Source: Nostoc commune NIES-4072
GTDB taxonomy: Bacteria > Cyanobacteriota > Cyanobacteriia > Cyanobacteriales > Nostocaceae
Reading direction: 5' to 3'
Assembly: GCF_003113895.1 (NCBI RefSeq)
Contig: NZ_BDUD01000001.1
Coordinates: 6,314,792-6,378,791 of the forward strand
Length of the DNA stretch: 64,000 nucleotides
Below, in pieces: positions 1 through 64,000 of the stretch (the stretch's first letter is position 1; the number at the start of each line of letters is the position of its first letter). The notes under the pieces are model-generated. The model was not told where the DNA came from. It saw nothing but the letters and a program-made list of their open reading frames with translations, and did no database searches. A program made the position numbers and the translations under genes.

Positions 1-110
1 ACGCCGAAATAGCAAATGAGTATGCCGAAATAGCAAATGCGTATGCCAACTCTGCACTTAGTTACAAAAATAGCTTGCTTTTTGTAAGTATTCTCTCAAA
101 AATTAAATAG
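1..110 (+). CDS. 3' end of an unidentified gene (partial)
   Basis: One frame (starting at base 3) stays open from the left edge to a TAG at 108-110 and encodes 35 residues. It begins with two near-identical seven-residue units (AEIANEY, AEIANAY) followed by YANSALSYKNSLL. The heptad-like, Ala-rich repetition suggests the tail of a repetitive or coiled protein. The matching DNA repeat spans about bases 1-45. The 5' part is outside the window, so no function can be assigned, and a non-coding tandem repeat is a real alternative. Confidence 0.35.
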   Translation, partial: AEIANEYAEIANAYANSALSYKNSLLFVSILSKIK

Positions 111-602
111 AATTGCGATATTTAGCTAAAAGGATAAAGTGTAGTCTATTTCCTACTGGTAACGGTAGACTGAAATTAACTACATGCGAATGGTAATGTT
201 AATGTAGTATATTTTGTAAGGTCTTATCCATACAAAACAGTGGCTTGGAGTAATAAAATGTTTAGTATAGAACTTGTAACAATGCTGCCAAGCATTGTCT
301 GGCGTTTCTACCGATACCAACCTCTGGTTGAGGCAAAAGCGCTGGCATAGAAAGAGCTTAAAAGGACTGTAGCAGTTCTGGTTTAAAGCTCGAAACCTAG
401 CTTCTCAAACCATGCATAATTCTTTTTTAAACTAAAATTAATATTTAATTAACTGAAATGAATAATAATTTGTATCCAATGTAACATTTTACTGAAAAAT
501 TTATAATTTTATTAAAAATAAATGTTAATTCATGTTAAATTGACTGAAATATTGTAAATTTTTAGACAATAAACACTCAAGTACACCATAGGAAAATTAG
601 CA
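111..602. other. AT-rich spacer upstream of the secretion-like cluster
   Basis: This is a 490-bp AT-rich stretch, especially 420-580, with no long reading frame. It probably carries the promoter region of the downstream cluster, because no earlier gene on this strand is close. The only coding candidate is a 30-aa frame at 258-350, listed separately. No repeat, tRNA or clear terminator was recognised. Confidence 0.5.
258..350 (+). CDS. Candidate 30-aa small peptide
   Basis: An ATG at 258 follows a GGAG at 247-250 with 7-base spacing and opens a 30-codon frame ending in TAG at 348-350. The peptide starts MFSIELVTMLPS and ends VEAKALA, with a mildly hydrophobic first half. The only support is the ribosome-binding site and the lack of another gene nearby; length and composition alone cannot separate it from chance. 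Confidence 0.22.
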   Translation: MFSIELVTMLPSIVWRFYRYQPLVEAKALA

Positions 603-1220
603 ATGTCTAGACAAAGTTCTCACAAGAGAAACTTTTTCAAAGCTTTAACTGGTAGCGCACTCAAAGGATCTCAGAAGTTAAGACTGGGACTAAAATCTAG
701 CTTGATGATTCTGGGGGAATCTGTACCCTTTTTGATTGCTTGTGCTGTACTTGTAAGCGTTATCAGCCTAAATAGTCCTATTTTGCTTTTTTGTTTACTA
801 GTTGGTAGTTTAATTGCAGTCATCACCCAGCAAATTGGGCAACAGGTAAATTTACCAAGGCGATCGCTAATAATATTACAAATATTAGCAGCAGCCGTAA
901 TTTTGAGTTTGTATTGGTTAGACTGGTTTGCAGCCCCTGCACAAGCACAGTTTTTTGGAGAAGCTGAAAAGTTTTTCAAAAGAAACTTAGGTGGAGCACA
1001 AGCAGCTGGTGGTGGTAGTGAGACAGCAATAAGTTTGATATTTAATGTGTTGCGGGCGATATACTTACTCTATATTGCAATTTCTCTAGTTGGTGTGATT
1101 AACGCAGTGCGTAAGGATGAGGATTGGCAAAGCATTGCCAGAACTCCTCTATTAGTCGTTGTTGCTGTTACCGTTGCTGATGTACTCACACGCTTTGTAA
1201 TTGGTCCACAAGGGCAGTAA
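603..1220 (+). CDS. VirB2/TrbC-like pilin or membrane subunit of a T4SS-like cluster
   Basis: This is a 205-residue, very hydrophobic protein. Predicted membrane segments lie at about 35-55, 58-78 and 86-105. A signal-peptidase-like APAQAQ site follows at about 111-116, then a Gly/Ala-rich stretch (129-139) and two more membrane segments (141-166 and 183-201). A cleavable leader followed by a small two-helix mature domain matches VirB2/TrbC pilins, though the leader is unusually long. It is first in a co-directional run whose third gene encodes a VirB4-type ATPase, which supports the call. An AGGAAA lies shortly before the ATG. The family assignment is inferred from topology and gene order, not from sequence identity. 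Confidence 0.5.
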   Translation: MSRQSSHKRNFFKALTGSALKGSQKLRLGLKSSLMILGESVPFLIACAVLVSVISLNSPILLFCLLVGSLIAVITQQIGQQVNLPRRSLIILQILAAAVILSLYWLDWFAAPAQAQFFGEAEKFFKRNLGGAQAAGGGSETAISLIFNVLRAIYLLYIAISLVGVINAVRKDEDWQSIARTPLLVVVAVTVADVLTRFVIGPQGQ

Positions 1221-1245
1221 ATAATTTAGATATTTCATATTTCAA

Positions 1246-1617
1246 ATGTCTCAAGAGCGGGAACAAGATTTTCGTCCAGTCAATCAGGTTCTAGGAAGCC
1301 AACCCTCATTAGGGCCAATCCCTGCTGATCAAATTCTTCCTTGGACAGTAATTGCTTTAGCTTCCTATTTTATTGTCAACGGAGTTTTTGGTGGTCTTTT
1401 CCAAGAAGAGTTTCAAAAGTGGTTGTGGACAATACTAATGACTGGTTGGGGAATAGGAACTTGGTGGATTTTAACTGGTGGTAGGAGTTGGAGTTTTTTA
1501 AGTAAATTTATAGGCGTTCCCGCTTGGACAAGAGGCTTTGCTCGTTATCAAAGCTTATTAGAAGTTAATCATGAAGCAAAAAATCGGAAAACAAAGCGTC
1601 GGCGTCGCCGGAAATGA
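1246..1617 (+). CDS. VirB3-like small membrane protein
   Basis: This 123-residue protein has two predicted membrane helices (about 31-51 and 58-77) and ends in a strongly basic run of Lys and Arg. It sits 25 bp after the pilin-like gene, and its last 47 bp overlap the start of the VirB4-like ATPase in another frame. VirB3 proteins are small, have one or two helices, and nearly always precede or fuse to VirB4, so position and topology both point to VirB3. No diagnostic sequence motif was found, so the call is an inference. Confidence 0.45.
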   Translation: MSQEREQDFRPVNQVLGSQPSLGPIPADQILPWTVIALASYFIVNGVFGGLFQEEFQKWLWTILMTGWGIGTWWILTGGRSWSFLSKFIGVPAWTRGFARYQSLLEVNHEAKNRKTKRRRRRK

Positions 1618-4318
1618 AGGTAGATTAACACCATTTGAAGATGCCTTGCACTTGGCGACAATGCTACGTGTCGCAATGAATGGACGTGATATTGGCGCTT
1701 ACCTTTTGACAAAAGGCACTCAAAGAGATAGGTTTTGCTTTGTTTTTGGTTTTGACTGTAAGGGAATTCATACCACTTTAAGAGCCGAACAAATCGATAC
1801 ACTCTTTAATAACATTGAAGCCGGATTGAAAGACATTCCTAGCGGTGAAAGAATGACACTGCATTTAGGATCTTTTAGTTCCGACAAAGAGCGCCAAAAA
1901 GAATTAGTATCGTTAATCAGAAATGCGCCATCACGAGATATTAAATATTTGTTGATGGCAGAAAGAGCCAGAGTCAAAGAATTAACTATATCTGGTGTTC
2001 GTAAGCCAAAATTTTTGCGAATTTATGTCACTTACACCATTGAATCCAACTCCAGAAATGCAGATGATTGGATAGAAAAACTTTTAGTGAGAGCAGAATC
2101 ATGGTGGTTAAAATTTAAAGGGGATCTTTCAGATGTAGAAAACCAGCGCATAGAAACGCTGATAACAAATGCTTACAAGCAAGGTTTTCTACGCTGGGAG
2201 CAAATTTTATCTAACCAAATGGGATTGGATGTCAAACCTTTGAAAGCTGATGAACTCTGGGAAGGCATCTGGAAAAGGTTTAATGATACGCAGCCAATAC
2301 CGATTCCCCAATTGCTGACTTTAGATGAACAAGGACTGCACGAGCAAGTTAATTCAGATTTAGCTAGTACTAAATTGCTTTTAGACAATATCCACGGCAC
2401 AACTTTGCTGATGGAGTCTAGCGTACCTTGTGCCGATCGCCGTTGGGTTAATGTTAACAATCGTTATATTGGCGCACTCTCATTTCTCGAAAAACCCGGA
2501 GGTTGGGCAAATAAATCTACTCAACTGCGCTATTTATGGGAACTGTTGGCTAGAGAAACAGTAGTAGATACAGAGATTTTTTGTGAATTGACTGCGGCAA
2601 ATCCAGCAATGGTGAAAACTACTTTGCAACGAGTCTTGAAGCAGTCAAACATGACAACAATCATGGCTCAAGAAAAAAGTAAAACTATTGATGTCAACGC
2701 GCAATTAAAGTTGAAGAAATCGGTAGCAGCACAAGAACAATTATTTGAAGGTGCAGTCCCGATTTATACGAGTATCGTTATTTTAGTACATCGTCCAACT
2801 GTCGATAAATTAGATGAGGCAACAAGATATATTGAAAACTGTTTTCAACGTCCAGCAAAATTAATTAGAGAAACTGAATACGCCTGGAAAATTTGGCTGC
2901 AAACTCTCCCAATAGTTTGGGAAGGTTTGTTAGCGACACCTTTCAATCGTCGCCAGCTATATTTAACCAGTGAAGTTCCCGGATTAATGCCTTTAGTTTT
3001 AACTAAACAGGGTGATAAACAAGGCTTTGAGTTGATTGCTGAAGAAGGTGGAACACCCATACATTTAGATTTGTTTAATCAGCACAAAAATTTAGCTTTG
3101 TTTGCCACAACGCGTGCTGGTAAATCGGTGTTGGTATCAGGGATTTTAACTCAGGCTTTGGCGCATGGTATTCCGGTTGTGGCGTTAGATTTCCCAAAAC
3201 CTGATGGTACATCTACTTTTACTGATTACACAGAGTTTATGGGGGTCAATGGAGCGTACTTTGATATCTCCAAACAATCGAATAACTTATTTGAACAGCC
3301 AGACTTACGATCGCTAGATCCAGAACAACAGCGCGATCGCTTTAACGATTATACCGCCTTCCTAGAATCAGCTTTGATGACAATGGTTTTAGGATCATCG
3401 ACTGAAAGTCAAATTTTATCGCAAACCGTGCGATCGCTCCTCAACTTGGCATTAGAAGCCTTCTTTGCTGATGAGGGTATAAAACAGCGATATATACAGG
3501 CGATGGCGGGAGGATTTGGCACTCAGGCTTGGCTGAAAACTCCTACTTTAAAAGATTTTCTGTATTTCTGTTCATCAGAACACTTGCAGCTAAATACTTT
3601 AACAGGCAGAGTAGAAGATGCTCTTAGTCAAATTCAGTTGCGCTTGCGGTTTTGGCTTTCTAGTCGCGTGGGACAAGCTATTTCTGCACCATCGAGCTTT
3701 CCCACCGATGCACAACTTTTAGTTTTTGCTCTGAGAAACCTATCAGATAGTGAAGATGCAGCCGTACTATCTCTAAGTGCCTATTCAGCAGCATTACGAC
3801 GCGCATTAGGTAGTCCAGCTTCTATATTCTTCATTGACGAAGCACCAATTCTATTTGAATTCGAGCAAATTTCTGACTTAGTTGGCAGAGTTTGTGCAAA
3901 CGGCGCTAAAGCCGGTATCAGAGTCATCTTATCAGGACAAGATCCTGATACAATTGCCAAGTCTAAAGCTGCATCTAAGATTTTGCAAAACTTGACAACA
4001 CGATTGATTGGACGCATTCAGCCGGTTGCAGTCGATAGTTTTGCAGATATCTTAAAATATCCCCGCAATATTATTGCTCGTAATGCCTCAGAAAGCTTTT
4101 TTCCCCGCAAAGAAAGCGTTTATAGCCAATGGCTGTTAGATGATAACGGTATTTATACATTCTGTCGTTATTATCCAGGTTACGAACAATTGGCAGCAGT
4201 TGCTAATAACCCTGCTGAACAAACTGCACGCAGTAAAATGATGCAACTTCATAGCGATAAATATGAAGCAATTTCTGCATTTGCACGTCAGTTAGTGGCT
4301 AATCTGCGTAGTAGTTAA
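1571..4318 (+). CDS. VirB4/TraC-type secretion ATPase
   Basis: This 915-residue protein matches the size and layout of VirB4 motor ATPases: a long N-terminal domain, then a RecA-like ATPase domain. Walker A reads TTRAGKS with the lysine near 518; Walker B reads IFFIDEA with Asp-Glu near 756-757. VirB4 ATPases power pilus assembly and substrate transfer at the inner membrane. The ATG at 1571 lies inside the preceding gene and is kept because the next in-frame ATG is 90 bp downstream; a start near 1661 is possible. This is the best-supported gene of the cluster and anchors the reading of the others. Confidence 0.8.
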   Translation: MKQKIGKQSVGVAGNEGRLTPFEDALHLATMLRVAMNGRDIGAYLLTKGTQRDRFCFVFGFDCKGIHTTLRAEQIDTLFNNIEAGLKDIPSGERMTLHLGSFSSDKERQKELVSLIRNAPSRDIKYLLMAERARVKELTISGVRKPKFLRIYVTYTIESNSRNADDWIEKLLVRAESWWLKFKGDLSDVENQRIETLITNAYKQGFLRWEQILSNQMGLDVKPLKADELWEGIWKRFNDTQPIPIPQLLTLDEQGLHEQVNSDLASTKLLLDNIHGTTLLMESSVPCADRRWVNVNNRYIGALSFLEKPGGWANKSTQLRYLWELLARETVVDTEIFCELTAANPAMVKTTLQRVLKQSNMTTIMAQEKSKTIDVNAQLKLKKSVAAQEQLFEGAVPIYTSIVILVHRPTVDKLDEATRYIENCFQRPAKLIRETEYAWKIWLQTLPIVWEGLLATPFNRRQLYLTSEVPGLMPLVLTKQGDKQGFELIAEEGGTPIHLDLFNQHKNLALFATTRAGKSVLVSGILTQALAHGIPVVALDFPKPDGTSTFTDYTEFMGVNGAYFDISKQSNNLFEQPDLRSLDPEQQRDRFNDYTAFLESALMTMVLGSSTESQILSQTVRSLLNLALEAFFADEGIKQRYIQAMAGGFGTQAWLKTPTLKDFLYFCSSEHLQLNTLTGRVEDALSQIQLRLRFWLSSRVGQAISAPSSFPTDAQLLVFALRNLSDSEDAAVLSLSAYSAALRRALGSPASIFFIDEAPILFEFEQISDLVGRVCANGAKAGIRVILSGQDPDTIAKSKAASKILQNLTTRLIGRIQPVAVDSFADILKYPRNIIARNASESFFPRKESVYSQWLLDDNGIYTFCRYYPGYEQLAAVANNPAEQTARSKMMQLHSDKYEAISAFARQLVANLRSS

Positions 4319-4355
4319 TCGGGTTATGTAAGCAGTTAACAGTGATTGAAAAAGT

Positions 4356-4441
4356 TATATAGAACCCTCATTTGATTTTTGAAAAAACTCCGTATAACTC
4401 AAACAAGCCGATTCCCCACTCCCCACTCCCTACTCCCTACC
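4356..4441 (+). repeat. Repeat-family copy with CCCCACTCCC tract
   Basis: The spacer after the VirB4-like gene holds a unit reading TATAG...ATTTGATTTTTGAAAAA followed by a CCCACTCCCC-type tract. The same arrangement appears twice, in opposite orientations, between the two VirB8-like genes. It is non-coding. Confidence 0.5.
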
Positions 4442-4493
4442 TTCTTATAAATCATAATTAAAAAGCTAAATTACCTTTTTCAGGCACAAATGT

Positions 4494-5354
4494 ATGCGAA
4501 AAACTACCATTTTTACTCTGACGTTGCTATCCCTAGCAATCCTACCAGTAATGGCACAACAAGATCAAACGCTAGTAGGTCAGGTTTGGAGTGATTTTCA
4601 ATCATATTCTAGAGATTTGCAAGATTACTTTCAATATAGGAATGTTAACGAAAACTTAAACCCTGAATCAGATGGTCAAAATGCTATTAGTGCTACCAGT
4701 AACGAGGGAGAATTAAAAATACCTAACCCCGTCGCTGCGGGACAAAAGGTTCGTGATAATGTGAATTACTACTCTTATCGTTCACAGTCTAAAGCAAGCC
4801 GCTTTGAAAATAATGCAGCAGTACGGGGAAATTTAGCTAGTAATGAACTCAATCGTTTAATGACCCGTGGAATAGCGGTAGGTGTTCTTGGTAAAAATGC
4901 ACAAAGTCGGACAAAAGGAAAGTTAGAAAATATTCAGGATGAGCTTTTTGGAAATCTTAATGATGGAGGAAGTACCCCACCACCACCAACAAATTGTACT
5001 GGTGATCCTGTTCAGAAACAAGCATGTGATGCTGTAGTAGCATTAACAACTACATTGCTAAATCTAAACAACGAAACCATTCAAATGCAAAAATTACAAG
5101 CAAAAATTGTAGCCGAAACATTTGTCCAGTCAATACAAACGAATCAGTCTTTACAATATTCTAATTTAAATTTAGCAAACATTTCTCAGCAGGCAGAAGA
5201 GGCAAATCGCGCTCGAAGAGTAGATACATCTACAGAAACAGCGCGACTTTTACGAGCTACTTCTCAACTAGATTTGTTTGGTAAAGAAAAAATTGGGAAT
5301 GAGGATCTTAGGATCAAAAGAAGTATAACTATCCGTACAAAAATAAATTTTTAA
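4494..5354 (+). CDS. Secreted coiled-coil protein, VirB5/TrbJ-like
   Basis: This 286-residue protein has a typical signal peptide (residues 1-21, cleavage after VMA). A short proline run sits near 160, with Cys residues on either side of it (CTGDPVQKQAC). The C-terminal half is helical and rich in Gln, Asn and Glu, consistent with a coiled coil. VirB5/TrbJ minor pilins are periplasmic helical proteins encoded between VirB4 and VirB6, which is exactly this position. Sequence alone does not prove homology; other secreted helical proteins would look similar. Confidence 0.45.
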   Translation: MRKTTIFTLTLLSLAILPVMAQQDQTLVGQVWSDFQSYSRDLQDYFQYRNVNENLNPESDGQNAISATSNEGELKIPNPVAAGQKVRDNVNYYSYRSQSKASRFENNAAVRGNLASNELNRLMTRGIAVGVLGKNAQSRTKGKLENIQDELFGNLNDGGSTPPPPTNCTGDPVQKQACDAVVALTTTLLNLNNETIQMQKLQAKIVAETFVQSIQTNQSLQYSNLNLANISQQAEEANRARRVDTSTETARLLRATSQLDLFGKEKIGNEDLRIKRSITIRTKINF

Positions 5355-5400
5355 AATACTTAAACTTCTACAAGCTAACAGTAAGTCTAAAAAACAGTTT

Positions 5401-5476
5401 GGTAGGTTGCGTTACGCTGTCGCTAATGCACCGAAAGCATCCGAAATGGTGCGTTAAGAACGTAACGCACTCTACG
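5401..5476. repeat. Palindromic GCGTTACG-type repeat
   Basis: The spacer before the VirB6-like gene contains an imperfect palindrome, GTAGGTTGCGTTACGCTGTC on the left and AACGTAACGCACTCTAC on the right, around a short centre. A related palindrome (GTAGGGTGTG... CACACCCTAC) lies at 10431-10510. Such dispersed palindromes are common in Nostoc genomes. Confidence 0.6.
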
Positions 5477-5506
5477 AAATTTCAAAAAACAGTCAATTAA
5501 CTCAAA

Positions 5507-6577
5507 ATGCAACTTGCTATTCAACTAATTTTTGCCCAATTAGAACCCCAATTAGGCATTGATGAGGTTCTCACTAAGGGTGCTGTAACTTCCCAAAGTA
5601 TTGCCGAGGGTTGGAATAGTCAATGGCTGAATTTATTACAAAATACTGGCAATGGTACTTTGTATGGAACACTGACAACGCTGGGTATTTTTTTTGCAGT
5701 AGGAACCCTGTTATTTTTTATGATACAATTCCTCAAAGACTTAATATCCTACGAATATAGTCGTCCAATATCAGCTTTAATCTGGCCTTTTGTAGTGGTG
5801 ATTCTCTTAAGTAATTCAGGTAAAGGAAGTATCCTTTCTAATCTGACACTGGGGTTACGGGGTTATTTAAACACTGTGAATCAGCAATTAGTGGTATCAC
5901 CAAATACGAGTAAAATGTACCAAGAAGCGCTGAATATGAGTGTTGCAGAAGAAGTAACTGGTTCTTTTCTGCGTCCTTGCCAATCGCTAACTGGTGAACA
6001 ACAAAGTGAATGCTTTAAGAGAGCTACCGATAGAATCATTATTCTCTTGAGGAGATATAGAACTACATACGGAAATAAAAACTGGATAATTAGACTACAA
6101 GATAAAGTAAATGAGATAAATAATGTTAGTTCTGTTCGTGGCATAGTATCAGAAACGTCATTTAATTCTTTGTTAGGTTCTACAGTGCAAACAAGCATCA
6201 AAAGCTTTTTAGTTTCCTTACAATATGCGTTTCAGAATTTGATAGAAGCTACTATGTTGCTGATAGCACTTTTAGGGCCAATAGCTGTAGGTGGATCTTT
6301 ACTACCTGTAGCTGGTAAACCAATTTTTGCATGGCTGACCGGATTTTTATCTATTGGAATTGCCAAGATTTCATTCAATATTATTGCTGTGCTGACTGCC
6401 GCAGTTATTGTAAATGGCCCAGGTCAAAATTTTAATGCTGATCCAGATTTAATGTGGTTCATAATTTTTCTGGGAATTTTAGCACCAATTTTATCGCTAC
6501 TTGTGGCTGCTGCTGGCGGTTTTGCCCTCTTCAGTGGGATCAGTAATACAGCTTCTTTAGTAAGGGAGAGGATTTAA
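5507..6577 (+). CDS. VirB6/TrbL-like polytopic membrane protein
   Basis: This 356-residue protein has predicted membrane segments at about 50-75, 85-105 and several between 235 and 345, separated by a polar loop of roughly 120 residues. A multi-helix core with a large soluble loop matches VirB6/TrbL, the inner-membrane channel component. It follows the VirB5-like gene, as in classical virB operons. No strong Shine-Dalgarno precedes the ATG at 5507. The call rests on topology and synteny. Confidence 0.5.
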   Translation: MQLAIQLIFAQLEPQLGIDEVLTKGAVTSQSIAEGWNSQWLNLLQNTGNGTLYGTLTTLGIFFAVGTLLFFMIQFLKDLISYEYSRPISALIWPFVVVILLSNSGKGSILSNLTLGLRGYLNTVNQQLVVSPNTSKMYQEALNMSVAEEVTGSFLRPCQSLTGEQQSECFKRATDRIIILLRRYRTTYGNKNWIIRLQDKVNEINNVSSVRGIVSETSFNSLLGSTVQTSIKSFLVSLQYAFQNLIEATMLLIALLGPIAVGGSLLPVAGKPIFAWLTGFLSIGIAKISFNIIAVLTAAVIVNGPGQNFNADPDLMWFIIFLGILAPILSLLVAAAGGFALFSGISNTASLVRERI

Positions 6578-6943
6578 CAATTAAAAATTAAAAATTTAAA
6601 ATGAATAAAATTTTGATAAGTGTCCTGACTGCGGAATTATATGCAAATCGTAATTAACATAAGCCCTCTTGCAAAAGTTTCTAGCACCCCACCTCCAACT
6701 CCTTCCCGCTTGCGGGGCTACATATACACAAGTCAAATTACCCCCCTTAATCCCCCCTTAGAAAGGGGGGAAACAGGAGTCTAGTTCCCTCCTCCCCTTT
6801 CCAAGGGGGCAAACAGGAATCTAGTTCCCTCCCCTTTCCAAGGGGAGGGTTAGGGTGGGGTAAAACTGACGCGAAAAACCAGGTGAGTAAACTATTTCAG
6901 ACTTATAGAATAGCTGAATTTTTTTGCAGGAGAAGATGAGTAA
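6578..6943. repeat. 366-bp spacer with C/G hairpins and a direct repeat
   Basis: No gene is apparent. A perfect hairpin with arms CCCCCCTT (6752-6759) and AAGGGGGG (6763-6770) is followed by two near-identical direct repeats starting AAACAGGAGTCTAGTTCCCT (about 6771-6809 and 6811-6845), each ending in a CCTTTCCAAGGGG fold-back. These look like dispersed non-coding repeats. They could also act as a transcription terminator or attenuator between the VirB6-like and VirB8-like genes. Confidence 0.55.
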
Positions 6944-7771
6944 ATGGTGCGTTTACTAGAAAAAAGACAAAGAACGACGGCAAGTGTTTTAACGATTTTT
7001 GCGATCGCAACCTTCAGTTTACATATACTAGTTTTATTTTTTTTATTATTACAAGGGCTAAATATTCGCCAACTCAGTGTGAGAAAACCTCCTAACTTCG
7101 TGCAATTAATAGACGGTAAACCAGTAGCTAATATTGATGATTTAGCAAGAGAACCCGAAGCTATTCGCCAATTCGTCAGCAAAACGATGATATCAATGTT
7201 TAGCTGGTCTGGAACCTTACCAGTACAAAATATTGAAGAAGTTGCAAACCCCAAACCAGATTTAGGAGTTCTTATTCAAGCACCTCAAGGGGGTAGCCAA
7301 AAAGTTAGTACCAGCAGTTGGATAGCTAGTTTTGCCTTATCCGAAGACTTTCGCAAAGGTTTCTTAAGCACAGTTGCAGAAATGACACCAGCAGAAGTTT
7401 TCTCTGAAAATCCCAATCTAGCTATGACATCACAATTAGTGATTAAGCGAGTTTATCCGCCAAGACAAATTGCACCAGGTAAGTGGCGAGTCGGTATGGT
7501 AGCCGACTTAATCCAAAAAAACCGAGTTGGTGGTGCAAGACTTATAACTCCTTTTAACAAAGATTTACTTGTACGTGCAGCAGATTATTTTGGTAATCCC
7601 CAAGGCGACAGTGGCACAGACTTGCAAAAAGCAATTTATAGTGTCCGCGCTGATAGATTAGAAATTTATGAAGTTCGTAACTTATGTTTGCTAGATGGCA
7701 ACAACAGCCTTAACAATGATAAATTAACCCAATGCGGCCCTGGACAAACATCTGATAGCTTTATTAGATGA
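6944..7771 (+). CDS. VirB8-like bitopic membrane protein, copy 1
   Basis: This 275-residue protein has a short cytoplasmic N-terminus, one membrane helix (about 14-37) and a large periplasmic domain, the layout of VirB8/TraE/TrbF. It shares clear identity with the next gene: QLIDGKP against QLVDGRA, REPEAIRQFV against RQPEAIRRFV, and similar blocks near the end (RLEIYEVRNLC against RLEIYNVCDI). A good ribosome-binding site (GCAGGAGAAG) precedes the ATG at 6944. The assignment is by architecture and location. Confidence 0.5.
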   Translation: MVRLLEKRQRTTASVLTIFAIATFSLHILVLFFLLLQGLNIRQLSVRKPPNFVQLIDGKPVANIDDLAREPEAIRQFVSKTMISMFSWSGTLPVQNIEEVANPKPDLGVLIQAPQGGSQKVSTSSWIASFALSEDFRKGFLSTVAEMTPAEVFSENPNLAMTSQLVIKRVYPPRQIAPGKWRVGMVADLIQKNRVGGARLITPFNKDLLVRAADYFGNPQGDSGTDLQKAIYSVRADRLEIYEVRNLCLLDGNNSLNNDKLTQCGPGQTSDSFIR

Positions 7772-7985
7772 GTAGGGAGTGGGGAGTAGGGAATGGGGAG
7801 TGGGGAGTGGGGAATCAGCCTTTTCGAGTTGAGGGTTTTTTTAAAAAATCAAATAAGACCTATAGATTTCTAATTCACTAATTCAATTTATAGGACTAAT
7901 ATTTTATTTATGAAAAAGCTCGGTACAGATCGAAAAGCCTAATTCCCTACTTCCCACTCCCCACTCCCCACTCCCCACCCACATA
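7768..7985. repeat. Large imperfect inverted repeat between the two VirB8-like genes
   Basis: A G-rich left arm (GGGAGTGGGGAGT units, from 7768) pairs with a C-rich right arm (CCCACTCCCC units, to 7979). The inner parts also pair: CAAATAAGACCTATA (7850-7864) with TATAGGACTAATATTTTATT (7889-7908). The whole can fold into one hairpin of about 100-bp arms. A further end of the family (CAAATACGATTCCTATA) lies at 8000-8016, just before the next start codon. Confidence 0.6.
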
Positions 7986-8024
7986 GATAATTTCAAAAAT
8001 CAAATACGATTCCTATAATTATTA

Positions 8025-8729
8025 ATGCAATTACTCAAACCAGAAAATAGGAAAAATAACCCATTGCCACTGTTAGCAGTAGGAACATTTGGGTTACATG
8101 TATTGACCTTGCTTTTACTACTATTTCACGGGTCTATGTTACAACAACTAGGCCGACAACTCACACCTCAAAGTTTAGTGCAACTTGTTGATGGTCGCGC
8201 TATAACCGTAGACCCCGAACCAAATTTAGAGCGACAGCCAGAGGCTATTCGGCGATTTGTGGGTGAAACTATGAGCTTAATGCTTACCTGGTCAGATCAA
8301 CAGCCGCCAACGCAAGTCTGGGAAATCACTTCCCAACTCGTAGCTGATAATTTTCAACAAAAACTTCAATCAGAAATTACCAATTTAAATCCAGATAGCC
8401 AATTTGAAAATGTTAATAGAGGAGCAGAGAGTGTATTAGTAATCCAAAAAATCTCTCAACCTACAGAAATAGGTAATGGACAGTGGAAAGTGGAGATGTT
8501 TGCTAATCAACTAGTATTTAGCGGTTATGATAGGTTGGGAAAATCAACTTCGTTTAATAAACAAATTTTAGTTAGAGCAATAGATGAACCCGCAACTTCC
8601 CTACCAAATGCAGCACTACCATTGCAGTTCGCAGCTTACCGCCTTGGTGAAGCCAGACTAGAAATTTATAATGTATGTGATATCAAAGATAAAAATTGTT
8701 CTGCAAATCCTAATCAAGCTTTACCATGA
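8025..8729 (+). CDS. VirB8-like bitopic membrane protein, copy 2
   Basis: This 234-residue paralogue of the preceding gene has a single helix at about 15-35 followed by a periplasmic domain. Conserved blocks are QLVDGRA, RQPEAIRRFVGETM, FNKQILVRA and ARLEIYNV, in the same order as in copy 1. Its end overlaps the start of the VirB10-like gene by 4 bp (ATGA), indicating translational coupling. The two copies are diverged enough that they may make a hetero-oligomer; that is inference. Confidence 0.5.
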   Translation: MQLLKPENRKNNPLPLLAVGTFGLHVLTLLLLLFHGSMLQQLGRQLTPQSLVQLVDGRAITVDPEPNLERQPEAIRRFVGETMSLMLTWSDQQPPTQVWEITSQLVADNFQQKLQSEITNLNPDSQFENVNRGAESVLVIQKISQPTEIGNGQWKVEMFANQLVFSGYDRLGKSTSFNKQILVRAIDEPATSLPNAALPLQFAAYRLGEARLEIYNVCDIKDKNCSANPNQALP

Positions 8730-10324
8730 CTAAATACTCAACTCCTGCGGAAACACCTGCTCAAAATGAATTTACTCTACCTCCCGATGCTCAACAACAA
8801 GATGTAGAATCTTTTGATTGGGAATCGCGGATGTCAAGGTTGGTCGGCTTTGATGAAGAATCTTCTCCCGATACCCAAGGATCAGAAGATGTAACATCGC
8901 AAGAATCGCTATCTCTTCCACAAGAAGTTCAGACTAAGCAACCCCTCTCATCTAATCCCTTTGCAAAGTTAGGCTTGGTAGGAGCCGCTACCTTTGCGAT
9001 CGTTTTGGTGGGTGGCGTGTTTTTGTCCCAATTAATGAGTAGCAATCCCAAGCCAAAAACTATTGTTGCTCCACAAGTACCTGAGCAGCCAACTGATGAA
9101 TCTACCTCTCAACAACTAGCAGGCGAAGTAGATACTCTGAAAACGAAATTAGCCCTGACTGAACAAGCAGAGATGGTGAAAGCCGCGCAACAACAGCTTA
9201 GAACTGCCAAATCAGCGTCTACAGTACCTTTACCACAACCGTCAGTTTCTTCTAGAGGTACACAAAGAGTGATCCCAACACCCCCACCAACAGCTTACGT
9301 CCCTCGGACAGTGACAGTTGAGCGTGTCGTTAGAGTACCTGCATCTCAACCTTCGCCCCAACTACCAGTTGTGCAGCCAAGCACTCAACGTCAACCTCAA
9401 CCCGTAGTTAATATAACTCCACCATCTCCACCAAACCCATTGCAAGAGTGGAGAAGGTTAGCAAAGTTAGGTAGCTACGGTCAACTAGATGCTACGAATC
9501 AATCTAATAACATAGCAACAGCTCCTGAACCTGTAAATAATCCGCAGCCGCAGCAACAACAGACACCACCACCACCACAAACTTCTGCTCCTGAGGTGAG
9601 TCAAGCGCAACCTGTGGGACAGAAATCCTTAGCAGTAGGGACTAGTGCTAGAGCTGTGTTAGCAACAGCGATATCTGGGGAAACTACTACTAGATCAGGC
9701 GGTGGTGATGAAGGAAGCCAAGCGAAAAACGTATCCGTGATCATCAAATCGCAAGAAGCACTAAAAGCTAAGGATGGTACTACTGTCATACCTGCAAACA
9801 CCGAATTTCTAGCTGAAATTAGTTCCATTAACGAACAAGGTCTTGTGCAGATGAACGTAACTAAACTTATCTCGCAAAATAATGGCAACCCTACCGAACA
9901 AAGCTTACCCAGCAATGCAATTATTGTTCGCGGTTCCCAAGGTAAACCTTTAGTAGCAAGTAAATATCCCGGTCAAAGTTCGCCCATAGCATCAATGGAT
10001 GTAGGATCATTCCTTGTGAATGGTATTAGTAAAGCGGCAGCGTTAATAAATACCCCTGATACCACACTCGTTTCCTTACCCAGCACCACCACCACCACTA
10101 ATAGCGAGGGCAACACCACCCCCGTCACTACTTATACTACTGGTACTATCACTGAGAACAAACGCAACCTTGCAGCGGCGGTTCTGGAAGGTGGTACTAC
10201 CTCTTTATCACAACAAATTGGACAACGTAATCAACAGGCGATCGCCCAAATGTCACAACCAACTAATATTTGGTTTATGCAAGCTGGTACAAATGTTGAA
10301 CTATACGTTAATCAACCAATCTAG
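8726..10324 (+). CDS. VirB10/TrbI-like scaffold protein
   Basis: This 532-residue protein has the VirB10/TrbI layout: acidic cytoplasmic N-terminus, one membrane helix (about 82-103), a short coiled segment, a Pro/Gln-rich periplasmic linker (about 205-300), and a C-terminal domain containing LKAKDGTTVIPANTEFLAEI followed by GLVQMNVTKL, the type of beta strand pattern seen in TrbI cores. VirB10 spans from the inner to the outer membrane and links the VirB8/VirB6 parts to VirB9. It is coupled to the upstream gene by a 4-bp overlap. After VirB4 it is the best match in the set. Confidence 0.68.
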   Translation: MTKYSTPAETPAQNEFTLPPDAQQQDVESFDWESRMSRLVGFDEESSPDTQGSEDVTSQESLSLPQEVQTKQPLSSNPFAKLGLVGAATFAIVLVGGVFLSQLMSSNPKPKTIVAPQVPEQPTDESTSQQLAGEVDTLKTKLALTEQAEMVKAAQQQLRTAKSASTVPLPQPSVSSRGTQRVIPTPPPTAYVPRTVTVERVVRVPASQPSPQLPVVQPSTQRQPQPVVNITPPSPPNPLQEWRRLAKLGSYGQLDATNQSNNIATAPEPVNNPQPQQQQTPPPPQTSAPEVSQAQPVGQKSLAVGTSARAVLATAISGETTTRSGGGDEGSQAKNVSVIIKSQEALKAKDGTTVIPANTEFLAEISSINEQGLVQMNVTKLISQNNGNPTEQSLPSNAIIVRGSQGKPLVASKYPGQSSPIASMDVGSFLVNGISKAAALINTPDTTLVSLPSTTTTTNSEGNTTPVTTYTTGTITENKRNLAAAVLEGGTTSLSQQIGQRNQQAIAQMSQPTNIWFMQAGTNVELYVNQPI

Positions 10325-10397
10325 TTTTAAAAGATAGGATTTATACCAATTTTAGATTTTTGATTGGGTAATAGTAATTGGGAATTAGTTTTCTTTC

Positions 10398-10549
10398 TAT
10401 AGGACTAGTATTTGATTTATGAAAAGATACGTAGGGTGTGTTAGCGACAGCGTAACGCACCATCATCAAGGGTTTGGTGCGTTACGAACTGCGTTCTAAC
10501 ACACCCTACAATACCTAATTTTGTTCAAAAATTAAATATGATTCCTATA
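10398..10549. repeat. 152-bp element bounded by inverted TATAGGA ends
   Basis: The left end reads TATAGGACTAGTATTTGATT and the right end is its imperfect reverse complement (AAATATGATTCCTATA). Inside, at 10431-10510, lies a palindrome with GTAGGGTGTG and CACACCCTAC at its ends. The outer ends belong to the same family as those at 7889, 7850-7864 and 8000-8016. It looks like a non-autonomous element or a compound of nested repeats; no target duplication was evident. Confidence 0.55.
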
Positions 10550-10598
10550 TCTTTCCCATGTTATCCTGTTCTATCTACCAATCTCCCCATTTGCAACC

Positions 10599-11171
10599 AT
10601 GAAAAAGAATTCTAACTTGTCAGGAAATACGCCAAGTAATTCTTATTTCCTACCTATAGCTTCCTTAATTTTCTCGGTTGCTATGTTATTGTTGGTAGGT
10701 CGCGCTGTCGCTAATAACGCTGTTCTGCGTTCCATATTTTCCTGTCAAGCACAGGGTTTAGGGGGAGCAATACCTACGATTGACGTTTGGTATCAACAAG
10801 GAACAAACTTAAGCTTTATTCAGGCTGGAGAAGTAATTAAAAAAGTTTGGTTAAACGATCCATCACAGGTAACTATAGACTTTGATGGGCCAGTATGTAT
10901 GCAGTTTGGTCAAGACTCTAATAGTAGTGGAGGAGATTGTAAAAACTCCTCAGCGAATGTAATTCAACTCAGACGAATTCAAAAACTAAATATTCCTGGG
11001 CTTCCTCCCACTAGTAATACACTTTTAACAGTTGTTACCGAAGGGCAAGGTAGAAATAAGTTGTATACTTTTAAAGTGATATATAAAACAGATAACCCTG
11101 AATATCACACTTTAGCAGTTTTTGCCGATCCTTCTGGTCAGGAAGGAGCTTGTGCGAGAGTTCCACAATAA
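10599..11171 (+). CDS. Short VirB9/TrbG-like protein
   Basis: This 190-residue protein has an N-terminal membrane segment (about 19-38) that may act as a signal anchor. The rest is a beta-rich domain. The order GEVIKKVWLNDPSQVTIDF, VIQLRRI, TLLTVVTEGQGRNKLYTF matches the VirB9/TrbG N-terminal pattern (a strand after a pair of basic residues, then a T-rich strand, then Y-T/F-x-F). It follows the VirB10-like gene. At 190 residues it lacks the C-terminal half usual for VirB9. Two Cys residues (about 100 and 113) could form a disulfide. Moderately uncertain. Confidence 0.42.
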   Translation: MKKNSNLSGNTPSNSYFLPIASLIFSVAMLLLVGRAVANNAVLRSIFSCQAQGLGGAIPTIDVWYQQGTNLSFIQAGEVIKKVWLNDPSQVTIDFDGPVCMQFGQDSNSSGGDCKNSSANVIQLRRIQKLNIPGLPPTSNTLLTVVTEGQGRNKLYTFKVIYKTDNPEYHTLAVFADPSGQEGACARVPQ

Positions 11172-11353
11172 ATTTCTCGCAAAAGTACCCGACAGCGAAG
11201 ACAACTGAACTTTCCCTCCACAAAAAGCGCTGAAGCCTACGTATGTCTGCATTGTGGCTTTTCAAAAAGCTTACTCTAATTCTGACTTTTCACGTTATTT
11301 AGTTAGGAAAGCCCACAAAAAAGTAACCCCCTAACCCCCTTCCCGACGCGCAA

Positions 11354-11489
11354 GGTGGTTTCATACAACCAGAGAAAAACTAAAACTGGGTTTCAAAGCC
11401 TCTCTCCGTTTCGGGGAGAGGTTTGGAGAGGGGTGAAAAGCCAAAGAAATCAAAATTTATGTATTTTTCTTTTTTCGTATGAAACCACC
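11354..11489. mobile_element. MITE-like element with 13-bp perfect terminal inverted repeats
   Basis: The ends are GGTGGTTTCATAC (11354-11366) and its exact reverse complement GTATGAAACCACC (11477-11489), 136 bp in total. An internal hairpin (CCTCTC...GAGAGG, about 11400-11421) is also present. There is no coding capacity, which fits a miniature inverted-repeat element or a related dispersed repeat. No target-site duplication is obvious. Confidence 0.5.
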
Positions 11490-11567
11490 CTGCTTTTAGT
11501 CTACGTTTCTCAACCCAAGCATATTGGGTTAGAGAGCATCTAACTCTTTGGGCAGTTTTTTTCTTTA

Positions 11568-11604
11568 TAGAGCAAGGTTAGCCTAAAGGTTAGGCACTGC
11601 TCTA
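11568..11604. other. Two-part perfect hairpin
   Basis: Outer arms TAGAGCA (11568-11574) and TGCTCTA (11598-11604) enclose an inner stem GCCTAA/TTAGGC (11581-11586 and 11590-11595) with a three-base loop. No long U-tract follows, so it is not a classical terminator on the + strand. It could be a structured RNA segment or a protein site. Confidence 0.4.
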
Positions 11605-11751
11605 GTTCAATGAATTGAAAAACGCTATGACTCAACTAGTTAACCGATTCAGCCATTTTCAGCCTATAACTTTATAAATCTTCAGCTAAATACTAACTAC
11701 AAATTCCAAATCTGTGTAAATATAAAGAAAAGCTTAAGAGGTTACAGACTC

Positions 11752-11991
11752 ATGGTCACTGCCAAAATGATGCAACAGCTTTGGGCTGTAATCGAGTCTA
11801 CCCAGGTCAGCACCCTGCTCCAGTTTGACGATGCTGCTTTAGTACAAGTGCTTCTGCAACAGTTAAAAGCGAAGCAGGCTATTGATCCCCAGGCAGATAG
11901 CAGTCTCAATAGTTATATAAAATCTAAACTGCCCCTGATTCGTGATACGGCTGAAGGTCGATTATCCTTCGGGCAAGGTGGCAATCATTAG
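11752..11991 (+). CDS. Small soluble hypothetical protein
   Basis: The 79-residue predicted product is mostly helical and ends in a flexible Gly-rich tail (FGQGGNH). It starts MVTAKMMQQLWAVIE and contains no membrane segment, metal motif or recognised domain. The start follows TTAAGAGGTTACAGACTC, giving a plausible AGAGG ribosome-binding site. It resembles the short hypothetical proteins commonly found in Nostocales, but I cannot assign a role. Confidence 0.6.
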   Translation: MVTAKMMQQLWAVIESTQVSTLLQFDDAALVQVLLQQLKAKQAIDPQADSSLNSYIKSKLPLIRDTAEGRLSFGQGGNH

Positions 11992-12054
11992 TACGAGAAA
12001 TCAAATGATTTCTCACCGCCAAGCATACGCTCAGAGTTGAAACAGTTGAATATT

Positions 12055-12312
12055 ATGAATAACTGGCTAGTAATTGCCCTAGTAGCTTATCTAATTGGAG
12101 CAGCGATTGAAGGGGTGACTACAGCCAGTCAGCTATCTCATTCAGTGCCAGAATTAGCTAAAAACACACAAACTCACCCTTCAGATTCTGCCACTGAATC
12201 TAGTTCGACTTGGCGAGTTGTGGCTGCGATCGCCTCAGTAAGTATATGTGGAGCTTTTTTGTGGCCTTGCCGGCTTTTCCACCGTTTAATTAAAAGCAAG
12301 GTTAATTCGTAA
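12055..12312 (+). CDS. Small two-helix membrane protein, hypothetical
   Basis: The protein has about 85 residues from the ATG at 12055; a TTG six codons upstream (12037) is also possible. An N-terminal membrane helix (NNWLVIALVAYLIGAAIEG) is followed by a polar Ser/Thr-rich loop and a second helix (VVAAIASVSICGAFLW) with a basic tail. It lies 63 bp after the preceding small gene and converges with the ABC exporter gene. No family was recognised. Confidence 0.5.
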   Translation: MNNWLVIALVAYLIGAAIEGVTTASQLSHSVPELAKNTQTHPSDSATESSSTWRVVAAIASVSICGAFLWPCRLFHRLIKSKVNS

Positions 12313-12314
12313 GC

Positions 12315-14051
12315 TTAATCCTCATCAGAATAAAACTGTTGGGCATAAAAACGGGCATAGCGTCCTTCCTGAGACAGGAGGGAGGTATGAGTGCCAGCTT
12401 CAACCACCTGTCCTTGTTCTAGTACGAGAATGCAGTCAGCCCTACGAACGCTGCTCAAGCGATGGGCGATAACAAACACGGTACGGTTTTGCATGACTCG
12501 CTTGATCGCTTCTTGAACTAGTGCTTCTGACTCCGAATCTAAGGCAGAAGTAGCTTCATCCAGGATGAGAATTCGAGGATCGTTGACGATCGCTCTAGCA
12601 ATGGCTAATCTTTGGCGCTGTCCTCCAGATAGGTTAACTCCGCGTTCGCCAACCCAGCTATGATAACCTTGGGAAAACTGGGTGATGAACGAGTGAGCGT
12701 TGGCAATCTTTGCTGCTGACTCAATTGCTGGCAAATTTAATTCTTCTTGACCATAACCAATATTTTGGGCGATCGTTCCCGAAAAAAGAGTAATATCCTG
12801 GGGAACAATGCCAATTTGATGGCGCAAACTTGTGAGTGTGACATCACGGATATCAATATCATCAATCAAAATTTCACCCGCCTGGGGGTCATAAAAACGA
12901 AGTAAAAGGTTAATTAAAGTCGATTTGCCTGCCCCAGAAGAACCAACCAAGGCAATCACACTACCAGGAGAAGCGTGCAGACAAAGATCCTTAAGCACTG
13001 GCTCGTCGGGATTGTAAGCGAAATTGACATGACGATACTCTACCTTACCAGCAATTCGTGGCAGTTCCTTAGCATTGGGTTTTTCAATTAAACTAGGTTG
13101 CTTTGCCATCAATTCAAAGATGCGTTCGACGGAAGCTTCTGTCTGCTTGTACTCGTTGTAATTGCTAATCAGCAAGTCGATTGGCTGAATCAGTAATGCC
13201 ACAGCAGCTAAGAAACTGATAAAGCCTTGAGATGTCAGCTGATTTTGAGAAATCTGCCATCCTCCCAAGAGAAACAGCAGCATAATACTAACTGCTTCCA
13301 AAAAACCAACAACAGGAAACTGAAGAGATTTGAGTTGTTGAGCGCGATACTTCGTTTGACGATTATGTTCTGCTTCCTGATTGAATCGCTTGACCTCATA
13401 CCCTTGTGCTGCAAAAGCTTGAACGACGCGAATTCCGCTAAATACTTCAGTTAACAGAGCCGACAAATTGGAAACTTGATTTTGACTCTGGCGAGATAGC
13501 AAAAGTAATCGCTGACCAAATACCCCGATCAACCAAGCCATCAAAGGAGCCAAAATTAAACCCGCAAGGGTAAGTGGCCAATTCAGATAGAGCATGTAAA
13601 TGGGAATCGCAATTAACTGCAACAGATTGGAAAGAAACTGATGGGATAATTTATCTACAATCTCGCCAACGCGATCGATATCTTCAGTCAGTCGATAAGT
13701 GAGGTCACCCGTCTGTGTGGTTTCAAAATAATCCAATCCGAGTTTGTGCAAGTGAGCGTAAACCCGCTTACGCAAATTCAAAACCATATTCAGAGCGGCA
13801 GCAATCATAAAGACATTCTGCCCGTATTGACAAAAGCCTCGAACTAAAAATACTACAGTAGCTACTCCGAGCCAGTAGGCAATTTGGTTAACATTTCCCT
13901 GACCAAGAAAAACAGCGACCTGACCTGCTAGGTAGGGTATTGCTAGGGTGAGCAATACAAATCCTAAGATACAAACGAATCCCCGAACTAACAGCGGCCA
14001 TTGAGGCCACAGATAAGGTAACAATTGCCAGTAGCTAGAGCGGACTTTCAT
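12315..14051 (-). CDS. ABC exporter, fused membrane and ATPase domains
   Basis: This 578-residue half-transporter has six predicted membrane helices in residues 15-295, then a nucleotide-binding domain. Walker A is GSSGAGKST (370-378), the signature LSGGQRQR starts at 474, and Walker B ILILDEA ends near 500; the D-loop SALD and H-loop (IAHRLS) are also present. It would function as a homodimer or heterodimer exporting lipid, polysaccharide or a drug-like compound. The substrate cannot be read from the sequence. It resembles MsbA-type exporters, which are numerous in Nostoc. All catalytic motifs look intact. Confidence 0.9.
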   Translation of the reverse strand: MKVRSSYWQLLPYLWPQWPLLVRGFVCILGFVLLTLAIPYLAGQVAVFLGQGNVNQIAYWLGVATVVFLVRGFCQYGQNVFMIAAALNMVLNLRKRVYAHLHKLGLDYFETTQTGDLTYRLTEDIDRVGEIVDKLSHQFLSNLLQLIAIPIYMLYLNWPLTLAGLILAPLMAWLIGVFGQRLLLLSRQSQNQVSNLSALLTEVFSGIRVVQAFAAQGYEVKRFNQEAEHNRQTKYRAQQLKSLQFPVVGFLEAVSIMLLFLLGGWQISQNQLTSQGFISFLAAVALLIQPIDLLISNYNEYKQTEASVERIFELMAKQPSLIEKPNAKELPRIAGKVEYRHVNFAYNPDEPVLKDLCLHASPGSVIALVGSSGAGKSTLINLLLRFYDPQAGEILIDDIDIRDVTLTSLRHQIGIVPQDITLFSGTIAQNIGYGQEELNLPAIESAAKIANAHSFITQFSQGYHSWVGERGVNLSGGQRQRLAIARAIVNDPRILILDEATSALDSESEALVQEAIKRVMQNRTVFVIAHRLSSVRRADCILVLEQGQVVEAGTHTSLLSQEGRYARFYAQQFYSDED

Positions 14052-14334
14052 AGTTTAATTCTTTATTGTTATCCTTACCGAAAAAAGGCAGGGGGCAGGG
14101 GGAGCAGGGGAAGCAGAGGGAGCAGGAGGAAGAAAATATATTTTTTATCTTTTGCTACTTTCTTTTAGAACAAGTAAATTTATTTATGAAAAAAGAAGAA
14201 AATATGTATTTCGATAGCGCAGCGTTAGCGACATAGGAGCGTCGCGGAAAGCGCCACAATAAATACTGCGTCCTTATATGAAACCCTTAGATTTATTCAT
14301 AGGGTTTACCTCCTGCCTCCTGACGCAATTTCTA

Positions 14335-15549
14335 CTAAGTTTCTCCTAAAGAGGTTAGCAGAAAGTGGGCTATTCTCTCAGATGCACCGGGCGGCCCAAA
14401 TCGCTCAGGGCCATTTTGTTGACACTTAGCGAGATAGTCTGCATCTTGTAAAGTCTCGACTACTCGGCGAGCCGCTTGTTTGAGAGTCTCTGGGCTTGCT
14501 GGCCCAGTGCCGATAGTTTGGGCAGAAATGCCCAATAACCGCGTTTGCGCCTCTGCAAATTGATAAGTAAATTGAGGCCCTTCTCCGGGAATCTGGATAA
14601 TCGGTTTACCAATCGCTACCGCTAAATCCACTGCCAACCCTGCCATCCCAATGACGAGGTTAGAGTAATATACAATATCGTTGAAGGCATCTGAGTAACA
14701 TCTGACTTCTACAAGCGGTGACTCCTCAGCAGAACTTCCTGGAGGAGAATAGGTGAGTACGCCTTGAGTCAATTGCCAACCTTGACTTTTAGCAATATCG
14801 TTTAGTTGCTCCATCAAGTTTGGTACTAAGGCGGCGCGAAACTGGAATCCTGATTCAGGCATCACCTTGGCAATTTCTACCACCAGTTGTAACTGCAAAC
14901 AGAAATTTCGCGCTGCTTCTGGCATCCGTGAACCTGGCAAAAGAGCGATCATAGGAATGTCCCGTTTCAGATGCAAATCTTTGCCAGCAGGAACGAGGCG
15001 ATCTAAAGCTGGAATCCCACCAAACCGAGCTTTAGCTATACCTTGCCGTTGGAGGTCAGAAGCTGTATAAGAATCTCTGGTAAAAACTGCCAGACATCGA
15101 GAAGAATTCAGATCGTGCCACAGCAGAGGATTGATAGGCAATCGACCTTCATAGAGGGCAGAAAGACAAGAGATAAACGAGACGAAGGGGCGCTTTGTTA
15201 AGTAAGCAAATGTCTGCGAGACAAAATCCCCAGTAGCCATAATCAAATCGCAGTTAGGAGCATACTGCAATACCGCTTGTAATTGTCGCCACGTTAACCC
15301 AATCAATCCCGATTGAAAATCTTTGAGCAAATAGAGGCGCTTCATGTAGAAGAATCCTCCAGAGGGCATTGTTTGTGTGGGGCCAATAATGGGAATATCC
15401 AAGTTGCGGTAAGCTTTTCCTTCCCCTACAATCGGCATTGCTGCCATCTCGATAGAAGGACACAATTGGCGCAGGGTCTGAATAACATGAGAGGTGTGGT
15501 TGTCCTCTCCGTGGCCGTTACTGATAAACAAGATTCGCTTAGAAGACAT
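14335..15549 (-). CDS. Lipid-A-disaccharide synthase-related glycosyltransferase
   Basis: This 404-residue protein begins with RILFISNGHGEDNHTSHVI, the N-terminal glycosyltransferase-B motif of the cyanobacterial LpxB-related family. Further conserved parts are DLIMATGDFVSQTFAYLT, ALLPGSRMPEAARN (compare LLPGSR of LpxB) and a C-terminal segment on sugar-nucleotide binding (VIGMAGLAVDLAVAIGKPII). LpxB transfers a sugar to make lipid A disaccharide; the related family's substrate is not established. The start ATG at 15549 is the natural one for the family motif. Confidence 0.82.
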   Translation of the reverse strand: MSSKRILFISNGHGEDNHTSHVIQTLRQLCPSIEMAAMPIVGEGKAYRNLDIPIIGPTQTMPSGGFFYMKRLYLLKDFQSGLIGLTWRQLQAVLQYAPNCDLIMATGDFVSQTFAYLTKRPFVSFISCLSALYEGRLPINPLLWHDLNSSRCLAVFTRDSYTASDLQRQGIAKARFGGIPALDRLVPAGKDLHLKRDIPMIALLPGSRMPEAARNFCLQLQLVVEIAKVMPESGFQFRAALVPNLMEQLNDIAKSQGWQLTQGVLTYSPPGSSAEESPLVEVRCYSDAFNDIVYYSNLVIGMAGLAVDLAVAIGKPIIQIPGEGPQFTYQFAEAQTRLLGISAQTIGTGPASPETLKQAARRVVETLQDADYLAKCQQNGPERFGPPGASERIAHFLLTSLGET

Positions 15550-15837
15550 CTTGGGATTTTGGATTAGGTTAAAATGCTTGGTGATCTTTTTTGCCTACGT
15601 TGGGTGATACCAATTCTGTATGAAGATGCGCTTATAGTGCAAGAAATAAAGAACGAACCGCCCTTCGGATTCACCAGTCGCCTACGGCGGTAAACTACGC
15701 AAATAGATGCTGTGTGTCGTGCCTTATTACAGGTAGATTACGAAAATTATTCTGTGTGTCCAAGCAAATTCTTCAATATACAACCAAATACTGGAGAAGT
15801 GGGCATCGGTTGGGGCAAGGTATGTAGCAAAAACTCA

Positions 15838-16515
15838 TTATGTAGTTTGTTCTGGTGTCGCTACATTTTGCCCAATTTTTGGTTCTGTTCCCGCAAGCAG
15901 CCGTTCAATATTAGGGCGATGACGCAAAATTACATATAATCCACCGGCAATTCCAAACAAAATATATGGTAGTGGTTGATGCAAAATTACCATAAAAATG
16001 GAAACAGCGATCGCACCTGCAATTGAACTCAAAGAGACAATCCGCGATATCACCACCACAATGGCAAACACACCTGCTGTTGCTAAACCTACTTGCCAAC
16101 TCATAGCCAACAAAATCCCCAAGCTGATAGCAACGGATTTACCACCAGTAAAACCTAAAAAAATTGATTTACTATGTCCCAGGATGGCAGCTAACCCAGT
16201 TATTGTTATTAACCACGGTTGCCACACTTGTGCATCTACCGTTGGGGGGATATAATTTTGAATTGGGTTAAAATTGAATAACCAATAGACTAGAGCGATC
16301 GCTAATACTCCCTTCAAGGCATCAAGTACTAAAACAAATGCTCCTGGCCCTTTGCCCAAGGTTCTTAGTACGTTAGTTGCTCCAGTGGAACCTGAACCAA
16401 CTTGCCTAATATCAATACCTTTTAACTGCTTCACAGCAATATACCCAGTGGGAAAAGAACCCAATAGGTAAGCTATAACTACAATTGCTCCGCACAGAGT
16501 TAACCAAATAGCCAT
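15838..16515 (-). CDS. plsY: Glycerol-3-phosphate acyltransferase PlsY
   Basis: PlsY transfers the acyl group of acyl-phosphate to glycerol-3-phosphate, the first step of phospholipid and glycolipid synthesis in the inner membrane. The 225-residue protein shows the family signatures: YLLGSFPTGYI near the N-terminus, GSGSTGATNVLRTLGK and GHSKSIFLGFTGGKSVA. It has five predicted membrane segments. The start is taken at ATG 16515; a TTG four codons upstream exists but lies in an AT-rich 7-bp repeat. It is the last of four co-directional envelope lipid genes. Confidence 0.9.
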   Translation of the reverse strand: MAIWLTLCGAIVVIAYLLGSFPTGYIAVKQLKGIDIRQVGSGSTGATNVLRTLGKGPGAFVLVLDALKGVLAIALVYWLFNFNPIQNYIPPTVDAQVWQPWLITITGLAAILGHSKSIFLGFTGGKSVAISLGILLAMSWQVGLATAGVFAIVVVISRIVSLSSIAGAIAVSIFMVILHQPLPYILFGIAGGLYVILRHRPNIERLLAGTEPKIGQNVATPEQTT

Positions 16516-16591
16516 AATAAAATTCAAAATTCAAAATTTAAAAAGTCAAGAGTAATACCTCTTGACCAATGACTAATGACTAATGACTAAT

Positions 16592-17875
16592 TTAAAAGTC
16601 ATCATCATAGTTTCTCACGGTTTTGGGGTCAGGAGCAAAAGCTAACCACAAAGGAAATTGCAGCAGTGACAGACTAATTTGCTCCTCTGAATCATCAATG
16701 ATAATTAAAGGCAATTGATTGGCTTTGGTCAATCGGTCTGCTTTCTGAGCCACAGCATCAGACGCTTCAAATAATACCACGCCCCGGTCTGGGCCAAAAT
16801 CTGGGCGACCGATTCCTAGACAGTCTTGCAAGCCGCGCCGCCATTCACCCAATCTCTCTGGTGTATTAGCTAAGACTAAGGTACGGACGCGATCGCCATA
16901 CAGCTTGTGTAATATCGAAATTGCAGCTGAGGCAATCAAAATATTTTGTAAGCGGCTACCCATTGTCCGCAAACCACCCCGTCCCCCTTGAGTAAAAAAC
17001 CAGTTAGAAACTCTTTCTGCGTGGATTGGTTCAAAGGTACGGCGTAGTTGCCAGGCTGGCCCATAGTAATCTGGTTTATTGCGGTATTGGTCAATTAGGC
17101 GGCGAATTTGCTTAGTAGTATCTTGAAACTGCTGTTGGGCAAATTGCGGTATTCCAGGTTGGTTTTCAACTGGTTTAGCCTCTTTTTCTTTTACAGATGG
17201 TTTTTCTCGTTCCACCACACTTGGCGTCAGTTGCAACTGCTCGGCAGCAACGGCCAAATCCTGTAAGCTACCAGTGAGATAGTCTTTAAAACCCTGCACC
17301 CGAATCGCCAAGTCTTGGGATGTACCGGCAAAAGTGGTTCGCATCTCATTACGGATACGTTCTTGTCGGCGTTCTAGTTGTTCTACAGAAATTTGCAGGG
17401 TTTGTTTGCGTTGTTCTAACTGCACCAACGACTCTTGCACAAGTCGTCCCAGCGATGTCTGAGTTTCACCAACTTGTGCCTGAAGATTTTTGTAAAAAGC
17501 TTGTAGCTTGGCTATTTCTTCCTTGAGAGCAGCTTCAGCGCTCTGCAACTCTGCAACTCGCTGCTCTGCTTGTGCATATAATGAATGATTTTCTGATCCG
17601 AGTGCGGTATTTTCCGGTTCCGACTGCGCTACAAACTCGCCATTTGAATTTTCTGTTAGCTCTACTGTAGAATCTACCACTTCAGAATCTACTACTTCTG
17701 CATTAGAGATGAGTGGCTCGAAAGTTGTGTAGTCCTCTGATGAGCTAATGGCTCCTGTTTCTCCCACTGACTCAACAGATTGATTGAGTGGATGTTCAAC
17801 TGCATTGTTCTGTTCTTGTTTTTCTGCCAACCGCTCATCAATTGGTTCTGGGGTTTGAGATGCCTCTGAGTTCAT
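16592..17875 (-). CDS. DUF3086 family cyanobacterial protein
   Basis: This protein of about 427 residues has an acidic, disordered N-terminal third, a long coiled coil (about residues 105-205, rich in Glu, Gln and Leu) and a globular C-terminal DUF3086 domain (YYGPAWQLRRTFEPIHAERV, TQGGRGGLRTMGSRLQN). The family is restricted to cyanobacteria and of unknown biochemical role. The genes around it (plsY, DUF3119, MlaE permease) suggest a function in envelope lipid traffic, which is inference. Start at ATG 17875, preferred to TTG 17881. Confidence 0.8.
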   Translation of the reverse strand: MNSEASQTPEPIDERLAEKQEQNNAVEHPLNQSVESVGETGAISSSEDYTTFEPLISNAEVVDSEVVDSTVELTENSNGEFVAQSEPENTALGSENHSLYAQAEQRVAELQSAEAALKEEIAKLQAFYKNLQAQVGETQTSLGRLVQESLVQLEQRKQTLQISVEQLERRQERIRNEMRTTFAGTSQDLAIRVQGFKDYLTGSLQDLAVAAEQLQLTPSVVEREKPSVKEKEAKPVENQPGIPQFAQQQFQDTTKQIRRLIDQYRNKPDYYGPAWQLRRTFEPIHAERVSNWFFTQGGRGGLRTMGSRLQNILIASAAISILHKLYGDRVRTLVLANTPERLGEWRRGLQDCLGIGRPDFGPDRGVVLFEASDAVAQKADRLTKANQLPLIIIDDSEEQISLSLLQFPLWLAFAPDPKTVRNYDDDF

Positions 17876-18012
17876 AAACAATAGTGTAATTCCTATGACG
17901 CGAATAAATAGCTTTCAGAAATATTACAATTGACCTGCCATAAAAGTCCTGAGTTATGAGTGCTGAGTTATGAGTCTAGATCGAAACGACTCAGCACAGA
18001 TGGAACTCAGGA

Positions 18013-18399
18013 TTAAATACGCGGACAACGTTGTTCTAAACAAGTTTTCAAGGTATTGGGATCAAATAAAATCGGCAAAAAGTGAATACTTTTAATTTCT
18101 TTAAAGTAAAACAAAATGGGGACTCCATCCCAGAAGATCCGCCAGTTTTGCCATTCTTGGTAGGGAAAGCGCCGAATCAATTTTTCGCCTCTGTAAATAT
18201 CTAAGTCGGTGGCGGTAAATTGCAAACGCAGCGTTAACGCCTGAAACATGAGAAACAAACCAAACAGTGTAAAAACGGAGCCTACCCACGGTTGTACCAA
18301 CAGTAGTGGAATAGCGGCAATCACCAACACTATAGGTATATTGTAACTAGGCTTGAGTTCCACAGTAGATGTGGAGTTAGGAGCAAATGAACTGGTCAC
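18013..18399 (-). CDS. DUF3119 family membrane protein
   Basis: This 128-residue protein has two predicted membrane helices (about 20-55), followed by a soluble segment resembling a PH-like fold: ATDLDIYRGEKLIRRFPYQEWQNW, then FLPILFDP. This pattern fits the cyanobacterial/plastid DUF3119 family. It is located between the MlaE permease and DUF3086 genes on the same strand, supporting a role in membrane lipid or envelope homeostasis. No enzymatic motif was seen. Confidence 0.75.
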   Translation of the reverse strand: MTSSFAPNSTSTVELKPSYNIPIVLVIAAIPLLLVQPWVGSVFTLFGLFLMFQALTLRLQFTATDLDIYRGEKLIRRFPYQEWQNWRIFWDGVPILFYFKEIKSIHFLPILFDPNTLKTCLEQRCPRI

Positions 18400-18683
18400 A
18401 GTTTTAAATCCTGCTTTATTTACTAGGCATCTCTCTCCTATTTATTTTAGGAGTCAGGAGTCAGAAGTCAGGAGTTAGAAGTTAAGAGTTAGGAGTGAGG
18501 AGTTTTAAAGAATTCGCAATGACGCTCCTACGTCGCTAACGCAATTAAGTTTTGTAAAGGAAATTTTACCCCGACGCAAAACGTTCTGCCTGTCTTGCTG
18601 GAGAATTAAACCCTTTAACTTTGTTAACTCATAACTCCTAACTCCTGTACAGACGCGATTAATCGCGTCTCTACTCCTAACTT

Positions 18684-19478
18684 TTACAGCCCTATGAATG
18701 CACTGCCAGTCCCTTGAAACATTAACCAAGAAAGAAAAAAGTTGCTAACAAATATAATTAGCAAGGCAGTCACAACAGCAGTTGTGGTTGACTGTCCTAC
18801 ACCTTTGGCTCCTCCTGTTGTAGTCAACCCCCAACTGCAACCAATTACGGCGATTAAAACGCCAAAACAACACGCCTTAATCAAGGCGCTAAAAATATCC
18901 CAGATACCAAGAAAGTTACGAGCTGAGTCTAGGAATGCCGTATCAGAGAGGTTGTAGAGATTTGTCGCAATTATTAATCCCCCGAACATCCCTGTTACCA
19001 AAGACAAGAGGGTTAAAATTGGTAGCATTAAACAGCAAGCAAGGACGCGGGGAATAACTAGGTAATCGATTGGATCTGTTTTCAACATCAACATGGCATC
19101 GATTTGTTCTGTGACTCGCATGGTACCGATTTCGGCTGCAAAAGCAGAACCGACTCGCCCGGCTAAAATCACTGCTGTCAACACGGGAGAGAGTTCTCGT
19201 GTCAACGCGACAGAAAGTACTCCGCCGATAATGTTTCCTGCGCCAAAGTTGATAAATTCCCGCGCCACCTGAATGGTAAACACCGCGCCGACAAAAATAG
19301 CCGTCAATAGCGCAATAAATAAGGAATCTGGCCCAACTGCTGCCATTTGTTGCAAGGTGTTGCGCCGATGGATTTTGCCCCTCAATAGGTGAACTAGTAC
19401 TTGCCCACCCAGAAAAATCGCCGCCAGCAGTCGCTGACTCCATTCTCCTAAACTGGATTTGGATGTAGTCTGGTTCAA
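18684..19478 (-). CDS. MlaE/YrbE-family ABC transporter permease
   Basis: This 264-residue inner-membrane permease has five to six predicted helices and MlaE hallmarks: FTIQVAREFINFGAGNIIGG, ELSPVLTAVILAGRVGSAFAAEIGTMRVTEQIDAM. MlaE permeases move phospholipids between membranes together with an MlaF ATPase and an MCE-domain protein; neither partner is adjacent here, as is usual in cyanobacteria. The start is a TTG at 19478, since an in-frame stop lies just upstream and no earlier ATG is available. It is first in a co-directional lipid cluster. Confidence 0.88.
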   Translation of the reverse strand: MNQTTSKSSLGEWSQRLLAAIFLGGQVLVHLLRGKIHRRNTLQQMAAVGPDSLFIALLTAIFVGAVFTIQVAREFINFGAGNIIGGVLSVALTRELSPVLTAVILAGRVGSAFAAEIGTMRVTEQIDAMLMLKTDPIDYLVIPRVLACCLMLPILTLLSLVTGMFGGLIIATNLYNLSDTAFLDSARNFLGIWDIFSALIKACCFGVLIAVIGCSWGLTTTGGAKGVGQSTTTAVVTALLIIFVSNFFLSWLMFQGTGSAFIGL

Positions 19479-19964
19479 TGTTCTGTAGCTAACTCGGTGA
19501 CTGCCTTAAGAATAGCGGAAGTGATTGGGATAGGGAATGGGGAGTGGGGAATGGGGAATGGGGAATGGGGAATGGGGAAAGAGGAAGCAGAAGGCAGAAG
19601 TTCTTTAATTTTGAATTTTGAATTTTGAATTTTGAATTGATTTCTCCCCCTGCTTCTTCCCCACCCCCCACAGTGCTAAATATTAACTTTGATTAAAGAT
19701 GTTCTCAGAAAATGAAGCTGTTATTAAAGGTGTTGCAAACCACTAAATAGGGCTGACTTTAGCTATAAACTTGATTGTGCAAGGGTTTTGTAAATTAAAA
19801 TCATTCTTGAGATACCCATCATGTACTGTAGCTGGTAGCCGTTTATTTTAATGAAAACTTAAGATTTTTGACAGATTGGTTGGTCAGGAGCGATCGCACG
19901 TATTGTAGAAAATGACGAACTGCTATCTAGCTCTTGTCATCTCTACTCACGGAGTTTGTCTTAA
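19479..19964. other. Divergent spacer with short tandem repeats
   Basis: The 486-bp spacer lies between the MlaE permease and a small + strand gene. From about 19530 to 19640 it is made of 7-bp tandem repeats: GGGGAAT units on the left and TTTGAAT units on the right. No gene is supported. The part from 19680 to 19960 should hold the promoters of the next gene; a HIP1 GCGATCGC lies within it. Confidence 0.5.
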
Positions 19965-20261
19965 ATGGCTATTTTTACTAACTTTCTCCGCTCTCTACTG
20001 CTGACGATTATTTTTAGTTTTGTCGCTCCCATGTTACTTGTTGGCGGCGGATTGTTCCTTTTACCCCTCATTGGTTACTTCCCCGGCTTACAAGAGTTAA
20101 CTGAGGCGATCGCTACTCAAATTATGCATTTTCTCGCCACCTTTGGCAGTGGAACTCCCCTACGTGGATTATTTGTGATTAGTTTGACCTGTAGTTTCGT
20201 CGGCGCACTGTTTGATATGTACGTTTACTATCGGTGTCAAATTTTACGAATTGATTCATAA
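19965..20261 (+). CDS. Small two-helix membrane protein, hypothetical
   Basis: This 98-residue protein has two or three hydrophobic segments: LLLTIIFSFVAPMLLVGGGLFLLPLIGYFPG near the start and GLFVISLTCSFVGALFDMYVYY near the end. It opens with MAIFTNFLRS. No known family or catalytic motif was recognised. It stands alone between long spacers. Confidence 0.65.
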   Translation: MAIFTNFLRSLLLTIIFSFVAPMLLVGGGLFLLPLIGYFPGLQELTEAIATQIMHFLATFGSGTPLRGLFVISLTCSFVGALFDMYVYYRCQILRIDS

Positions 20262-20798
20262 GTATAAATAGCTTCGTCAGGCGCTCATGGTCTGTAAAAA
20301 ATAGGGAAAAGTCATATTCCCTAAAGTGAAAGTACTACTGGTTTTTACCTAAATAGGGATTAGTGTTGCTCAATGAATTTTATTAATTAAATTGAGTGCC
20401 GGAATTATTGATTAAATATTTATTATTCATTAGTTATTAGTTATTAATTACTTACAACTAGTACAGGTGCGCGACCCTAGTAAAACAATCCTTAAAAGTT
20501 AAAAAGCTAGAATACCAAGGGTTGTAGGATTTTAATTCTACAAAACAGCTAAAATAGTCTGTGCTAAATCATCATGCTGGACGCTAGACTAGAGTTTGGC
20601 GTTTTGTGTTATCTGCAATCTTTAAGGACTTGATTAGTATCCATTGAGAATATCAAACAAAACTCACTGCAAAATATAAAAATTTCCTTAAAATATTGAT
20701 GCTCAAAATGCCTGCTCATGTTTCTTAACAGAGCAAAAGAGGTCGTCTGACCGTTGGGCATCTTATATTGAGTTTATTACGAGGTATGTTGACAGCTC
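20262..20798. other. AT-rich spacer upstream of sppA
   Basis: This 537-bp stretch shows no gene on either strand. It includes ATTAGTTATT-type tandem repeats near 20425-20450. Otherwise it looks like leader or promoter sequence of sppA. No clear terminator could be assigned. Confidence 0.45.
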
Positions 20799-21620
20799 AT
20801 GATTTGGCCGTTTAAGCCCAAGTTTAGAAAACAAATTGCGCGGATTGAAATTACTGGTGCGATCGCCGGTGCTACCCGCAAACGCGTCCTAGAAGCCTTA
20901 AAAACTGTAGAAGAAAAAAAATTTCCGGCATTATTGCTCCGTATCGATAGCCCTGGCGGTACAGTCGGAGATTCCCAAGAAATCTACAGCGCTCTAAAGC
21001 GTCTGCGCGAAAAAATTAAAATCGTCGCTAGCTTTGGCAATATCTCGGCTTCTGGAGGAGTCTACATCGGCATGGGAGCCGAACACATCGTAGCCAACCC
21101 AGGTACGATTACGGGTAGTATTGGTGTGATTTTGCGTGGAAATAACTTGGAACGCTTGCTAGAAAAAATTGGTGTTTCCTTCCAGGTAATTAAGTCTGGC
21201 CCTTACAAAGACATATTGTCTTTTGATCGGCAACTGACTCAACCAGAAGAGAATATCCTGCAAGAGTTGATTGACACAAGTTATCAGCAGTTTGTCCAAA
21301 CGGTAGCTGATGGACGTTCTTTAACAGTAGAAGCTGTGAAAAGTTTCGCTGATGGCCGGATTTTTACTGGACAGCAAGCCCTAGAGTTAGGTGTTGTAGA
21401 TCGCCTGGGTACAGAAGAAGATGCCCGTCGCTGGACAGCAGAACTAGTGGGACTTGATCCAGAAAAAACTCTCTGCTATACCCTAGAAGAACGTAAACCT
21501 TTATTAAATCGCCTTCTACCAGGAAGTCGTCAAGTTTCATCAGGAATTCGATCTGGAATTGATTGGCTCGAATTTGAAATGTCTACTAGTGGTTTACCGT
21601 TGTGGTTATATCGACCCTAA
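20799..21620 (+). CDS. sppA: Signal peptide peptidase SppA, S49 family
   Basis: This is a membrane-associated serine protease that degrades cleaved signal peptides. The 273-residue protein is the short form. S49 features: LLLRIDSPGGTV (46-56), catalytic Ser in NISASGGVYI (S85), TGSIGVI (105-111), and the catalytic Lys in SGPYKD (K137). The 52-residue Ser-Lys spacing agrees with short SppA enzymes. There is no N-terminal membrane helix, so it is probably cytoplasmic or peripherally bound. Confidence 0.92.
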   Translation: MIWPFKPKFRKQIARIEITGAIAGATRKRVLEALKTVEEKKFPALLLRIDSPGGTVGDSQEIYSALKRLREKIKIVASFGNISASGGVYIGMGAEHIVANPGTITGSIGVILRGNNLERLLEKIGVSFQVIKSGPYKDILSFDRQLTQPEENILQELIDTSYQQFVQTVADGRSLTVEAVKSFADGRIFTGQQALELGVVDRLGTEEDARRWTAELVGLDPEKTLCYTLEERKPLLNRLLPGSRQVSSGIRSGIDWLEFEMSTSGLPLWLYRP

Positions 21621-21721
21621 TATGAGTTAGGAGTATGAGTGAGGAGTTAGGAGTTAAAACTCTTAATTTCTCACTCTCAACTCCTAACCCCTAACTTTTT
21701 TCTTTTAAGGAGGATTTGGGC

Positions 21722-22135
21722 GTGGAGTGGCAAATGCGGGCTATTCGCGGAGCAACAACCGTTTCAGAAAATACCGTAGAGGCAATGCGAGAGGTAGTAA
21801 CAGAACTTCTAGATGAACTAGAAAATCGAAATCAATTCCAGCCAAGTGACATGATTAGTGTGACTTTCTCTGTTACACGCGATTTGGATGCGATTTTTCC
21901 AGCTGCGATCGCTAGATCGCGTCCTGGTTGGGATAATGTGGCCATGTTGGATGTGCAGCAAATGCACGTCGAAGGCAGCTTACAGCGCTGCATTCGGTTC
22001 TTAATCCACGCTTATCTGCCAGCCTCCGCCTCGGTTCATCATATTTATTTACGCAATGCTGCTAGCTTGCGTCCCGACTGGAGTTTACCCCAGTCTTTAC
22101 AAACATCACAGCCAGCAGTTAAGTCAAAAGTATAA
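21722..22135 (+). CDS. aroH: Chorismate mutase, AroH type
   Basis: AroH converts chorismate to prephenate on the way to phenylalanine and tyrosine. The product is the small monofunctional trimeric form: MRAIRGATTV near the start, VTFSVTRDLDAIFPA, and VHHIYLRNAASLRPD at the C-terminus. The GTG at 21722 is chosen because an AAGGAGG (21707-21713) is 8 bases upstream; a TTG at 21716 is too close and ATG 21734 too far. Length 137 residues, typical of the family. It follows sppA by about 100 bp. Confidence 0.92.
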   Translation: MEWQMRAIRGATTVSENTVEAMREVVTELLDELENRNQFQPSDMISVTFSVTRDLDAIFPAAIARSRPGWDNVAMLDVQQMHVEGSLQRCIRFLIHAYLPASASVHHIYLRNAASLRPDWSLPQSLQTSQPAVKSKV

Positions 22136-22313
22136 ATTCTTTAAATAAAATAAAAATTTATGTAGCAAAAAGTATAAAAATATAATTTTGTGATGTTGCG
22201 GCTGCTAAACCTGCTGTTGGTAGAAGAATATTACTTTGTTGCAGTGATTTGAAGTCTATTAGTGAGGCGATCGCGTCCAAAATCAAGATGTTGAGTTGTA
22301 AAGGTAGTTTGCA

Positions 22314-22865
22314 ATGAATCATCAAAAACAGCTCAGTGCAATGCTTGTTCCATTCTACTTAGGGGAGCAACGAGATTCAGAAGGTCGCACAATTCAAGAG
22401 ATGTGGACTTGGGATTTTGAAGAATTGGAGTGCATCCACAATTACATTCAGTGGTTGTTCCCTTTGTCTGAGCGAAGTGCATTCAATCGTGATGCACCCA
22501 TTGTTGATGAGAAAGTAATTCAAGCATTTCAAAGCAACCCACACCTACGTCAAAATTTGCTGCGTTCCTTCACAGTCATGCTTAAATTTTATGGGTTGCA
22601 ACGCCACCAGAGTAATGACGGAAAAATAATTGTCAGCCAGTCAGAAGACTATCCGAATCGTAAAGTGGAATGGGTCTGTATATCTGACCACAATTATCTT
22701 CGGATCACCCGTATATTAAAGTGTTTAATAACATTTGGATTGGAGAATGAAGCCCAAGCATTTTATGAATGCTTGCAGCAAATCTACCGTGAGGATAGCG
22801 ATCGCATTGGAAGTGAAACATTTCAGTATTGGACAATTGCAGTCAAGCCCAAGGCGAAAATGTAA
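22314..22865 (+). CDS. OGFr-related protein
   Basis: This 183-residue protein carries the conserved N-terminal domain of opioid growth factor receptor-related proteins: MWTWDFEELECIHNYIQWLFP, NPHLRQNLLRSFTVMLKFYG, and a C-terminal ITRILKCLITFGLENEAQAFYECLQ. Bacterial members, including cyanobacterial ones, have no assigned function; the name reflects only the animal homologue. It is a soluble helical protein. It is monocistronic, with spacers of about 180 and 290 bp on its two sides. Confidence 0.8.
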   Translation: MNHQKQLSAMLVPFYLGEQRDSEGRTIQEMWTWDFEELECIHNYIQWLFPLSERSAFNRDAPIVDEKVIQAFQSNPHLRQNLLRSFTVMLKFYGLQRHQSNDGKIIVSQSEDYPNRKVEWVCISDHNYLRITRILKCLITFGLENEAQAFYECLQQIYREDSDRIGSETFQYWTIAVKPKAKM

Positions 22866-23153
22866 CAATCTCCTTGGATGTCGGCAGGATTGAAGTAGTT
22901 TGATTTAGCCTCAGAGTCTGATGCACTTTAAAGCTATCTGTAGGCAATCGTAAGAGACGAATTTTTACTCTTGATCGAGATTTCCACATCTATCGATTTC
23001 GTGGTAATCAGTCTTTTGAAGTTGTACCTTGAGGGATAAATCGGTAAAAAATAGCGATCGCCCTTTGCAAAGGGAAAATAAAATATATGCTGAGATTTCC
23101 GAGATGACGAGAGTTAGGATCGGAAAGTAGTCTGTCGAACAGATGCTAACTAT

Positions 23154-23378
23154 ATGACATCTACATCGCGTGTTGTTCATAGCGACCCCGATATATTGGG
23201 GGGAACCCCCGTTTTTGTTGGTACTCGTGTGCCGATAAAAACTTTACTCGATTATCTAGAAGCGGGTGACTCACTGGATGAATTTTTAGATCACTTTCCC
23301 AGTGTCAGCCGTGAGCAAGCAATCGCCACTCTCGAATTAGCGAAGGAAATGCTAACGGCCTATGCGAATTCTACTTGA
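23154..23378 (+). CDS. DUF433 antitoxin
   Basis: This is a 74-residue DUF433 protein, a winged-helix-like DNA-binding domain usually serving as the antitoxin of a PIN-like toxin. It has HSDPDILGGTPVFVGTRVPIKTLLDYLEAG, the family signature, and ends SREQAIATLELAKEML. The toxin gene begins inside its 3' end (17-bp overlap), the standard arrangement for this pair. Confidence 0.88.
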   Translation: MTSTSRVVHSDPDILGGTPVFVGTRVPIKTLLDYLEAGDSLDEFLDHFPSVSREQAIATLELAKEMLTAYANST

Positions 23379-23688
23379 TGAGTGTGTTCCACGACCCTTA
23401 AGGCGTGAACTCACTGATTATGAGGTACGCACAGTTGTGGAAATGGGATGGTCAGGCAAAAAGAATGGCGAACTGTTGCAATTGATGAAGCAGGAGAGTT
23501 TCACGATTCTTCTCACAACAGACCAAAACTTACGATATCAGCAAAACTTGCAACACGCTGGAGTTGCGGTCGTTGTTCTAGTAGCATCTAGTAATCGCCT
23601 ACCTGATTTGCTTCCATTGATACCCAGTGTTTGTAATGTCCTAGCAACGATCGCTCCGGGTGTGTTTGTTGAAATCAGAGATTTTTGA
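23362..23688 (+). CDS. DUF5615 PIN-like toxin
   Basis: This 108-residue protein has the DUF5615 PIN-like fold: MRILLDECVPRPLRREL (the Asp-Glu pair), then VRTVVEMGWSGKKNGELLQL and FTILLTTDQNLRYQQN with the second acidic cluster. These proteins are presumed RNases neutralised by the DUF433 partner encoded just upstream with overlap. Acidic residues appear intact, so the system is probably functional. Confidence 0.87.
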   Translation: MRILLDECVPRPLRRELTDYEVRTVVEMGWSGKKNGELLQLMKQESFTILLTTDQNLRYQQNLQHAGVAVVVLVASSNRLPDLLPLIPSVCNVLATIAPGVFVEIRDF

Positions 23689-23709
23689 CGCGAGCTTAGT
23701 ACAACAACT

Positions 23710-24609
23710 CTATTCTTTTTGATGATGAAACCGAATTCCTAAAAAGATGTCATAAACAAACTCAAAAAAGTCCTTTTTCTGCAACAATCCTGAAGTTTGA
23801 TAACAACCTTTTTCATCTAACAGGGGCTTCATGACATAGTATGCAGGCTGATAATTATACCAAGGAATAGAAGGCCACAAATGATGAATTAGGTGGTAAT
23901 TCTGTCCCATAATCAGAATATTGAGAACTTGGTTCGGGTAGACGCGAGCATTTTTCCAGCGATCGCGCTCTGCAAAAGGACGATGCGGTAAATAATCAAA
24001 AAATAATCCCAGTGCTATCCCCACCACAAAAGCGGGTATAAACCAAAAGTTCAAAATATAACCCAAAAAGTGGTATTGCACTGATATATAAACTATTACA
24101 CCGACAATTAAGCGGCTGATGAACCATTCCAATAGCTCATATTTCCGCCACAGTCGCCGTTGAAAGAAAAATACCTCATGGTACAAAAACCGTACCGCAA
24201 TCAGCCATAGTGGGCCGCCCGTAGAGACATAATGATCTGGGTCGTCTTCAGGATGATTGACATGTCCATGATGCTGTAAATGCACCCGCGTAAACACTGG
24301 AAAAGCAAAAGCTAGCATCAATGCACTGCCATGCCCTAACATCGCATTCATCACCCGGTTACGATGGGCAGATTGGTGACAAGCATCATGAATTACCGTC
24401 CCAGCACAATGCAAAGCAATAGTGTTAACGCTAAAGCATAGCCAGTGCGGCCATTCCCAAAGCCAGTAACCAAAGTTAGATAACACCAGCATTGCTACAG
24501 CTACCAAAAACAGCAGTAGCGTGGGATTAAAATCACCAGGAGGCGCTAAAAATTCCTTTGGCGGGATTGTCAGTGGCTTTTGTGCCTCCGATGCGATCAT
24601 TTCTAACAT
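23710..24609 (-). CDS. crtR: Beta-carotene hydroxylase CrtR
   Basis: CrtR is a di-iron membrane hydroxylase that adds hydroxyl groups to beta-ionone rings, giving zeaxanthin and related xanthophylls. The protein has the three histidine boxes: HDACHQSAH, HLQHHGHVNH and NYHLIHH, plus several membrane segments. The start is uncertain: ATG at 24609 has an AAGGAG three bases upstream, and ATG 24600 has a better 12-base gap. A TTG at 24627 is less likely. Length about 299 residues, normal for cyanobacterial CrtR. Confidence 0.9.
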   Translation of the reverse strand: MLEMIASEAQKPLTIPPKEFLAPPGDFNPTLLLFLVAVAMLVLSNFGYWLWEWPHWLCFSVNTIALHCAGTVIHDACHQSAHRNRVMNAMLGHGSALMLAFAFPVFTRVHLQHHGHVNHPEDDPDHYVSTGGPLWLIAVRFLYHEVFFFQRRLWRKYELLEWFISRLIVGVIVYISVQYHFLGYILNFWFIPAFVVGIALGLFFDYLPHRPFAERDRWKNARVYPNQVLNILIMGQNYHLIHHLWPSIPWYNYQPAYYVMKPLLDEKGCYQTSGLLQKKDFFEFVYDIFLGIRFHHQKE

Positions 24610-24627
24610 TGACTCCTTCTTAATCAA

Positions 24628-24979
24628 ACATTACAAATATACGATAAAGATTAGGAAAGAATAAAATTTTGTAAAGTTTTGTATAGCAATATTTATTTAT
24701 AGCTTTGCATATCAGTAGATGAATAACGCTATGATTCCAGACGAGGACTAGTCTTTACTGATAAGCGGGGTATGACAATTGGCAAGAAGTTGATGGGATA
24801 AACACCTTCGTTGGGAGTATGGACACAAGATTGATGTACTATATCTAGTCTATCCCACAGCCTCCACTCTCCCATAAGCCCTCTCTAACTGCTTATATCT
24901 ATTGATATAGCAGTGACTGAAAAGGAGATGCCATTTAAGTTACGATGACTTCCCAGATAGCTCCCTAACTTCAGCCCCT
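24628..24979. other. Divergent promoter region of crtR and pyk
   Basis: The 352-bp spacer lies between two genes transcribed away from each other, so it should contain both promoters. The half next to crtR is AT-rich. No repeat element, operator palindrome or small gene was recognised. Confidence 0.5.
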
Positions 24980-26749
24980 ATGCAATTAAGAGATTCTCTA
25001 CGCCGGACAAAAATTGTCGCTACTATTGGCCCCGCCACTAGCAGTCCTGAAATGCTCAAGGCGATTATTGAAGCGGGAGCCACGACGCTACGGCTAAACT
25101 TCTCCCACGGAACTCATGCCGACCATCAGCGTAGTATTCGCTTAATTCGGCAAACCGCTTTTGAACTAAATCAACCAGTGGCTATTCTGCAAGACTTGCA
25201 GGGCCCAAAAATTCGCTTGGGGAAATTTGACAACGGGTCTATAGTTTTGGCAAAAGGCGATCGCTTCACCTTGACAAATCGTCCAGTTATAGGTACGCAA
25301 GAAATTAGTTGCGTTACTTACGATTATTTAGCCGAAGAAGTCCCAGTTGGTGCAAAAATCCTGCTTGATGATGGACGAGTAGAAATGGTTGTGCAGGAGA
25401 TTAATCGGGACAAAGGTGATTTGCATTGTCAGATCACCGTGCCTGGAAAACTTTCTAACAACAAAGGCGTAAACTTTCCCGGCGTTTACCTTTCAATTAA
25501 AGCAATGACCGACAAAGACCGAGAGGATCTGATGTTTGGTCTAGATCAAGGTGTAGATTGGGTGGCACTTTCCTTTGTCCGCAATCCGCAGGACATGATC
25601 GAAATTAAAGAACTAATTTCCAGTACAGGCAAGCAAGTGCCAGTGGTTGCCAAAATTGAAAAGCACGAAGCCATTGAACAAATGGAGGCGGTTCTGGCTT
25701 TGTGTGATGGCGTAATGGTTGCCAGAGGTGATTTAGGGGTGGAATTGCCAGCAGAGGATGTTCCGGTACTCCAAAAGCGGCTAATTGCTACAGCAAATCG
25801 CTTGGGAATTCCGATCATTACCGCCACCCAGATGTTAGACAGCATGGTGAGCAATCCCCGTCCCACTCGCGCTGAAGTATCGGATGTGGCTAATGCAATT
25901 TTAGACGGCACGGACGCGGTAATGCTCTCCAATGAAACTGCTGTGGGTAGTTTCCCAGTAGAAGCAGTGGCAACGATGGCACGAATTGCCGAGCGGATGG
26001 AGCAGGAGGAAGCTCAACACTTAAACTTACGTTCTTCAAAAGATGCGCGACGCTCCATTCCTAATGCTATTAGTCAAGCTGTGGGTCAAATTGCCGAACA
26101 ACTAGGCGCAGCAGCAATCATGACCCTAACGCAAACGGGGGCAACAGCTCGCAATGTCTCTAAGTTTCGTCCTCGTACACCGATTTTGGCAGTAACACCC
26201 CATGTAAATGTGGCGCGGCAGCTACAAATGGTCTGGGGAGTAAAACCCCTGTTGGTGCTAGGATTACCTTCCACCGGTCAGACATTTCAAGCTGCGATTA
26301 ACGTGGCTCAGGAACTTCAGTTACTGTCCCAGGGAGATTTAGTAGTGATGACGGCTGGCACACTCCAGGGAATTTCTGGCTCTACAGATTTGATTAAGGT
26401 AGAGGTGGTAACGGCAGTACTAGGTTACGGAATTGGACTAGGACAAGGTTCAGTTAGTGGTCGCGCACGGGTAGCTAATACTGGTATGGATGTGAGTAAC
26501 TTTAATCCTGGAGACATATTAGTTGCACCTCGCACTAGTGCCGATTTCGTCGAGGCAATTCGTAAAGCTGCCGGGATTATTACTGAAGAGGAAAGTCTCA
26601 CAAGTCACGCAGCAGTCATTGGCTTGCGTCTTGGTGTGCCAGTGATTGTCGGTGTGAAACACGCAACGCAGGCGATTCGGGATGGGGCGATTATAACCCT
26701 GGATCTGCAACGGGGTTTGATTTACTCAGGGGCAGTGAGAACGGCTTAG
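24980..26749 (+). CDS. pyk: Pyruvate kinase with C-terminal PEP-utilising domain
   Basis: Pyruvate kinase converts PEP and ADP to pyruvate and ATP. The 589-residue protein is longer than the usual ~470 because it has a C-terminal phosphohistidine-type swivel domain. Core motifs: KIVATIGPAT, TLRLNFSHGTHADH, VAKIEKHEAIEQ, MVARGDLGVELP and ATQMLDSMVSNPRPTRAE. The extra domain at residues ~480-589 includes EEESLTSHAAVIGLRLGVPVI, with the His expected for phosphotransfer. This architecture occurs in cyanobacteria and some Firmicutes. Confidence 0.95.
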   Translation: MQLRDSLRRTKIVATIGPATSSPEMLKAIIEAGATTLRLNFSHGTHADHQRSIRLIRQTAFELNQPVAILQDLQGPKIRLGKFDNGSIVLAKGDRFTLTNRPVIGTQEISCVTYDYLAEEVPVGAKILLDDGRVEMVVQEINRDKGDLHCQITVPGKLSNNKGVNFPGVYLSIKAMTDKDREDLMFGLDQGVDWVALSFVRNPQDMIEIKELISSTGKQVPVVAKIEKHEAIEQMEAVLALCDGVMVARGDLGVELPAEDVPVLQKRLIATANRLGIPIITATQMLDSMVSNPRPTRAEVSDVANAILDGTDAVMLSNETAVGSFPVEAVATMARIAERMEQEEAQHLNLRSSKDARRSIPNAISQAVGQIAEQLGAAAIMTLTQTGATARNVSKFRPRTPILAVTPHVNVARQLQMVWGVKPLLVLGLPSTGQTFQAAINVAQELQLLSQGDLVVMTAGTLQGISGSTDLIKVEVVTAVLGYGIGLGQGSVSGRARVANTGMDVSNFNPGDILVAPRTSADFVEAIRKAAGIITEEESLTSHAAVIGLRLGVPVIVGVKHATQAIRDGAIITLDLQRGLIYSGAVRTA

Positions 26750-26845
26750 AAGTGGGGAAGAAGCAGGGGAGCAGGGGGCAAGGGGGAGAAGAATTAATAT
26801 ACCAATACCTAATGCCCCATGCCCAATCCCCTATCCCCAATTCCT

Positions 26846-28654
26846 TTACGAAACAGTTGCGATCGCAACTCCAAGCCATCCAGCAAAGTTTTGCTGTTGT
26901 GTGGAGTTAGGATTTTCAACAGGCTTTACCTGATACCGAGTGGGATGTGGTGAAGCGAGGATGATGGAATAAGTACGGAGTTCGTCTTGGTGGAAAACTG
27001 CGACTTCAATTTTATCGTTTGGTTGGTAATCTTTTAGGCGATCGCTTAAGCCACCGACTGTTACCTTAATCCTATCAATTGCTAGTAATTCATCACCTGC
27101 ATCAATTCCCCCTGCTTGTGCAGGTGAACCCGCCTCCACAAATTTAATTATCTCCCGCCCATTCTCTGTATTTATCCTCACGCCTAAGTAAGGTTCTTCC
27201 TGCTGATCAGCAACCAACTGCAAGCCAAAAGGTTCTAAATACTGATTCAAGGGTAAATCCTCAGTGCCATCAATGTAGCGTTTAAAGAAATCAGTCAAAT
27301 CAATTCCAGCTACAGATTCTATAACTTCCTGCAACTGTTCTGGAGTATACCCAATTTCATCTTTCCCAAATTGCTGCCACATTTTCAGCATCACATCATC
27401 GAGGGAGCTTTGATTGTCGTGAGTAGAGCGAATCAGTAAATCTAGCAACAACGATACCATTTCTCCCTTTAAATAGTAGGAGATTTGGGAATTACCGCTA
27501 TTGGCATCCGGGCGGTAGAGTTTTATCCAGGCATCAAAACTCGACTCAGAAACGGGTTGTACCTTGCGTCCCGGTGTCATTTCATATCTAGTAATTTCTT
27601 TACCCAAATTATTCAAATACCATTGAACATCATAAATTCCTGCCCGCAAAGGAATTAACAAGTCATAGTAACTAGTAGTGCCTTCACAAAACCATAATGA
27701 TGGTGTGTAATTTTCTTGGTCGTAATCAAAAACCTCTAATGCTTTTGGGCGAATTCGCTTGACATTCCACAAGTGAAAGAATTCATGTGCTACCAATTGG
27801 ATAAAGCGATTGTACTTATCTTGAGCGCGAAATCCAAAACGCTGGTAAATTAAAGAGCAAGAGTCCTTATGCTCCAAACCGCCAAAAGCTTGGCTAAATA
27901 AATGTAGTAGAAACACGTATCGTTGATATGGCAAACCGCCAAACATCTGTGCTTCTACCTGAATAATTTTTTGAATATCAGCAATCATCTGCTGGGCTTG
28001 GAAATTTCCTTGCCCCCAGATTGCCAGTTCATGGGGTTTTCCCAAAACCTCAAAATTATACAATTGGTGGCGACCAATCTCAAAAGGAGTATCAACAAGA
28101 GTATCAAAATCGCCAGCTAAGAAAGTATTTGTTTCCTCACCAATAGGTGGCAAGGCAGTAGTTACCTGCCATTCCGGACGTGGTGGTACGATGGTGACGC
28201 GAATAGGTTGGTTCTCCCAGCCCGTTATTCTAAAGAATAGTGCCGCACCGTTGAAATAACCGTGCGTAGCATCTAAGTGATTTGTCCGTACCGATAGCTC
28301 ATTCGCAAAAATACGGTAACGTACAGTTAGTTCTGAAACACCCTTTTTATCTACCTGCCAGTGATTTTTACTGATCTTCCGCCAAGGTAAAAGCTTACCC
28401 TCTGCAAAAGCCCCAAAATCCTGTAAATTCTTGGCGTATTCTCGGACTAAGTAGGAACCGGGTGTCCACACCGGTAGTTTTAAATCGAGAATCGGCGACT
28501 GGTAATCCACAAGGCGTAAAGTCACTTCAAACAGATGGGTTTCTGGTTGGGACATTGCCACCAGGTAATGAATCGTTGGCCTGCTTCCCTGGACGTGAGT
28601 ATTGAGACGAGTTGCTGTTGCTTCAGTCATCTTTTGTGCTGAGTTAATACTCAA
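26846..28654 (-). CDS. M61-family metallopeptidase with PDZ domain
   Basis: This 602-residue protein belongs to the glycyl aminopeptidase (M61) family. The zinc site is VAHEFFHLWN, with a downstream glutamate expected in WFCEGTTSYY. A PDZ domain sits near residues 480-560 (YLGVRINTEN, AGSPAQAGGIDAGDELLAID). No clear signal peptide is seen, so it may act in the cytoplasm. The gene converges on pyk. Its substrate is unknown. Confidence 0.88.
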   Translation of the reverse strand: MSINSAQKMTEATATRLNTHVQGSRPTIHYLVAMSQPETHLFEVTLRLVDYQSPILDLKLPVWTPGSYLVREYAKNLQDFGAFAEGKLLPWRKISKNHWQVDKKGVSELTVRYRIFANELSVRTNHLDATHGYFNGAALFFRITGWENQPIRVTIVPPRPEWQVTTALPPIGEETNTFLAGDFDTLVDTPFEIGRHQLYNFEVLGKPHELAIWGQGNFQAQQMIADIQKIIQVEAQMFGGLPYQRYVFLLHLFSQAFGGLEHKDSCSLIYQRFGFRAQDKYNRFIQLVAHEFFHLWNVKRIRPKALEVFDYDQENYTPSLWFCEGTTSYYDLLIPLRAGIYDVQWYLNNLGKEITRYEMTPGRKVQPVSESSFDAWIKLYRPDANSGNSQISYYLKGEMVSLLLDLLIRSTHDNQSSLDDVMLKMWQQFGKDEIGYTPEQLQEVIESVAGIDLTDFFKRYIDGTEDLPLNQYLEPFGLQLVADQQEEPYLGVRINTENGREIIKFVEAGSPAQAGGIDAGDELLAIDRIKVTVGGLSDRLKDYQPNDKIEVAVFHQDELRTYSIILASPHPTRYQVKPVENPNSTQQQNFAGWLGVAIATVS

Positions 28655-28713
28655 TGATTAATGGAATGGGTGATTTCTCCTATCATGACAAATTCGCCTT
28701 TTAACTTTTGACT

Positions 28714-30348
28714 TCAAATCGAGACGGCAGCTATTTGCTGCGGCTGATAGTCAGAACCAAGTTTGTTGGCACAAAACCCAGTATCTCGTACTTGATTTGG
28801 TTCAATCGTTTTTCCCCAGTCCAAAGGAGCTACTACATACTGTATAGCTCCTTGCTGTTTAAAATCTGCGTTCCAAAAGTTATTAATCTTAGCTTGATTC
28901 CTGTTAAATGCCAGTTGCCAGTTATTAACCTTGGTATTACCCTGATTTGTAATTTTGAAACTGACACAAAATCCAGTTTCCCAGTTGGAATTGATCTCAG
29001 TAGTGACTTTTAGTTGAGCAGTACTAGTAGTAGATGGGGAAACAGAAGGAGTTGGAGTTGGAGAAACAGAAGGGGTTGGGGAAACAGGAGGATTACTCGG
29101 TTGAACTTGTACTAGTGGAAGCAATTGGGATAGTAATTGCTGCTTGGGTAGATTAACACTTTGCCAATCATCTAATAAAATTCCGCCTGTATCACTACTA
29201 TTAGGATTCCAACTCCAGTAAGTAAAGCTCAAGTTATTTTTTTGAATGTATTTCACTAACTCATTTTGCCAAATACCTTCTTTAGAATTTAAGTCTACTT
29301 GCCGTCCCCCAAACTCCCCAATCAAGATCGGAGCAATATTCTGACTAGCGATATAGTTAAATCCTATCTGCCAGCGATCAATCAGATTGTTAGGAAAGTT
29401 AGAGTCATAAAAGTAGGGCTGATTGTACACCCCAGCGCCGTACTCATGAGGAGAATAGACTAGCTTATTAGAACGAGACAAACGGACTGGGTAGTTTTTT
29501 ACACCTTCCAGATTTCCACCATACCAGTGCTGCGGCAATTTTTGACCGGGGACATTCTTTTCCACTCCTTCAACGACAATTAACCAATTAGGATTCACAC
29601 CCAGAATTGCATTGCCTGCACGTTCTGCTGCTAGTCGCCAGTCAGTACTTATATTGTTATCACCCCAGCTAGCTTTGCCGTGGGGTTCATTTTTTAAGTC
29701 TGCGCCAATAACGTTAGTTTGATTCTTGTATCGGATTGCTAACATTGTCCAAGTATCGATCCAGTCTGCTTCGGTAAAGCCGTCCCCATACCACAACTCT
29801 GGAATTTGCTGGTCGTTGAGACGGTGGCTGTCGAGCAAGATTAGCAATCCTTGACGTTCTGCTTCCTGAATAACTAAATCCATTACCTCCAAGGGGGTTT
29901 TACCTTGAAGTTCTATGTTGCTACCAATTGTATAGTCAATGCCACTTACATTAAGCGATCGCAATCCTGCCACAGAATAAGGTAACCGGATGACGTTATA
30001 TCCTAAGTTTTTAATCTGAGCCAGCATTTCTTTATAATCTCGTTGCCATAAACCGTGAGGGGCGTGCGTATCAGTTTCCATACCAAACCAATTAACACCT
30101 CTGAGTAGTACAACTTTGCCTTTTGCATCAACAATTGTTCTACCACTCGTTGAAAATGGTAGCGCTGTTTGCATGTCAGCCCTAACAGCATCTAGCTGAA
30201 TACTAGCTGGTGTCTTAGTCAAGATAATTATTAGAAATACTATTAGACTTAGGGAAAATATTAGTAATTGCTTGTGTAATCTCACTGCTCTTGGTTTATT
30301 TTTATCGATAATTTGCATACTATTATTACTTTTCTGGTGGGGCAACAT
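28714..30348 (-). CDS. Secreted GH5 cellulase with C-terminal CBM2
   Basis: This 544-residue protein has an N-terminal membrane or signal segment (about 25-45), a glycoside hydrolase family 5 domain (60-410), a Pro/Ser/Thr linker (about 413-440) and a carbohydrate-binding module of family 2 (445-544). Catalytic residues: acid/base Glu in ADLKNEP (E221) and nucleophile Glu in LIGEFGG (E345). CBM2 modules bind cellulose or chitin. The gene is about 2.7 kb from the bcs operon, so it may remodel the cell's own cellulose, though digesting external cellulose is also possible. Confidence 0.87.
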   Translation of the reverse strand: MLPHQKSNNSMQIIDKNKPRAVRLHKQLLIFSLSLIVFLIIILTKTPASIQLDAVRADMQTALPFSTSGRTIVDAKGKVVLLRGVNWFGMETDTHAPHGLWQRDYKEMLAQIKNLGYNVIRLPYSVAGLRSLNVSGIDYTIGSNIELQGKTPLEVMDLVIQEAERQGLLILLDSHRLNDQQIPELWYGDGFTEADWIDTWTMLAIRYKNQTNVIGADLKNEPHGKASWGDNNISTDWRLAAERAGNAILGVNPNWLIVVEGVEKNVPGQKLPQHWYGGNLEGVKNYPVRLSRSNKLVYSPHEYGAGVYNQPYFYDSNFPNNLIDRWQIGFNYIASQNIAPILIGEFGGRQVDLNSKEGIWQNELVKYIQKNNLSFTYWSWNPNSSDTGGILLDDWQSVNLPKQQLLSQLLPLVQVQPSNPPVSPTPSVSPTPTPSVSPSTTSTAQLKVTTEINSNWETGFCVSFKITNQGNTKVNNWQLAFNRNQAKINNFWNADFKQQGAIQYVVAPLDWGKTIEPNQVRDTGFCANKLGSDYQPQQIAAVSI

Positions 30349-30990
30349 CTAAGTCGAATCAGCAAAAAAATATATGATGCTGTTTACGAGCAAGAAGATT
30401 TTATAGCATCTTTAGGTAAAAAGTATTTCTGTAAATGTTATTTTTAGCCGACGATAAATATTTTTACTCTAATTACAATGCATTTATTTGACTGTTATTT
30501 GTATTACTTCATTAACTTTCCATGCATCTACCATCTTAGTAATCTTAGAGCAATACTTAGCTACTTTTGTTTCTGTATCCGCAAAAATTGGATAGTGGAA
30601 GTCAATAACGCTAAAATCTTTGCCTGATTATACGTATAAACTTTTATCTATTAGGACTTACGCAAAAATTGCTAAAAAGCTTAATTTCTCGAACCGCCAA
30701 GACGCCAAGATCGCCGAGAATTCGTAGAGTGTGCGTAAGTCCTATCTATGTTTTGTATTTCCCTTTAGATAATTTGCATTAGTTGCTTAATTTACAAAAA
30801 ATTTACGTAATTTACTGAGTTCTTCATGAGTTTTCTATTGAACATATCTCGTATAGAGAATAATTTAGATACTAAGGCAGTACACATATTGAGTGACCGT
30901 GAAAACTCTATACAAGCTAGATGTTATGAGCGGTAATTAGATCTGCTGCAATCTACTCATAGTCTTTTATTTGACAAAAGCTTTCTAAAT
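30349..30990. other. 642-bp spacer holding a MITE
   Basis: Apart from the 93-bp MITE at 30652-30744, I see no gene on either strand. The sequence is AT-rich and includes the divergent promoters of the GH5 gene and the following + strand gene. Confidence 0.5.
30652..30744. mobile_element. 93-bp MITE, copy 1
   Basis: Perfect 12-bp terminal inverted repeats TAGGACTTACGC and GCGTAAGTCCTA, with a 5-bp target duplication TCTAT directly on both sides (30647-30651 and 30745-30749). It differs from the copy at 43792-43884 by one base (T at 30711 against G at 43851). There is no coding capacity; movement would need a transposase from elsewhere. Confidence 0.88.
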
Positions 30991-31785
30991 ATGACACTTT
31001 CTGCACTGCAAAAATTTTTACTACCACCTGCGATCGCTTCTCTAAGTGTATTTTCTTTAATGTCATTTCCCCTTGCGACACTAGGCGATAAACAAATTGC
31101 TATCAAATTTCAGGAAGAACCTATTTTTTATGGCAAGCTTAGAGATATTGCTATCCCTTACGTAGTTTTTGCAACAGCACTGAGTATAGGGTCTGGAATT
31201 TCAGCACTTGCTTTCTGTGGTTGGCGAAATTCTTCTTCCAAATCAGCGAAAATTCAGCAGGAATTATCTAATCTAGAACAACATCTACAGCAAAAAGAGA
31301 CATTACTAAAAGAATGGCAAGTTTCCGAGCCTCGATTGCAAATTTCTGGATTAAGCGCTTTTTTAGATGACGAAGCACCTTTTGACCAAGCTCTCATCTC
31401 AAAAAATCCAATAACTGCATCTCAACCTATTGGAGCGCAAACCCCGACGCAGATACACGCACAGCCAGTAAATCCTATACCAAAGGTTGCAACTCAATCA
31501 AATACCACTATTAGAGATATTGCTGCTACTTCTGCGTTTGCATCTGCTCAGACTTTCCTTGGCTATGCTCAAGAAAATCCCAACAATATCAAAGAAATTA
31601 CTGCTGGTGAAGTGAATCAAACAGCAATTATGCCATCAGAATTTGAAGAGTTACAAAAACAAATTAAAGAGATGATGCTACAGATGCAAGCAATGCAGGA
31701 GAATTTGCAAATAACGTCTCAAGCAACAAATACTGAGGTAGAATCCCCAGCTAAATTTCAGATTTACTATAATACTGTCCTTTAA
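30991..31785 (+). CDS. Membrane-anchored coiled-coil protein, hypothetical
   Basis: This 264-residue protein has a hydrophobic N-terminal stretch (about 5-30) and a second membrane segment (about 52-75), then a helical coiled region (KIQQELSNLEQHLQQKETLLKEWQ split by a few residues), a low-complexity middle, and a second Gln/Met-rich coil near 215-245. No family was recognised. Its position between cellulose-related genes suggests but does not show an envelope function. Confidence 0.6.
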   Translation: MTLSALQKFLLPPAIASLSVFSLMSFPLATLGDKQIAIKFQEEPIFYGKLRDIAIPYVVFATALSIGSGISALAFCGWRNSSSKSAKIQQELSNLEQHLQQKETLLKEWQVSEPRLQISGLSAFLDDEAPFDQALISKNPITASQPIGAQTPTQIHAQPVNPIPKVATQSNTTIRDIAATSAFASAQTFLGYAQENPNNIKEITAGEVNQTAIMPSEFEELQKQIKEMMLQMQAMQENLQITSQATNTEVESPAKFQIYYNTVL

Positions 31786-32091
31786 AATCTACTCAAATCA
31801 ATGCCCACTGAATTGGTGGTTATTGGGTAATTAATATCTGGATACCAGCCTCAATATGAGCGCTGGTATTCCAGTTTTTATCTATCAAAAACAGAGGGAT
31901 GGAAGGCTACAGTATCCCGTCCTCAATCAAGTAGGAAGTAGGGTAGGGGTAAATAGAGACAGAATTATTTTATGGGTTTGATGCCCTTAGAGCTTTTCCT
32001 AATTAAATGAGGTACATTATAGCCCCCTTCTGGTAAGCAAGAAAGGGGTTGAAGGTGGGGTTTAGTACCTAATTGAGAACCGGTATAATTC
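31786..32091. other. Convergent spacer without a gene
   Basis: The 306-bp stretch separates two converging genes. It contains G/C-rich repeats of the type seen elsewhere in the window (for example CCCCCTTCTGG paired with AAAGGGGTTG around 32020-32050). No coding potential or RNA gene was recognised. Confidence 0.45.
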
Positions 32092-32886
32092 TCACCGGAG
32101 AAATTCTGAAGGAGTCAGATAGGCATTCGTTTGCCTATTTTTAATCGGTAGAGGTAAGGTACTTTTAGAAGCTATGGATTGCGGCGGGATTTGATATCGG
32201 TTTCCCCAACCACCATTTAAGTCTTCCGATTGCTGACGAGGTGGTATTGTTTTCCCCGTAGGTAGGGGTACTGTTAAAGTTTGGCTAACTTGTAAATATT
32301 TTTCACCTTCGTTAGTAAAGCGAATCAAATTACTTTCAAGCTTTTCAAGCTGTTGATTTTCTAACTTCAACTTTTGAGAGTTTTGATTATCTGGCTGTTC
32401 CGACTGAGTAGCAGGATCGAAAATAGCTACAAATGTAACGCCACCTTCTGGAAACAGTCGTATTTGTGCTGGATTTACTTGCCAGACTTCTTGAAAACTA
32501 CCATTGGGTGAAACTTGCCACAGATTCAGCGCAGCCTCCCATTTTCCCTGTTTCACTTCCACAATTTGACGAGCCAGAATTGAACGGTTAGTATTCGTAT
32601 CTGAATTCAGTAAAGCTTCTGTTTGTCCTGATACTGGATGCAAGTAACGCACAGCGGCCACTGTAATCTTGCTAGATTCGGGCAGATTGGTACTACCTAC
32701 GACATTGTATATACCTTTACTTGATATAGGTTGTATATCTCCGATTTTCATCTCTACCTGTTCTTGTGCTTTTTGAACACAGCCATAATTGCCAGCTAAA
32801 AGTATTAGGCAAGCACCTATCTGGAGATTAGTAGGAAATAAAGCTTTAAGTTTAGTCAAAATAGTCTTTAAATCAAGATTTTGCAT
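32092..32886 (-). CDS. Putative lipoprotein, hypothetical
   Basis: This 264-residue protein starts with a charged stretch, then a hydrophobic segment ending LAGNYGC, which resembles a lipobox with the Cys near residue 36. The mature part is beta-rich (KIGDIQPISSKGIYNVVGSTNLPESSKITVAAVRYLH) with a helical Glu/Gln-rich segment in the second half and ends in a low-complexity tail. It diverges from the bcs operon. No family was recognised. Confidence 0.6.
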   Translation of the reverse strand: MQNLDLKTILTKLKALFPTNLQIGACLILLAGNYGCVQKAQEQVEMKIGDIQPISSKGIYNVVGSTNLPESSKITVAAVRYLHPVSGQTEALLNSDTNTNRSILARQIVEVKQGKWEAALNLWQVSPNGSFQEVWQVNPAQIRLFPEGGVTFVAIFDPATQSEQPDNQNSQKLKLENQQLEKLESNLIRFTNEGEKYLQVSQTLTVPLPTGKTIPPRQQSEDLNGGWGNRYQIPPQSIASKSTLPLPIKNRQTNAYLTPSEFLR

Positions 32887-33099
32887 GGCAAAAAGCAGAT
32901 TATCTAGTTTATTTGCAAATCAGCTTAGATTTTTACCTATTATGCCCAATTTGTTTTGAAAAATAACAACTTTTATCGACTCTTAATCAATTAATTGAAA
33001 ATTAAAAATTTTATTTAATCTAGTGGTTAATACTCATTTGGTTTGCTAAAGTAGCGACATTGAATAACCTAAATATGTAGTTGTTACCCAACTAGGCTG

Positions 33100-34947
33100 A
33101 TGAGGCAAACAGTACTCGATTGTTATAAATTTACTTTTCCAAGCCAGTACCACAAGGTTTATCCACTGCTTTGTACTGTCGCCGTCTCGATTTGCTGGGT
33201 ACTGGCAGTGAGCGAAAAATCTTCAGCTCAAGTCAACCCATCTCAGCTAAAAACTATCGATTACCAATTGGGTTTAGCAGAACCCCCACCAGTGCCTAAA
33301 TTATCTGTTGATAAAAGTCAATCTCAGTTAGGGTCGCAAACATTGCCTTCTCCACGCGTAACGACTGGTGTAGCAGTTGCACCGATCGCTAATCCAGTGT
33401 TGAAAGTTGTAGAACCCAAACCAGTCAACGATCTCCAAGAAATGGAGAGTGTCTTCATCCAGCAGCAGGTAACTGGAAAAGCCCCAGCAGCAGCACATAG
33501 TTCTGTTGCACCACGAGTGGCAGCAGGTGGGGACACTTCTAACCTGAATTTAGGATTGCAGGGACAGATGAACGGTTCGGAGCCACCACTCGCCAACTCG
33601 TCTGCAACGCCAGAATCAACTGCACCAGCAGCACCAACTTTTAATCAACTATTCAGTTCTCAAACAGCCCCCCTATCACCAGTTCCCAACTCGGCTGCAA
33701 CGCAAGAATTCACTGCACCAGGAGTAGCACCAACTTTTAATCAATTACTCAGTTCTCAAACAGCCCCTCTGCCACCACTTCCTAACTTACCTGTAACCCC
33801 AGAATCAACTGCACCAGGAGTAACACCAACTTTTAATCAACAATTACCCAATCCACAGACAACACCATCATTTCTTAATACAACTCCCACTCCAAGCACA
33901 GCAGTGCCAGTTACCCCATCGATAACTACTCAACAACGCCGCCAGCTCACCAGCAGTAGTTTAAGGGAACCCTCTTTACAATTCCAAGGAGTTTATATTA
34001 ACCAAGGTGGCGACACCTCAGCACGGGCGAGAGTCACCGGAGTCTACCCATTGTCTCCTCAAGCTTTGATTGGAGCAACCCTGGACTTAACAAGCCAAGG
34101 CAGTAACCGCAACTTCGATGACTCCCGAAACGATGGTTTGAACATCAACGAGCTTTATTTGGCGACTTCACTAGCAGGAGTACCTAATCTGCGGTTTGTG
34201 ATCGGTCAAATAGATTTAACGTCTTATTTTGATCGCAACAGCTTTGCTAAAGATGGAGCTAGTCAATTTTTTAATCCGGTGTTTCAAACTAACCCAGCAC
34301 TGGCGGCAACAGGAATTAGTTCCCGCACTGGTTTATTAACCGATTGGAGTATCACCGACAATATTGAAGCCAAAGCGGCAGTCTTTTCATCAGCAGATAA
34401 AATCGGTGACTTTTCTTTAGATGGATTTGCTGGCGAAGTCGGCGTCCGTTACGGCAATGCAATTATTCGTGGTACTTATGCTAGCGATCGCGACGCTGGT
34501 GTTAATGATAGCTTCCTTGAAAGCTATAGCATTGCCAGAGGTAACAATCAATTTGGCACTGATAAAAACGATCGCGAAGAAGCATACGGTCTTAACGCCG
34601 AAGTCTTTATTCCCAACCTGAAATTAGGTTTGTTTGGGCGCTACGGTCACTATGAAAACCGCACTTTAGGAGAGGGTGCAAATACTTACGTCTTGGGAGC
34701 TAGTTTTGTGGATCTGTTTACCCCAGATGACCGGGTAGGAATAGCTTATGGACGCGCTCTCTCTAACGAACAGCTACGTCGTGGAAATAATCCCGATGTA
34801 TTAGAAATGTTCTATGATTTTAAATTTCTTGACAATCTACGGCTAGGCTTCTCGGTTCAAGCGCGTGATGATTTCTCAGAAACAGTCTTCGGTATCAGAG
34901 TGAAATCAGAATTTGGTATCACTCCCAGAGGGAGAATTACTCAATGA
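33100..34947 (+). CDS. Outer-membrane barrel protein of the cellulose operon
   Basis: This 615-residue protein has an N-terminal signal-like region, a long Pro/Thr/Ser-rich linker with three near-repeats containing ESTAPGVTPTFNQ-type units (about residues 165-250), and a C-terminal beta-barrel region (about 290-615) with porin-like alternating strands (ARARVTGVYPLSPQALIGATLDL, LRLGFSVQARDD). It overlaps the following TPR gene by 4 bp. In classical operons BcsC has TPRs and a barrel in one protein; here the barrel seems separate. That role is inferred. Confidence 0.62.
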   Translation: MRQTVLDCYKFTFPSQYHKVYPLLCTVAVSICWVLAVSEKSSAQVNPSQLKTIDYQLGLAEPPPVPKLSVDKSQSQLGSQTLPSPRVTTGVAVAPIANPVLKVVEPKPVNDLQEMESVFIQQQVTGKAPAAAHSSVAPRVAAGGDTSNLNLGLQGQMNGSEPPLANSSATPESTAPAAPTFNQLFSSQTAPLSPVPNSAATQEFTAPGVAPTFNQLLSSQTAPLPPLPNLPVTPESTAPGVTPTFNQQLPNPQTTPSFLNTTPTPSTAVPVTPSITTQQRRQLTSSSLREPSLQFQGVYINQGGDTSARARVTGVYPLSPQALIGATLDLTSQGSNRNFDDSRNDGLNINELYLATSLAGVPNLRFVIGQIDLTSYFDRNSFAKDGASQFFNPVFQTNPALAATGISSRTGLLTDWSITDNIEAKAAVFSSADKIGDFSLDGFAGEVGVRYGNAIIRGTYASDRDAGVNDSFLESYSIARGNNQFGTDKNDREEAYGLNAEVFIPNLKLGLFGRYGHYENRTLGEGANTYVLGASFVDLFTPDDRVGIAYGRALSNEQLRRGNNPDVLEMFYDFKFLDNLRLGFSVQARDDFSETVFGIRVKSEFGITPRGRITQ

Positions 34948-37301
34948 GCCAAAATAATATAAATAAAAAGCAAAAGGGAAAAGCTAAAAAAATTAAATAT
35001 CGTTCTCTTTTTACTTGTTCATTTCTCCTTTTTACTTACTTGCTAACTGTGCCACCTTTGGGCAGTATTGCCCCTGCTCAAGCACAGAGCTTATCAACAT
35101 CGGCACAAAAGGGTTTTGCATTCTTAAAAAAAGGCTTGATTAATGATGCGATCGCAGCCTTCCAACAAGCCCTTAAAACTCAACCACAATCTTCGCAAGT
35201 TAGGTTAGGATTAGCGATCGCCTATCGCAAAGCCGGACGTATTCCCGAAGCTTGGGCTACCTATCAACAAGTACTGGCGGCAGACTCCAACAACCAACTA
35301 GCTTTAAAGACAGTTGGTATATTGGCTACTTATCGTCCTGAATGGAATTTAAAAGGAATTGAAGCTCTAACAACTTTATTAGAGTTAAATCCTAATGACT
35401 CAGAAGGTCGTCATTACCGTGCTCTACTCTACTCTTATCAAGGACGTTTAAGCGAGTCCCTGGCAGATTACCAAATCGTGCTGAACAACAACCCCACACC
35501 AAAGGCAGTCCTTGATGCAGCCCAAACTTATAGTTACAGTGGGGATTTTCCGAAAGCCTTGGAGTTGTTTAACCGTTATCGCGCCACTGGCAAAGCCATT
35601 ACAGATTATGCAGCACTAGCCTACGGTCGCACCTTACGAGAAACAGGCAATCCTGGAGGGGCAGTACAGGTGTTAGAAGCGCAGTTGCAGCGCTCCAATA
35701 AACTTAACGAGATGGGGTTTGAAACCCGTAAAGAACTAGCTGTAGCATACCTTGCCAATCAACAACAAGCTCAAGCGTTGGCGGTTTTGGATGTATTACA
35801 GGGAAGGCCAGATGCTATTTTGCCCTTAGCGCGATCGCTCAATGAAATTCGCAAGTACACCAATAACCCCACCCTTACCCAGCAAGTTTTAAATCTCTAC
35901 CGTCAAGCACTGCAAACCGATCCCAACCCTTCCCCCAAACTACTGCGCGAAGTCGCTGATGTTTTTACTGGGTTCCCCGAAGGACGACAAACAGCACTGC
36001 AACTGTATCGACGGGTGGCGTTAGAATTTCCCAACGATCAAAGTCTGGTGGTGCAGCAATTAGCTTTGGAAAATCAGCTAGGTTTGCTCGGTAAAAATGA
36101 CTTGAAACAGCGTTTAACTACTGCAATACAATCAACGCCGAGCGATCGCGTCCAGTTGCAACAGCTAGCTAATGCTTTAGTGAACATTGATGTTCCCGAC
36201 CCAGAATTTTTACCTGTGTACCAAAATCTTTTACAAATGGGGGTTAACGTACCGTTTTTGAATTTCCGGGTGGCGCAAATGTATGTGCAGCGCCAAGAGT
36301 TGAATGGTGCAAGGCAAGCTTTGGCAGCTTACACAGCTACCCCCGCAGGTGCTAAAGACCTCGCACCCCAATTACTAGCAGCAGAAATTGAGCGTCGTGA
36401 GGGTAATCTCGAAGCTAGCGCTCAACGTTACCAAGCTGTGATTGCTAGCAAGCCAAATAATAGCGATATTATTGATGCTGCTTTGGGCGGATTGGCTGGA
36501 GTGCGACTGCAACAAAAGCATTTTGATGAGGCTGTGACAGTTTATGACCAATTAATAGCTCGCAATCCGCAAAATTTGTCGATTCAACTAGGGCGGGCTA
36601 GTATCGCCTATCAAGCCAAGCGGATCTCCCAAGCAGAAGCAGAGGCAGTTCTCAACAATTGGTTAGCTACACAACCTGCAACCAATACTCCTCCAGAACT
36701 ATACAGTTTGATAGGAACGCTGCCTACTGATCCGCAAAAAGAAGCTTTATATAGTTATCTGGTAGAAACTGACCCTACTTCCATACCACTACAACTGCGC
36801 CTATTACAGGTGATAGCAAAACGCAATCCTGCCCAAGCACAAGCGCGGATGAAGCAGTTGATTGCCCGTATTCCCAACACTTCTGACTCATACCAGTTGC
36901 AGGCAGAGTTGGCTCGATCTGTAGGTGATTTGAATTTGGCTAGCAGTACCTATCAGAATATTTTGGCGCAGCAACCAGATAACATCGATGCTTTAGCGGC
37001 TTTAGGCGGAATTCGCTTTGAACAGCGCCGCTTTGAATCAGCACAGGAGATTTATGCTCAAGTGTTGGCACAAAAACCGGAAGACAAAGGCACACGCCGC
37101 GCCCTTGCTGGATTAAATGCAATTTTAGATCAGCCTTTGACAGCACTGGCACAGCTAGAACAACTGCAATTAGAAGCAGCCGCAGAAGGAGGAAACGATA
37201 GCGATGCATCTCGGCAAATACAGCAAATCCAAACAGACTTTCTGCTACGACGAGGATTTCAACCCCCTTGGGAAGATTATCAACGTCGAAACAGAAATTA
37301 G
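34944..37301 (+). CDS. TPR-repeat periplasmic scaffold (BcsC-like)
   Basis: This 785-residue protein has a signal sequence (LFTCSFLLFTYLLTVPPLGSIAPAQA) followed by many tetratricopeptide repeats from about 55 to 760 (for example GLINDAIAAFQQALKTQP). TPR arrays form the periplasmic part of BcsC that guides the cellulose chain. This protein lacks a C-terminal barrel; the preceding gene may supply it. A 4-bp overlap with that gene and the bcs genes downstream support one operon. Confidence 0.75.
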   Translation: MSQNNINKKQKGKAKKIKYRSLFTCSFLLFTYLLTVPPLGSIAPAQAQSLSTSAQKGFAFLKKGLINDAIAAFQQALKTQPQSSQVRLGLAIAYRKAGRIPEAWATYQQVLAADSNNQLALKTVGILATYRPEWNLKGIEALTTLLELNPNDSEGRHYRALLYSYQGRLSESLADYQIVLNNNPTPKAVLDAAQTYSYSGDFPKALELFNRYRATGKAITDYAALAYGRTLRETGNPGGAVQVLEAQLQRSNKLNEMGFETRKELAVAYLANQQQAQALAVLDVLQGRPDAILPLARSLNEIRKYTNNPTLTQQVLNLYRQALQTDPNPSPKLLREVADVFTGFPEGRQTALQLYRRVALEFPNDQSLVVQQLALENQLGLLGKNDLKQRLTTAIQSTPSDRVQLQQLANALVNIDVPDPEFLPVYQNLLQMGVNVPFLNFRVAQMYVQRQELNGARQALAAYTATPAGAKDLAPQLLAAEIERREGNLEASAQRYQAVIASKPNNSDIIDAALGGLAGVRLQQKHFDEAVTVYDQLIARNPQNLSIQLGRASIAYQAKRISQAEAEAVLNNWLATQPATNTPPELYSLIGTLPTDPQKEALYSYLVETDPTSIPLQLRLLQVIAKRNPAQAQARMKQLIARIPNTSDSYQLQAELARSVGDLNLASSTYQNILAQQPDNIDALAALGGIRFEQRRFESAQEIYAQVLAQKPEDKGTRRALAGLNAILDQPLTALAQLEQLQLEAAAEGGNDSDASRQIQQIQTDFLLRRGFQPPWEDYQRRNRN

Positions 37302-37340
37302 CGATCGCTTAAATCTTTTACAAATCAAACTGTTCTTAGG

Positions 37341-38597
37341 ATGTGGCACTTCCCAAAAGTGGCAGCTATTGCCTGCCTGATTGGTTTATCTGCCTGTGTC
37401 TCTAGTTACTCGGCAGCAAACCCCAAAACGCCGGATGAGCAAACTCCGGTGGCAAATGTCCCCACTGAAGGTAGTAGTCAAAATCCCACTGGATTATTAG
37501 CTGATCTCCCTGAATCTACGCCCAACCGGGAATTACTAGCCCAAAGTTGGGATAGCTACCGCCAAAGATTTATTCAGTCAGATGGGCGGGTGATTGATTA
37601 CGAAGCAAGCGATCGCTCAACTAGTGAAGGTCAAGCTTATGCTTTACTTCGAGCAGTACTGATTAACGATCCGACAACTTTTGCCCTGACTTTAAACTGG
37701 TCGGAAAATAACCTCCAGCGCCAAGTAGGTGGTAAACGCACAGATAGTTTGTGGGCTTGGAAGTGGGGACGAAAAGAAGATGGTAACTGGGGTGTCATCG
37801 ACAGCAATTTTGCTAGCGATGGAGATATAGATGCGATTACTGCCCTGATTTTAGCATCACGGCGTTGGCATCAACCCGAATACTTGAAACTAGCAAAACT
37901 CAAACTGCAAGATTTGTGGAATTTGTCCACTATCTCAAAAACCCAAGGTAAGCGCTACCTGTTACCAGGGCCTGTAGCTGCATTTGTTCCGAATGCATCT
38001 ACCGTTTACCTGAATCCCTCTTATTTTGCACCCTATGCTTTTCGCATCTTTGCACAAGTTGATCCCCAACATGATTGGTTGAGTTTGGTAGACAGCAGCT
38101 ATCAAGTGCTAGAAGATTCTGCAAAGCTTTCTAGCGTAGGTTTACCCAGTGATTGGGTAGCTCTAAATACCAAAACAGGACAATACCAAACCCTACCAGC
38201 ATCTAGCACTCTGAAGAGTTTGTATAGTTTTGATTCCTATCGAGTCTGGTGGCGTTTGTCGTTGGATGCTGCTTGGTTCAACTCACCCCAAGCGCAGCGC
38301 TATCTAGTGACATCTACTCAGCACCTGCAAAAACTATGGAGTAAACAATCCATACCAGCACGCATTGATCTGCAAGGGAAACCATTAGTGGATTACGAAG
38401 CTACATCCCAATACGCTATGTTGTATGCCGCCATGCAGGTAGTGAAACCAGCGATCGCTCAAGAACTGCTTGTGAAAAAAATACTGCCTCAATACAAGCA
38501 GGGAATTTGGGGAGACCAATCTGCTTATTACACCCAGAATTTGGCTTGGTTAGGATTGCTACCTCCAAAGACAATTCCCCAGCGATTGCTTAAATGA
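37341..38597 (+). CDS. GH8 endoglucanase, BcsZ-type lipoprotein
   Basis: This 418-residue protein carries a lipobox (IGLSAC, Cys near 19). The GH8 domain shows DGRVIDYEASDRSTSEGQAY with the catalytic Glu and LWAWKWGRKEDGNWGVIDSNFASDGD with the catalytic Asp region. Periplasmic GH8 cellulases (BcsZ) trim nascent cellulose and are needed for normal product in bacterial systems. It starts 39 bp after the TPR gene and is 180 bp from bcsB. Confidence 0.88.
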   Translation: MWHFPKVAAIACLIGLSACVSSYSAANPKTPDEQTPVANVPTEGSSQNPTGLLADLPESTPNRELLAQSWDSYRQRFIQSDGRVIDYEASDRSTSEGQAYALLRAVLINDPTTFALTLNWSENNLQRQVGGKRTDSLWAWKWGRKEDGNWGVIDSNFASDGDIDAITALILASRRWHQPEYLKLAKLKLQDLWNLSTISKTQGKRYLLPGPVAAFVPNASTVYLNPSYFAPYAFRIFAQVDPQHDWLSLVDSSYQVLEDSAKLSSVGLPSDWVALNTKTGQYQTLPASSTLKSLYSFDSYRVWWRLSLDAAWFNSPQAQRYLVTSTQHLQKLWSKQSIPARIDLQGKPLVDYEATSQYAMLYAAMQVVKPAIAQELLVKKILPQYKQGIWGDQSAYYTQNLAWLGLLPPKTIPQRLLK

Positions 38598-38777
38598 TAT
38601 CCCTTGATGCTGAGTTAGGGTACAAGCTTCCCAACCACCTTTTACTTACGACAGATTGACTTCCGTAGATTTTTTGAAAAAATCTGATGGGATATTTTGA
38701 AGTTCTAAAAGCAACAAAACACCTGTGCTTTTTACGTAAAAAAATTCAGTAAATTCACACTAAAATCACGCTCTACC

Positions 38778-41117
38778 ATGAAGCAATTGTTCCATCTTTC
38801 CCAAATTAGTAAAAAAGCAATTATTGTTACTTCTTGCTTTTTTTTGTTTCCTAGTTCATTATTGAGCGCTCAAGCTCAAACCAAAGGTGATCTGCAACAA
38901 GAAGTAACTTTATTAGCTCAAGCAACGACATCAGAAAATACTAGTAAAGCAGACTTAAAAGCTCCTAGTGCCAAGAACCTGGCAACTTACACCCTAGAAT
39001 TTAATCGTAGTCCGATTGTGGGTAATCGGATGCGCTTGCGCGGGGTTTACTCAGAAGGTCGTCTAGCATTTACCCGTCCTCGTGGCTGGAAACTAGATCG
39101 GGGTAGGGTACAAGCTTTAATCCGTTTTCAACACTCACCATCGCTGTATGCCAATCGCTCTAACCTGACTGTGCTATTGAATGGCATCAGTGTTGGTAGT
39201 GTACCACTCAATCGTAAAGAGTCCCAAGTAGGTCAAGTACTGTTCAATATCCCACCCAAGCTGCTGCAAGACTACAACGAACTCACATTGGTGGCACAGC
39301 AGAATAATACGCTCGAATGTAGCGACCCTAGTAGCCCCGACTTGTGGACAGAGATTCTGCCAGATTCCAAATTAATCTTTAACTATGAACGGCAGCCGAT
39401 TCTTTTGAATTTCAGCCGCTACCCTTATCCTTTCTTTGACGAATTTGGCTTAGAAACTAACCAAATTGCTTATTTACAACCGAGTCAAGTCGATCAATCC
39501 TGGTTGACAGCAGCAGCTCGCTTACAAGCGGCATTGGGGAGAATCGCAGATTTTCGCCCGATTCAGACGAGCGTAGTGTCTGATGTGGCAAATGCGAAGG
39601 CAAACGATCGCTTGGTGATCATTGGTACTCCCAACGAGCAACCGACCTTAAATACTTGGAAGAATTTGCCCCTGAAAGTTGTCAGCAATCAAATTCTTGA
39701 TCGTGATAATAACCCCGTACCAGATGAAACAGGGGTGTTGATTATAACTAAAGCTGAAAAGAGCGGGGTTCCGGTTTTAATTGCTACTGGCAACAGTGCA
39801 AAAGCCGTAGAAAAGGCAACCCAATTTTTATCACAGCCAGACTTGCGGAAAATGGGTACTGGTCAGGTGGTTTTTGTCGATACTCTCAAGGAACCTTCGA
39901 CACCAGGACTCCGCCAATGGCCTCGTTATTTGCCAGAACAAAATTCTTTTAAACTAGGCGACATCAAAACCCAAGTAAACGGTGAGCCGTTTAGTGATGT
40001 AACTGTACGTGGGATCGGAGCGCCACCAGTCGAAATTGATTTTCATGCTCTACCAGATGATAGATTTCTCCGGGGTAGTTCCATGAATCTGGTGTACAGC
40101 TACGGGCCGCAGGTTAATCCGCGAACTTCTGCGATCGAAGTTTTACTGGATGGAGTTTTCATTGGTGGCGCACGTCTTGATTCTGAGGCGGGAGAAACTC
40201 GCAAAAATCTTAAAGTTAATTTGCCGGAAAACTTGATTAAACCCAACTCGAAACTGCAAGTTTTCTTGCGGATGAATCCGAGAGAACCCTTTGATAAACA
40301 GAACTGTCTTCAGCCACCAGACCAACAACTTACAGGTACGGTGCATTCTGATACTAGCTTCGACCTGAAGCGGGAAATCTCTACACAACTACCAGACTTG
40401 AACCTGCTGAAATTCGGTTTCCCCTTTGCTGCACCACAGGATTTGTCTCAGACAGCGATTGTTGTGCCACAAACCCCCTCGAAGACAGATGTGTTGACCT
40501 TGTTGGCTTTTAGCGAACGTTTGGGAAGGCTTAGTCAAGCAGATGCTGTCAAACTAAATGTTTATACACCAGATGCTTTGCCAACACAAGCCCGCAAAAA
40601 TGACCATTTGGTAGGAATTGGAACGCGAGAAGACTTTCCTTTTCCCGAAGTATTTAATTCTACAGGCTTCAACTTGAGTCAGGCATATTCCCGCTCCTCT
40701 GCCAATGCTGTGGTTCAGACCCCGCAGGATACACAAGGCATGATTAAGCAAATTATCTCTCCTTGGAACAGCGATCGCGTTGTTCTAGCTTTAACATCTC
40801 AAACCGAAACTGGTTTAGAGCGAGTGCGACAAGTCCTCAATCAAGACCCTTGGTTCTTCCAACTCAAGAAGGATACGGTGCTAATTAGTAGCGATCAAAA
40901 AGACCCAGTTTCCTACGATGCTGATGCCTATCAACTACAGTTTTTCCAAAGCGCCTCAAACACTCGTCGCTTAGAAAATACCACTATCCTCAGTAAAGCA
41001 TCACGCTTTTTACAAGAAAATTGGCTATTGCTACCTGTGGGCATTTTTAGTGTGTCTCTAATTCTTTACGGGATTCTTCAGTTGTATATCAAGCGTTTGA
41101 CTGCTGATAAAAAGTAG
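38778..41117 (+). CDS. bcsB: Cellulose synthase subunit BcsB
   Basis: BcsB is the periplasmic partner of BcsA that carries the nascent chain. The 779-residue protein has a signal peptide (cleaved near QAQ), paired carbohydrate-binding and flavodoxin-like domains (FNRSPIVGNRMRLRG, LTVLLNGISVGSVPL, later AIEVLLDGVFIGGARL) and a single C-terminal membrane helix (about 750-771), which is the anchor that completes the BcsA channel. It is 57 bp upstream of bcsA. Confidence 0.92.
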   Translation: MKQLFHLSQISKKAIIVTSCFFLFPSSLLSAQAQTKGDLQQEVTLLAQATTSENTSKADLKAPSAKNLATYTLEFNRSPIVGNRMRLRGVYSEGRLAFTRPRGWKLDRGRVQALIRFQHSPSLYANRSNLTVLLNGISVGSVPLNRKESQVGQVLFNIPPKLLQDYNELTLVAQQNNTLECSDPSSPDLWTEILPDSKLIFNYERQPILLNFSRYPYPFFDEFGLETNQIAYLQPSQVDQSWLTAAARLQAALGRIADFRPIQTSVVSDVANAKANDRLVIIGTPNEQPTLNTWKNLPLKVVSNQILDRDNNPVPDETGVLIITKAEKSGVPVLIATGNSAKAVEKATQFLSQPDLRKMGTGQVVFVDTLKEPSTPGLRQWPRYLPEQNSFKLGDIKTQVNGEPFSDVTVRGIGAPPVEIDFHALPDDRFLRGSSMNLVYSYGPQVNPRTSAIEVLLDGVFIGGARLDSEAGETRKNLKVNLPENLIKPNSKLQVFLRMNPREPFDKQNCLQPPDQQLTGTVHSDTSFDLKREISTQLPDLNLLKFGFPFAAPQDLSQTAIVVPQTPSKTDVLTLLAFSERLGRLSQADAVKLNVYTPDALPTQARKNDHLVGIGTREDFPFPEVFNSTGFNLSQAYSRSSANAVVQTPQDTQGMIKQIISPWNSDRVVLALTSQTETGLERVRQVLNQDPWFFQLKKDTVLISSDQKDPVSYDADAYQLQFFQSASNTRRLENTTILSKASRFLQENWLLLPVGIFSVSLILYGILQLYIKRLTADKK

Positions 41118-41174
41118 ACACTTTCGGTCAGGTATCGCCAATCTTAAATTTAAATTTCAAAATTTAGATCCACA

Positions 41175-43787
41175 ATGTCATCTTCCCCCCCCACATCGCC
41201 CCGGAAATCACGCGATCGCCAGCGCTTAAAATTGAGCAATTGGTTGATTGATATTACCCCTAGATTTTTTGACCGCACTCTCCAAAAGGTGGGTGTGAAA
41301 CAATTTAAGTGGTTTATCTTGCTGCTGTTGGTACTCTCAGTACCACTGATTATTACTCCAATAGAAGTTTGGCAGCAGGGATTGGTAGCAGTGTTTCTTG
41401 TGCTACTCGGTCAATTGGTGATACACGCAGAGTTTCAAGAGTCTTATTCAGAAATCAGCCATTATTATCACCTGTTTATGCTGTGGCTGAGTATGGTAAC
41501 AACGCTGCGTTATTTATACTACCGCACCAGCTACACCCTGAACTTCGATGGTTGGCTCAACAGCATCGCTTGTGTCTTCTTATACGCCGCCGAACTTTAT
41601 GCCATCCTCACCTTGGTATTGGCATACTTTCAAACCCTGAAAATTCAAGAACGCCAACCAGTTAATCTAACAAACATTCCTCAACAGGAATGGTTCAAAG
41701 TTGATATCTACATCCCCACATACAACGAAGATGTGGAGATTGTTCGCAAGACGGCTGTGGCAGCCTTAGCCTGTGATTATGCTCCTGATAAAAAAAAGGT
41801 TTATGTCCTTGATGATGGTCGTCCAGAAAAGTATAAAGAGAACGACCCACGCCGAGAACAGTTTAGCAAAAGACGAGAACAGCTACGGCAAATGTGCCAA
41901 GAGCTAGGCTGTATCCACATGACGCGGGACAATAACGATCACGCTAAGGCTGGTAATATCAATACCGCCTTTTACAAAACCGACGGCGATTTGGTGTTGA
42001 TTTTGGACTGCGACCACATTCCATCGCGGCAAATTCTCTTGCATACAATGGGTTTTTTCTTCGATCCCAAAGTATCGTTTGTCCAAACTCCTCACTGGTT
42101 CTATAACCCCGACCCCTTCGAGCGTAATTTAGTCACTAAAGGTAGAATCCCCGCAGGCAATGAACTGTTCTATAAGGTACTGCAAAAAGGTAACGATTTT
42201 TGGAATGCCGCCTTTTTCTGCGGTTCCGCAGCGTTAATCCGCAAATCCCACGCTTTAGAAGTTGGGGGAATTGCAGTGGAAACCGTGACGGAAGATTGCC
42301 ACACTGCTTTGCGATTGCATTCGCTGGGTTACAAGTCTATCTACTACGACAAAATTATGGTCGCTGGTTTAGCGCCAGAAACGTTTTCTTCTTACGTGGG
42401 ACAACAAGTGCGTTGGGCAAGAGGGATGGCACAGATTTTGCGATTAGAAAACCCCATTTTTAATCCGAAGCTGAATTTAACATTTGCACAACGGATTTGT
42501 TACTTTAGCGCGACCTCACACTTTTTGTATGGCTATCCTCGACTAATATATGCGATCGCTCCCACACTATTCCTATTATTTGGCATTAACTCTGTCCAAG
42601 GTTTAGGTTTAGAAACTCTAGCCTACGCCCTACCACATATTCTCCTCTCCCTTTTTACTAACTACATCATTTACAAAAACGTCCGTTTCTCCTTCTGGAA
42701 CGAAATTTTTGAATTTGCGATGGCTTTCCAGGCTGGGTGGGTGACGATGTTAGCGCTATTTAATCCCAAGCTGGGTTCATTTAACGTTACCGACAAAGGA
42801 ACGTCTATAACCAAACGCACCTTTGATTGGGAATCGATGCGTGGTCTTTTGGTGGTGACAGCACTTGTAGTCTCTTCCTTACTAGCTGTTCCCTATTGGC
42901 TGCTGCTACATCCTGAAGATTGGCAAGCGGTCTTAGTCAATACCATGTGGTCTATTTTTAATTTGGTTTTGCTGATAGCTGCTTTGCTGGTTGGCTTTGA
43001 ACAACCACAAGTACGTACCGCCCACCGTTTACAGCGTCGCCTCCCCATCTTAATTACCAGTAACGGTCAAACAATTATGGGCAAAACGGTGAATATTTCA
43101 GAAACTGGGGCATTAATTTCTTTAGAAACTTGGCCCAATTTACTGGAGGAAGCGGAAGTTGAGGTGATGGGAGATTATACTGCTAGCGCCTCTTTAACAG
43201 CACAGATTGTCCGAGTTTCTCCTATTAATGACACAGAAACGCTTTTGGCTGTTGATTTCGTGAAGCTCAACAATGCCCAACGCGATGCTTTAACTCTAGT
43301 TTTATATTCTGATGTCCGAGAGTGGTATTCTCAAAAGGGCCAGTATGTAGACCGACCCTTCGCTTCTCTTGGATTCTTAGCTACAAGTCTGACTCGGGCC
43401 TTGCGTGACGTGAAACAAACTAGCCGTAAAAAGGTACGTAAGCAGGTAAATAGCCATAGCCGACTCTACTGGGATGGTAACTTCTTCTTTGCAGTAGCGA
43501 CAGAATTAGGAACAACGGGTTTGCGCTTGGAAATAGAGGATACAAAAGCCGTGTCTTCTCACAAAATGATAGGACAACAGGATTTGCACACGATGCGAAC
43601 TGTTAAACCATTAGTTGGTTTACTGTTGAATGAGGATGAGGATAATCTCTCATCTAATCGATTTGTTGCTGAAATTTATGCGGTAGAAGAACAAACCAAT
43701 GGCAAGATTGCGCTTGAGTTAAATTTTCCAGAAAAATTTAAAGAACGTCAAGACACAAAAATTAAGCAATTGTTGGAGGTTCTGTAA
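41175..43787 (+). CDS. bcsA: Cellulose synthase catalytic subunit BcsA with PilZ
   Basis: BcsA polymerises UDP-glucose into cellulose and pushes it through the inner membrane. The 870-residue protein has membrane helices on both sides of a GT2 domain containing DDGRPEK (213-219), DCDH (278-281), TED (372-374) and QQVRW (410-414), all catalytic motifs. A PilZ domain follows (about 615-715) with an RxxxR-like basic cluster (RLQRR) and NISETG, indicating c-di-GMP activation. The C-terminal ~150 residues are an additional unassigned region. All key residues are present. Confidence 0.95.
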   Translation: MSSSPPTSPRKSRDRQRLKLSNWLIDITPRFFDRTLQKVGVKQFKWFILLLLVLSVPLIITPIEVWQQGLVAVFLVLLGQLVIHAEFQESYSEISHYYHLFMLWLSMVTTLRYLYYRTSYTLNFDGWLNSIACVFLYAAELYAILTLVLAYFQTLKIQERQPVNLTNIPQQEWFKVDIYIPTYNEDVEIVRKTAVAALACDYAPDKKKVYVLDDGRPEKYKENDPRREQFSKRREQLRQMCQELGCIHMTRDNNDHAKAGNINTAFYKTDGDLVLILDCDHIPSRQILLHTMGFFFDPKVSFVQTPHWFYNPDPFERNLVTKGRIPAGNELFYKVLQKGNDFWNAAFFCGSAALIRKSHALEVGGIAVETVTEDCHTALRLHSLGYKSIYYDKIMVAGLAPETFSSYVGQQVRWARGMAQILRLENPIFNPKLNLTFAQRICYFSATSHFLYGYPRLIYAIAPTLFLLFGINSVQGLGLETLAYALPHILLSLFTNYIIYKNVRFSFWNEIFEFAMAFQAGWVTMLALFNPKLGSFNVTDKGTSITKRTFDWESMRGLLVVTALVVSSLLAVPYWLLLHPEDWQAVLVNTMWSIFNLVLLIAALLVGFEQPQVRTAHRLQRRLPILITSNGQTIMGKTVNISETGALISLETWPNLLEEAEVEVMGDYTASASLTAQIVRVSPINDTETLLAVDFVKLNNAQRDALTLVLYSDVREWYSQKGQYVDRPFASLGFLATSLTRALRDVKQTSRKKVRKQVNSHSRLYWDGNFFFAVATELGTTGLRLEIEDTKAVSSHKMIGQQDLHTMRTVKPLVGLLLNEDEDNLSSNRFVAEIYAVEEQTNGKIALELNFPEKFKERQDTKIKQLLEVL

Positions 43788-43791
43788 CAGA

Positions 43792-43884
43792 TAGGACTTA
43801 CGCAAAAATTGCTAAAAAGCTTAATTTCTCGAACCGCCAAGACGCCAAGAGCGCCGAGAATTCGTAGAGTGTGCGTAAGTCCTA
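43792..43884. mobile_element. 93-bp MITE, copy 2, just after bcsA
   Basis: Same element as at 30652-30744, with identical 12-bp terminal inverted repeats. The target duplication is ACAGA (43787-43791 and 43885-43889). It begins 4 bp beyond the bcsA stop codon, so the fold-back will be at the 3' end of the bcs transcript and may affect its stability or termination. Confidence 0.88.
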
Positions 43885-44080
43885 ACAGAGCTACTTGACT
43901 AGATTTTGACCAGCGCAAGCTCCATTTAAGTCCAGATGTTGCTTGCGCTTGGGAGTGTTTTAAATTGCAAAAGTCAATTCAATTATTGTGGGGTGTGTAG
44001 CGTTCGACTAAGCGCTACCCACCCCAAAATAAATAATCGAATATTTTTATAATTTGTCAGTCCCTAATAACCCTTAGCAA

Positions 44081-44764
44081 TCAAACTTTGCCAGCCAAGT
44101 TCATCAACTGTTTGAAGTTTACGAGATAAATGATATTGTTGGTGCTGTCAATTTTGATCCACCCTTTCTCATGCAGCTTTTCCATAATTTTGGTGGTTTC
44201 GTCAACACCAATTTCTGTTACCTCTGCTAAATCTTTGAAAGGAATGTTAAAAATTTCCTTTCCACAATTCGATTCTTGACCATAGCTTTCGCCTAAAGTC
44301 ACTAGAGTATGGGCAAGTTTGACTGCTGGTGGTGAAGACCGCATTTGTAAGCGCAAGTTAATTTGCCGCAATCGCCGCACCATCAGTTGTAACATCCGAT
44401 GATGTAACTGTGGGTCTTTGAACAAGATTTGAATAAAACGCTCTCTAGATACACTCAGCAAATTCACAGACGAAAGGGCTATGACATCGGTTGAGCGTGG
44501 AGATTCATCCAAAATTGCCATTTCTCCAAAAAAATCGCCCTTACCAAAAATTGCCAGAGCTACTGAATCTTCTGCGACGGTACGCCGGACTTTGACCCAA
44601 CCTGAAACAACGAAGTAAACGGCGTTACCCCAGGCATCTTCCATCACAACGGCTCGCCCAGATGGGTATTCATGTTCAATTGCAACGTTGAGTAGCCATT
44701 CCAAAGTTTGGGGGGTGGCTGTACTCATTAAGGGGAAAAGCTCACTAAAAACCTCAGTCTGCAT
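44081..44764 (-). CDS. Crp/Fnr-family transcription regulator
   Basis: This 227-residue protein has a cyclic-nucleotide-binding beta-roll (residues ~20-130: AVYFVVSGWVKVRR, FGKGDFFGEMAILDESPRSTDV), a dimerisation helix, and a C-terminal helix-turn-helix (FKDLAEVTEIGVDETTKIMEKLHEKGWI). The FGEMAILDESPRSTDV sequence resembles the phosphate-binding cassette of cAMP receptors. Its targets are unknown; proximity to the bcs operon is suggestive only. Confidence 0.85.
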   Translation of the reverse strand: MQTEVFSELFPLMSTATPQTLEWLLNVAIEHEYPSGRAVVMEDAWGNAVYFVVSGWVKVRRTVAEDSVALAIFGKGDFFGEMAILDESPRSTDVIALSSVNLLSVSRERFIQILFKDPQLHHRMLQLMVRRLRQINLRLQMRSSPPAVKLAHTLVTLGESYGQESNCGKEIFNIPFKDLAEVTEIGVDETTKIMEKLHEKGWIKIDSTNNIIYLVNFKQLMNLAGKV

Positions 44765-45234
44765 GAAATATTTATAAAAAATGGATTCAAGAGTAGGAAA
44801 CTAACTTTGTCAATATAAATTTGTTTAGACCGTAATCTTATTTAGAATACGGTAGCAAAATCTCTATCTATTTGAGTTTAACTCTAAGCTTGATTAGTCT
44901 AGAGTTCGATTACAACATAACAATTATGTATAAAATTGGAATCAGCGATTTCACTTACAGAAATATGATTTAAGGTTTAATCAATTAATCAAAATTTTAG
45001 TTGTAGATATAAAGCTTACTAGTATAAAAAATATATCAATTAAAAATTGCCACGATACATAACGCATTCAAAATTAATCCCATGCTTTTAAGCGTGGTTC
45101 TTCTTGCTTCTGCCTTTTGAACTTTTAGTTTAGTAACTGAGGCATGAGGGGATGAACTTGCTATGAATTCTCCCCTGCTTGCCATCTCCTAGTTTGGTAC
45201 ACCACCTTAATTGAGCAACTAAATGCCTCACAGG
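44765..45234. other. AT-rich spacer upstream of the Crp-like gene
   Basis: This 470-bp spacer is AT-rich and has no reading frame of note. The part next to 44764 must contain the promoter of the Crp-like gene. No clear regulator site was identified. Confidence 0.45.
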
Positions 45235-46410
45235 CTACTCCTGGCTTCTTAAAGATTGGGCAGCAAGATAGATTTTTGTCCATTCACCTAGCACTTGATG
45301 GGTTTTGAGTTTTAACTGTTGGCCTATTGCTTCTATTGAGTTACCTGTTTTCCGCAAATCTAAAATCTGCCGCCCCAGAGGAGTTAATTTTTCATCTAGT
45401 TGCTGCCATTGGTTTTGCGTTAAACCCAAGTTATGTTCTTGCAAGGAAATTGAGAGCCAATTGTCTACTAGCTCTGGTTTACCTTTGAGGGCAAAAACAC
45501 GCACAGCGTGGTAACTGATTTTTTCTCGCAGACGGTATACTTCTTTAGTCGGCTTATTTAATCTGTGGGCGATCTCTTCCTGGGATTTACCTTGTAAATA
45601 TAGTCGTAGCCACTGTAGTGCGTCTGTTCCCAAATTTTCTTGTAAATAATTTTCAAATTCTTTTTGTACTGACTGACGTAGGGCAAGTTGTTCCTCTAGT
45701 TGTTGTGCTTCTTGATATTCTGCGATCGCCTGACTATCAACTAAGTTAACTCGATTGTCATTGTCGTCAGTGAGAACTTCTTCTGACACCATTCTAATCA
45801 AGTCACGACCCGGCACTTGGGTTAAGCCACCGCGCTGAGTGCGGCGCAGGTAATTTACAAACCGATAAGCTAATAGGGGCTGATTGCGTACTGGTCGCAG
45901 ACAATATTCTTCTACACTGGCAAATAGCAGAGCATCTCCCAATCGTCTATCACTTGTATATTTGGCAATATCAGCCATTTGCTGTTGCATCTGGCTGTCG
46001 CTTTGCAGTAATTCTTGGAGTACTTCTTGCAATACATCTATGACACTACGCTGGCGATCGCGGCTTAGGGCAACCCAAGTCTGAATCTTATTCCGTAATG
46101 TTACTAAACTCCCCAATCGCGTTATCAAGTTCCGATAAGCACGTTCTCGCCCTAGCCCCAAATAGCGTTGACGTAAAATTCTCCAGCGATATTCCATCGC
46201 TTGCTTGGCGATGTCGAATTCTTTAGGGTTAAACAGATCAAACCGTTTGGAGTCAGATCCCAACAGCCAGAGAATAATGCTTTCTCTAGCAGCTTCATTT
46301 TGGTCTGGACATTCCGCAGCCAAGCGCTTTCGCCAATCTAGAGCTAGTTGTTCCACATCTGTTGTCATAGTGAGATTGCGTTCCTCGAAACTCAATTTTG
46401 AAGTTTGCAT
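45235..46410 (-). CDS. HetZ-related putative transcription factor
   Basis: This predicted soluble protein of about 391 residues resembles the HetZ-related regulators of filamentous cyanobacteria; I recall the pattern (YRFVNYLRRTQRGGLTQVP) but cannot verify it here. HetZ itself is needed for early heterocyst differentiation. The C-terminal half has two helix-turn-helix-like segments: LQGKSQEEIAHRLNKPTKEVYRL in two parts, and LDLRKTGNSIEAIGQQLKL. A GTG at 46431, ATG 46410 and ATG 46368 are alternative starts; 46410 is kept. No patU-like genes are adjacent. Confidence 0.55.
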   Translation of the reverse strand: MQTSKLSFEERNLTMTTDVEQLALDWRKRLAAECPDQNEAARESIILWLLGSDSKRFDLFNPKEFDIAKQAMEYRWRILRQRYLGLGRERAYRNLITRLGSLVTLRNKIQTWVALSRDRQRSVIDVLQEVLQELLQSDSQMQQQMADIAKYTSDRRLGDALLFASVEEYCLRPVRNQPLLAYRFVNYLRRTQRGGLTQVPGRDLIRMVSEEVLTDDNDNRVNLVDSQAIAEYQEAQQLEEQLALRQSVQKEFENYLQENLGTDALQWLRLYLQGKSQEEIAHRLNKPTKEVYRLREKISYHAVRVFALKGKPELVDNWLSISLQEHNLGLTQNQWQQLDEKLTPLGRQILDLRKTGNSIEAIGQQLKLKTHQVLGEWTKIYLAAQSLRSQE

Positions 46411-47134
46411 CACAACCCCCGTTCGTCCCACCTAATTGTTTAACTGGCAACTTGCCCGAATTTCATGAGTCTCATGAAAATAGCTCAGTGATTCCACTTT
46501 TATTACGTCTTAATTCACTAGAATTATGCAGAAATTTCTATATTGATGTTTTGCTGACAATTCCAAAATGCCCCAAACCCATACCTATAAAGCTTTTGGC
46601 GCTATTTTTTAATTTAACCTTTTTGTAAAGTTATGTTTTGTAACTGAGAATAAAAATCTGCCTACAGTGGTGGGTATACAGTTAGTAACTTTATGGACAA
46701 ATGTCCTCAAGCAACTTTTCCCGGTGTTACGCAAAATGGATAAACTGCAATATCCTCTATCCCTAAACTATACGTCGCTGGGACTACCTTTCTTGTAATA
46801 TTCAGGCTGGCATTTATATCTGCATGAATAAGTTTGCCAATTTATTTTTTCTAAACTAGCTTCATCCACAACTGTGTCTCTAACATTGGCAAGCTGTTCT
46901 TCTTCTTACAACTTTTACATTTTCAAAAATAAATAGTCAACAGTCAATATTGATTTTGACTATTGACTTTGACTGTTGCTTTCTCTCTGCTCCAAAATTC
47001 AACTTATGCAAAATTTGAAAACAGAAAGAATGCAATTTTCTAAAGTTTTGATAGTCAGAAGTCTGACAAGAAACTTATCTTTAAATTCATTTATGGGAAT
47101 TTTTTGTTTTGAATTCCCCTACAGGAGGTTAAAT
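46411..47134. other. Spacer with a transposase remnant
   Basis: The region between the HetZ-related gene and ccmK4 has no intact gene. At 46707-46838 it contains the C-terminal remnant of a TnpB-type protein on the minus strand. From about 46933 to 46975 the AGTCAA-type repeats form a fold-back. Confidence 0.5.
46707..46838 (-). pseudogene. C-terminal fragment of IS200/IS605 TnpB (OrfB)
   Basis: A 43-codon minus-strand stretch reads HADINASLNI followed by GIEDIAVYPFCVTPGKVA and a stop. HADxNAxxNI is the conserved end of the TnpB zinc-ribbon/RuvC region. An in-frame stop directly upstream removes the rest, and a different frame carries the preceding sequence, so the gene is decayed. Only the end of the transposon survives here. 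Confidence 0.62.
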
Positions 47135-47482
47135 CTATCGACTGTTGGATCTAACAATGGGATTTTCTACAGATTCTCGATAGCCTTGGACTTGTTCTGT
47201 GTAAGCAATTGGTAGAACAGCTTCAACGTTTTCATGGGGACGAGGAATAATCACCCAGGATTCTAATGTACCGCCATAAACATTTTCTGCGGCTTCAACA
47301 CCAGCAGCCATAGCGGCTTTTACTTCAGAAACATCACCACGAATATTAACTGTAAAGCGAGCGCTACCTACTCTGATATAACCAACGAGGGTGACTCGAC
47401 CAGCTTTTACCATAGCATCTGCTGCTGCTAGCACCGCAGGGAAACCTTTCGTTTCAAGTGCTCCAACTGCCTGTAATGACAT
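47135..47482 (-). CDS. ccmK4: Carboxysome shell protein CcmK4
   Basis: This 115-residue protein has one bacterial microcompartment (BMC) domain: [44 protein letters not shown], then [19 protein letters not shown]. The tail of ~25 residues and the position after a CcmK3-like gene match CcmK4. CcmK4 forms hexamers that tile facets of the beta-carboxysome shell and adjust shell permeability. It is 85 bp downstream of ccmK3 on the same strand. Confidence 0.85.
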
Positions 47483-47567
47483 TATTAATCTCCTGTATGA
47501 ATAAACGATATGGGGGCTACAAATTAATTGTACGAAGCTTCGCTACAGATGTTGATAGCAAAATTGC

Positions 47568-47879
47568 TTAGAACATGCGGAAAGGTTCTGATTTTTCAGT
47601 GAAATGGATTGGTAATATGGTTTCCACATTTTCCGGAGGATTGGGAACTATGTAGTGAGTGATTACTGTACCAACCTTTACTTGCTCTCCAGCAGCGATT
47701 CCGGCTTCAACAGCTCTATTTACTTCAGAAACGTGTCCCCGGACAGCGACTAACAAACGAGCGCTTTCTGCTTGACCATAATACACAATTGTGACTGCGG
47801 CAGCTTTGACCATTGCATCTGCTGCTGCTAAGACACTAGGAAAACCTAAAGTTTCAATTACGCCAACGGCCATTGGCAT
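47568..47879 (-). CDS. ccmK3: Carboxysome shell protein CcmK3
   Basis: This 103-residue BMC-domain protein has [21 protein letters not shown] and VRGHVSEVNRAVEAG. The pore loop reads YYGQAESARLL instead of the usual KIGSGR-like loop, a feature of CcmK3, which is thought to lack a normal pore and to assemble with CcmK4 as mixed hexamers. It is upstream of ccmK4 in the same orientation, as in other cyanobacteria. Confidence 0.83.
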   Translation of the reverse strand: MPMAVGVIETLGFPSVLAAADAMVKAAAVTIVYYGQAESARLLVAVRGHVSEVNRAVEAGIAAGEQVKVGTVITHYIVPNPPENVETILPIHFTEKSEPFRMF

Positions 47880-48131
47880 GGCATTAGCTCCTGGATTAAG
47901 GGATAGGCGATTTTAATTGTACGTGGCTTTAGTCCCAATTTTGACATTTTAGAAAACTTTTTTTGATGTCATAGTTTTTGGGGAAGTGGGGAGAGACGCG
48001 ATGAATCGCGTCTGTACAATTAGGAGTTAAGAGTTAGGAGTTGGAAGTTAGAATGTTTTGAGAGTCTCTGGACTATGTTTTATGTATTACACATTAAACT
48101 TTTTGCATGTTAGTTTGTGTAATTTTGTTGT

Positions 48132-48512
48132 TTATTGGTAATTTAGATTTAATTCATCTCCTGTTGTTCCCCGAATACCCCAGTTGTGTTTTGGAGTTTC
48201 TGTAATTGTGATTTCTATATCTATAGGTGCAATTGCAACTTGTTCAGATAAGCGGGAAAACAATAACCTAATTAGTTTCTTTTTCGTTTCAATAGTGCGT
48301 CCCTCAAACATACTAATCTCAATGATGATGTATTTTTCTGAACGTCCGACGGGATAGATGAAATCATCGGGTTCGAGAGGAAAGAAACGATGGGCACGCT
48401 TGTCTTGAGGATATACTAAAGCTTCAACAACACAAGAATGAATTGCCTCAGAAATGGCACTGCGAGAATGACGTATAAATGAAGCAGTGCCATAGATTTT
48501 AATTTGTACCAT
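48132..48512 (-). CDS. Tautomerase-superfamily protein
   Basis: This 126-residue protein shows the late tautomerase/4-OT-like pattern: IIIEISMFEGRTIETKKKLIRLLF and ETPKHNWGIRGTTGDEL. Tautomerases normally begin with Pro after the initiator Met as catalytic base, but here residue 2 is Val, so it may be catalytically altered or use a different chemistry. It lies between the ccmK pair and the ParA-like operon, all on the same strand. Confidence 0.72.
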   Translation of the reverse strand: MVQIKIYGTASFIRHSRSAISEAIHSCVVEALVYPQDKRAHRFFPLEPDDFIYPVGRSEKYIIIEISMFEGRTIETKKKLIRLLFSRLSEQVAIAPIDIEITITETPKHNWGIRGTTGDELNLNYQ

Positions 48513-48540
48513 TGACCTTTATCTAACTGATGAACTGGTT

Positions 48541-49164
48541 CTAGTCAAGTAACCACATCTCATTAGAACTCTCAGGATACTCATTTGGTTGATTTTGTGG
48601 TTGATTTTGAGCTAATTTTTCTGATGAACGATGTGATTTTTTGTAGTTAAGTGGATTGTAGTGGTCTTTTACGGGTTTTATAGCACTAGTTTCTTTTACA
48701 GCTACAGCAAGTTTAGACTTATCTTCTGCTGTTTGTTTTAAAGCATTAATTTCTTCTATAAGCTTAGAATTTGCTTCTGCTAGTTGCAGTGCTGTTTTTT
48801 TTGTTTCTTCAAGTTCTTTTGTAACCTGTTGTACTAATGATTTATGTTCGGATGCTAATGTTTGTTGTTTAGATAGTTTTGATTGCAAATCAGCAATTTC
48901 CTGCCCAAGAGATGCTTCCTTTTTATGGCTTTTTTCCAGATTAGCTGTCAACTCTTTGACAATTGCTTCTAATTCAGCTTTAGTTGGAGTTGTGCGCTTG
49001 GTAGAATTTGGCTCAGGTGTTTGTGCTGAGGATTCTTCATCTAATGAAGCTTGTTCTTCGGCAATTTCTTGTGCTGTAATTTCGATCGCAGATTCGCCTT
49101 CTGAGGGTGTAAATTTTTGCGCCTCTTCTTGTAGTAAGTCAGAGAGACTTTGTTTCCTAGCCAT
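48541..49164 (-). CDS. McdB-like partner of ParA-type ATPase (carboxysome positioning)
   Basis: This protein of about 207 residues starts at ATG 49164 (after a GGAG), only 2 bp after the ParA-like gene. It has a charged N-terminus, a central coiled coil (about 65-155, rich in Glu, Lys, Gln) and a Gln/Asn-rich tail ending NEMWLLD. A central coiled coil and an invariant Trp near the C-terminus are reported traits of McdB, which links McdA to carboxysomes. Sequence homology itself is weak in this family, so the call depends on synteny and these traits. Confidence 0.62.
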   Translation of the reverse strand: MARKQSLSDLLQEEAQKFTPSEGESAIEITAQEIAEEQASLDEESSAQTPEPNSTKRTTPTKAELEAIVKELTANLEKSHKKEASLGQEIADLQSKLSKQQTLASEHKSLVQQVTKELEETKKTALQLAEANSKLIEEINALKQTAEDKSKLAVAVKETSAIKPVKDHYNPLNYKKSHRSSEKLAQNQPQNQPNEYPESSNEMWLLD

Positions 49165-49166
49165 TA

Positions 49167-49799
49167 TTATTTTCTCCAATCACGCTGTAATTCATCAGCT
49201 GCACGGCGGTAGTCTAACTCCGCCTCCCGTGCATTACTTCCTCGCCATTGACTAATCGCTACACCCTCAAGTGCCGCTCTTTCATGAGCCTTATAAGCAC
49301 GGATAAAGGTATTACAAGCAGGAATACCTAATCGAGTGAGAGTGTTTTTTGCTTCTAGTGCTTCCCCTATACTGCGCGTATCCACTTTGGTAAGCAGTAC
49401 CCGATGAGGAGTTCCCACGGGAATGACCGCTTGCTTGACTGTTTCCACTAGGATAGCTAAATCCATTGCGGCTGGGGGTGTAGGCAAAACTAGATAATGT
49501 GCGATCGCAACTACCGCTACTAATGCTTCAGAGCGCAGCGCGGGAGGCGTATCTACTACTACTAAATCGTAACCTGTTATCTTTTGTAAATCACCTAAAA
49601 GTGTGGGATCTGTTTCTTGAGATAAATCAAATCCCATTCCTTGCTGACTGCGCCCAAACCACCAACTGGCAGAACCTTGAATATCTGCGTCAATCAGCAG
49701 TACCTTTTTTTTCTTCGCAAAGTTCGCAGCCAGATTGACTGCGGTGGTCGTTTTACCGACTCCTCCTTTACCGTTGAGAATAGCGATGATTTTTGGCAC
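49167..49799 (-). CDS. McdA-like ParA-family ATPase
   Basis: This 210-residue ParA-type ATPase has the deviant Walker [18 protein letters not shown] (residues ~8-24), [14 protein letters not shown] (switch I region) and [17 protein letters not shown]. ParA proteins bind DNA with ATP and position cargo; McdA spaces carboxysomes on the nucleoid. The gene is followed directly by a coiled-coil McdB-like gene and lies near ccmK3/ccmK4, favouring McdA over a plasmid or chromosome partition role. No parB or parS-like sequence was found nearby. Confidence 0.7.
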
Positions 49800-50072
49800 T
49801 GCTTTAGCTAGGAAAAGGGAGTGGGGAGTGGGGGGTGGGGAATAGGGAAGAAATCTTTTTCATTTTTGATTGGGATTTTTTAATTATGGATTGACTTGAA
49901 AGAGTGTTGAGTACTGAGTTAGTTATTAAAAGTTATTAGTTATCATCCTTCTCTTCCACTTTCTACTCCCTACTCCCTACTCCCCCATGATGAATATACC
50001 GCTTTATGTGGGCCTCAAGAACATGAAAACTCGTAACAATAAAATCAGAAGCCATCAATTCCCCAAACTCTT

Positions 50073-51455
50073 ATGACAGCAACTTACAATTTGCCTGATG
50101 GGCCTCAAATGCCGCGCTGGCTGCGGATGATCAAGTTTATTGGTCAGCCTATAAAATATGTGGATGATTTTGCCAAAATTTATGGTGACACCTTTACTAT
50201 CAGAAGTAGTCGCTCTGATAACCATCTTGTGTACTTTAGTCAACCCCAAGCGCTTGAGCAGATTTTTACTGCTGATTCCAGCCATTTTGAGGTTGGCAGG
50301 GGGAACATAGGACTAAAATTTTTGCTTGGCGATCGCTCTTTTATGTTAGCGGATGGCGATCGCCACCAGCGCCAACGGCAATTACTAACTCCTCCATTTC
50401 ATGGTGAAAGGATGCTAGCTCATGGTCAGGATATCCAAAAAATAACCCGACAGGTGAGTAATGAATGGCAAATTGGCAAGCCTTTTAAGATCCGCGAGTC
50501 GATGCAAGAAATCACTTTGCGTGTTATTCTGCGGGTTGTATTTGGTTTAAATGAGGGAAAACTTTTTGAAGAACTGAGGCGATCGCTAAGTGACTTACTA
50601 GACTTCATCAGTTCGCCTCTAATGTCTAGCGCCTTCTTTTTCAGCTTCATGCAAAAAGATTTCGGTGCGTGGAGTCCGTGGGGCCGAATTCTGCAACAAC
50701 AGCAAAAAATTGATCAACTTATTTATGCTTTGCTTCGAGAACGTCGGGCACAATCCGATCAAAATCGCCAAGATATCCTAAGTTTGATGATGGCTGCTCG
50801 TTATGACGATGGTCAAGGAATGTCAGATGAAGAATTACACGATGAGTTGATGACACTGCTAGTAGCGGGACATGAAACTACCGCTTCTGCATTGACATGG
50901 GCTTTTTACTGGATTGACCATTTACCAGAAGTGCGTGAAAAGTTGCTACAGGAACTTAACACGATTAGAGTTAACCCCGATTTGAGTACTGTAGCTAAAT
51001 TGCCCTATTTGACAGCAGTGTGCCAAGAAACATTGCGAATTTACCCAATTGCCATGACTGCTTTCGTGCGGGTTGTGAAGACCCCAATTAAGATTATGGG
51101 CTACGAACTGCCACAAGGGACGGCAATAGTCCCCAGTATTTATTTAGCGCATCATCGAGAAGAAGTTTACCCACAATCAAAGCAGTTCAAACCAGAACGC
51201 TTTTTAGAAAGACAATATTCACCTTATGAATATTTCCCCTTTGGTGGCGGTAATCGTCGCTGCATTGGGATGGCATTTGCCCAGTATGAAATGAAAATCG
51301 TCTTGGCAACTATTTTGTCAGAATTTCAAGTATCGCTAGTCAACAAACGTCCTGTGCGTCCTGTGCGCCGTGGGTTAACAATAGCCGCACCGACTGGAAT
51401 GCGGATGGTTGCAACACCTCAAAGTAAGCGTGCAAATACACCAGCGATCGTTTAG
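50073..51455 (+). CDS. Cytochrome P450, CYP110-like
   Basis: This 460-residue P450 has the I-helix LVAGHETTASALTWAF, the ETLRIYP (ExxR) motif and the heme-binding FPFGGGNRRCIGMAFAQ with the axial Cys near 397. The sequence is close in style to cyanobacterial CYP110 enzymes, which hydroxylate fatty acids and related lipids. Electrons would come from ferredoxin. It is not linked to obvious biosynthetic partners here. Product and substrate are inferred from family only. Confidence 0.85.
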   Translation: MTATYNLPDGPQMPRWLRMIKFIGQPIKYVDDFAKIYGDTFTIRSSRSDNHLVYFSQPQALEQIFTADSSHFEVGRGNIGLKFLLGDRSFMLADGDRHQRQRQLLTPPFHGERMLAHGQDIQKITRQVSNEWQIGKPFKIRESMQEITLRVILRVVFGLNEGKLFEELRRSLSDLLDFISSPLMSSAFFFSFMQKDFGAWSPWGRILQQQQKIDQLIYALLRERRAQSDQNRQDILSLMMAARYDDGQGMSDEELHDELMTLLVAGHETTASALTWAFYWIDHLPEVREKLLQELNTIRVNPDLSTVAKLPYLTAVCQETLRIYPIAMTAFVRVVKTPIKIMGYELPQGTAIVPSIYLAHHREEVYPQSKQFKPERFLERQYSPYEYFPFGGGNRRCIGMAFAQYEMKIVLATILSEFQVSLVNKRPVRPVRRGLTIAAPTGMRMVATPQSKRANTPAIV

Positions 51456-51477
51456 GCAAGTAGGGTGAGGTTTAAAA

Positions 51478-51657
51478 ATGTACTTCATGCAAACGAAAAC
51501 CGCTATATACTCAGTAAAGCAGATTCCGGTTGATTACGGTGTCTTTGTAACCAACGATTCCAAAACAGATCAGCCGTTGTATTTAGTCGAATTTGCTGCG
51601 ATCGCAAACGCGCTGAAGCTACACTTTGCAACTCCCAAAAACGTTTATCATTGCTGA
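51478..51657 (+). CDS. 59-aa small ORF after cyp110
   Basis: An ATG at 51478 follows a GTGAGG with a 7-base gap and opens a 60-codon frame ending TGA at 51657. It begins 22 bp after the P450 stop. The peptide (MYFMQTKTAIYSVKQIPVDY ... ATPKNVYHC) is soluble, with a HIP1-like GCGATCGCA in the DNA. Possibly co-transcribed with the P450. It is shorter than typical gene-finding cut-offs, and no family was recognised. Confidence 0.5.
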   Translation: MYFMQTKTAIYSVKQIPVDYGVFVTNDSKTDQPLYLVEFAAIANALKLHFATPKNVYHC

Positions 51658-51905
51658 TCCAACAAACCTCGATTGCGGTAAATCAATGGAGTACTAAGTT
51701 TCTAATTCGAGGTTGGAACCCAGCCAGCGAAAAGATTTTTGCTTACACGGTAGTAAAAGTGATGGGGTGTTACTCGATTTTCTGATTGCGAGTACATAAA
51801 CTCCTCCTGATAAAAATTGTAGAGACGCTTTTACAATTAGCATCTCTACAAAAATTTTTATTGGGGTACTAATCAAAATCTCTGTACGAATAGATGGCAG
51901 GCTAA

Positions 51906-52163
51906 TTAATAAGGAATGGCTCTCAAAAAGCCACCAGCTAAGTTGAGCGCGAAGAAAGCTAAGATCGGAGAAAAATCCATACCACCCAATGGGGGAATAA
52001 TTGAGCGGAATAGATTCAAATAAGGGTCGGTTATCTGGGCTAAAGCAGCAAATGGCTGATTATACCAGTTGATTTGCGGGAACCAGGTCAACAAAACCCG
52101 GATGAGTAGCAAATAGCTATAAAAGGTGACAAAGGTAACTAGTGTCGTAATCAGTAAACTCAT
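51906..52163 (-). CDS. YggT family membrane protein
   Basis: This 85-residue protein with two membrane helices has the YggT family features: SYLLLIRVLLTWFPQINWYNQPF and ITDPYLNLFRSIIPPLGGMDFSPILAF. In cyanobacteria and plastids (Ycf19-like) it is associated with membrane organisation or nucleoid distribution and with cell division. Its exact activity is not known. Confidence 0.88.
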   Translation of the reverse strand: MSLLITTLVTFVTFYSYLLLIRVLLTWFPQINWYNQPFAALAQITDPYLNLFRSIIPPLGGMDFSPILAFFALNLAGGFLRAIPY

Positions 52164-52290
52164 GGATAGCTTTGTTTCCTACTAAGTGTCAAACGCGGTC
52201 TTATCTTTTAATTTTAATTTAGTCTATGTCATGATGTTTGCGGATTTAGCACTTACCACACTTGACATTTTCACCACGCCTGAACAGACT

Positions 52291-52644
52291 TCAAGAGTCT
52301 TTAGTGAGGGAGCGGTCATTGCTTGCTTGGGGTGAACCACTATTAACATTTCCCAGTTGCTTCCGCACATCATCTATTGTGGCATTTAGCTGGGCAATTT
52401 TATCTTCTAGCGATCGCCTAGCCGTCTCTATACCGATGCTCTCGCTTTCTGAGGCTTTCATCTGACGCCGCTTTGCTGCTATTTTCTTGGCTTCGGCTTG
52501 GCTATCCGTTAGTTCTGTCTCCTCCTCTGCTAGCAACTCTGGATTGCGTCGAGAAGCAATCAGTGCCCCAATAACACCGCCAAATACACCACCGACAAAC
52601 GCCCCTGCTACAAAACCACTGCCAAAACCATCTCGTTGACTCAT
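52291..52644 (-). CDS. Gly-rich membrane segment and coiled-coil protein, hypothetical
   Basis: Start at ATG 52644 gives about 117 residues with a GAAGGCGG upstream; a start 23 codons earlier (52713) also exists. A glycine-rich hydrophobic segment (FGSGFVAGAFVGGVFGGVIGALIA) is followed by a charged helical region and a Ser/Asn tail, resembling small YtxH-like proteins. Its stop lies near the end of the yggT spacer. No role can be assigned. Confidence 0.6.
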   Translation of the reverse strand: MSQRDGFGSGFVAGAFVGGVFGGVIGALIASRRNPELLAEEETELTDSQAEAKKIAAKRRQMKASESESIGIETARRSLEDKIAQLNATIDDVRKQLGNVNSGSPQASNDRSLTKDS

Positions 52645-52719
52645 ATCTTTACCGCCTTCAACAAACCTTGCAACTTTTACAGTAGTTATGCTATCTTGCT
52701 GCCCTAGCTGCATAGTAGC

Positions 52720-53370
52720 TTAAGTCCCAAAGATGCGATCGCCTGCATCTCCCAATCCTGGCACAATATACCCCTTGTTATTCAGTTTTTCGTCAATAGT
52801 CGCCGTGTAAATTATTAAACCTGGATAAGCTACACTCAGTTTTTGCAAAGCTGGTGCAGCCGCCACCACGCAGACAATCCGGGTCAAGGATGGATCAGCA
52901 CCCCGTTGTGTCAATTCTGCCATTACCGCCATGATTGACCCTCCTGTTGCTAACATCGGATCGGTAATTAACACTCGTGTTTCGGGGTCAAATTTTTCTG
53001 GTAACTTGTTCAGATAACAATGAGGTTGCAGTGTTTCTTCGTCTCGAACCAAACCATAATGGTAAATAGAAGCTAAAGGCAGTAAAGTCTGCGCTCCCTC
53101 AAGTAATCCTAGTCCAGCCCGTAGAATCGGTACTACTGCCACTGGTATTCGCGGATCAATCACGGTTGCTGAACAAGTATCCAAGGGACTCTGCACGGTC
53201 GTTTCTTGGGTTGGCAACCAGTCTCGCGCAGCTTCATAAGTCAGCCATCTTCCCAATTCAGTCATGGCACTGCGAAATAACACTGAAGGTGTGCCTGCAT
53301 CACGGGCAACTGCCAGCCAGTGTTTGATCAGGGGATGGGGTGGAACATAAACCCGCAATTGTAGCGTCAT
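52720..53370 (-). CDS. upp: Uracil phosphoribosyltransferase
   Basis: Upp salvages uracil by transfer to PRPP, forming UMP. The 216-residue protein has PVVPILRAGLGLLEG-like core (AVVPILRAGLGLLEGAQTLLP), RVLITDPMLATGGSI for PRPP binding, and the C-terminal IVPGLGDAGDRIFGT that binds uracil. All hallmarks are intact. It is transcribed away from the sRNA candidate to its right. Confidence 0.94.
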   Translation of the reverse strand: MTLQLRVYVPPHPLIKHWLAVARDAGTPSVLFRSAMTELGRWLTYEAARDWLPTQETTVQSPLDTCSATVIDPRIPVAVVPILRAGLGLLEGAQTLLPLASIYHYGLVRDEETLQPHCYLNKLPEKFDPETRVLITDPMLATGGSIMAVMAELTQRGADPSLTRIVCVVAAAPALQKLSVAYPGLIIYTATIDEKLNNKGYIVPGLGDAGDRIFGT

Positions 53371-53504
53371 AGCCAGAAATAAGGGCTTTTTTATTGTATA
53401 AGAACTGAAAACACCATAATACTCTTTCCTGCATCCGGCTGACAGCTGATAATTAACGCTTAATTAAGGCTATCAATCTTATTGATAAAATTTTTCATTA
53501 ATAG

Positions 53505-53533
53505 TTGACATTAATTCTCAATCAAACTATATT
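53505..53533 (+). promoter_or_regulatory. Near-consensus sigma-70-type promoter
   Basis: A -35 element TTGACA (53505-53510), a 17-bp spacer and a -10 element TATATT (53528-53533) are visible on the + strand. It points toward a short structured transcript ending at a terminator around 53612. No protein-coding gene begins at the expected distance. Confidence 0.65.
53506..53520. promoter_or_regulatory. Fur-box-like palindrome in the promoter
   Basis: The sequence TGACATTAATTCTCA overlaps the -35 hexamer and the spacer. It fits the 7-1-7 Fur pattern TGATAATNATTATCA at about 11 of 14 positions. Such placement would let Fur block RNA polymerase in iron-replete cells. The assignment is by eye; other AT-rich regulators cannot be excluded. 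Confidence 0.45.
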
Positions 53534-53539
53534 GTTATA

Positions 53540-53612
53540 CAGTGTTCTCCTCTCTTTTAAGGATCGGCAGACGGGATTAGCCAGCAGCAGCAGGCTCGTC
53601 CCTCTTTTTTTT
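53540..53612 (+). ncRNA. Candidate free-standing sRNA, possibly IsaR1-type
   Basis: Downstream of the promoter there is no protein gene but a ~70-nt transcript that starts with a C/T-rich single-stranded-looking stretch (TTCTCCTCTCTTTTAAGG) and ends in a strong hairpin and U-tract. The CU-rich part could base-pair with AG-rich ribosome-binding sites. A Fur-like box in the promoter and this layout are reminiscent of IsaR1, the iron-stress sRNA of cyanobacteria. The size and features are seen; the identity is inferred. A 5' leader of crtH that ends prematurely is the main alternative. Confidence 0.6.
53573..53612 (+). terminator. Rho-independent terminator
   Basis: Arms GGGATTAGCC (53573-53582) and GGCTCGTCCC (53593-53602) pair with one mismatch and one G-U around a loop of about 10 bases, followed by TCTTTTTTTT. 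It would terminate + strand transcription. Confidence 0.75.
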
Positions 53613-53680
53613 GATTGGGGATTGGGGACTGGGGATTGAGGGATTGTGCATTGAGCATTAGGCATGGGGGAGAATAACTA

Positions 53681-53715
53681 ATGACAAATGACAAATGACA
53701 AATGACAAATGACTA
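53681..53715 (+). repeat. 7-bp tandem repeat leading into the crtH start codon
   Basis: Four ATGACAA units follow one another at 53681, 53688, 53695 and 53702, and a fifth, variant unit (ATGACTA) at 53709 contributes the start codon of crtH. No normal ribosome-binding site is visible in the repeats. Confidence 0.7.
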
Positions 53716-55205
53716 ATATTATTGATGCGATCGTGATTGGGTCTGGGATTGGCGGATTAGTAACAGCAACCCAGTTAGCAGCTAAGGGAGCGAAAGTGCT
53801 GGTACTGGAACGTTATTTGATTCCAGGTGGGAGTGCTGGTTATTTTGAACGCCAAGGCTATCGATTTGATGTTGGTGCATCAATGATTTTTGGGCTGGGA
53901 CAGAACGGCACTACTAATTTACTCACCCGCGCTTTGTCAGCTGTGAATGTTAGCCAAGAAGCGATCGCAGATCCGGTACAGATTCACTATCATCTACCCC
54001 AAGGTTTAAACTTGAAGGTTGACCGGGTTTATGAAACATTTTTGCAAAATCTTATTGCTCATTTTCCCCATGAAGACCAGGGGATTCGTCGCTTTTATGA
54101 CGAATGCCAAAAAGTATTCAAATGCCTCAACAGCATGGATTTGCTGTCCCTAGAAGAACCTCGGTATCTACTGCGAACATTTTTCCAACATCCTTTGGCG
54201 TGTCTCGGTTTAGCTAAGTATCTGCCTCAAAATGCCGGGAATGTAGCACGGCGCTACATCAAAGACCCGCAATTATTGAGATTTATCGATATGGAGTGTT
54301 ATTGCTGGTCGGTGGTTCCATCAGACATGACACCAATGATTAATGCTGGGATGGTCTTTTCTGACAGGCATTATGGCGGAGTTAATTATCCTAAAGGCGG
54401 GGTGGGACAAATTGCCCAAAAACTGGTGGAAGGTCTAGAGAAAGCTGGAGGTAAGATTCAGTACCAAGTTAGAGTCACGAAAATTCTTACAGAACAGGGA
54501 AAAGCGGTAGGTGTGCAACTAGCTAATGGTAAAGTATACCGGGGTAAACGCATAGTTTCTAATGCTACACGCTGGGATACATTTGAACAATTATTATCAG
54601 TAGAAGAAATGCCACATAATGAGAAAAAGTGGCAACAAAATTATCAAAAATCTCCAAGCTTCTTGAGTTTGCACATCGGGGTAAAGGAGTCAGTTTTACC
54701 TGCGGGGACAGAGTGTCACCATATTTTGCTGGAAGATTGGGAAAAGATGACAGCAGCAGAAGGCACTATTTTCGTTTCGATTCCTACATTGCTTGATCCA
54801 GATTTAGCACCAATTGGGTATCACATCATTCACGCATTTACGCCTCACTGGATTGATGATTGGCAAAAACTTTCTCCAAGTGAGTACGAAGCCAAGAAAG
54901 AAGAGGCAGCTTGGCGAATTATTGATCGCTTAGAAAATATTTTTCCCGGATTTGATGCTGGATTGGATTATCTGGAAGTGGGAACACCTCGCACCCATCG
55001 CCGCTTTTTGGGTCGTCAAGATGGCACTTATGGGCCAATTCCCCGGCGCAAGTTGTGGGGGTTATTGAATATGCCTTTTAATCGCACAGCTATTCCAGGA
55101 CTTTATTGTGTGGGGGATAGTACCTTTCCGGGTCAAGGGTTGAATGCAGTAGCTTTTTCTGGGTTTGCTTGTGCCCACCGCATTGCCGTAGATTTAGGAT
55201 TGTGA
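53709..55205 (+). CDS. crtH: Carotene isomerase CrtH
   Basis: CrtH converts poly-cis carotenes such as prolycopene to all-trans lycopene. The 498-residue protein has the N-terminal FAD-binding motif (IVIGSGIGGLVTATQLA), YRFDVGASMIFGLG, and the C-terminal GLYCVGDSTFPGQGLNAVAFSG typical of the phytoene desaturase superfamily and of CrtISO in particular. The first ATG comes from a tandem repeat. The gene is not linked to other carotenoid genes here except crtR, which is 29 kb away. Confidence 0.88.
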   Translation: MTNIIDAIVIGSGIGGLVTATQLAAKGAKVLVLERYLIPGGSAGYFERQGYRFDVGASMIFGLGQNGTTNLLTRALSAVNVSQEAIADPVQIHYHLPQGLNLKVDRVYETFLQNLIAHFPHEDQGIRRFYDECQKVFKCLNSMDLLSLEEPRYLLRTFFQHPLACLGLAKYLPQNAGNVARRYIKDPQLLRFIDMECYCWSVVPSDMTPMINAGMVFSDRHYGGVNYPKGGVGQIAQKLVEGLEKAGGKIQYQVRVTKILTEQGKAVGVQLANGKVYRGKRIVSNATRWDTFEQLLSVEEMPHNEKKWQQNYQKSPSFLSLHIGVKESVLPAGTECHHILLEDWEKMTAAEGTIFVSIPTLLDPDLAPIGYHIIHAFTPHWIDDWQKLSPSEYEAKKEEAAWRIIDRLENIFPGFDAGLDYLEVGTPRTHRRFLGRQDGTYGPIPRRKLWGLLNMPFNRTAIPGLYCVGDSTFPGQGLNAVAFSGFACAHRIAVDLGL

Positions 55206-55383
55206 ACTACCCCTTTAAAGTTCCGTCAAATGCTATTGACGCTCTCGATTCCAGGCTTTGACCAAATATATGGCTGAATGGTTTATCAAGAGGCGTTTTA
55301 GCAATGTGGTTTGTGTAGTTGTGCATCACTTTAATTGCTATGCCCAGAATGACTTCTGGTTGTTGCCTCAAATGTACAAAGAA

Positions 55384-55403
55384 AGTAGACAATCTTGTCT
55401 ACT
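55384..55403. promoter_or_regulatory. TetR operator-like palindrome 1
   Basis: Perfect 9-bp arms AGTAGACAA and TTGTCTACT with a 2-bp centre. It precedes the TetR-family gene and overlaps the likely -35 region (candidate -10: TATTGT at 55416-55421). A second, slightly imperfect copy is centred 45 bp downstream. Confidence 0.65.
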
Positions 55404-55429
55404 AAAAGTTGGTGCTATTGTATTTCAAA

Positions 55430-55447
55430 GGAGACAACCTTGTCTAC
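55430..55447. promoter_or_regulatory. TetR operator-like palindrome 2, over the ribosome-binding site
   Basis: Arms GGAGACAA and TTGTCTAC have one mismatch and share the GACAA/TTGTC core with palindrome 1. This copy overlaps the AAGGAG and TTG start of the regulator gene. It therefore may block early elongation or, less likely, act at the RNA level. Confidence 0.55.
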
Positions 55448-56033
55448 TCATTTAACTATGACTACTGAATCAAGTCACGCTCGGCAACAAATCTTAGAAA
55501 CGGCTTCTGAACTCTTTTATCAGAAGGGAATTCAGCATGTCGGTATTAATGAAGTCATTGCAGCGTCAGGTGTTGCTAAACGGACGCTTTACCGTTGGTT
55601 CCCTTCCAAAGACTTATTAATCGAGGAAGTGATGAAATATCGCGCTATCCAGTGGTTGTACTGGTTTGAGGATGCAGTTTCAGAGCGAGGTATTACACCC
55701 AAAGAACGTTTATTAGGAACGTTTGATGTGTTGCGTGAGTGGTACTCAAGTCCCAATTTTCGGGGTTGTCCGTTTATCAATGCTGTTTTGGAAATTGCCG
55801 ATGCTTCTCATAAAGCACATCAGGTTTCAATAGACCTACGTGAGTCAATTCGACAAATTATTGTGCGCTTGGCGGCTGAGGCTGGCGTTAAAAATCCGGA
55901 ATTCTTTTCGCAACAGTACCTTCTGCTGATTGGAGGAGCCAGCTTAATGGCAACAATCGAACAGTCACCCAACGGAGCAACATTTGCTCAAAGTGCCCTC
56001 TCGGTTCTAATTGATGCCAACATAGGAAATTGA
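55440..56033 (+). CDS. TetR/AcrR-family transcription regulator
   Basis: The gene encodes 197 residues from TTG 55440, which has AAGGAG 6 bases upstream; ATG 55458 would give 191 residues but has a poor distance. The N-terminal helix-turn-helix is typical (ILETASELFYQKGIQHVGINEVIAASGVAKRTLYRWFPSK in two parts). The C-terminal domain has a FRGCPFINAVLEIADASH motif as in TetR members controlling reductases or isomerases. Palindromes just upstream indicate autoregulation. Its inducer and other targets are unknown. Confidence 0.85.
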   Translation: MSTHLTMTTESSHARQQILETASELFYQKGIQHVGINEVIAASGVAKRTLYRWFPSKDLLIEEVMKYRAIQWLYWFEDAVSERGITPKERLLGTFDVLREWYSSPNFRGCPFINAVLEIADASHKAHQVSIDLRESIRQIIVRLAAEAGVKNPEFFSQQYLLLIGGASLMATIEQSPNGATFAQSALSVLIDANIGN

Positions 56034-56146
56034 CATAGACACATGGTCAATTACACAAAAAAATTAGGTAAACTTCGCTTATATAACCGTGACTTCTAGT
56101 TGTTCGGTGTTCTGGTACAAGATGTAAGTCAACTTAGTTAACAGAG

Positions 56147-57310
56147 CTAGATAATTTGAATTTTACTTGCAGCTTTCGTAGCTTTTTCTCTAGCCTCTTG
56201 GACATTAATACCTTTCGCTAAAGCTACACCCATTCGCCGATATGGATGAGCATTAGGTTTACCGAATAACTTAATATCTACATCTTTTTCTGACAAAGCA
56301 TCGGCTACACCACTAAAAGCAATAGAATCAGATTTTTCGGAAGCTAAAATTACCGCACTAGCTGATGCTCCTAGCTGTTCTATATGAGGAATTGGCAAGC
56401 CTAAAATTGCTCGCAGATGAAGTTCAAATTCATTGAGATTTTGTGAGATTAATGTCACCATTCCGGTATCGTGAGGTCTGGGAGAAAGTTCAGAAAAAAT
56501 CACTTCATCTTTGGTAATGAAAAACTCAACACCAAAAATTCCGGCTCCTCCTAAAGCATCAGTGACCTTTATGGCTATTTCTTGAGCTTTTAATATCTTG
56601 TCTTCAGAAATTTCTGCGGGTTGCCACGACTCTTGATAATCTCCTCTTTCTTGGCGATGACCAATAGGAGAACAGAAAATAGTGGGTGCATTCCACTGTT
56701 TAATTGTCAGTAAAGTTATCTCAATTTCAAAATTAATAAATTCTTCTACGATGACCTTTTGACTGTCTCCTCTAGAATTAGCGATCGCATAATTCCAAGC
56801 CTTCTCAACTTCACTCTTTTCTTGCACTACAGACTGACCTTTACCAGAGGATGACATCACAGGTTTAACAACATTACTAAACCCAATTTCATCAGAAACT
56901 GCAATCAATTCTTCTAGAGTTGTTGCATAACCATATTTAGCCGTTCTGATGCCTAATTGTTGATGTGCCAGTTCTCGAATTCTATCGCGGTTCATTGTAT
57001 AGTTAGTAGCAGCCGCAGTCGGTATAACTGTAATCCCTTGCTGCTCAAATTCGATCAGCTTTTTTGTTCTGATTGCTTCAATTTCTGGTATAATAATATC
57101 TGGCTGATATTTTGTTACTACAGCTTCTAAATCATCAGCACTGAGCATAGAAATAACTTCATAAGCATCAGCAACTTGCATCGCTGGAGCATTGGCGTAG
57201 CGGTCAACGGCAATCACATAATTACCAAGACGTTGAGCTGCGATCGCAAATTCTTTGCCTAGTTCTCCTGAACCCAGCAACATCAATTTTTGGGGCAACT
57301 TAATACTCAT
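56147..57310 (-). CDS. purT: Formate-dependent GAR transformylase PurT
   Basis: PurT uses formate and ATP to make formyl-GAR in purine synthesis. The 387-residue ATP-grasp protein begins KLMLLGSGELGKEFAIAAQRLG and has VKPVMSSSGKGQSVV (ATP-grasp glycine-rich loop), VEEFINFEIEITLLT, FFITKDEVIFSELSPRPHDTGMVTL with Mg-binding Glu residues. All key parts are present; length is typical. The ATG at 57310 is natural. Confidence 0.93.
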   Translation of the reverse strand: MSIKLPQKLMLLGSGELGKEFAIAAQRLGNYVIAVDRYANAPAMQVADAYEVISMLSADDLEAVVTKYQPDIIIPEIEAIRTKKLIEFEQQGITVIPTAAATNYTMNRDRIRELAHQQLGIRTAKYGYATTLEELIAVSDEIGFSNVVKPVMSSSGKGQSVVQEKSEVEKAWNYAIANSRGDSQKVIVEEFINFEIEITLLTIKQWNAPTIFCSPIGHRQERGDYQESWQPAEISEDKILKAQEIAIKVTDALGGAGIFGVEFFITKDEVIFSELSPRPHDTGMVTLISQNLNEFELHLRAILGLPIPHIEQLGASASAVILASEKSDSIAFSGVADALSEKDVDIKLFGKPNAHPYRRMGVALAKGINVQEAREKATKAASKIQII

Positions 57311-57374
57311 TAACTTATCCAGTCAATTTCAATTTAATCATCTTATAATTTTTTGTGTTTTCATTACCATTTTT

Positions 57375-57857
57375 TCAAGAATTAAATTTAGCCCCGCGTA
57401 GTTGCAAATCTTGACGTTGCAGTTCATTTAGACCAATACCTTCCCCAAACTGACACTTATCAACTAAAGTCTCTAGCCAAATAGTCTCGTTAAGAGTTGT
57501 GCCTCGTAAATCAGCATTTCTCAAATCGGCTTTCGTAAAATTTGCAAATAATAGGTCTGCATTGACTAAACTACTACCTTGTAGATTAGCTTCTGATAAA
57601 TTTCCCCGAATTAAGTTTACCCCATCTAAAATTAAACCAGATAAATCTGCTCCTATAAGATTAGGAAATTTTAGCTGACTTGGATATTTAAAAAACCGCA
57701 TCATCAAAATGATGTTTCGTTCATTTAATCTTATTTTAGTTAAAAACTCATAACGAGCTATGCCCAATTGCTTAAGAGTTTGTAGACGCTGTGAGGGACT
57801 TTGTTCTAAAAACTGAATAGCTGTGTAGCGTAAGTCTTGAGTAGGGATATTTAACAT
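57375..57857 (-). CDS. Pentapeptide-repeat protein
   Basis: This 160-residue protein has a helical N-terminal segment ([22 protein letters not shown]) and about eleven A(D/N)LxX repeats in the middle (for example [25 protein letters not shown] split in two). Pentapeptide repeats form a right-handed quadrilateral beta-helix, of various binding functions. It is probably cytoplasmic. Role unknown. Confidence 0.8.
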
Positions 57858-57931
57858 GATTTTTAGATTATCGTGATAGTTTTGCCAATAAAAAAATAAC
57901 AGATTATATAGTCAAATAATAGTTTCCGAAA

Positions 57932-58390
57932 TTGAAAGTGGCTTTATATAAAGCTACTTTGTGTAGTGGATTCATAGGACTAGCCGGAATACCTACTGAT
58001 ATTACGATTACATTGTATTCCAATGTAAAACTAGCATCAGCCCTTTTTGCCCTTTATGGCATTGATACAAAAAGCGAATCTACACGAGTACTAGTTTTAG
58101 CGGCTGCGGTTGGAGTAAGTGTATCTGAACTGGCTAATCAATTAGGAACTCAAGTAGGATCGCAAGCTATTCAGAAAGCTTTGATGTCTATCCCTGGTAA
58201 AACATTTGCTGAGATAAACAAAGCTTTGGGAATTAGGTTAATCTCCAAAGCAGGCGAGAAAACTTTAGCCAACGTAGCAACAATCATGCCTTTTATCGGG
58301 TCTGCGGTTGGTGGTACGGTAAATGGGGTAATGATGAATGCTTGTGGACATTCAGTGATTGCCTTCATCAAGGTTTGGAAAAGGTTATAA
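57932..58390 (+). CDS. EcsC-family protein lacking the N-terminus
   Basis: The 152 predicted residues resemble the C-terminal two-thirds of EcsC-like proteins: GLAGIPTDITITLYSNVKL and a tail with FIGSAVGGTVNGVMM. The normal family members are roughly 50 residues longer at the N-terminus. The TTG at 57932 is preceded by an in-frame stop and no good ribosome-binding site, so this may be a decayed gene or an independent short variant. Confidence 0.5.
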   Translation: MKVALYKATLCSGFIGLAGIPTDITITLYSNVKLASALFALYGIDTKSESTRVLVLAAAVGVSVSELANQLGTQVGSQAIQKALMSIPGKTFAEINKALGIRLISKAGEKTLANVATIMPFIGSAVGGTVNGVMMNACGHSVIAFIKVWKRL

Positions 58391-58459
58391 AGTAAGGTGG
58401 TATTTGTAGCGATTATCTAGATTGTTAAGTCTAGATAATCACTACCACATAAAACTTTT

Positions 58460-58687
58460 CTACTTTTCGCCCTTCTCCTGCTGTTTTCGTCGCTCCTCAA
58501 TGCGAGCAAAAATTTCATCAATAGTGGGATTTCCCAAGATTTGATCCCTGTCTCGTGTGTAATCTCCACTACCTATTTCAAATTGCTGCATAAATCTTGC
58601 CATTCCAGCAGGGCCAAGAGCCTTTGTTAAGGCTTCTATTCCCAGTCGCCTAATCTCAGCTTGAGTCAACTTAGTCACGTCTAGCAT
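58460..58687 (-). CDS. Antitoxin-like partner of the PIN gene
   Basis: This 75-residue protein is helical and charged (DVTKLTQAEIRRLGIEALTKAL, IEERRKQQEKGEK). It overlaps the end of the upstream PIN-domain gene by 17 bp, an arrangement of toxin-antitoxin pairs. No DNA-binding motif is certain. It has an intact reading frame although the PIN gene is broken. Confidence 0.6.
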   Translation of the reverse strand: MLDVTKLTQAEIRRLGIEALTKALGPAGMARFMQQFEIGSGDYTRDRDQILGNPTIDEIFARIEERRKQQEKGEK

Positions 58688-59131
58688 TTATTACCTCCGA
58701 TACCCACCGCAATGGGTTTTCTACTCTCACTTGTAGCATGGCGCTGTTTTTTGCTCCTAAGCGCAACATTCTGTCATCAGTTGTTAAAAAGATATCGGCA
58801 TTTCCGACTTCTGCACAAGCAATATGAGATGCATCAAAGGTTTTTAATCCGAGAGCAACAACTTCTCTAGCACGGAACTTAACCTGTTCTCTAGCCATAA
58901 TTTTAGTGCTTGCTAAAGCAGCCCAAGCCATCATTTGTCGTTTTCTTTCTCCGTCTGGTGTCTGTTCCAACTCCTCATCCATAACTTCACTTCCCAGTAA
59001 TTGCCATTCACCACTCTGACAACGAGCCAAAATGAGCCTTATAGCCTCGGCTTCTAAAAAATCCGTTCTTGTGTCTGATCGTCAAAAGGGCGATTCAGAC
59101 AACACACATCTAAATAAATTAAAAACTCCAT
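58671..59131 (-). pseudogene. PIN-domain toxin gene with a frameshift
   Basis: An ATG at 59131 opens MEFLIYLDVCCLNRPFDDQ (first 25 residues), then an in-frame TAG appears in a run of six A on the + strand (59056-59061). With one extra base in this run the frame continues LEAEAIRLILARCQSGEWQL and through the rest of a PIN domain to 58671: SEVMDEEL, FDASHIACAE, FLTTDDRML. All acidic PIN residues are present across the two frames. The sequence shows a one-base loss in a homopolymer, which may be real, a sequencing error, or slippage-dependent. Confidence 0.72.
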
Positions 59132-59191
59132 CGGTACATTTTGCTAGGTATGATATTTGATCTGCAAGCATTTACCTAGTAATAACGAGCT

Positions 59192-60280
59192 ATGACCCAG
59201 AACTACCGCATTACTCTACTACCCGGCGATGGCATTGGCCCTGAAATTATGGCAGTGGCGGTAGATGTGCTGAAAGTCGTAGGGAAGCAATTTGATCTGA
59301 AGTTTGAATTCCAAGAAGCCCTCATTGGTGGTGCAGCAATTGATGCCACAGGTGAACCCCTACCATCTGCCACTCTAGATACCTGCCGTAACAGTGATGC
59401 TGTGTTACTTGCTGCCATTGGTGGTTATAAGTGGGATTCCCTACCATCCAATTTACGCCCAGAAGCAGGTTTGTTAGGGCTACGTGCAGGTTTGGGATTA
59501 TTTGCCAATTTGCGCCCAGCGAAAATTTTGCCCCAGCTAATCGACGCCTCGACTTTGAAACGCGAAGTTGTGGAAGGCGTGGATATTATGGTGGTGCGTG
59601 AACTCACTGGCGGAATTTACTTCGGTAAACCCAAGGGGATTTTTGCTACAGAAACTGGTGAAAAACGCGGTGTAAATACGATGGTTTATAGCGAATCGGA
59701 AATCGAACGCATTGGACGAGTGGCGTTTGAAGCAGCCCGCAAACGTGGCGGAAAACTTTGTTCGGTAGATAAAGCCAACGTATTAGAAGTATCTCAGTTA
59801 TGGCGCGATCGCATCATCCAACTTTCACAAGAATATCCAGATATCGAACTCTCTCATTTATATGTAGATAATGCTGCTATGCAGTTAGTACGCTCTCCCA
59901 AGCAGTTCGATACTATTGTCACAGGCAATTTGTTTGGTGATATTCTTTCTGATGCTGCTGCTATGCTCACAGGTAGTATTGGGATGTTACCCTCGGCTAG
60001 TTTGGGCGCTTCTGGACCTGGTGTGTTTGAACCAGTTCATGGTTCTGCCCCAGATATTGCCGGACTTGATAAGGCAAATCCTTTAGCACAGGTTTTGAGT
60101 GCGGCGATGATGTTACGCTACGGTTTAGACCAACCAAAAGCGGCAGATCACATCGAACAAGCCGTATTGCAAGTTTTAGAACAAGGCGATCGCACCGGGG
60201 ATATAATTTCTCCAGGAAAAAACCTTTTAGGTTGCCGCGCTATGGGCGATGCACTGATTTTAGCTCTTGAAAGAAAATAA
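59192..60280 (+). CDS. leuB: 3-isopropylmalate dehydrogenase
   Basis: LeuB oxidises 3-isopropylmalate to 2-oxoisocaproate in leucine synthesis using NAD. The 362-residue protein has [48 protein letters not shown] and the NAD-binding [19 protein letters not shown]. All family hallmarks are intact. It has a divergent PIN-type gene upstream. Confidence 0.96.
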
Positions 60281-60368
60281 TTAAAATGCTACTTGGGCAA
60301 TTTGGCAACCTTTGCTATAAGTTTCGGGTAGACTAAAGGGAAATCTAGCAATCAAATAACAGTCGATA

Positions 60369-60629
60369 GTGTACGCATTACGACAAGGTCAAGTAAATTT
60401 TACCGCCCAGAAGAACCAATCGCCTTTGATTGATCCCGCCCTAATCAGAGCCGCCGGGCAGATATACTATACTCACTGTGAAGTACATCCCGAAATAGCT
60501 GGGCAACCTTCCGGTGTAGCAATTAATCGTGTGACTCATCGAGGTAAAGTTATTTTCACTAATCAACCAGTTCTTTTACCTCAAGAATGTTTTGTGCCCT
60601 TAAGTCAAATAGAATCGCACATGTATTAG
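60369..60629 (+). CDS. Small soluble hypothetical protein
   Basis: This 86-residue protein starts at GTG 60369. It contains two short segments of interest, IDPALIRAAGQIYYTHCEVHPEI and VAINRVTHRGKVIF. It is probably a conserved cyanobacterial protein; one His/Cys-containing patch (YYTHCEVH) is notable but not sufficient to predict metal binding. It is 88 bp after leuB and may be co-transcribed. Confidence 0.6.
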   Translation: MYALRQGQVNFTAQKNQSPLIDPALIRAAGQIYYTHCEVHPEIAGQPSGVAINRVTHRGKVIFTNQPVLLPQECFVPLSQIESHMY

Positions 60630-60740
60630 TCATTGGTCATTGGTCATTGGTCATTAATCATTAGTCATTAGTCATTAGTTCTCGACAAAGGACAAAAGAT
60701 AAACGACAAATGACACAGGACAAATGACAAAGGACAAATG
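60630..60740. repeat. 7-bp tandem repeats upstream of pilD
   Basis: The spacer begins with GTCATTG and ATTAGTC-type units and continues with GACAAATG-type units close to the start of pilD. These are of the same class as those before crtH. No gene or terminator is seen. Confidence 0.6.
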
Positions 60741-60745
60741 ATTGT

Positions 60746-61594
60746 ATGGACATTTTGTTCGCCATTCCGGCGAGTGTAATGGTCTTTGCTTTGGGTGCAT
60801 CTATTGGCAGTTTTATTAACGTTATTGTTTATCGGCTACCTGCTGGGTTGTCAATTCTTTGGCCTCCCTCTCGTTGTCCCCACTGCTTAAACCAGCTAAA
60901 AGCTCACGACAATGTACCAGTATTTGGTTGGATTTCCTTAAGAGGGCGGTGTCGATATTGCAAAAGCAAAATTGCTGTCCGTTATCCTGTGGTAGAAGGG
61001 GTAACGGGCATAATTTTTTTACTAGTTTTTTTGGTATTCCAAGTTTCGACTTTAACAATAGGCTATTGGGCTTTTTGTAGTTGGTTATTGGCGCTATCGC
61101 TTATCGACCTAGATACAATGACTTTACCCAATCCACTTACTCAGTCGGGTTTGGTGGTGGGGATTTTGTTTCAAATGGTGGTTGGTTTTTTACCAGAGGC
61201 TAGTTCTATGGCATTGGTAAATCACCTGATGATGGCAATAGTCGGTGCAGTATTAGGCTTATGGCTATTTGATGCGATCGCCCTATTGGGTTCAATTGCC
61301 TTTGGTAAAACTGCAATGGGTGCAGGTGATGCCAAGTTAGCAGCCATGATGGGAGCCTGGTTAGGCTGGAAATATTTACTCTTAGCTAGTTTTATTGCTT
61401 GTGTGCTAGGAGCGTTAATTGGCAGCAGTGTAATAATGCGTAGACGCAAAACTGCAAGCCAAGAGACATCGCTACCAAGGTTAGGACAAAAGATGCCTTT
61501 TGGCCCTTTTCTGGCTTTAGGATCTGTGATTACTCTATTTAGCGGCGAAGCCCTTTTGTCTAGCTACCTGCGGTTATTTTTTCCAGCGTCTTGA
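60746..61594 (+). CDS. pilD: Prepilin peptidase PilD
   Basis: PilD cleaves and methylates type IV prepilins. The 282-residue membrane protein has the N-terminal LGASIGSFINVIVYRLP, two Cys pairs (CPHC and CRYC), and the catalytic aspartates: one in LIDLDTMTLP and one in the MGAGDAKLAAMMG motif. Eight or so membrane segments are predicted. Type IV pili would be needed for motility and natural transformation. Confidence 0.93.
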   Translation: MDILFAIPASVMVFALGASIGSFINVIVYRLPAGLSILWPPSRCPHCLNQLKAHDNVPVFGWISLRGRCRYCKSKIAVRYPVVEGVTGIIFLLVFLVFQVSTLTIGYWAFCSWLLALSLIDLDTMTLPNPLTQSGLVVGILFQMVVGFLPEASSMALVNHLMMAIVGAVLGLWLFDAIALLGSIAFGKTAMGAGDAKLAAMMGAWLGWKYLLLASFIACVLGALIGSSVIMRRRKTASQETSLPRLGQKMPFGPFLALGSVITLFSGEALLSSYLRLFFPAS

Positions 61595-62599
61595 ACTGAA
61601 GTGGGGAATAAGGGAGGGAGCAGGGGAGACTTGGGGACAAGGGGACAAGGGGACTTGGTGACTTGTGAGAACTTGCAACAAGTCTTTACCCTTGTCCCCA
61701 ATTCTCAAGAGTCCCCAAGTCCTCTTCCCAATGCCCCATGCTCATTCATAATAAATATTTATAATTCGTGACTGTAACCAGCATTACCCCAGCTACCCTT
61801 GATATTTTGATAATATTCAGCTTGTGACTTGTATTACCCTTGTAAACTACCCTGGTGTTTAGACAGATGTGGCTCTCCCAATTCGTCGGGAATACCCAAG
61901 AGAACTCCATAGTTCTATTGGTCTGACATCCCTCCAAGGGTATAAATCCTGATTCCCAAGACCAAATCTTTTACCCATAGCTCTGGTCTACTCCTTCACA
62001 GAAGCAAGCTACGCGTAGCGTCCCGTAAAGAAGGGGTTTCTTGCAACATATACCTATAAGCTTGGTTTTCGCTTGTGGCATTGATGGTCAAAACACTAAT
62101 TATAATATCCGAGAAATCGGTATTCCTTATATATCCTGGATGCAATCGTCATCAGCCGCTCACAATCTCCACTTTCTGAATACATTGTTCGCGTTAGGTC
62201 TTGCAGAGAAGGTGGGGACTTCCGTAATCCATTAACGACGATTAACCGTTGGCAATCACAACTAGTGCAACAGATGCTGATTGGTCATAACCTAGCAACA
62301 CAAATCATTGATTTGGGTAGGAGGGGGAAAGCATCTTATTTGGAGGTTAGTATTCTCATGGCTTTGTCAGTATGTCCATATAATTAAGTCTGCTGAAAAA
62401 AGAGCAAGGACTTGTATTGGCATAAGTATTTTCGTTAAGCTGGCAACCAAAGATGAAAATTAAAGTCTGAATTGCTTAAAAGCTTAGTTTGACGATGTAG
62501 CTATTAGTCATTAATAAAGATAAATGATGAAAGGCTAAGGATAATCCGATACAGTTTGACATGTTTTCGACCTCATACCCACTTAAAATAAAATAAAAA
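61595..62599. other. Long spacer without a secure gene
   Basis: The 1-kb region between pilD and accD holds no gene I can support. It begins with GGGACAAGG-type tandem repeats (about 61620-61730). A frame at ~62115-62387 (about 90 codons) reads protein-like (RNPLTTINRWQSQLVQQ ...), without an in-frame start; it may be a gene remnant. The sequence about 61985-62040 contains a GCTACGCGTAGC palindrome of a dispersed type. Confidence 0.5.
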
Positions 62600-63550
62600 A
62601 TGGCTAACAACGAAGAATCACGCGGTTTAAAGTCTCTATTTGATTGGTTTGCAAATCGACGGAAGTCAGGATCTACTAGCCTCGAACGCCAAGAACGTGA
62701 AATTGCTGATGGGCTATGGCATAAATGTTCTAAATGCAGTGTGTTGGCATATACAAAAGACCTAAAAGCCAACCAGATGGTTTGTACTGAATGTGGTCAT
62801 CACAATCGGGTAGACAGCGATGAGCGCATCCGTCAATTGATAGATCATAATACCTGGAAACCGCTAGACGAGCATTTGCGTCCAAGCGATCCGTTAGAAT
62901 TTCGCGATCGCAAACCCTACAGCGATCGCCTGCGGGAAATGCAGGAGAAAATTGGCTTAATAGACGCGGTTAAAACTGGTTTAGGTCAAATCAATGGTTT
63001 GCCCATTGCCCTTGGGGTTATGGACTTCCGTTTCATGGGTGGTAGCATGGGTTCCGTCGTGGGAGAAAGACTTACCCGCATGATTGAGCAAGCCACTCAA
63101 CGACGGTATCCTGTAGTTATCGTCTGCACTTCTGGTGGCGCGAGAATGCAAGAAGGAATGCTCTCTCTGATGCAGATGGCGAAAATCTCCGCAGCCCTAC
63201 AGCGCCATAAAGACGCCCGATTATTATATATTCCTGTTTTAACTAATCCCACAACAGGCGGTGTTACCGCTAGCTTTGCGATGTTGGGCGATATCATTTT
63301 GGCAGAACCCAAGGCAACTATTGGTTTTGCCGGTCGGCGAGTGATTGAGCAAACCCTGCGGGAAAAACTACCTGATGATTTTCAGACTGCTGAAGATTTG
63401 CTCCTGCATGGTTTTGTTGATGATATCGTACCCCGTACCCAATTAAAGAACACCCTAGCCCAGCTGATTGCCCTACACCAACCTGTACTAACAACGCCTC
63501 AGATGGTGTTGTGGGAAACAATGTCCTTGACTTCTTCCGCCGCAGAATAG
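62600..63550 (+). CDS. accD: Acetyl-CoA carboxylase carboxyltransferase beta subunit
   Basis: AccD forms the carboxyltransferase with AccA and transfers CO2 from biotin to acetyl-CoA, making malonyl-CoA. The 316-residue protein has an N-terminal zinc ribbon ([20 protein letters not shown] split by spacing; CTECGHH), then [21 protein letters not shown] and [21 protein letters not shown], the crotonase-type core. It matches standard cyanobacterial AccD in length. Confidence 0.95.
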
Positions 63551-63625
63551 AGCAGGGGAAGCAGGGGAAGCAGGGGAAGCAGGGGGAGCAGAGGGAGAAA
63601 ATCCTAGCTCATCCCCCTATCCTCC

Positions 63626-64000
63626 TCATGCTCTCTCCGGCTCTTTGACAAAAAGTAGTGGGATAAGCGCTGCTAGTCGAAATAGACTAGAGAGGGCGAA
63701 CAACCCCAGTAAGCCTCCAAACTGAGCAAATTGGACGATGAAACTGCCTATAGTTGTGCCTAAAGCACCACTCGCTCCAGCAACGGCAGCTGCGATCGCA
63801 AAATAGATAGACTGATTTTTAACTGGTGCGATCGCCAATTGTATATTGTTATTACACAAGTCAATCGCCGCCCAAGTACCTCCAGCCAAGATGTGTAACA
63901 GGGGTAACCACAACCAAATGTCAAGGTGATCGGCGCCAATCCCCAGCCAAAGCAGTGGTGTGGCTGCAACCAAAATCCCAATACAGATTAGGATGGGACG
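63626..64000 (-). CDS. Major facilitator transporter, 3' part
   Basis: The minus-strand frame is open from the right edge to a stop at 63626. The 124 visible residues contain the C-terminal four or so membrane segments of an MFS-type protein (for example LHILAGGTWAAIDLCNNNIQLA and LFALSSLFRLAALIPLLFV). The N-terminal part is outside the window, so substrate cannot be predicted. It converges with accD. Confidence 0.75.
   Translation of the reverse strand, partial: RPILICIGILVAATPLLWLGIGADHLDIWLWLPLLHILAGGTWAAIDLCNNNIQLAIAPVKNQSIYFAIAAAVAGASGALGTTIGSFIVQFAQFGGLLGLFALSSLFRLAALIPLLFVKEPERA

Follow-up and report, generated by a model that had tools for sequence, protein, structure and literature searches.

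A chromosomal VirB block in Nostoc commune

The DNA analysed here (hereafter the window) is the whole 64,000-nucleotide stretch C1:6314792-6378791 of Nostoc commune NIES-4072, whose genome (G000) totals 8.2 Mb in 11 contigs, including the chromosome C1 (7.15 Mb) and the plasmid C2 (0.81 Mb). An ORF check found all nine open reading frames of a VirB block at positions 603-11171 of the window, on the + strand and in the order VirB2-3-4-5-6-8a-8b-10-9. An earlier note, made from the letters alone, had described nine + strand genes here; these are real and lie where it placed them, and the order that it proposed (virB2-3-4-5-6-8-8-10-9) is borne out by homology to plasmid MPF_C genes. Upstream of the VirB2 gene lies an AT-rich leader with AATGTTAA-like repeats (420..602, + strand). 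Among 27 regions upstream of the block, none contains a LexA box and two contain NtcA-like palindromes, and positions 1-14000 of the window gave no Rfam match.

The block opens with a VirB2-like pilin precursor of 205 aa (603..1220, on the + strand like all the following genes), which carries a cleavage-like site (AxA/QF) followed by a mature part of about 90 residues that contains two hydrophobic segments. Next comes a VirB3-like protein of 123 aa (1246..1617), recognised by plasmid homology, whose gene overlaps that of the 915-aa VirB4 ATPase (1571..4318), a protein with Walker A and B motifs and weak NCBIfam matches. The following two genes encode a VirB5-like protein of 286 aa (4494..5354), with a signal-peptide-like start and weak plasmid similarity, and a polytopic VirB6-like protein of 356 aa (5507..6577) with about six hydrophobic segments (six in the hydrophobicity profile). 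Then come VirB8a (275 aa, 6944..7771) and its paralogue VirB8b (234 aa, 8025..8729), the latter serving as a lineage marker; each has a single, N-terminal membrane segment. The last two genes encode VirB10/TrbI (532 aa, 8726..10324), which matches Pfam TrbI and has one hydrophobic segment at 82-100, and a VirB9-like protein (190 aa, 10599..11171), which is without the C-terminal extension that four plasmid copies carry. An N-terminal hydrophobic segment is also present in the VirB5-like protein and in VirB9.

The earlier note had found no VirB11, VirD4 or relaxase in the window and had pointed to the left gap as a place where missing parts might lie. The 20 kb to the left contain ordinary genes, which by eye include fructokinase-, MsrA-, dTDP-glucose dehydratase-, MBOAT- and MltA-like ORFs. 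Inspection by eye of all ORFs of 100 aa or more in this stretch revealed no relaxase, VirD4 or integrase. Similarly, 40 kb to the left of the window gave no tblastn match to T4SS, VirD4, relaxase or gene X queries (gene X being our label for a 404-aa gene of the plasmid C2 locus). The missing parts were not found in the left gap, and a complete ICE with a relaxase directly upstream, which the note had named as fatal to its proposal, was searched for and not found. As the left 20 kb hold neither relaxase nor VirD4, the block is not an ordinary ICE, a reading also rejected on the genome-wide search for VirD4 and relaxase (with the C2 relaxase and PF01076 as relaxase queries).

Identification of the nine proteins

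The profile searches that the earlier note had proposed confirm two of its names: VirB10 scores above the Pfam cut-off (36.3 bits against TrbI, PF03743; cut-off 35), and VirB4 is recognised by E-value (NCBIfam TraC-F 8e-16 and VirB4_CagE 8e-11, both far under the curated bit cut-offs). These are the only two of the nine that curated models back. The remaining names did not pass this check, as Pfam did not recognise the VirB5-like protein and assigned no name to any VirB8, VirB9 or VirB6 sequence across three alignments (plasmid copies being included in two), so that the latter names rest on plasmid MPF_C homology, gene order and topology. The plasmid genes used as naming reference are themselves placed by synteny.

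Against the plasmid C2 locus (L008), tblastn identity is 34% for VirB2, 44% for VirB3, 52% for VirB4, 38% for VirB6, 33% for VirB8a, 26% for VirB8b, 25% for VirB10 and 40% for VirB9, and no match was obtained there for the VirB5-like protein. Alignments with hhalign, each at 100% probability, connect VirB8a with the plasmid VirB8 (E 6e-55), VirB8b with VirB8a (E 1e-40) and VirB8b with the plasmid VirB8 (E 2e-39). A profile search of solved structures returned nothing credible for VirB8a, VirB9, VirB6 or VirB4, the VirB9 matches being at chance level only. Five gaps were scanned for a VirB7-like lipoprotein, which yielded one lipobox-like short ORF in a single locus and none otherwise. An apparent shortening of VirB6 in five loci was dismissed as an artefact of start choice, the frame being open there. 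With a VirB4 carrying Walker motifs and a VirB10/TrbI, the block can be classed from its sequence as a VirB-type T4SS, in which VirB5, 6, 8a, 8b and 9 are putative VirB counterparts.

VirD4, relaxases and other T4SS copies

A divergent VirB copy with both relaxase and VirD4 is present in the same genome, on plasmid C2. Its locus comprises a Mob_Pre-domain relaxase (L008:4530-6248), VirB2-3-4, VirB8, VirB10, VirB9, gene X and VirD4, and a 289-aa ORF spans the VirB5/VirB6 regions. Broken T4SS copies were found at C2:449478-452313 and C1:2813077-2814333. VirD4 occurs on C2 and C3 and relaxase-like matches on C2, C5, C7, C8 and C9; the chromosome contig C1 has no VirD4 and no match to the two relaxase queries used, the C2 relaxase and PF01076. 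Flank and genome searches thus uphold the absence of VirB11, VirD4 and relaxase from the block. The genome encodes three T2SSE-family ATPases, all on C1 and far from the block, which by our reading are PilB, PilT and a PilT-like protein. As these are the only ones, the complete mating locus of the plasmid is also without VirB11, and the missing VirB11 stressed in the earlier note, while truly absent from the block, is not special to it.

We also searched 18 near-closed genomes, chosen for few contigs and mostly few VirB4 matches, a choice biased towards genomes without plasmid copies. With PF10412, ten gave no match, two (G369 and G204) reached only 21-22 bits, and six contained a clear VirD4, presumably on other elements. 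A cyanobacterial VirD4 query, which also finds the VirD4 beside the MPF_C set of genome G084, was run on G338 and on the 12 genomes that gave no clear PF10412 match, 13 of the 18 in all, and matched only G338; the weak matches in G369 and G204 being unconfirmed by it, 12 of the 18 genomes are without VirD4. Among the matches listed, 15 of the 18 have a VirB4 orthologue, ten of them without VirD4 and five with it (G338, G310, G260, G286 and G264). Genome G284, outside the listed VirB4 orthologues, carries VirB8a and VirB8b in tandem and has neither a VirD4 nor a PF01076 match. PF01076 matched none of the same 13 near-closed genomes, G338 included, and matched the N. commune genome on C2 and C9; since it is silent in G338 and in 14 of 14 control genomes, other relaxase families may remain undetected. 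In the flank sequence analysed around 80 orthologous loci, tblastn detected no VirD4 and no C2-type (MOBV-type) relaxase. A linked partner gene was rejected, as no flanking family holds a fixed place at these 80 loci beyond close Nostoc relatives.

Distribution among cyanobacteria

The 80 loci are the best of 148 relatives found when species genomes were scanned. Their VirB4 is 79-99% identical to ours, the alignments covering at least 910 of 915 residues, and the loci come from Nostoc, Anabaena, Tolypothrix, Calothrix, Nodularia, Rhizonema, Westiellopsis, Mastigocoleus and other genera. The nine genes are collinear and on one strand in 70 of these 80 named loci, which excludes a chance arrangement. 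In nine of the remaining ten, judged by locus length, the contig ends close to where the missing genes would lie, and the tenth, L063 (Nostoc sp. T09), is rearranged.

Among 205 Nostocaceae genomes with a completeness of at least 95%, 179 contain a VirB4 of any type (E <= 1e-100), and at least 149, that of N. commune included, contain a VirB4 at least 79% identical to ours with no internal stop. The other 26 gave no VirB4 match at E <= 1e-100, and in G220, G247, G256 and G350 the best match is too weak for an orthologue; the block can thus be lost. The 20 listed of these 26 genomes measure 4.3-7.0 Mb, with a median of 5.2 Mb. Conservation in Nostocales, the check that the earlier note had called for, is therefore strong within the Nostocaceae, where the block is, by these sequence comparisons, common and no peculiarity of one strain.

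Among 195 genomes of the order, a full-length VirB4 of more than 65% identity occurs outside the family only in G155 (80%) and G165 (69%). Across 244 genomes of the phylum, VirB8b was detected at E <= 1e-60 in 13 family genomes and G155 only, and three further matches (1e-15 to 1e-20) resemble ordinary MPF_C VirB8. Stops were flagged in the VirB8b of G287, G351 and G235; those of G287 and G351 are terminal. VirB8a was found in Nostoc punctiforme and Chlorogloeopsis fritschii, and that of Nostoc sp. PCC 7524 is annotated as Nos7524_0776. Its homologues number 298, and the 120 listed are annotated as hypothetical, uncharacterized or unnamed, save one POTRA domain-containing protein. Six single-contig genomes (G313, G197, G258, G288, G289 and G339) have one VirB4 only among the matches listed.

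Inheritance and selection

Scored against the N. commune genome, VirB4 is closely correlated with PilB, the sole core yardstick (Pearson 0.93, Spearman 0.89; n=132 genomes, that is the at least 149 genomes with our own excluded and 16 without a listed PilB score dropped). The Spearman coefficient is 0.67 in the 82 more distant genomes and 0.40 in the 50 nearest. In a VirB4 tree of 69 rows, Tolypothrix-type, Rhizonema, Westiellopsis-Pelatocladus, Nodularia-type and Nostoc rows stand with their kin, and several NCBI genera are scattered (e.g. Nostoc and Calothrix). In a 32-row VirB4 tree, one clade (98/94.9) unites the chromosomal rows with those of Gloeothece and G155; the chromosomal rows alone reach 60/89.9, which is not significant, so that transfer to or from the Gloeothece/G155 lineages is possible. 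Amino-acid distances of the other eight genes follow those of VirB4 with r of 0.66-0.90 (26 species).

Comparing the window with seven Nostoc-clade loci, we found dN/dS values of 0.04-0.13 for VirB3 and VirB4 (0.04-0.10 for VirB4), indicating strong constraint, and of 0.10-0.34 for VirB2, 8a, 8b and 9. VirB6 lies at 0.19-0.53, VirB10 at 0.39-0.56 and the VirB5-like gene at 0.37-1.14, the last two being the fastest-evolving genes of the block (amino-acid distance 0.50 for VirB10 and 0.48 for the VirB5-like protein). Binned conservation of the VirB5-like protein is 0.30 at residues 161-180 and 0.90 at residues 221-240, and the Walker A and B stretches of VirB4 are identical in 80 of 80 orthologues. 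On these comparisons the block can be described as host-domesticated, being chromosomal, apparently vertically inherited and under purifying selection.

Relationship to plasmid MPF_C sets and proposed origin

The block and the MPF_C set of plasmid C2 share homologous VirB2, 3, 4, 6, 8, 10 and 9 in the same order, and no VirB11 was found in the whole genome. They differ in that the block lies on the chromosome, is without relaxase, VirD4 and gene X, has two VirB8, and has a shorter VirB9 (four plasmid copies carry the C-terminal extension); its VirB4 is 52-60% identical to the copies in L008 (plasmid C2), L133, L134 and L135. The identities come from these four copies; the MPF_C set of the plasmid pCC7120alpha is reported to include the relaxase alr7199, the VirB4 alr7206 and the VirD4 alr7213 (PMC8600333). 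A VirD4 adjoining the set, as expected for MPF_C, was not found at the block.

In G160 and G084 the MPF_C set has only one VirB8, and VirB9 of the G084 set is adjoined by gene X and VirD4. In G165, the nearest outgroup by VirB4, there are two VirB8, gene X is kept, VirB9 is of the longer type, and no VirD4 match was obtained within 40 kb; this set looks like an intermediate. The block of Gloeothece verrucosa PCC 7822 (L132) lies on the 880 kb replicon Cy782201, typed as non-mobilizable. Both this block and that of G155 (L136) have the twin VirB8, the VirB5-like protein, VirB6, VirB10 and VirB2-3-4, and the stretch read is without VirD4 or relaxase, but their gene orders are unlike that of our block and no VirB9 was recognised.

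We consider it probable, from these comparisons, that the block is a host-domesticated MPF_C-type T4SS without VirD4 and VirB11, inherited vertically since the Nostocaceae ancestor. An MPF_C-type mating machine would have been captured by the chromosome of that ancestor; it would then have lost gene X, a neighbour of the plasmid set, along with its relaxase and VirD4, while VirB8 was duplicated and VirB9 shortened. Inheritance would have been largely vertical afterwards, selection retaining the block. The earlier note's suggestion that the machine is minimal or repurposed gains support from a block that is conserved without VirD4, VirB11 and relaxase; the roles that it gave as examples, DNA exchange and effector delivery between cells, are speculative.

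Possible functions

In T4SSs, the inner complex consists of VirB3, VirB4, VirB6 and VirB8 and the outer core of VirB9 and VirB10; VirB2 builds the pilus, VirB5 forms the tip of the pilus, and VirD4 recruits cytoplasmic substrates. The gene set of the block would be enough to assemble an inner-membrane complex from VirB3/4/6/8, an outer core from VirB9/10 and a VirB2 pilus with a VirB5-like tip, with VirB4 alone as the driving ATPase; with no VirD4, no relaxase-DNA complex would be exported from the cytoplasm. As it is fixed in the chromosomes of most Nostocaceae sampled and has no parts for choosing and cutting DNA for export, the block probably serves the host cell.

If so, the reading that we tentatively favour is that the block builds a contact or adhesion pilus or a surface conduit, of which the variable VirB5-like part would meet other cells or surfaces. 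We prefer it because the VirB5-like protein changes fast and because competence in Chlorogloeopsis is explained by type IV pili and Com proteins; the surface argument is weakened by VirB10, which is no tip protein and evolves as fast as VirB5 in amino-acid distance. The pilus itself is an assumption of this reading.

The main rival is a host machine for DNA uptake or DNA exchange, ComB- or Ced-like, with a pilus or channel leading to the periplasm and other proteins performing import. ComB likewise does without VirD4 and VirB11 (PMC12857230), and the Ced and Ted systems, which serve DNA import, are conjugation machines that have been domesticated (PMC9905601). We nevertheless regard it as somewhat unlikely, since ComB is without VirB5 whereas the block keeps a VirB5-like protein, since the available text on Chlorogloeopsis competence ascribes it to type IV pili and Com proteins without naming VirB (PMC9429965), and since no DNA-processing gene holds a fixed place in the flanks of the 80 loci.

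VirD4-free export of periplasmic cargo, as by the pertussis-type Ptl, is a serious rival too, though an unlikely role, in which proteins or metabolites such as scytonemin would be moved. Soule et al. (2009) attribute scytonemin secretion in Nostoc punctiforme, on unpublished data, to a conjugation-like T4SS (PMC2726228), and this species carries the block; the available part of that paper names no T4SS genes, and the flanks of the 80 loci show no gene for a secreted cargo at a fixed place. It is more improbable still that the block is a chromosomal helper, used in trans by plasmids that bring their own relaxase and VirD4. The small contigs C5, C7, C8 and C9 of the same genome do bear relaxases and have no VirB4 match, and plasmid MPF_C is also present in many family genomes, but the block is retained where neither VirD4 nor a PF01076 relaxase, the sole relaxase model applied there, was detected. 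Finally, the absence of relaxase and VirD4, the true remnants elsewhere in the genome (the two broken copies on C2 and C1) and the rearranged L063 might suggest that the block is what is left of a decaying integrated conjugative element; this is highly improbable and was rejected on the nine intact collinear genes in 70 of 80 loci, the low dN/dS of most genes, the conserved ATPase motifs and the listed VirB4 orthologues without internal stop.

A bolder proposal, which we hold to be doubtful, is that heterocyst-formers possess a core mating machine, domesticated and passed on vertically, by which DNA or other cargo would travel from cell to cell within a filament or between neighbouring filaments. 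It would work with a single ATPase, a heteromeric VirB8 and a VirB5 tip that varies among lineages. If true, it would represent a host-owned exchange system of multicellular bacteria. The block would be a candidate for a surface or exchange function in multicellular cyanobacteria.

Comparison with known systems

Relaxase-less T4SSs were already mentioned in 2011 in many environmental bacteria, cyanobacteria included, with the suggestion that they might secrete proteins; the available part of that study reports cyanobacterial ICEs in Cyanothece only and promises details elsewhere (Guglielmini et al. 2011, PMC3158045). In the literature on cyanobacterial T4SS/VirB or competence that we searched (few subscription journals, no bioRxiv), no title or abstract describes the block, and the main text of a 2025 T4SS review has no word starting with "cyanobacter" (PMC12857230). 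The conserved Nostocaceae block would be a variant of the MPF_C T4SS.

T4SSs without VirD4 are few, and the 2025 review discusses Ptl, Brucella VirB, ComB and Bartonella Trw: ComB takes up DNA, Ptl and Brucella VirB follow a two-step route, and Trw has been proposed to form adhesive pili (PMC12857230). VirB11 is likewise dispensable to the F system (PMC12857230). The Helicobacter pylori ComB resembles the block as a chromosomal VirB set without VirD4 and VirB11 (PMC12857230). It differs in having no VirB5, so that the block shows the first of these ComB features and not the second, and DNA uptake, demonstrated for ComB, is a conjecture for the block. Bartonella Trw keeps VirB11. As a VirB-only T4SS without VirD4 and with a variable VirB5, it is otherwise akin to the block (PMC12857230), but has several VirB2 and VirB5 copies where the block has one of each. 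The archaeal Ced and Ted systems, compared by description only, are likewise conjugation machines domesticated by the host chromosome (PMC9905601), but are archaeal and retain counterparts of VirB2, VirB4 and VirB6 only. Kept in most sampled Nostocaceae, the machine described here would be a bacterial case of a host-domesticated conjugation apparatus.

Related loci in other genomes

The genome nearest to the chromosomal block as an outgroup by VirB4 (G165; loci L137 and L145) carries a twinned VirB8, a longer VirB9 and gene X, the 404-aa neighbour gene found on plasmid contig C2, and no match to VirD4 was detected within 40 kb. Judging from gene content, it is possible that this locus is an intermediate between a plasmid MPF_C system and the chromosomal block.

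Genomes G160 and G084, of genus code g44, carry another MPF_C set (L138, L139, and L144), in which VirB8 is single and, in G084, accompanied by gene X and VirD4. The contigs bearing it are large (8.26 and 1.69 Mb), and a search of 195 genomes of the order returned a 54% match in four g44 genomes. This set may represent either an ICE or a separate domestication.

In Nostoc sp. T09, the contig of locus L063 is devoid of VirB6, VirB8a, and VirB9, through either rearrangement or an assembly break; VirB8a of this strain is among the homologues listed, on a contig of another size. The block of Gloeothece verrucosa PCC 7822 is preceded on the + strand by three genes (L132:3549-9124) that might belong to the same operon; one carries a dimethylformamidase-like annotation and the other two are hypothetical.

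Upstream region and plasmid-type loci in N. commune

An AT-rich leader (window 420-602) precedes virB2. The 8-mer AATGTTAA is present in 10 of the 27 upstream regions compared, a recurrence which may reflect mere base composition.

Two MPF_C remnants were identified: L009 (C2:449478-452313), with VirB4 split into two pieces, and L010 (chromosome, C1:2813077-2814333), a fragment of VirB4 that is interrupted by a TAG codon and has transposase-like ORFs nearby. In the C2 mating locus (L008), a single 289-aa ORF (12799-13668) combines a signal-peptide-like start with a VirB6-like C-terminal half. Plasmids such as that of L134 have two genes at this site; an altered mating machine on C2 is possible.
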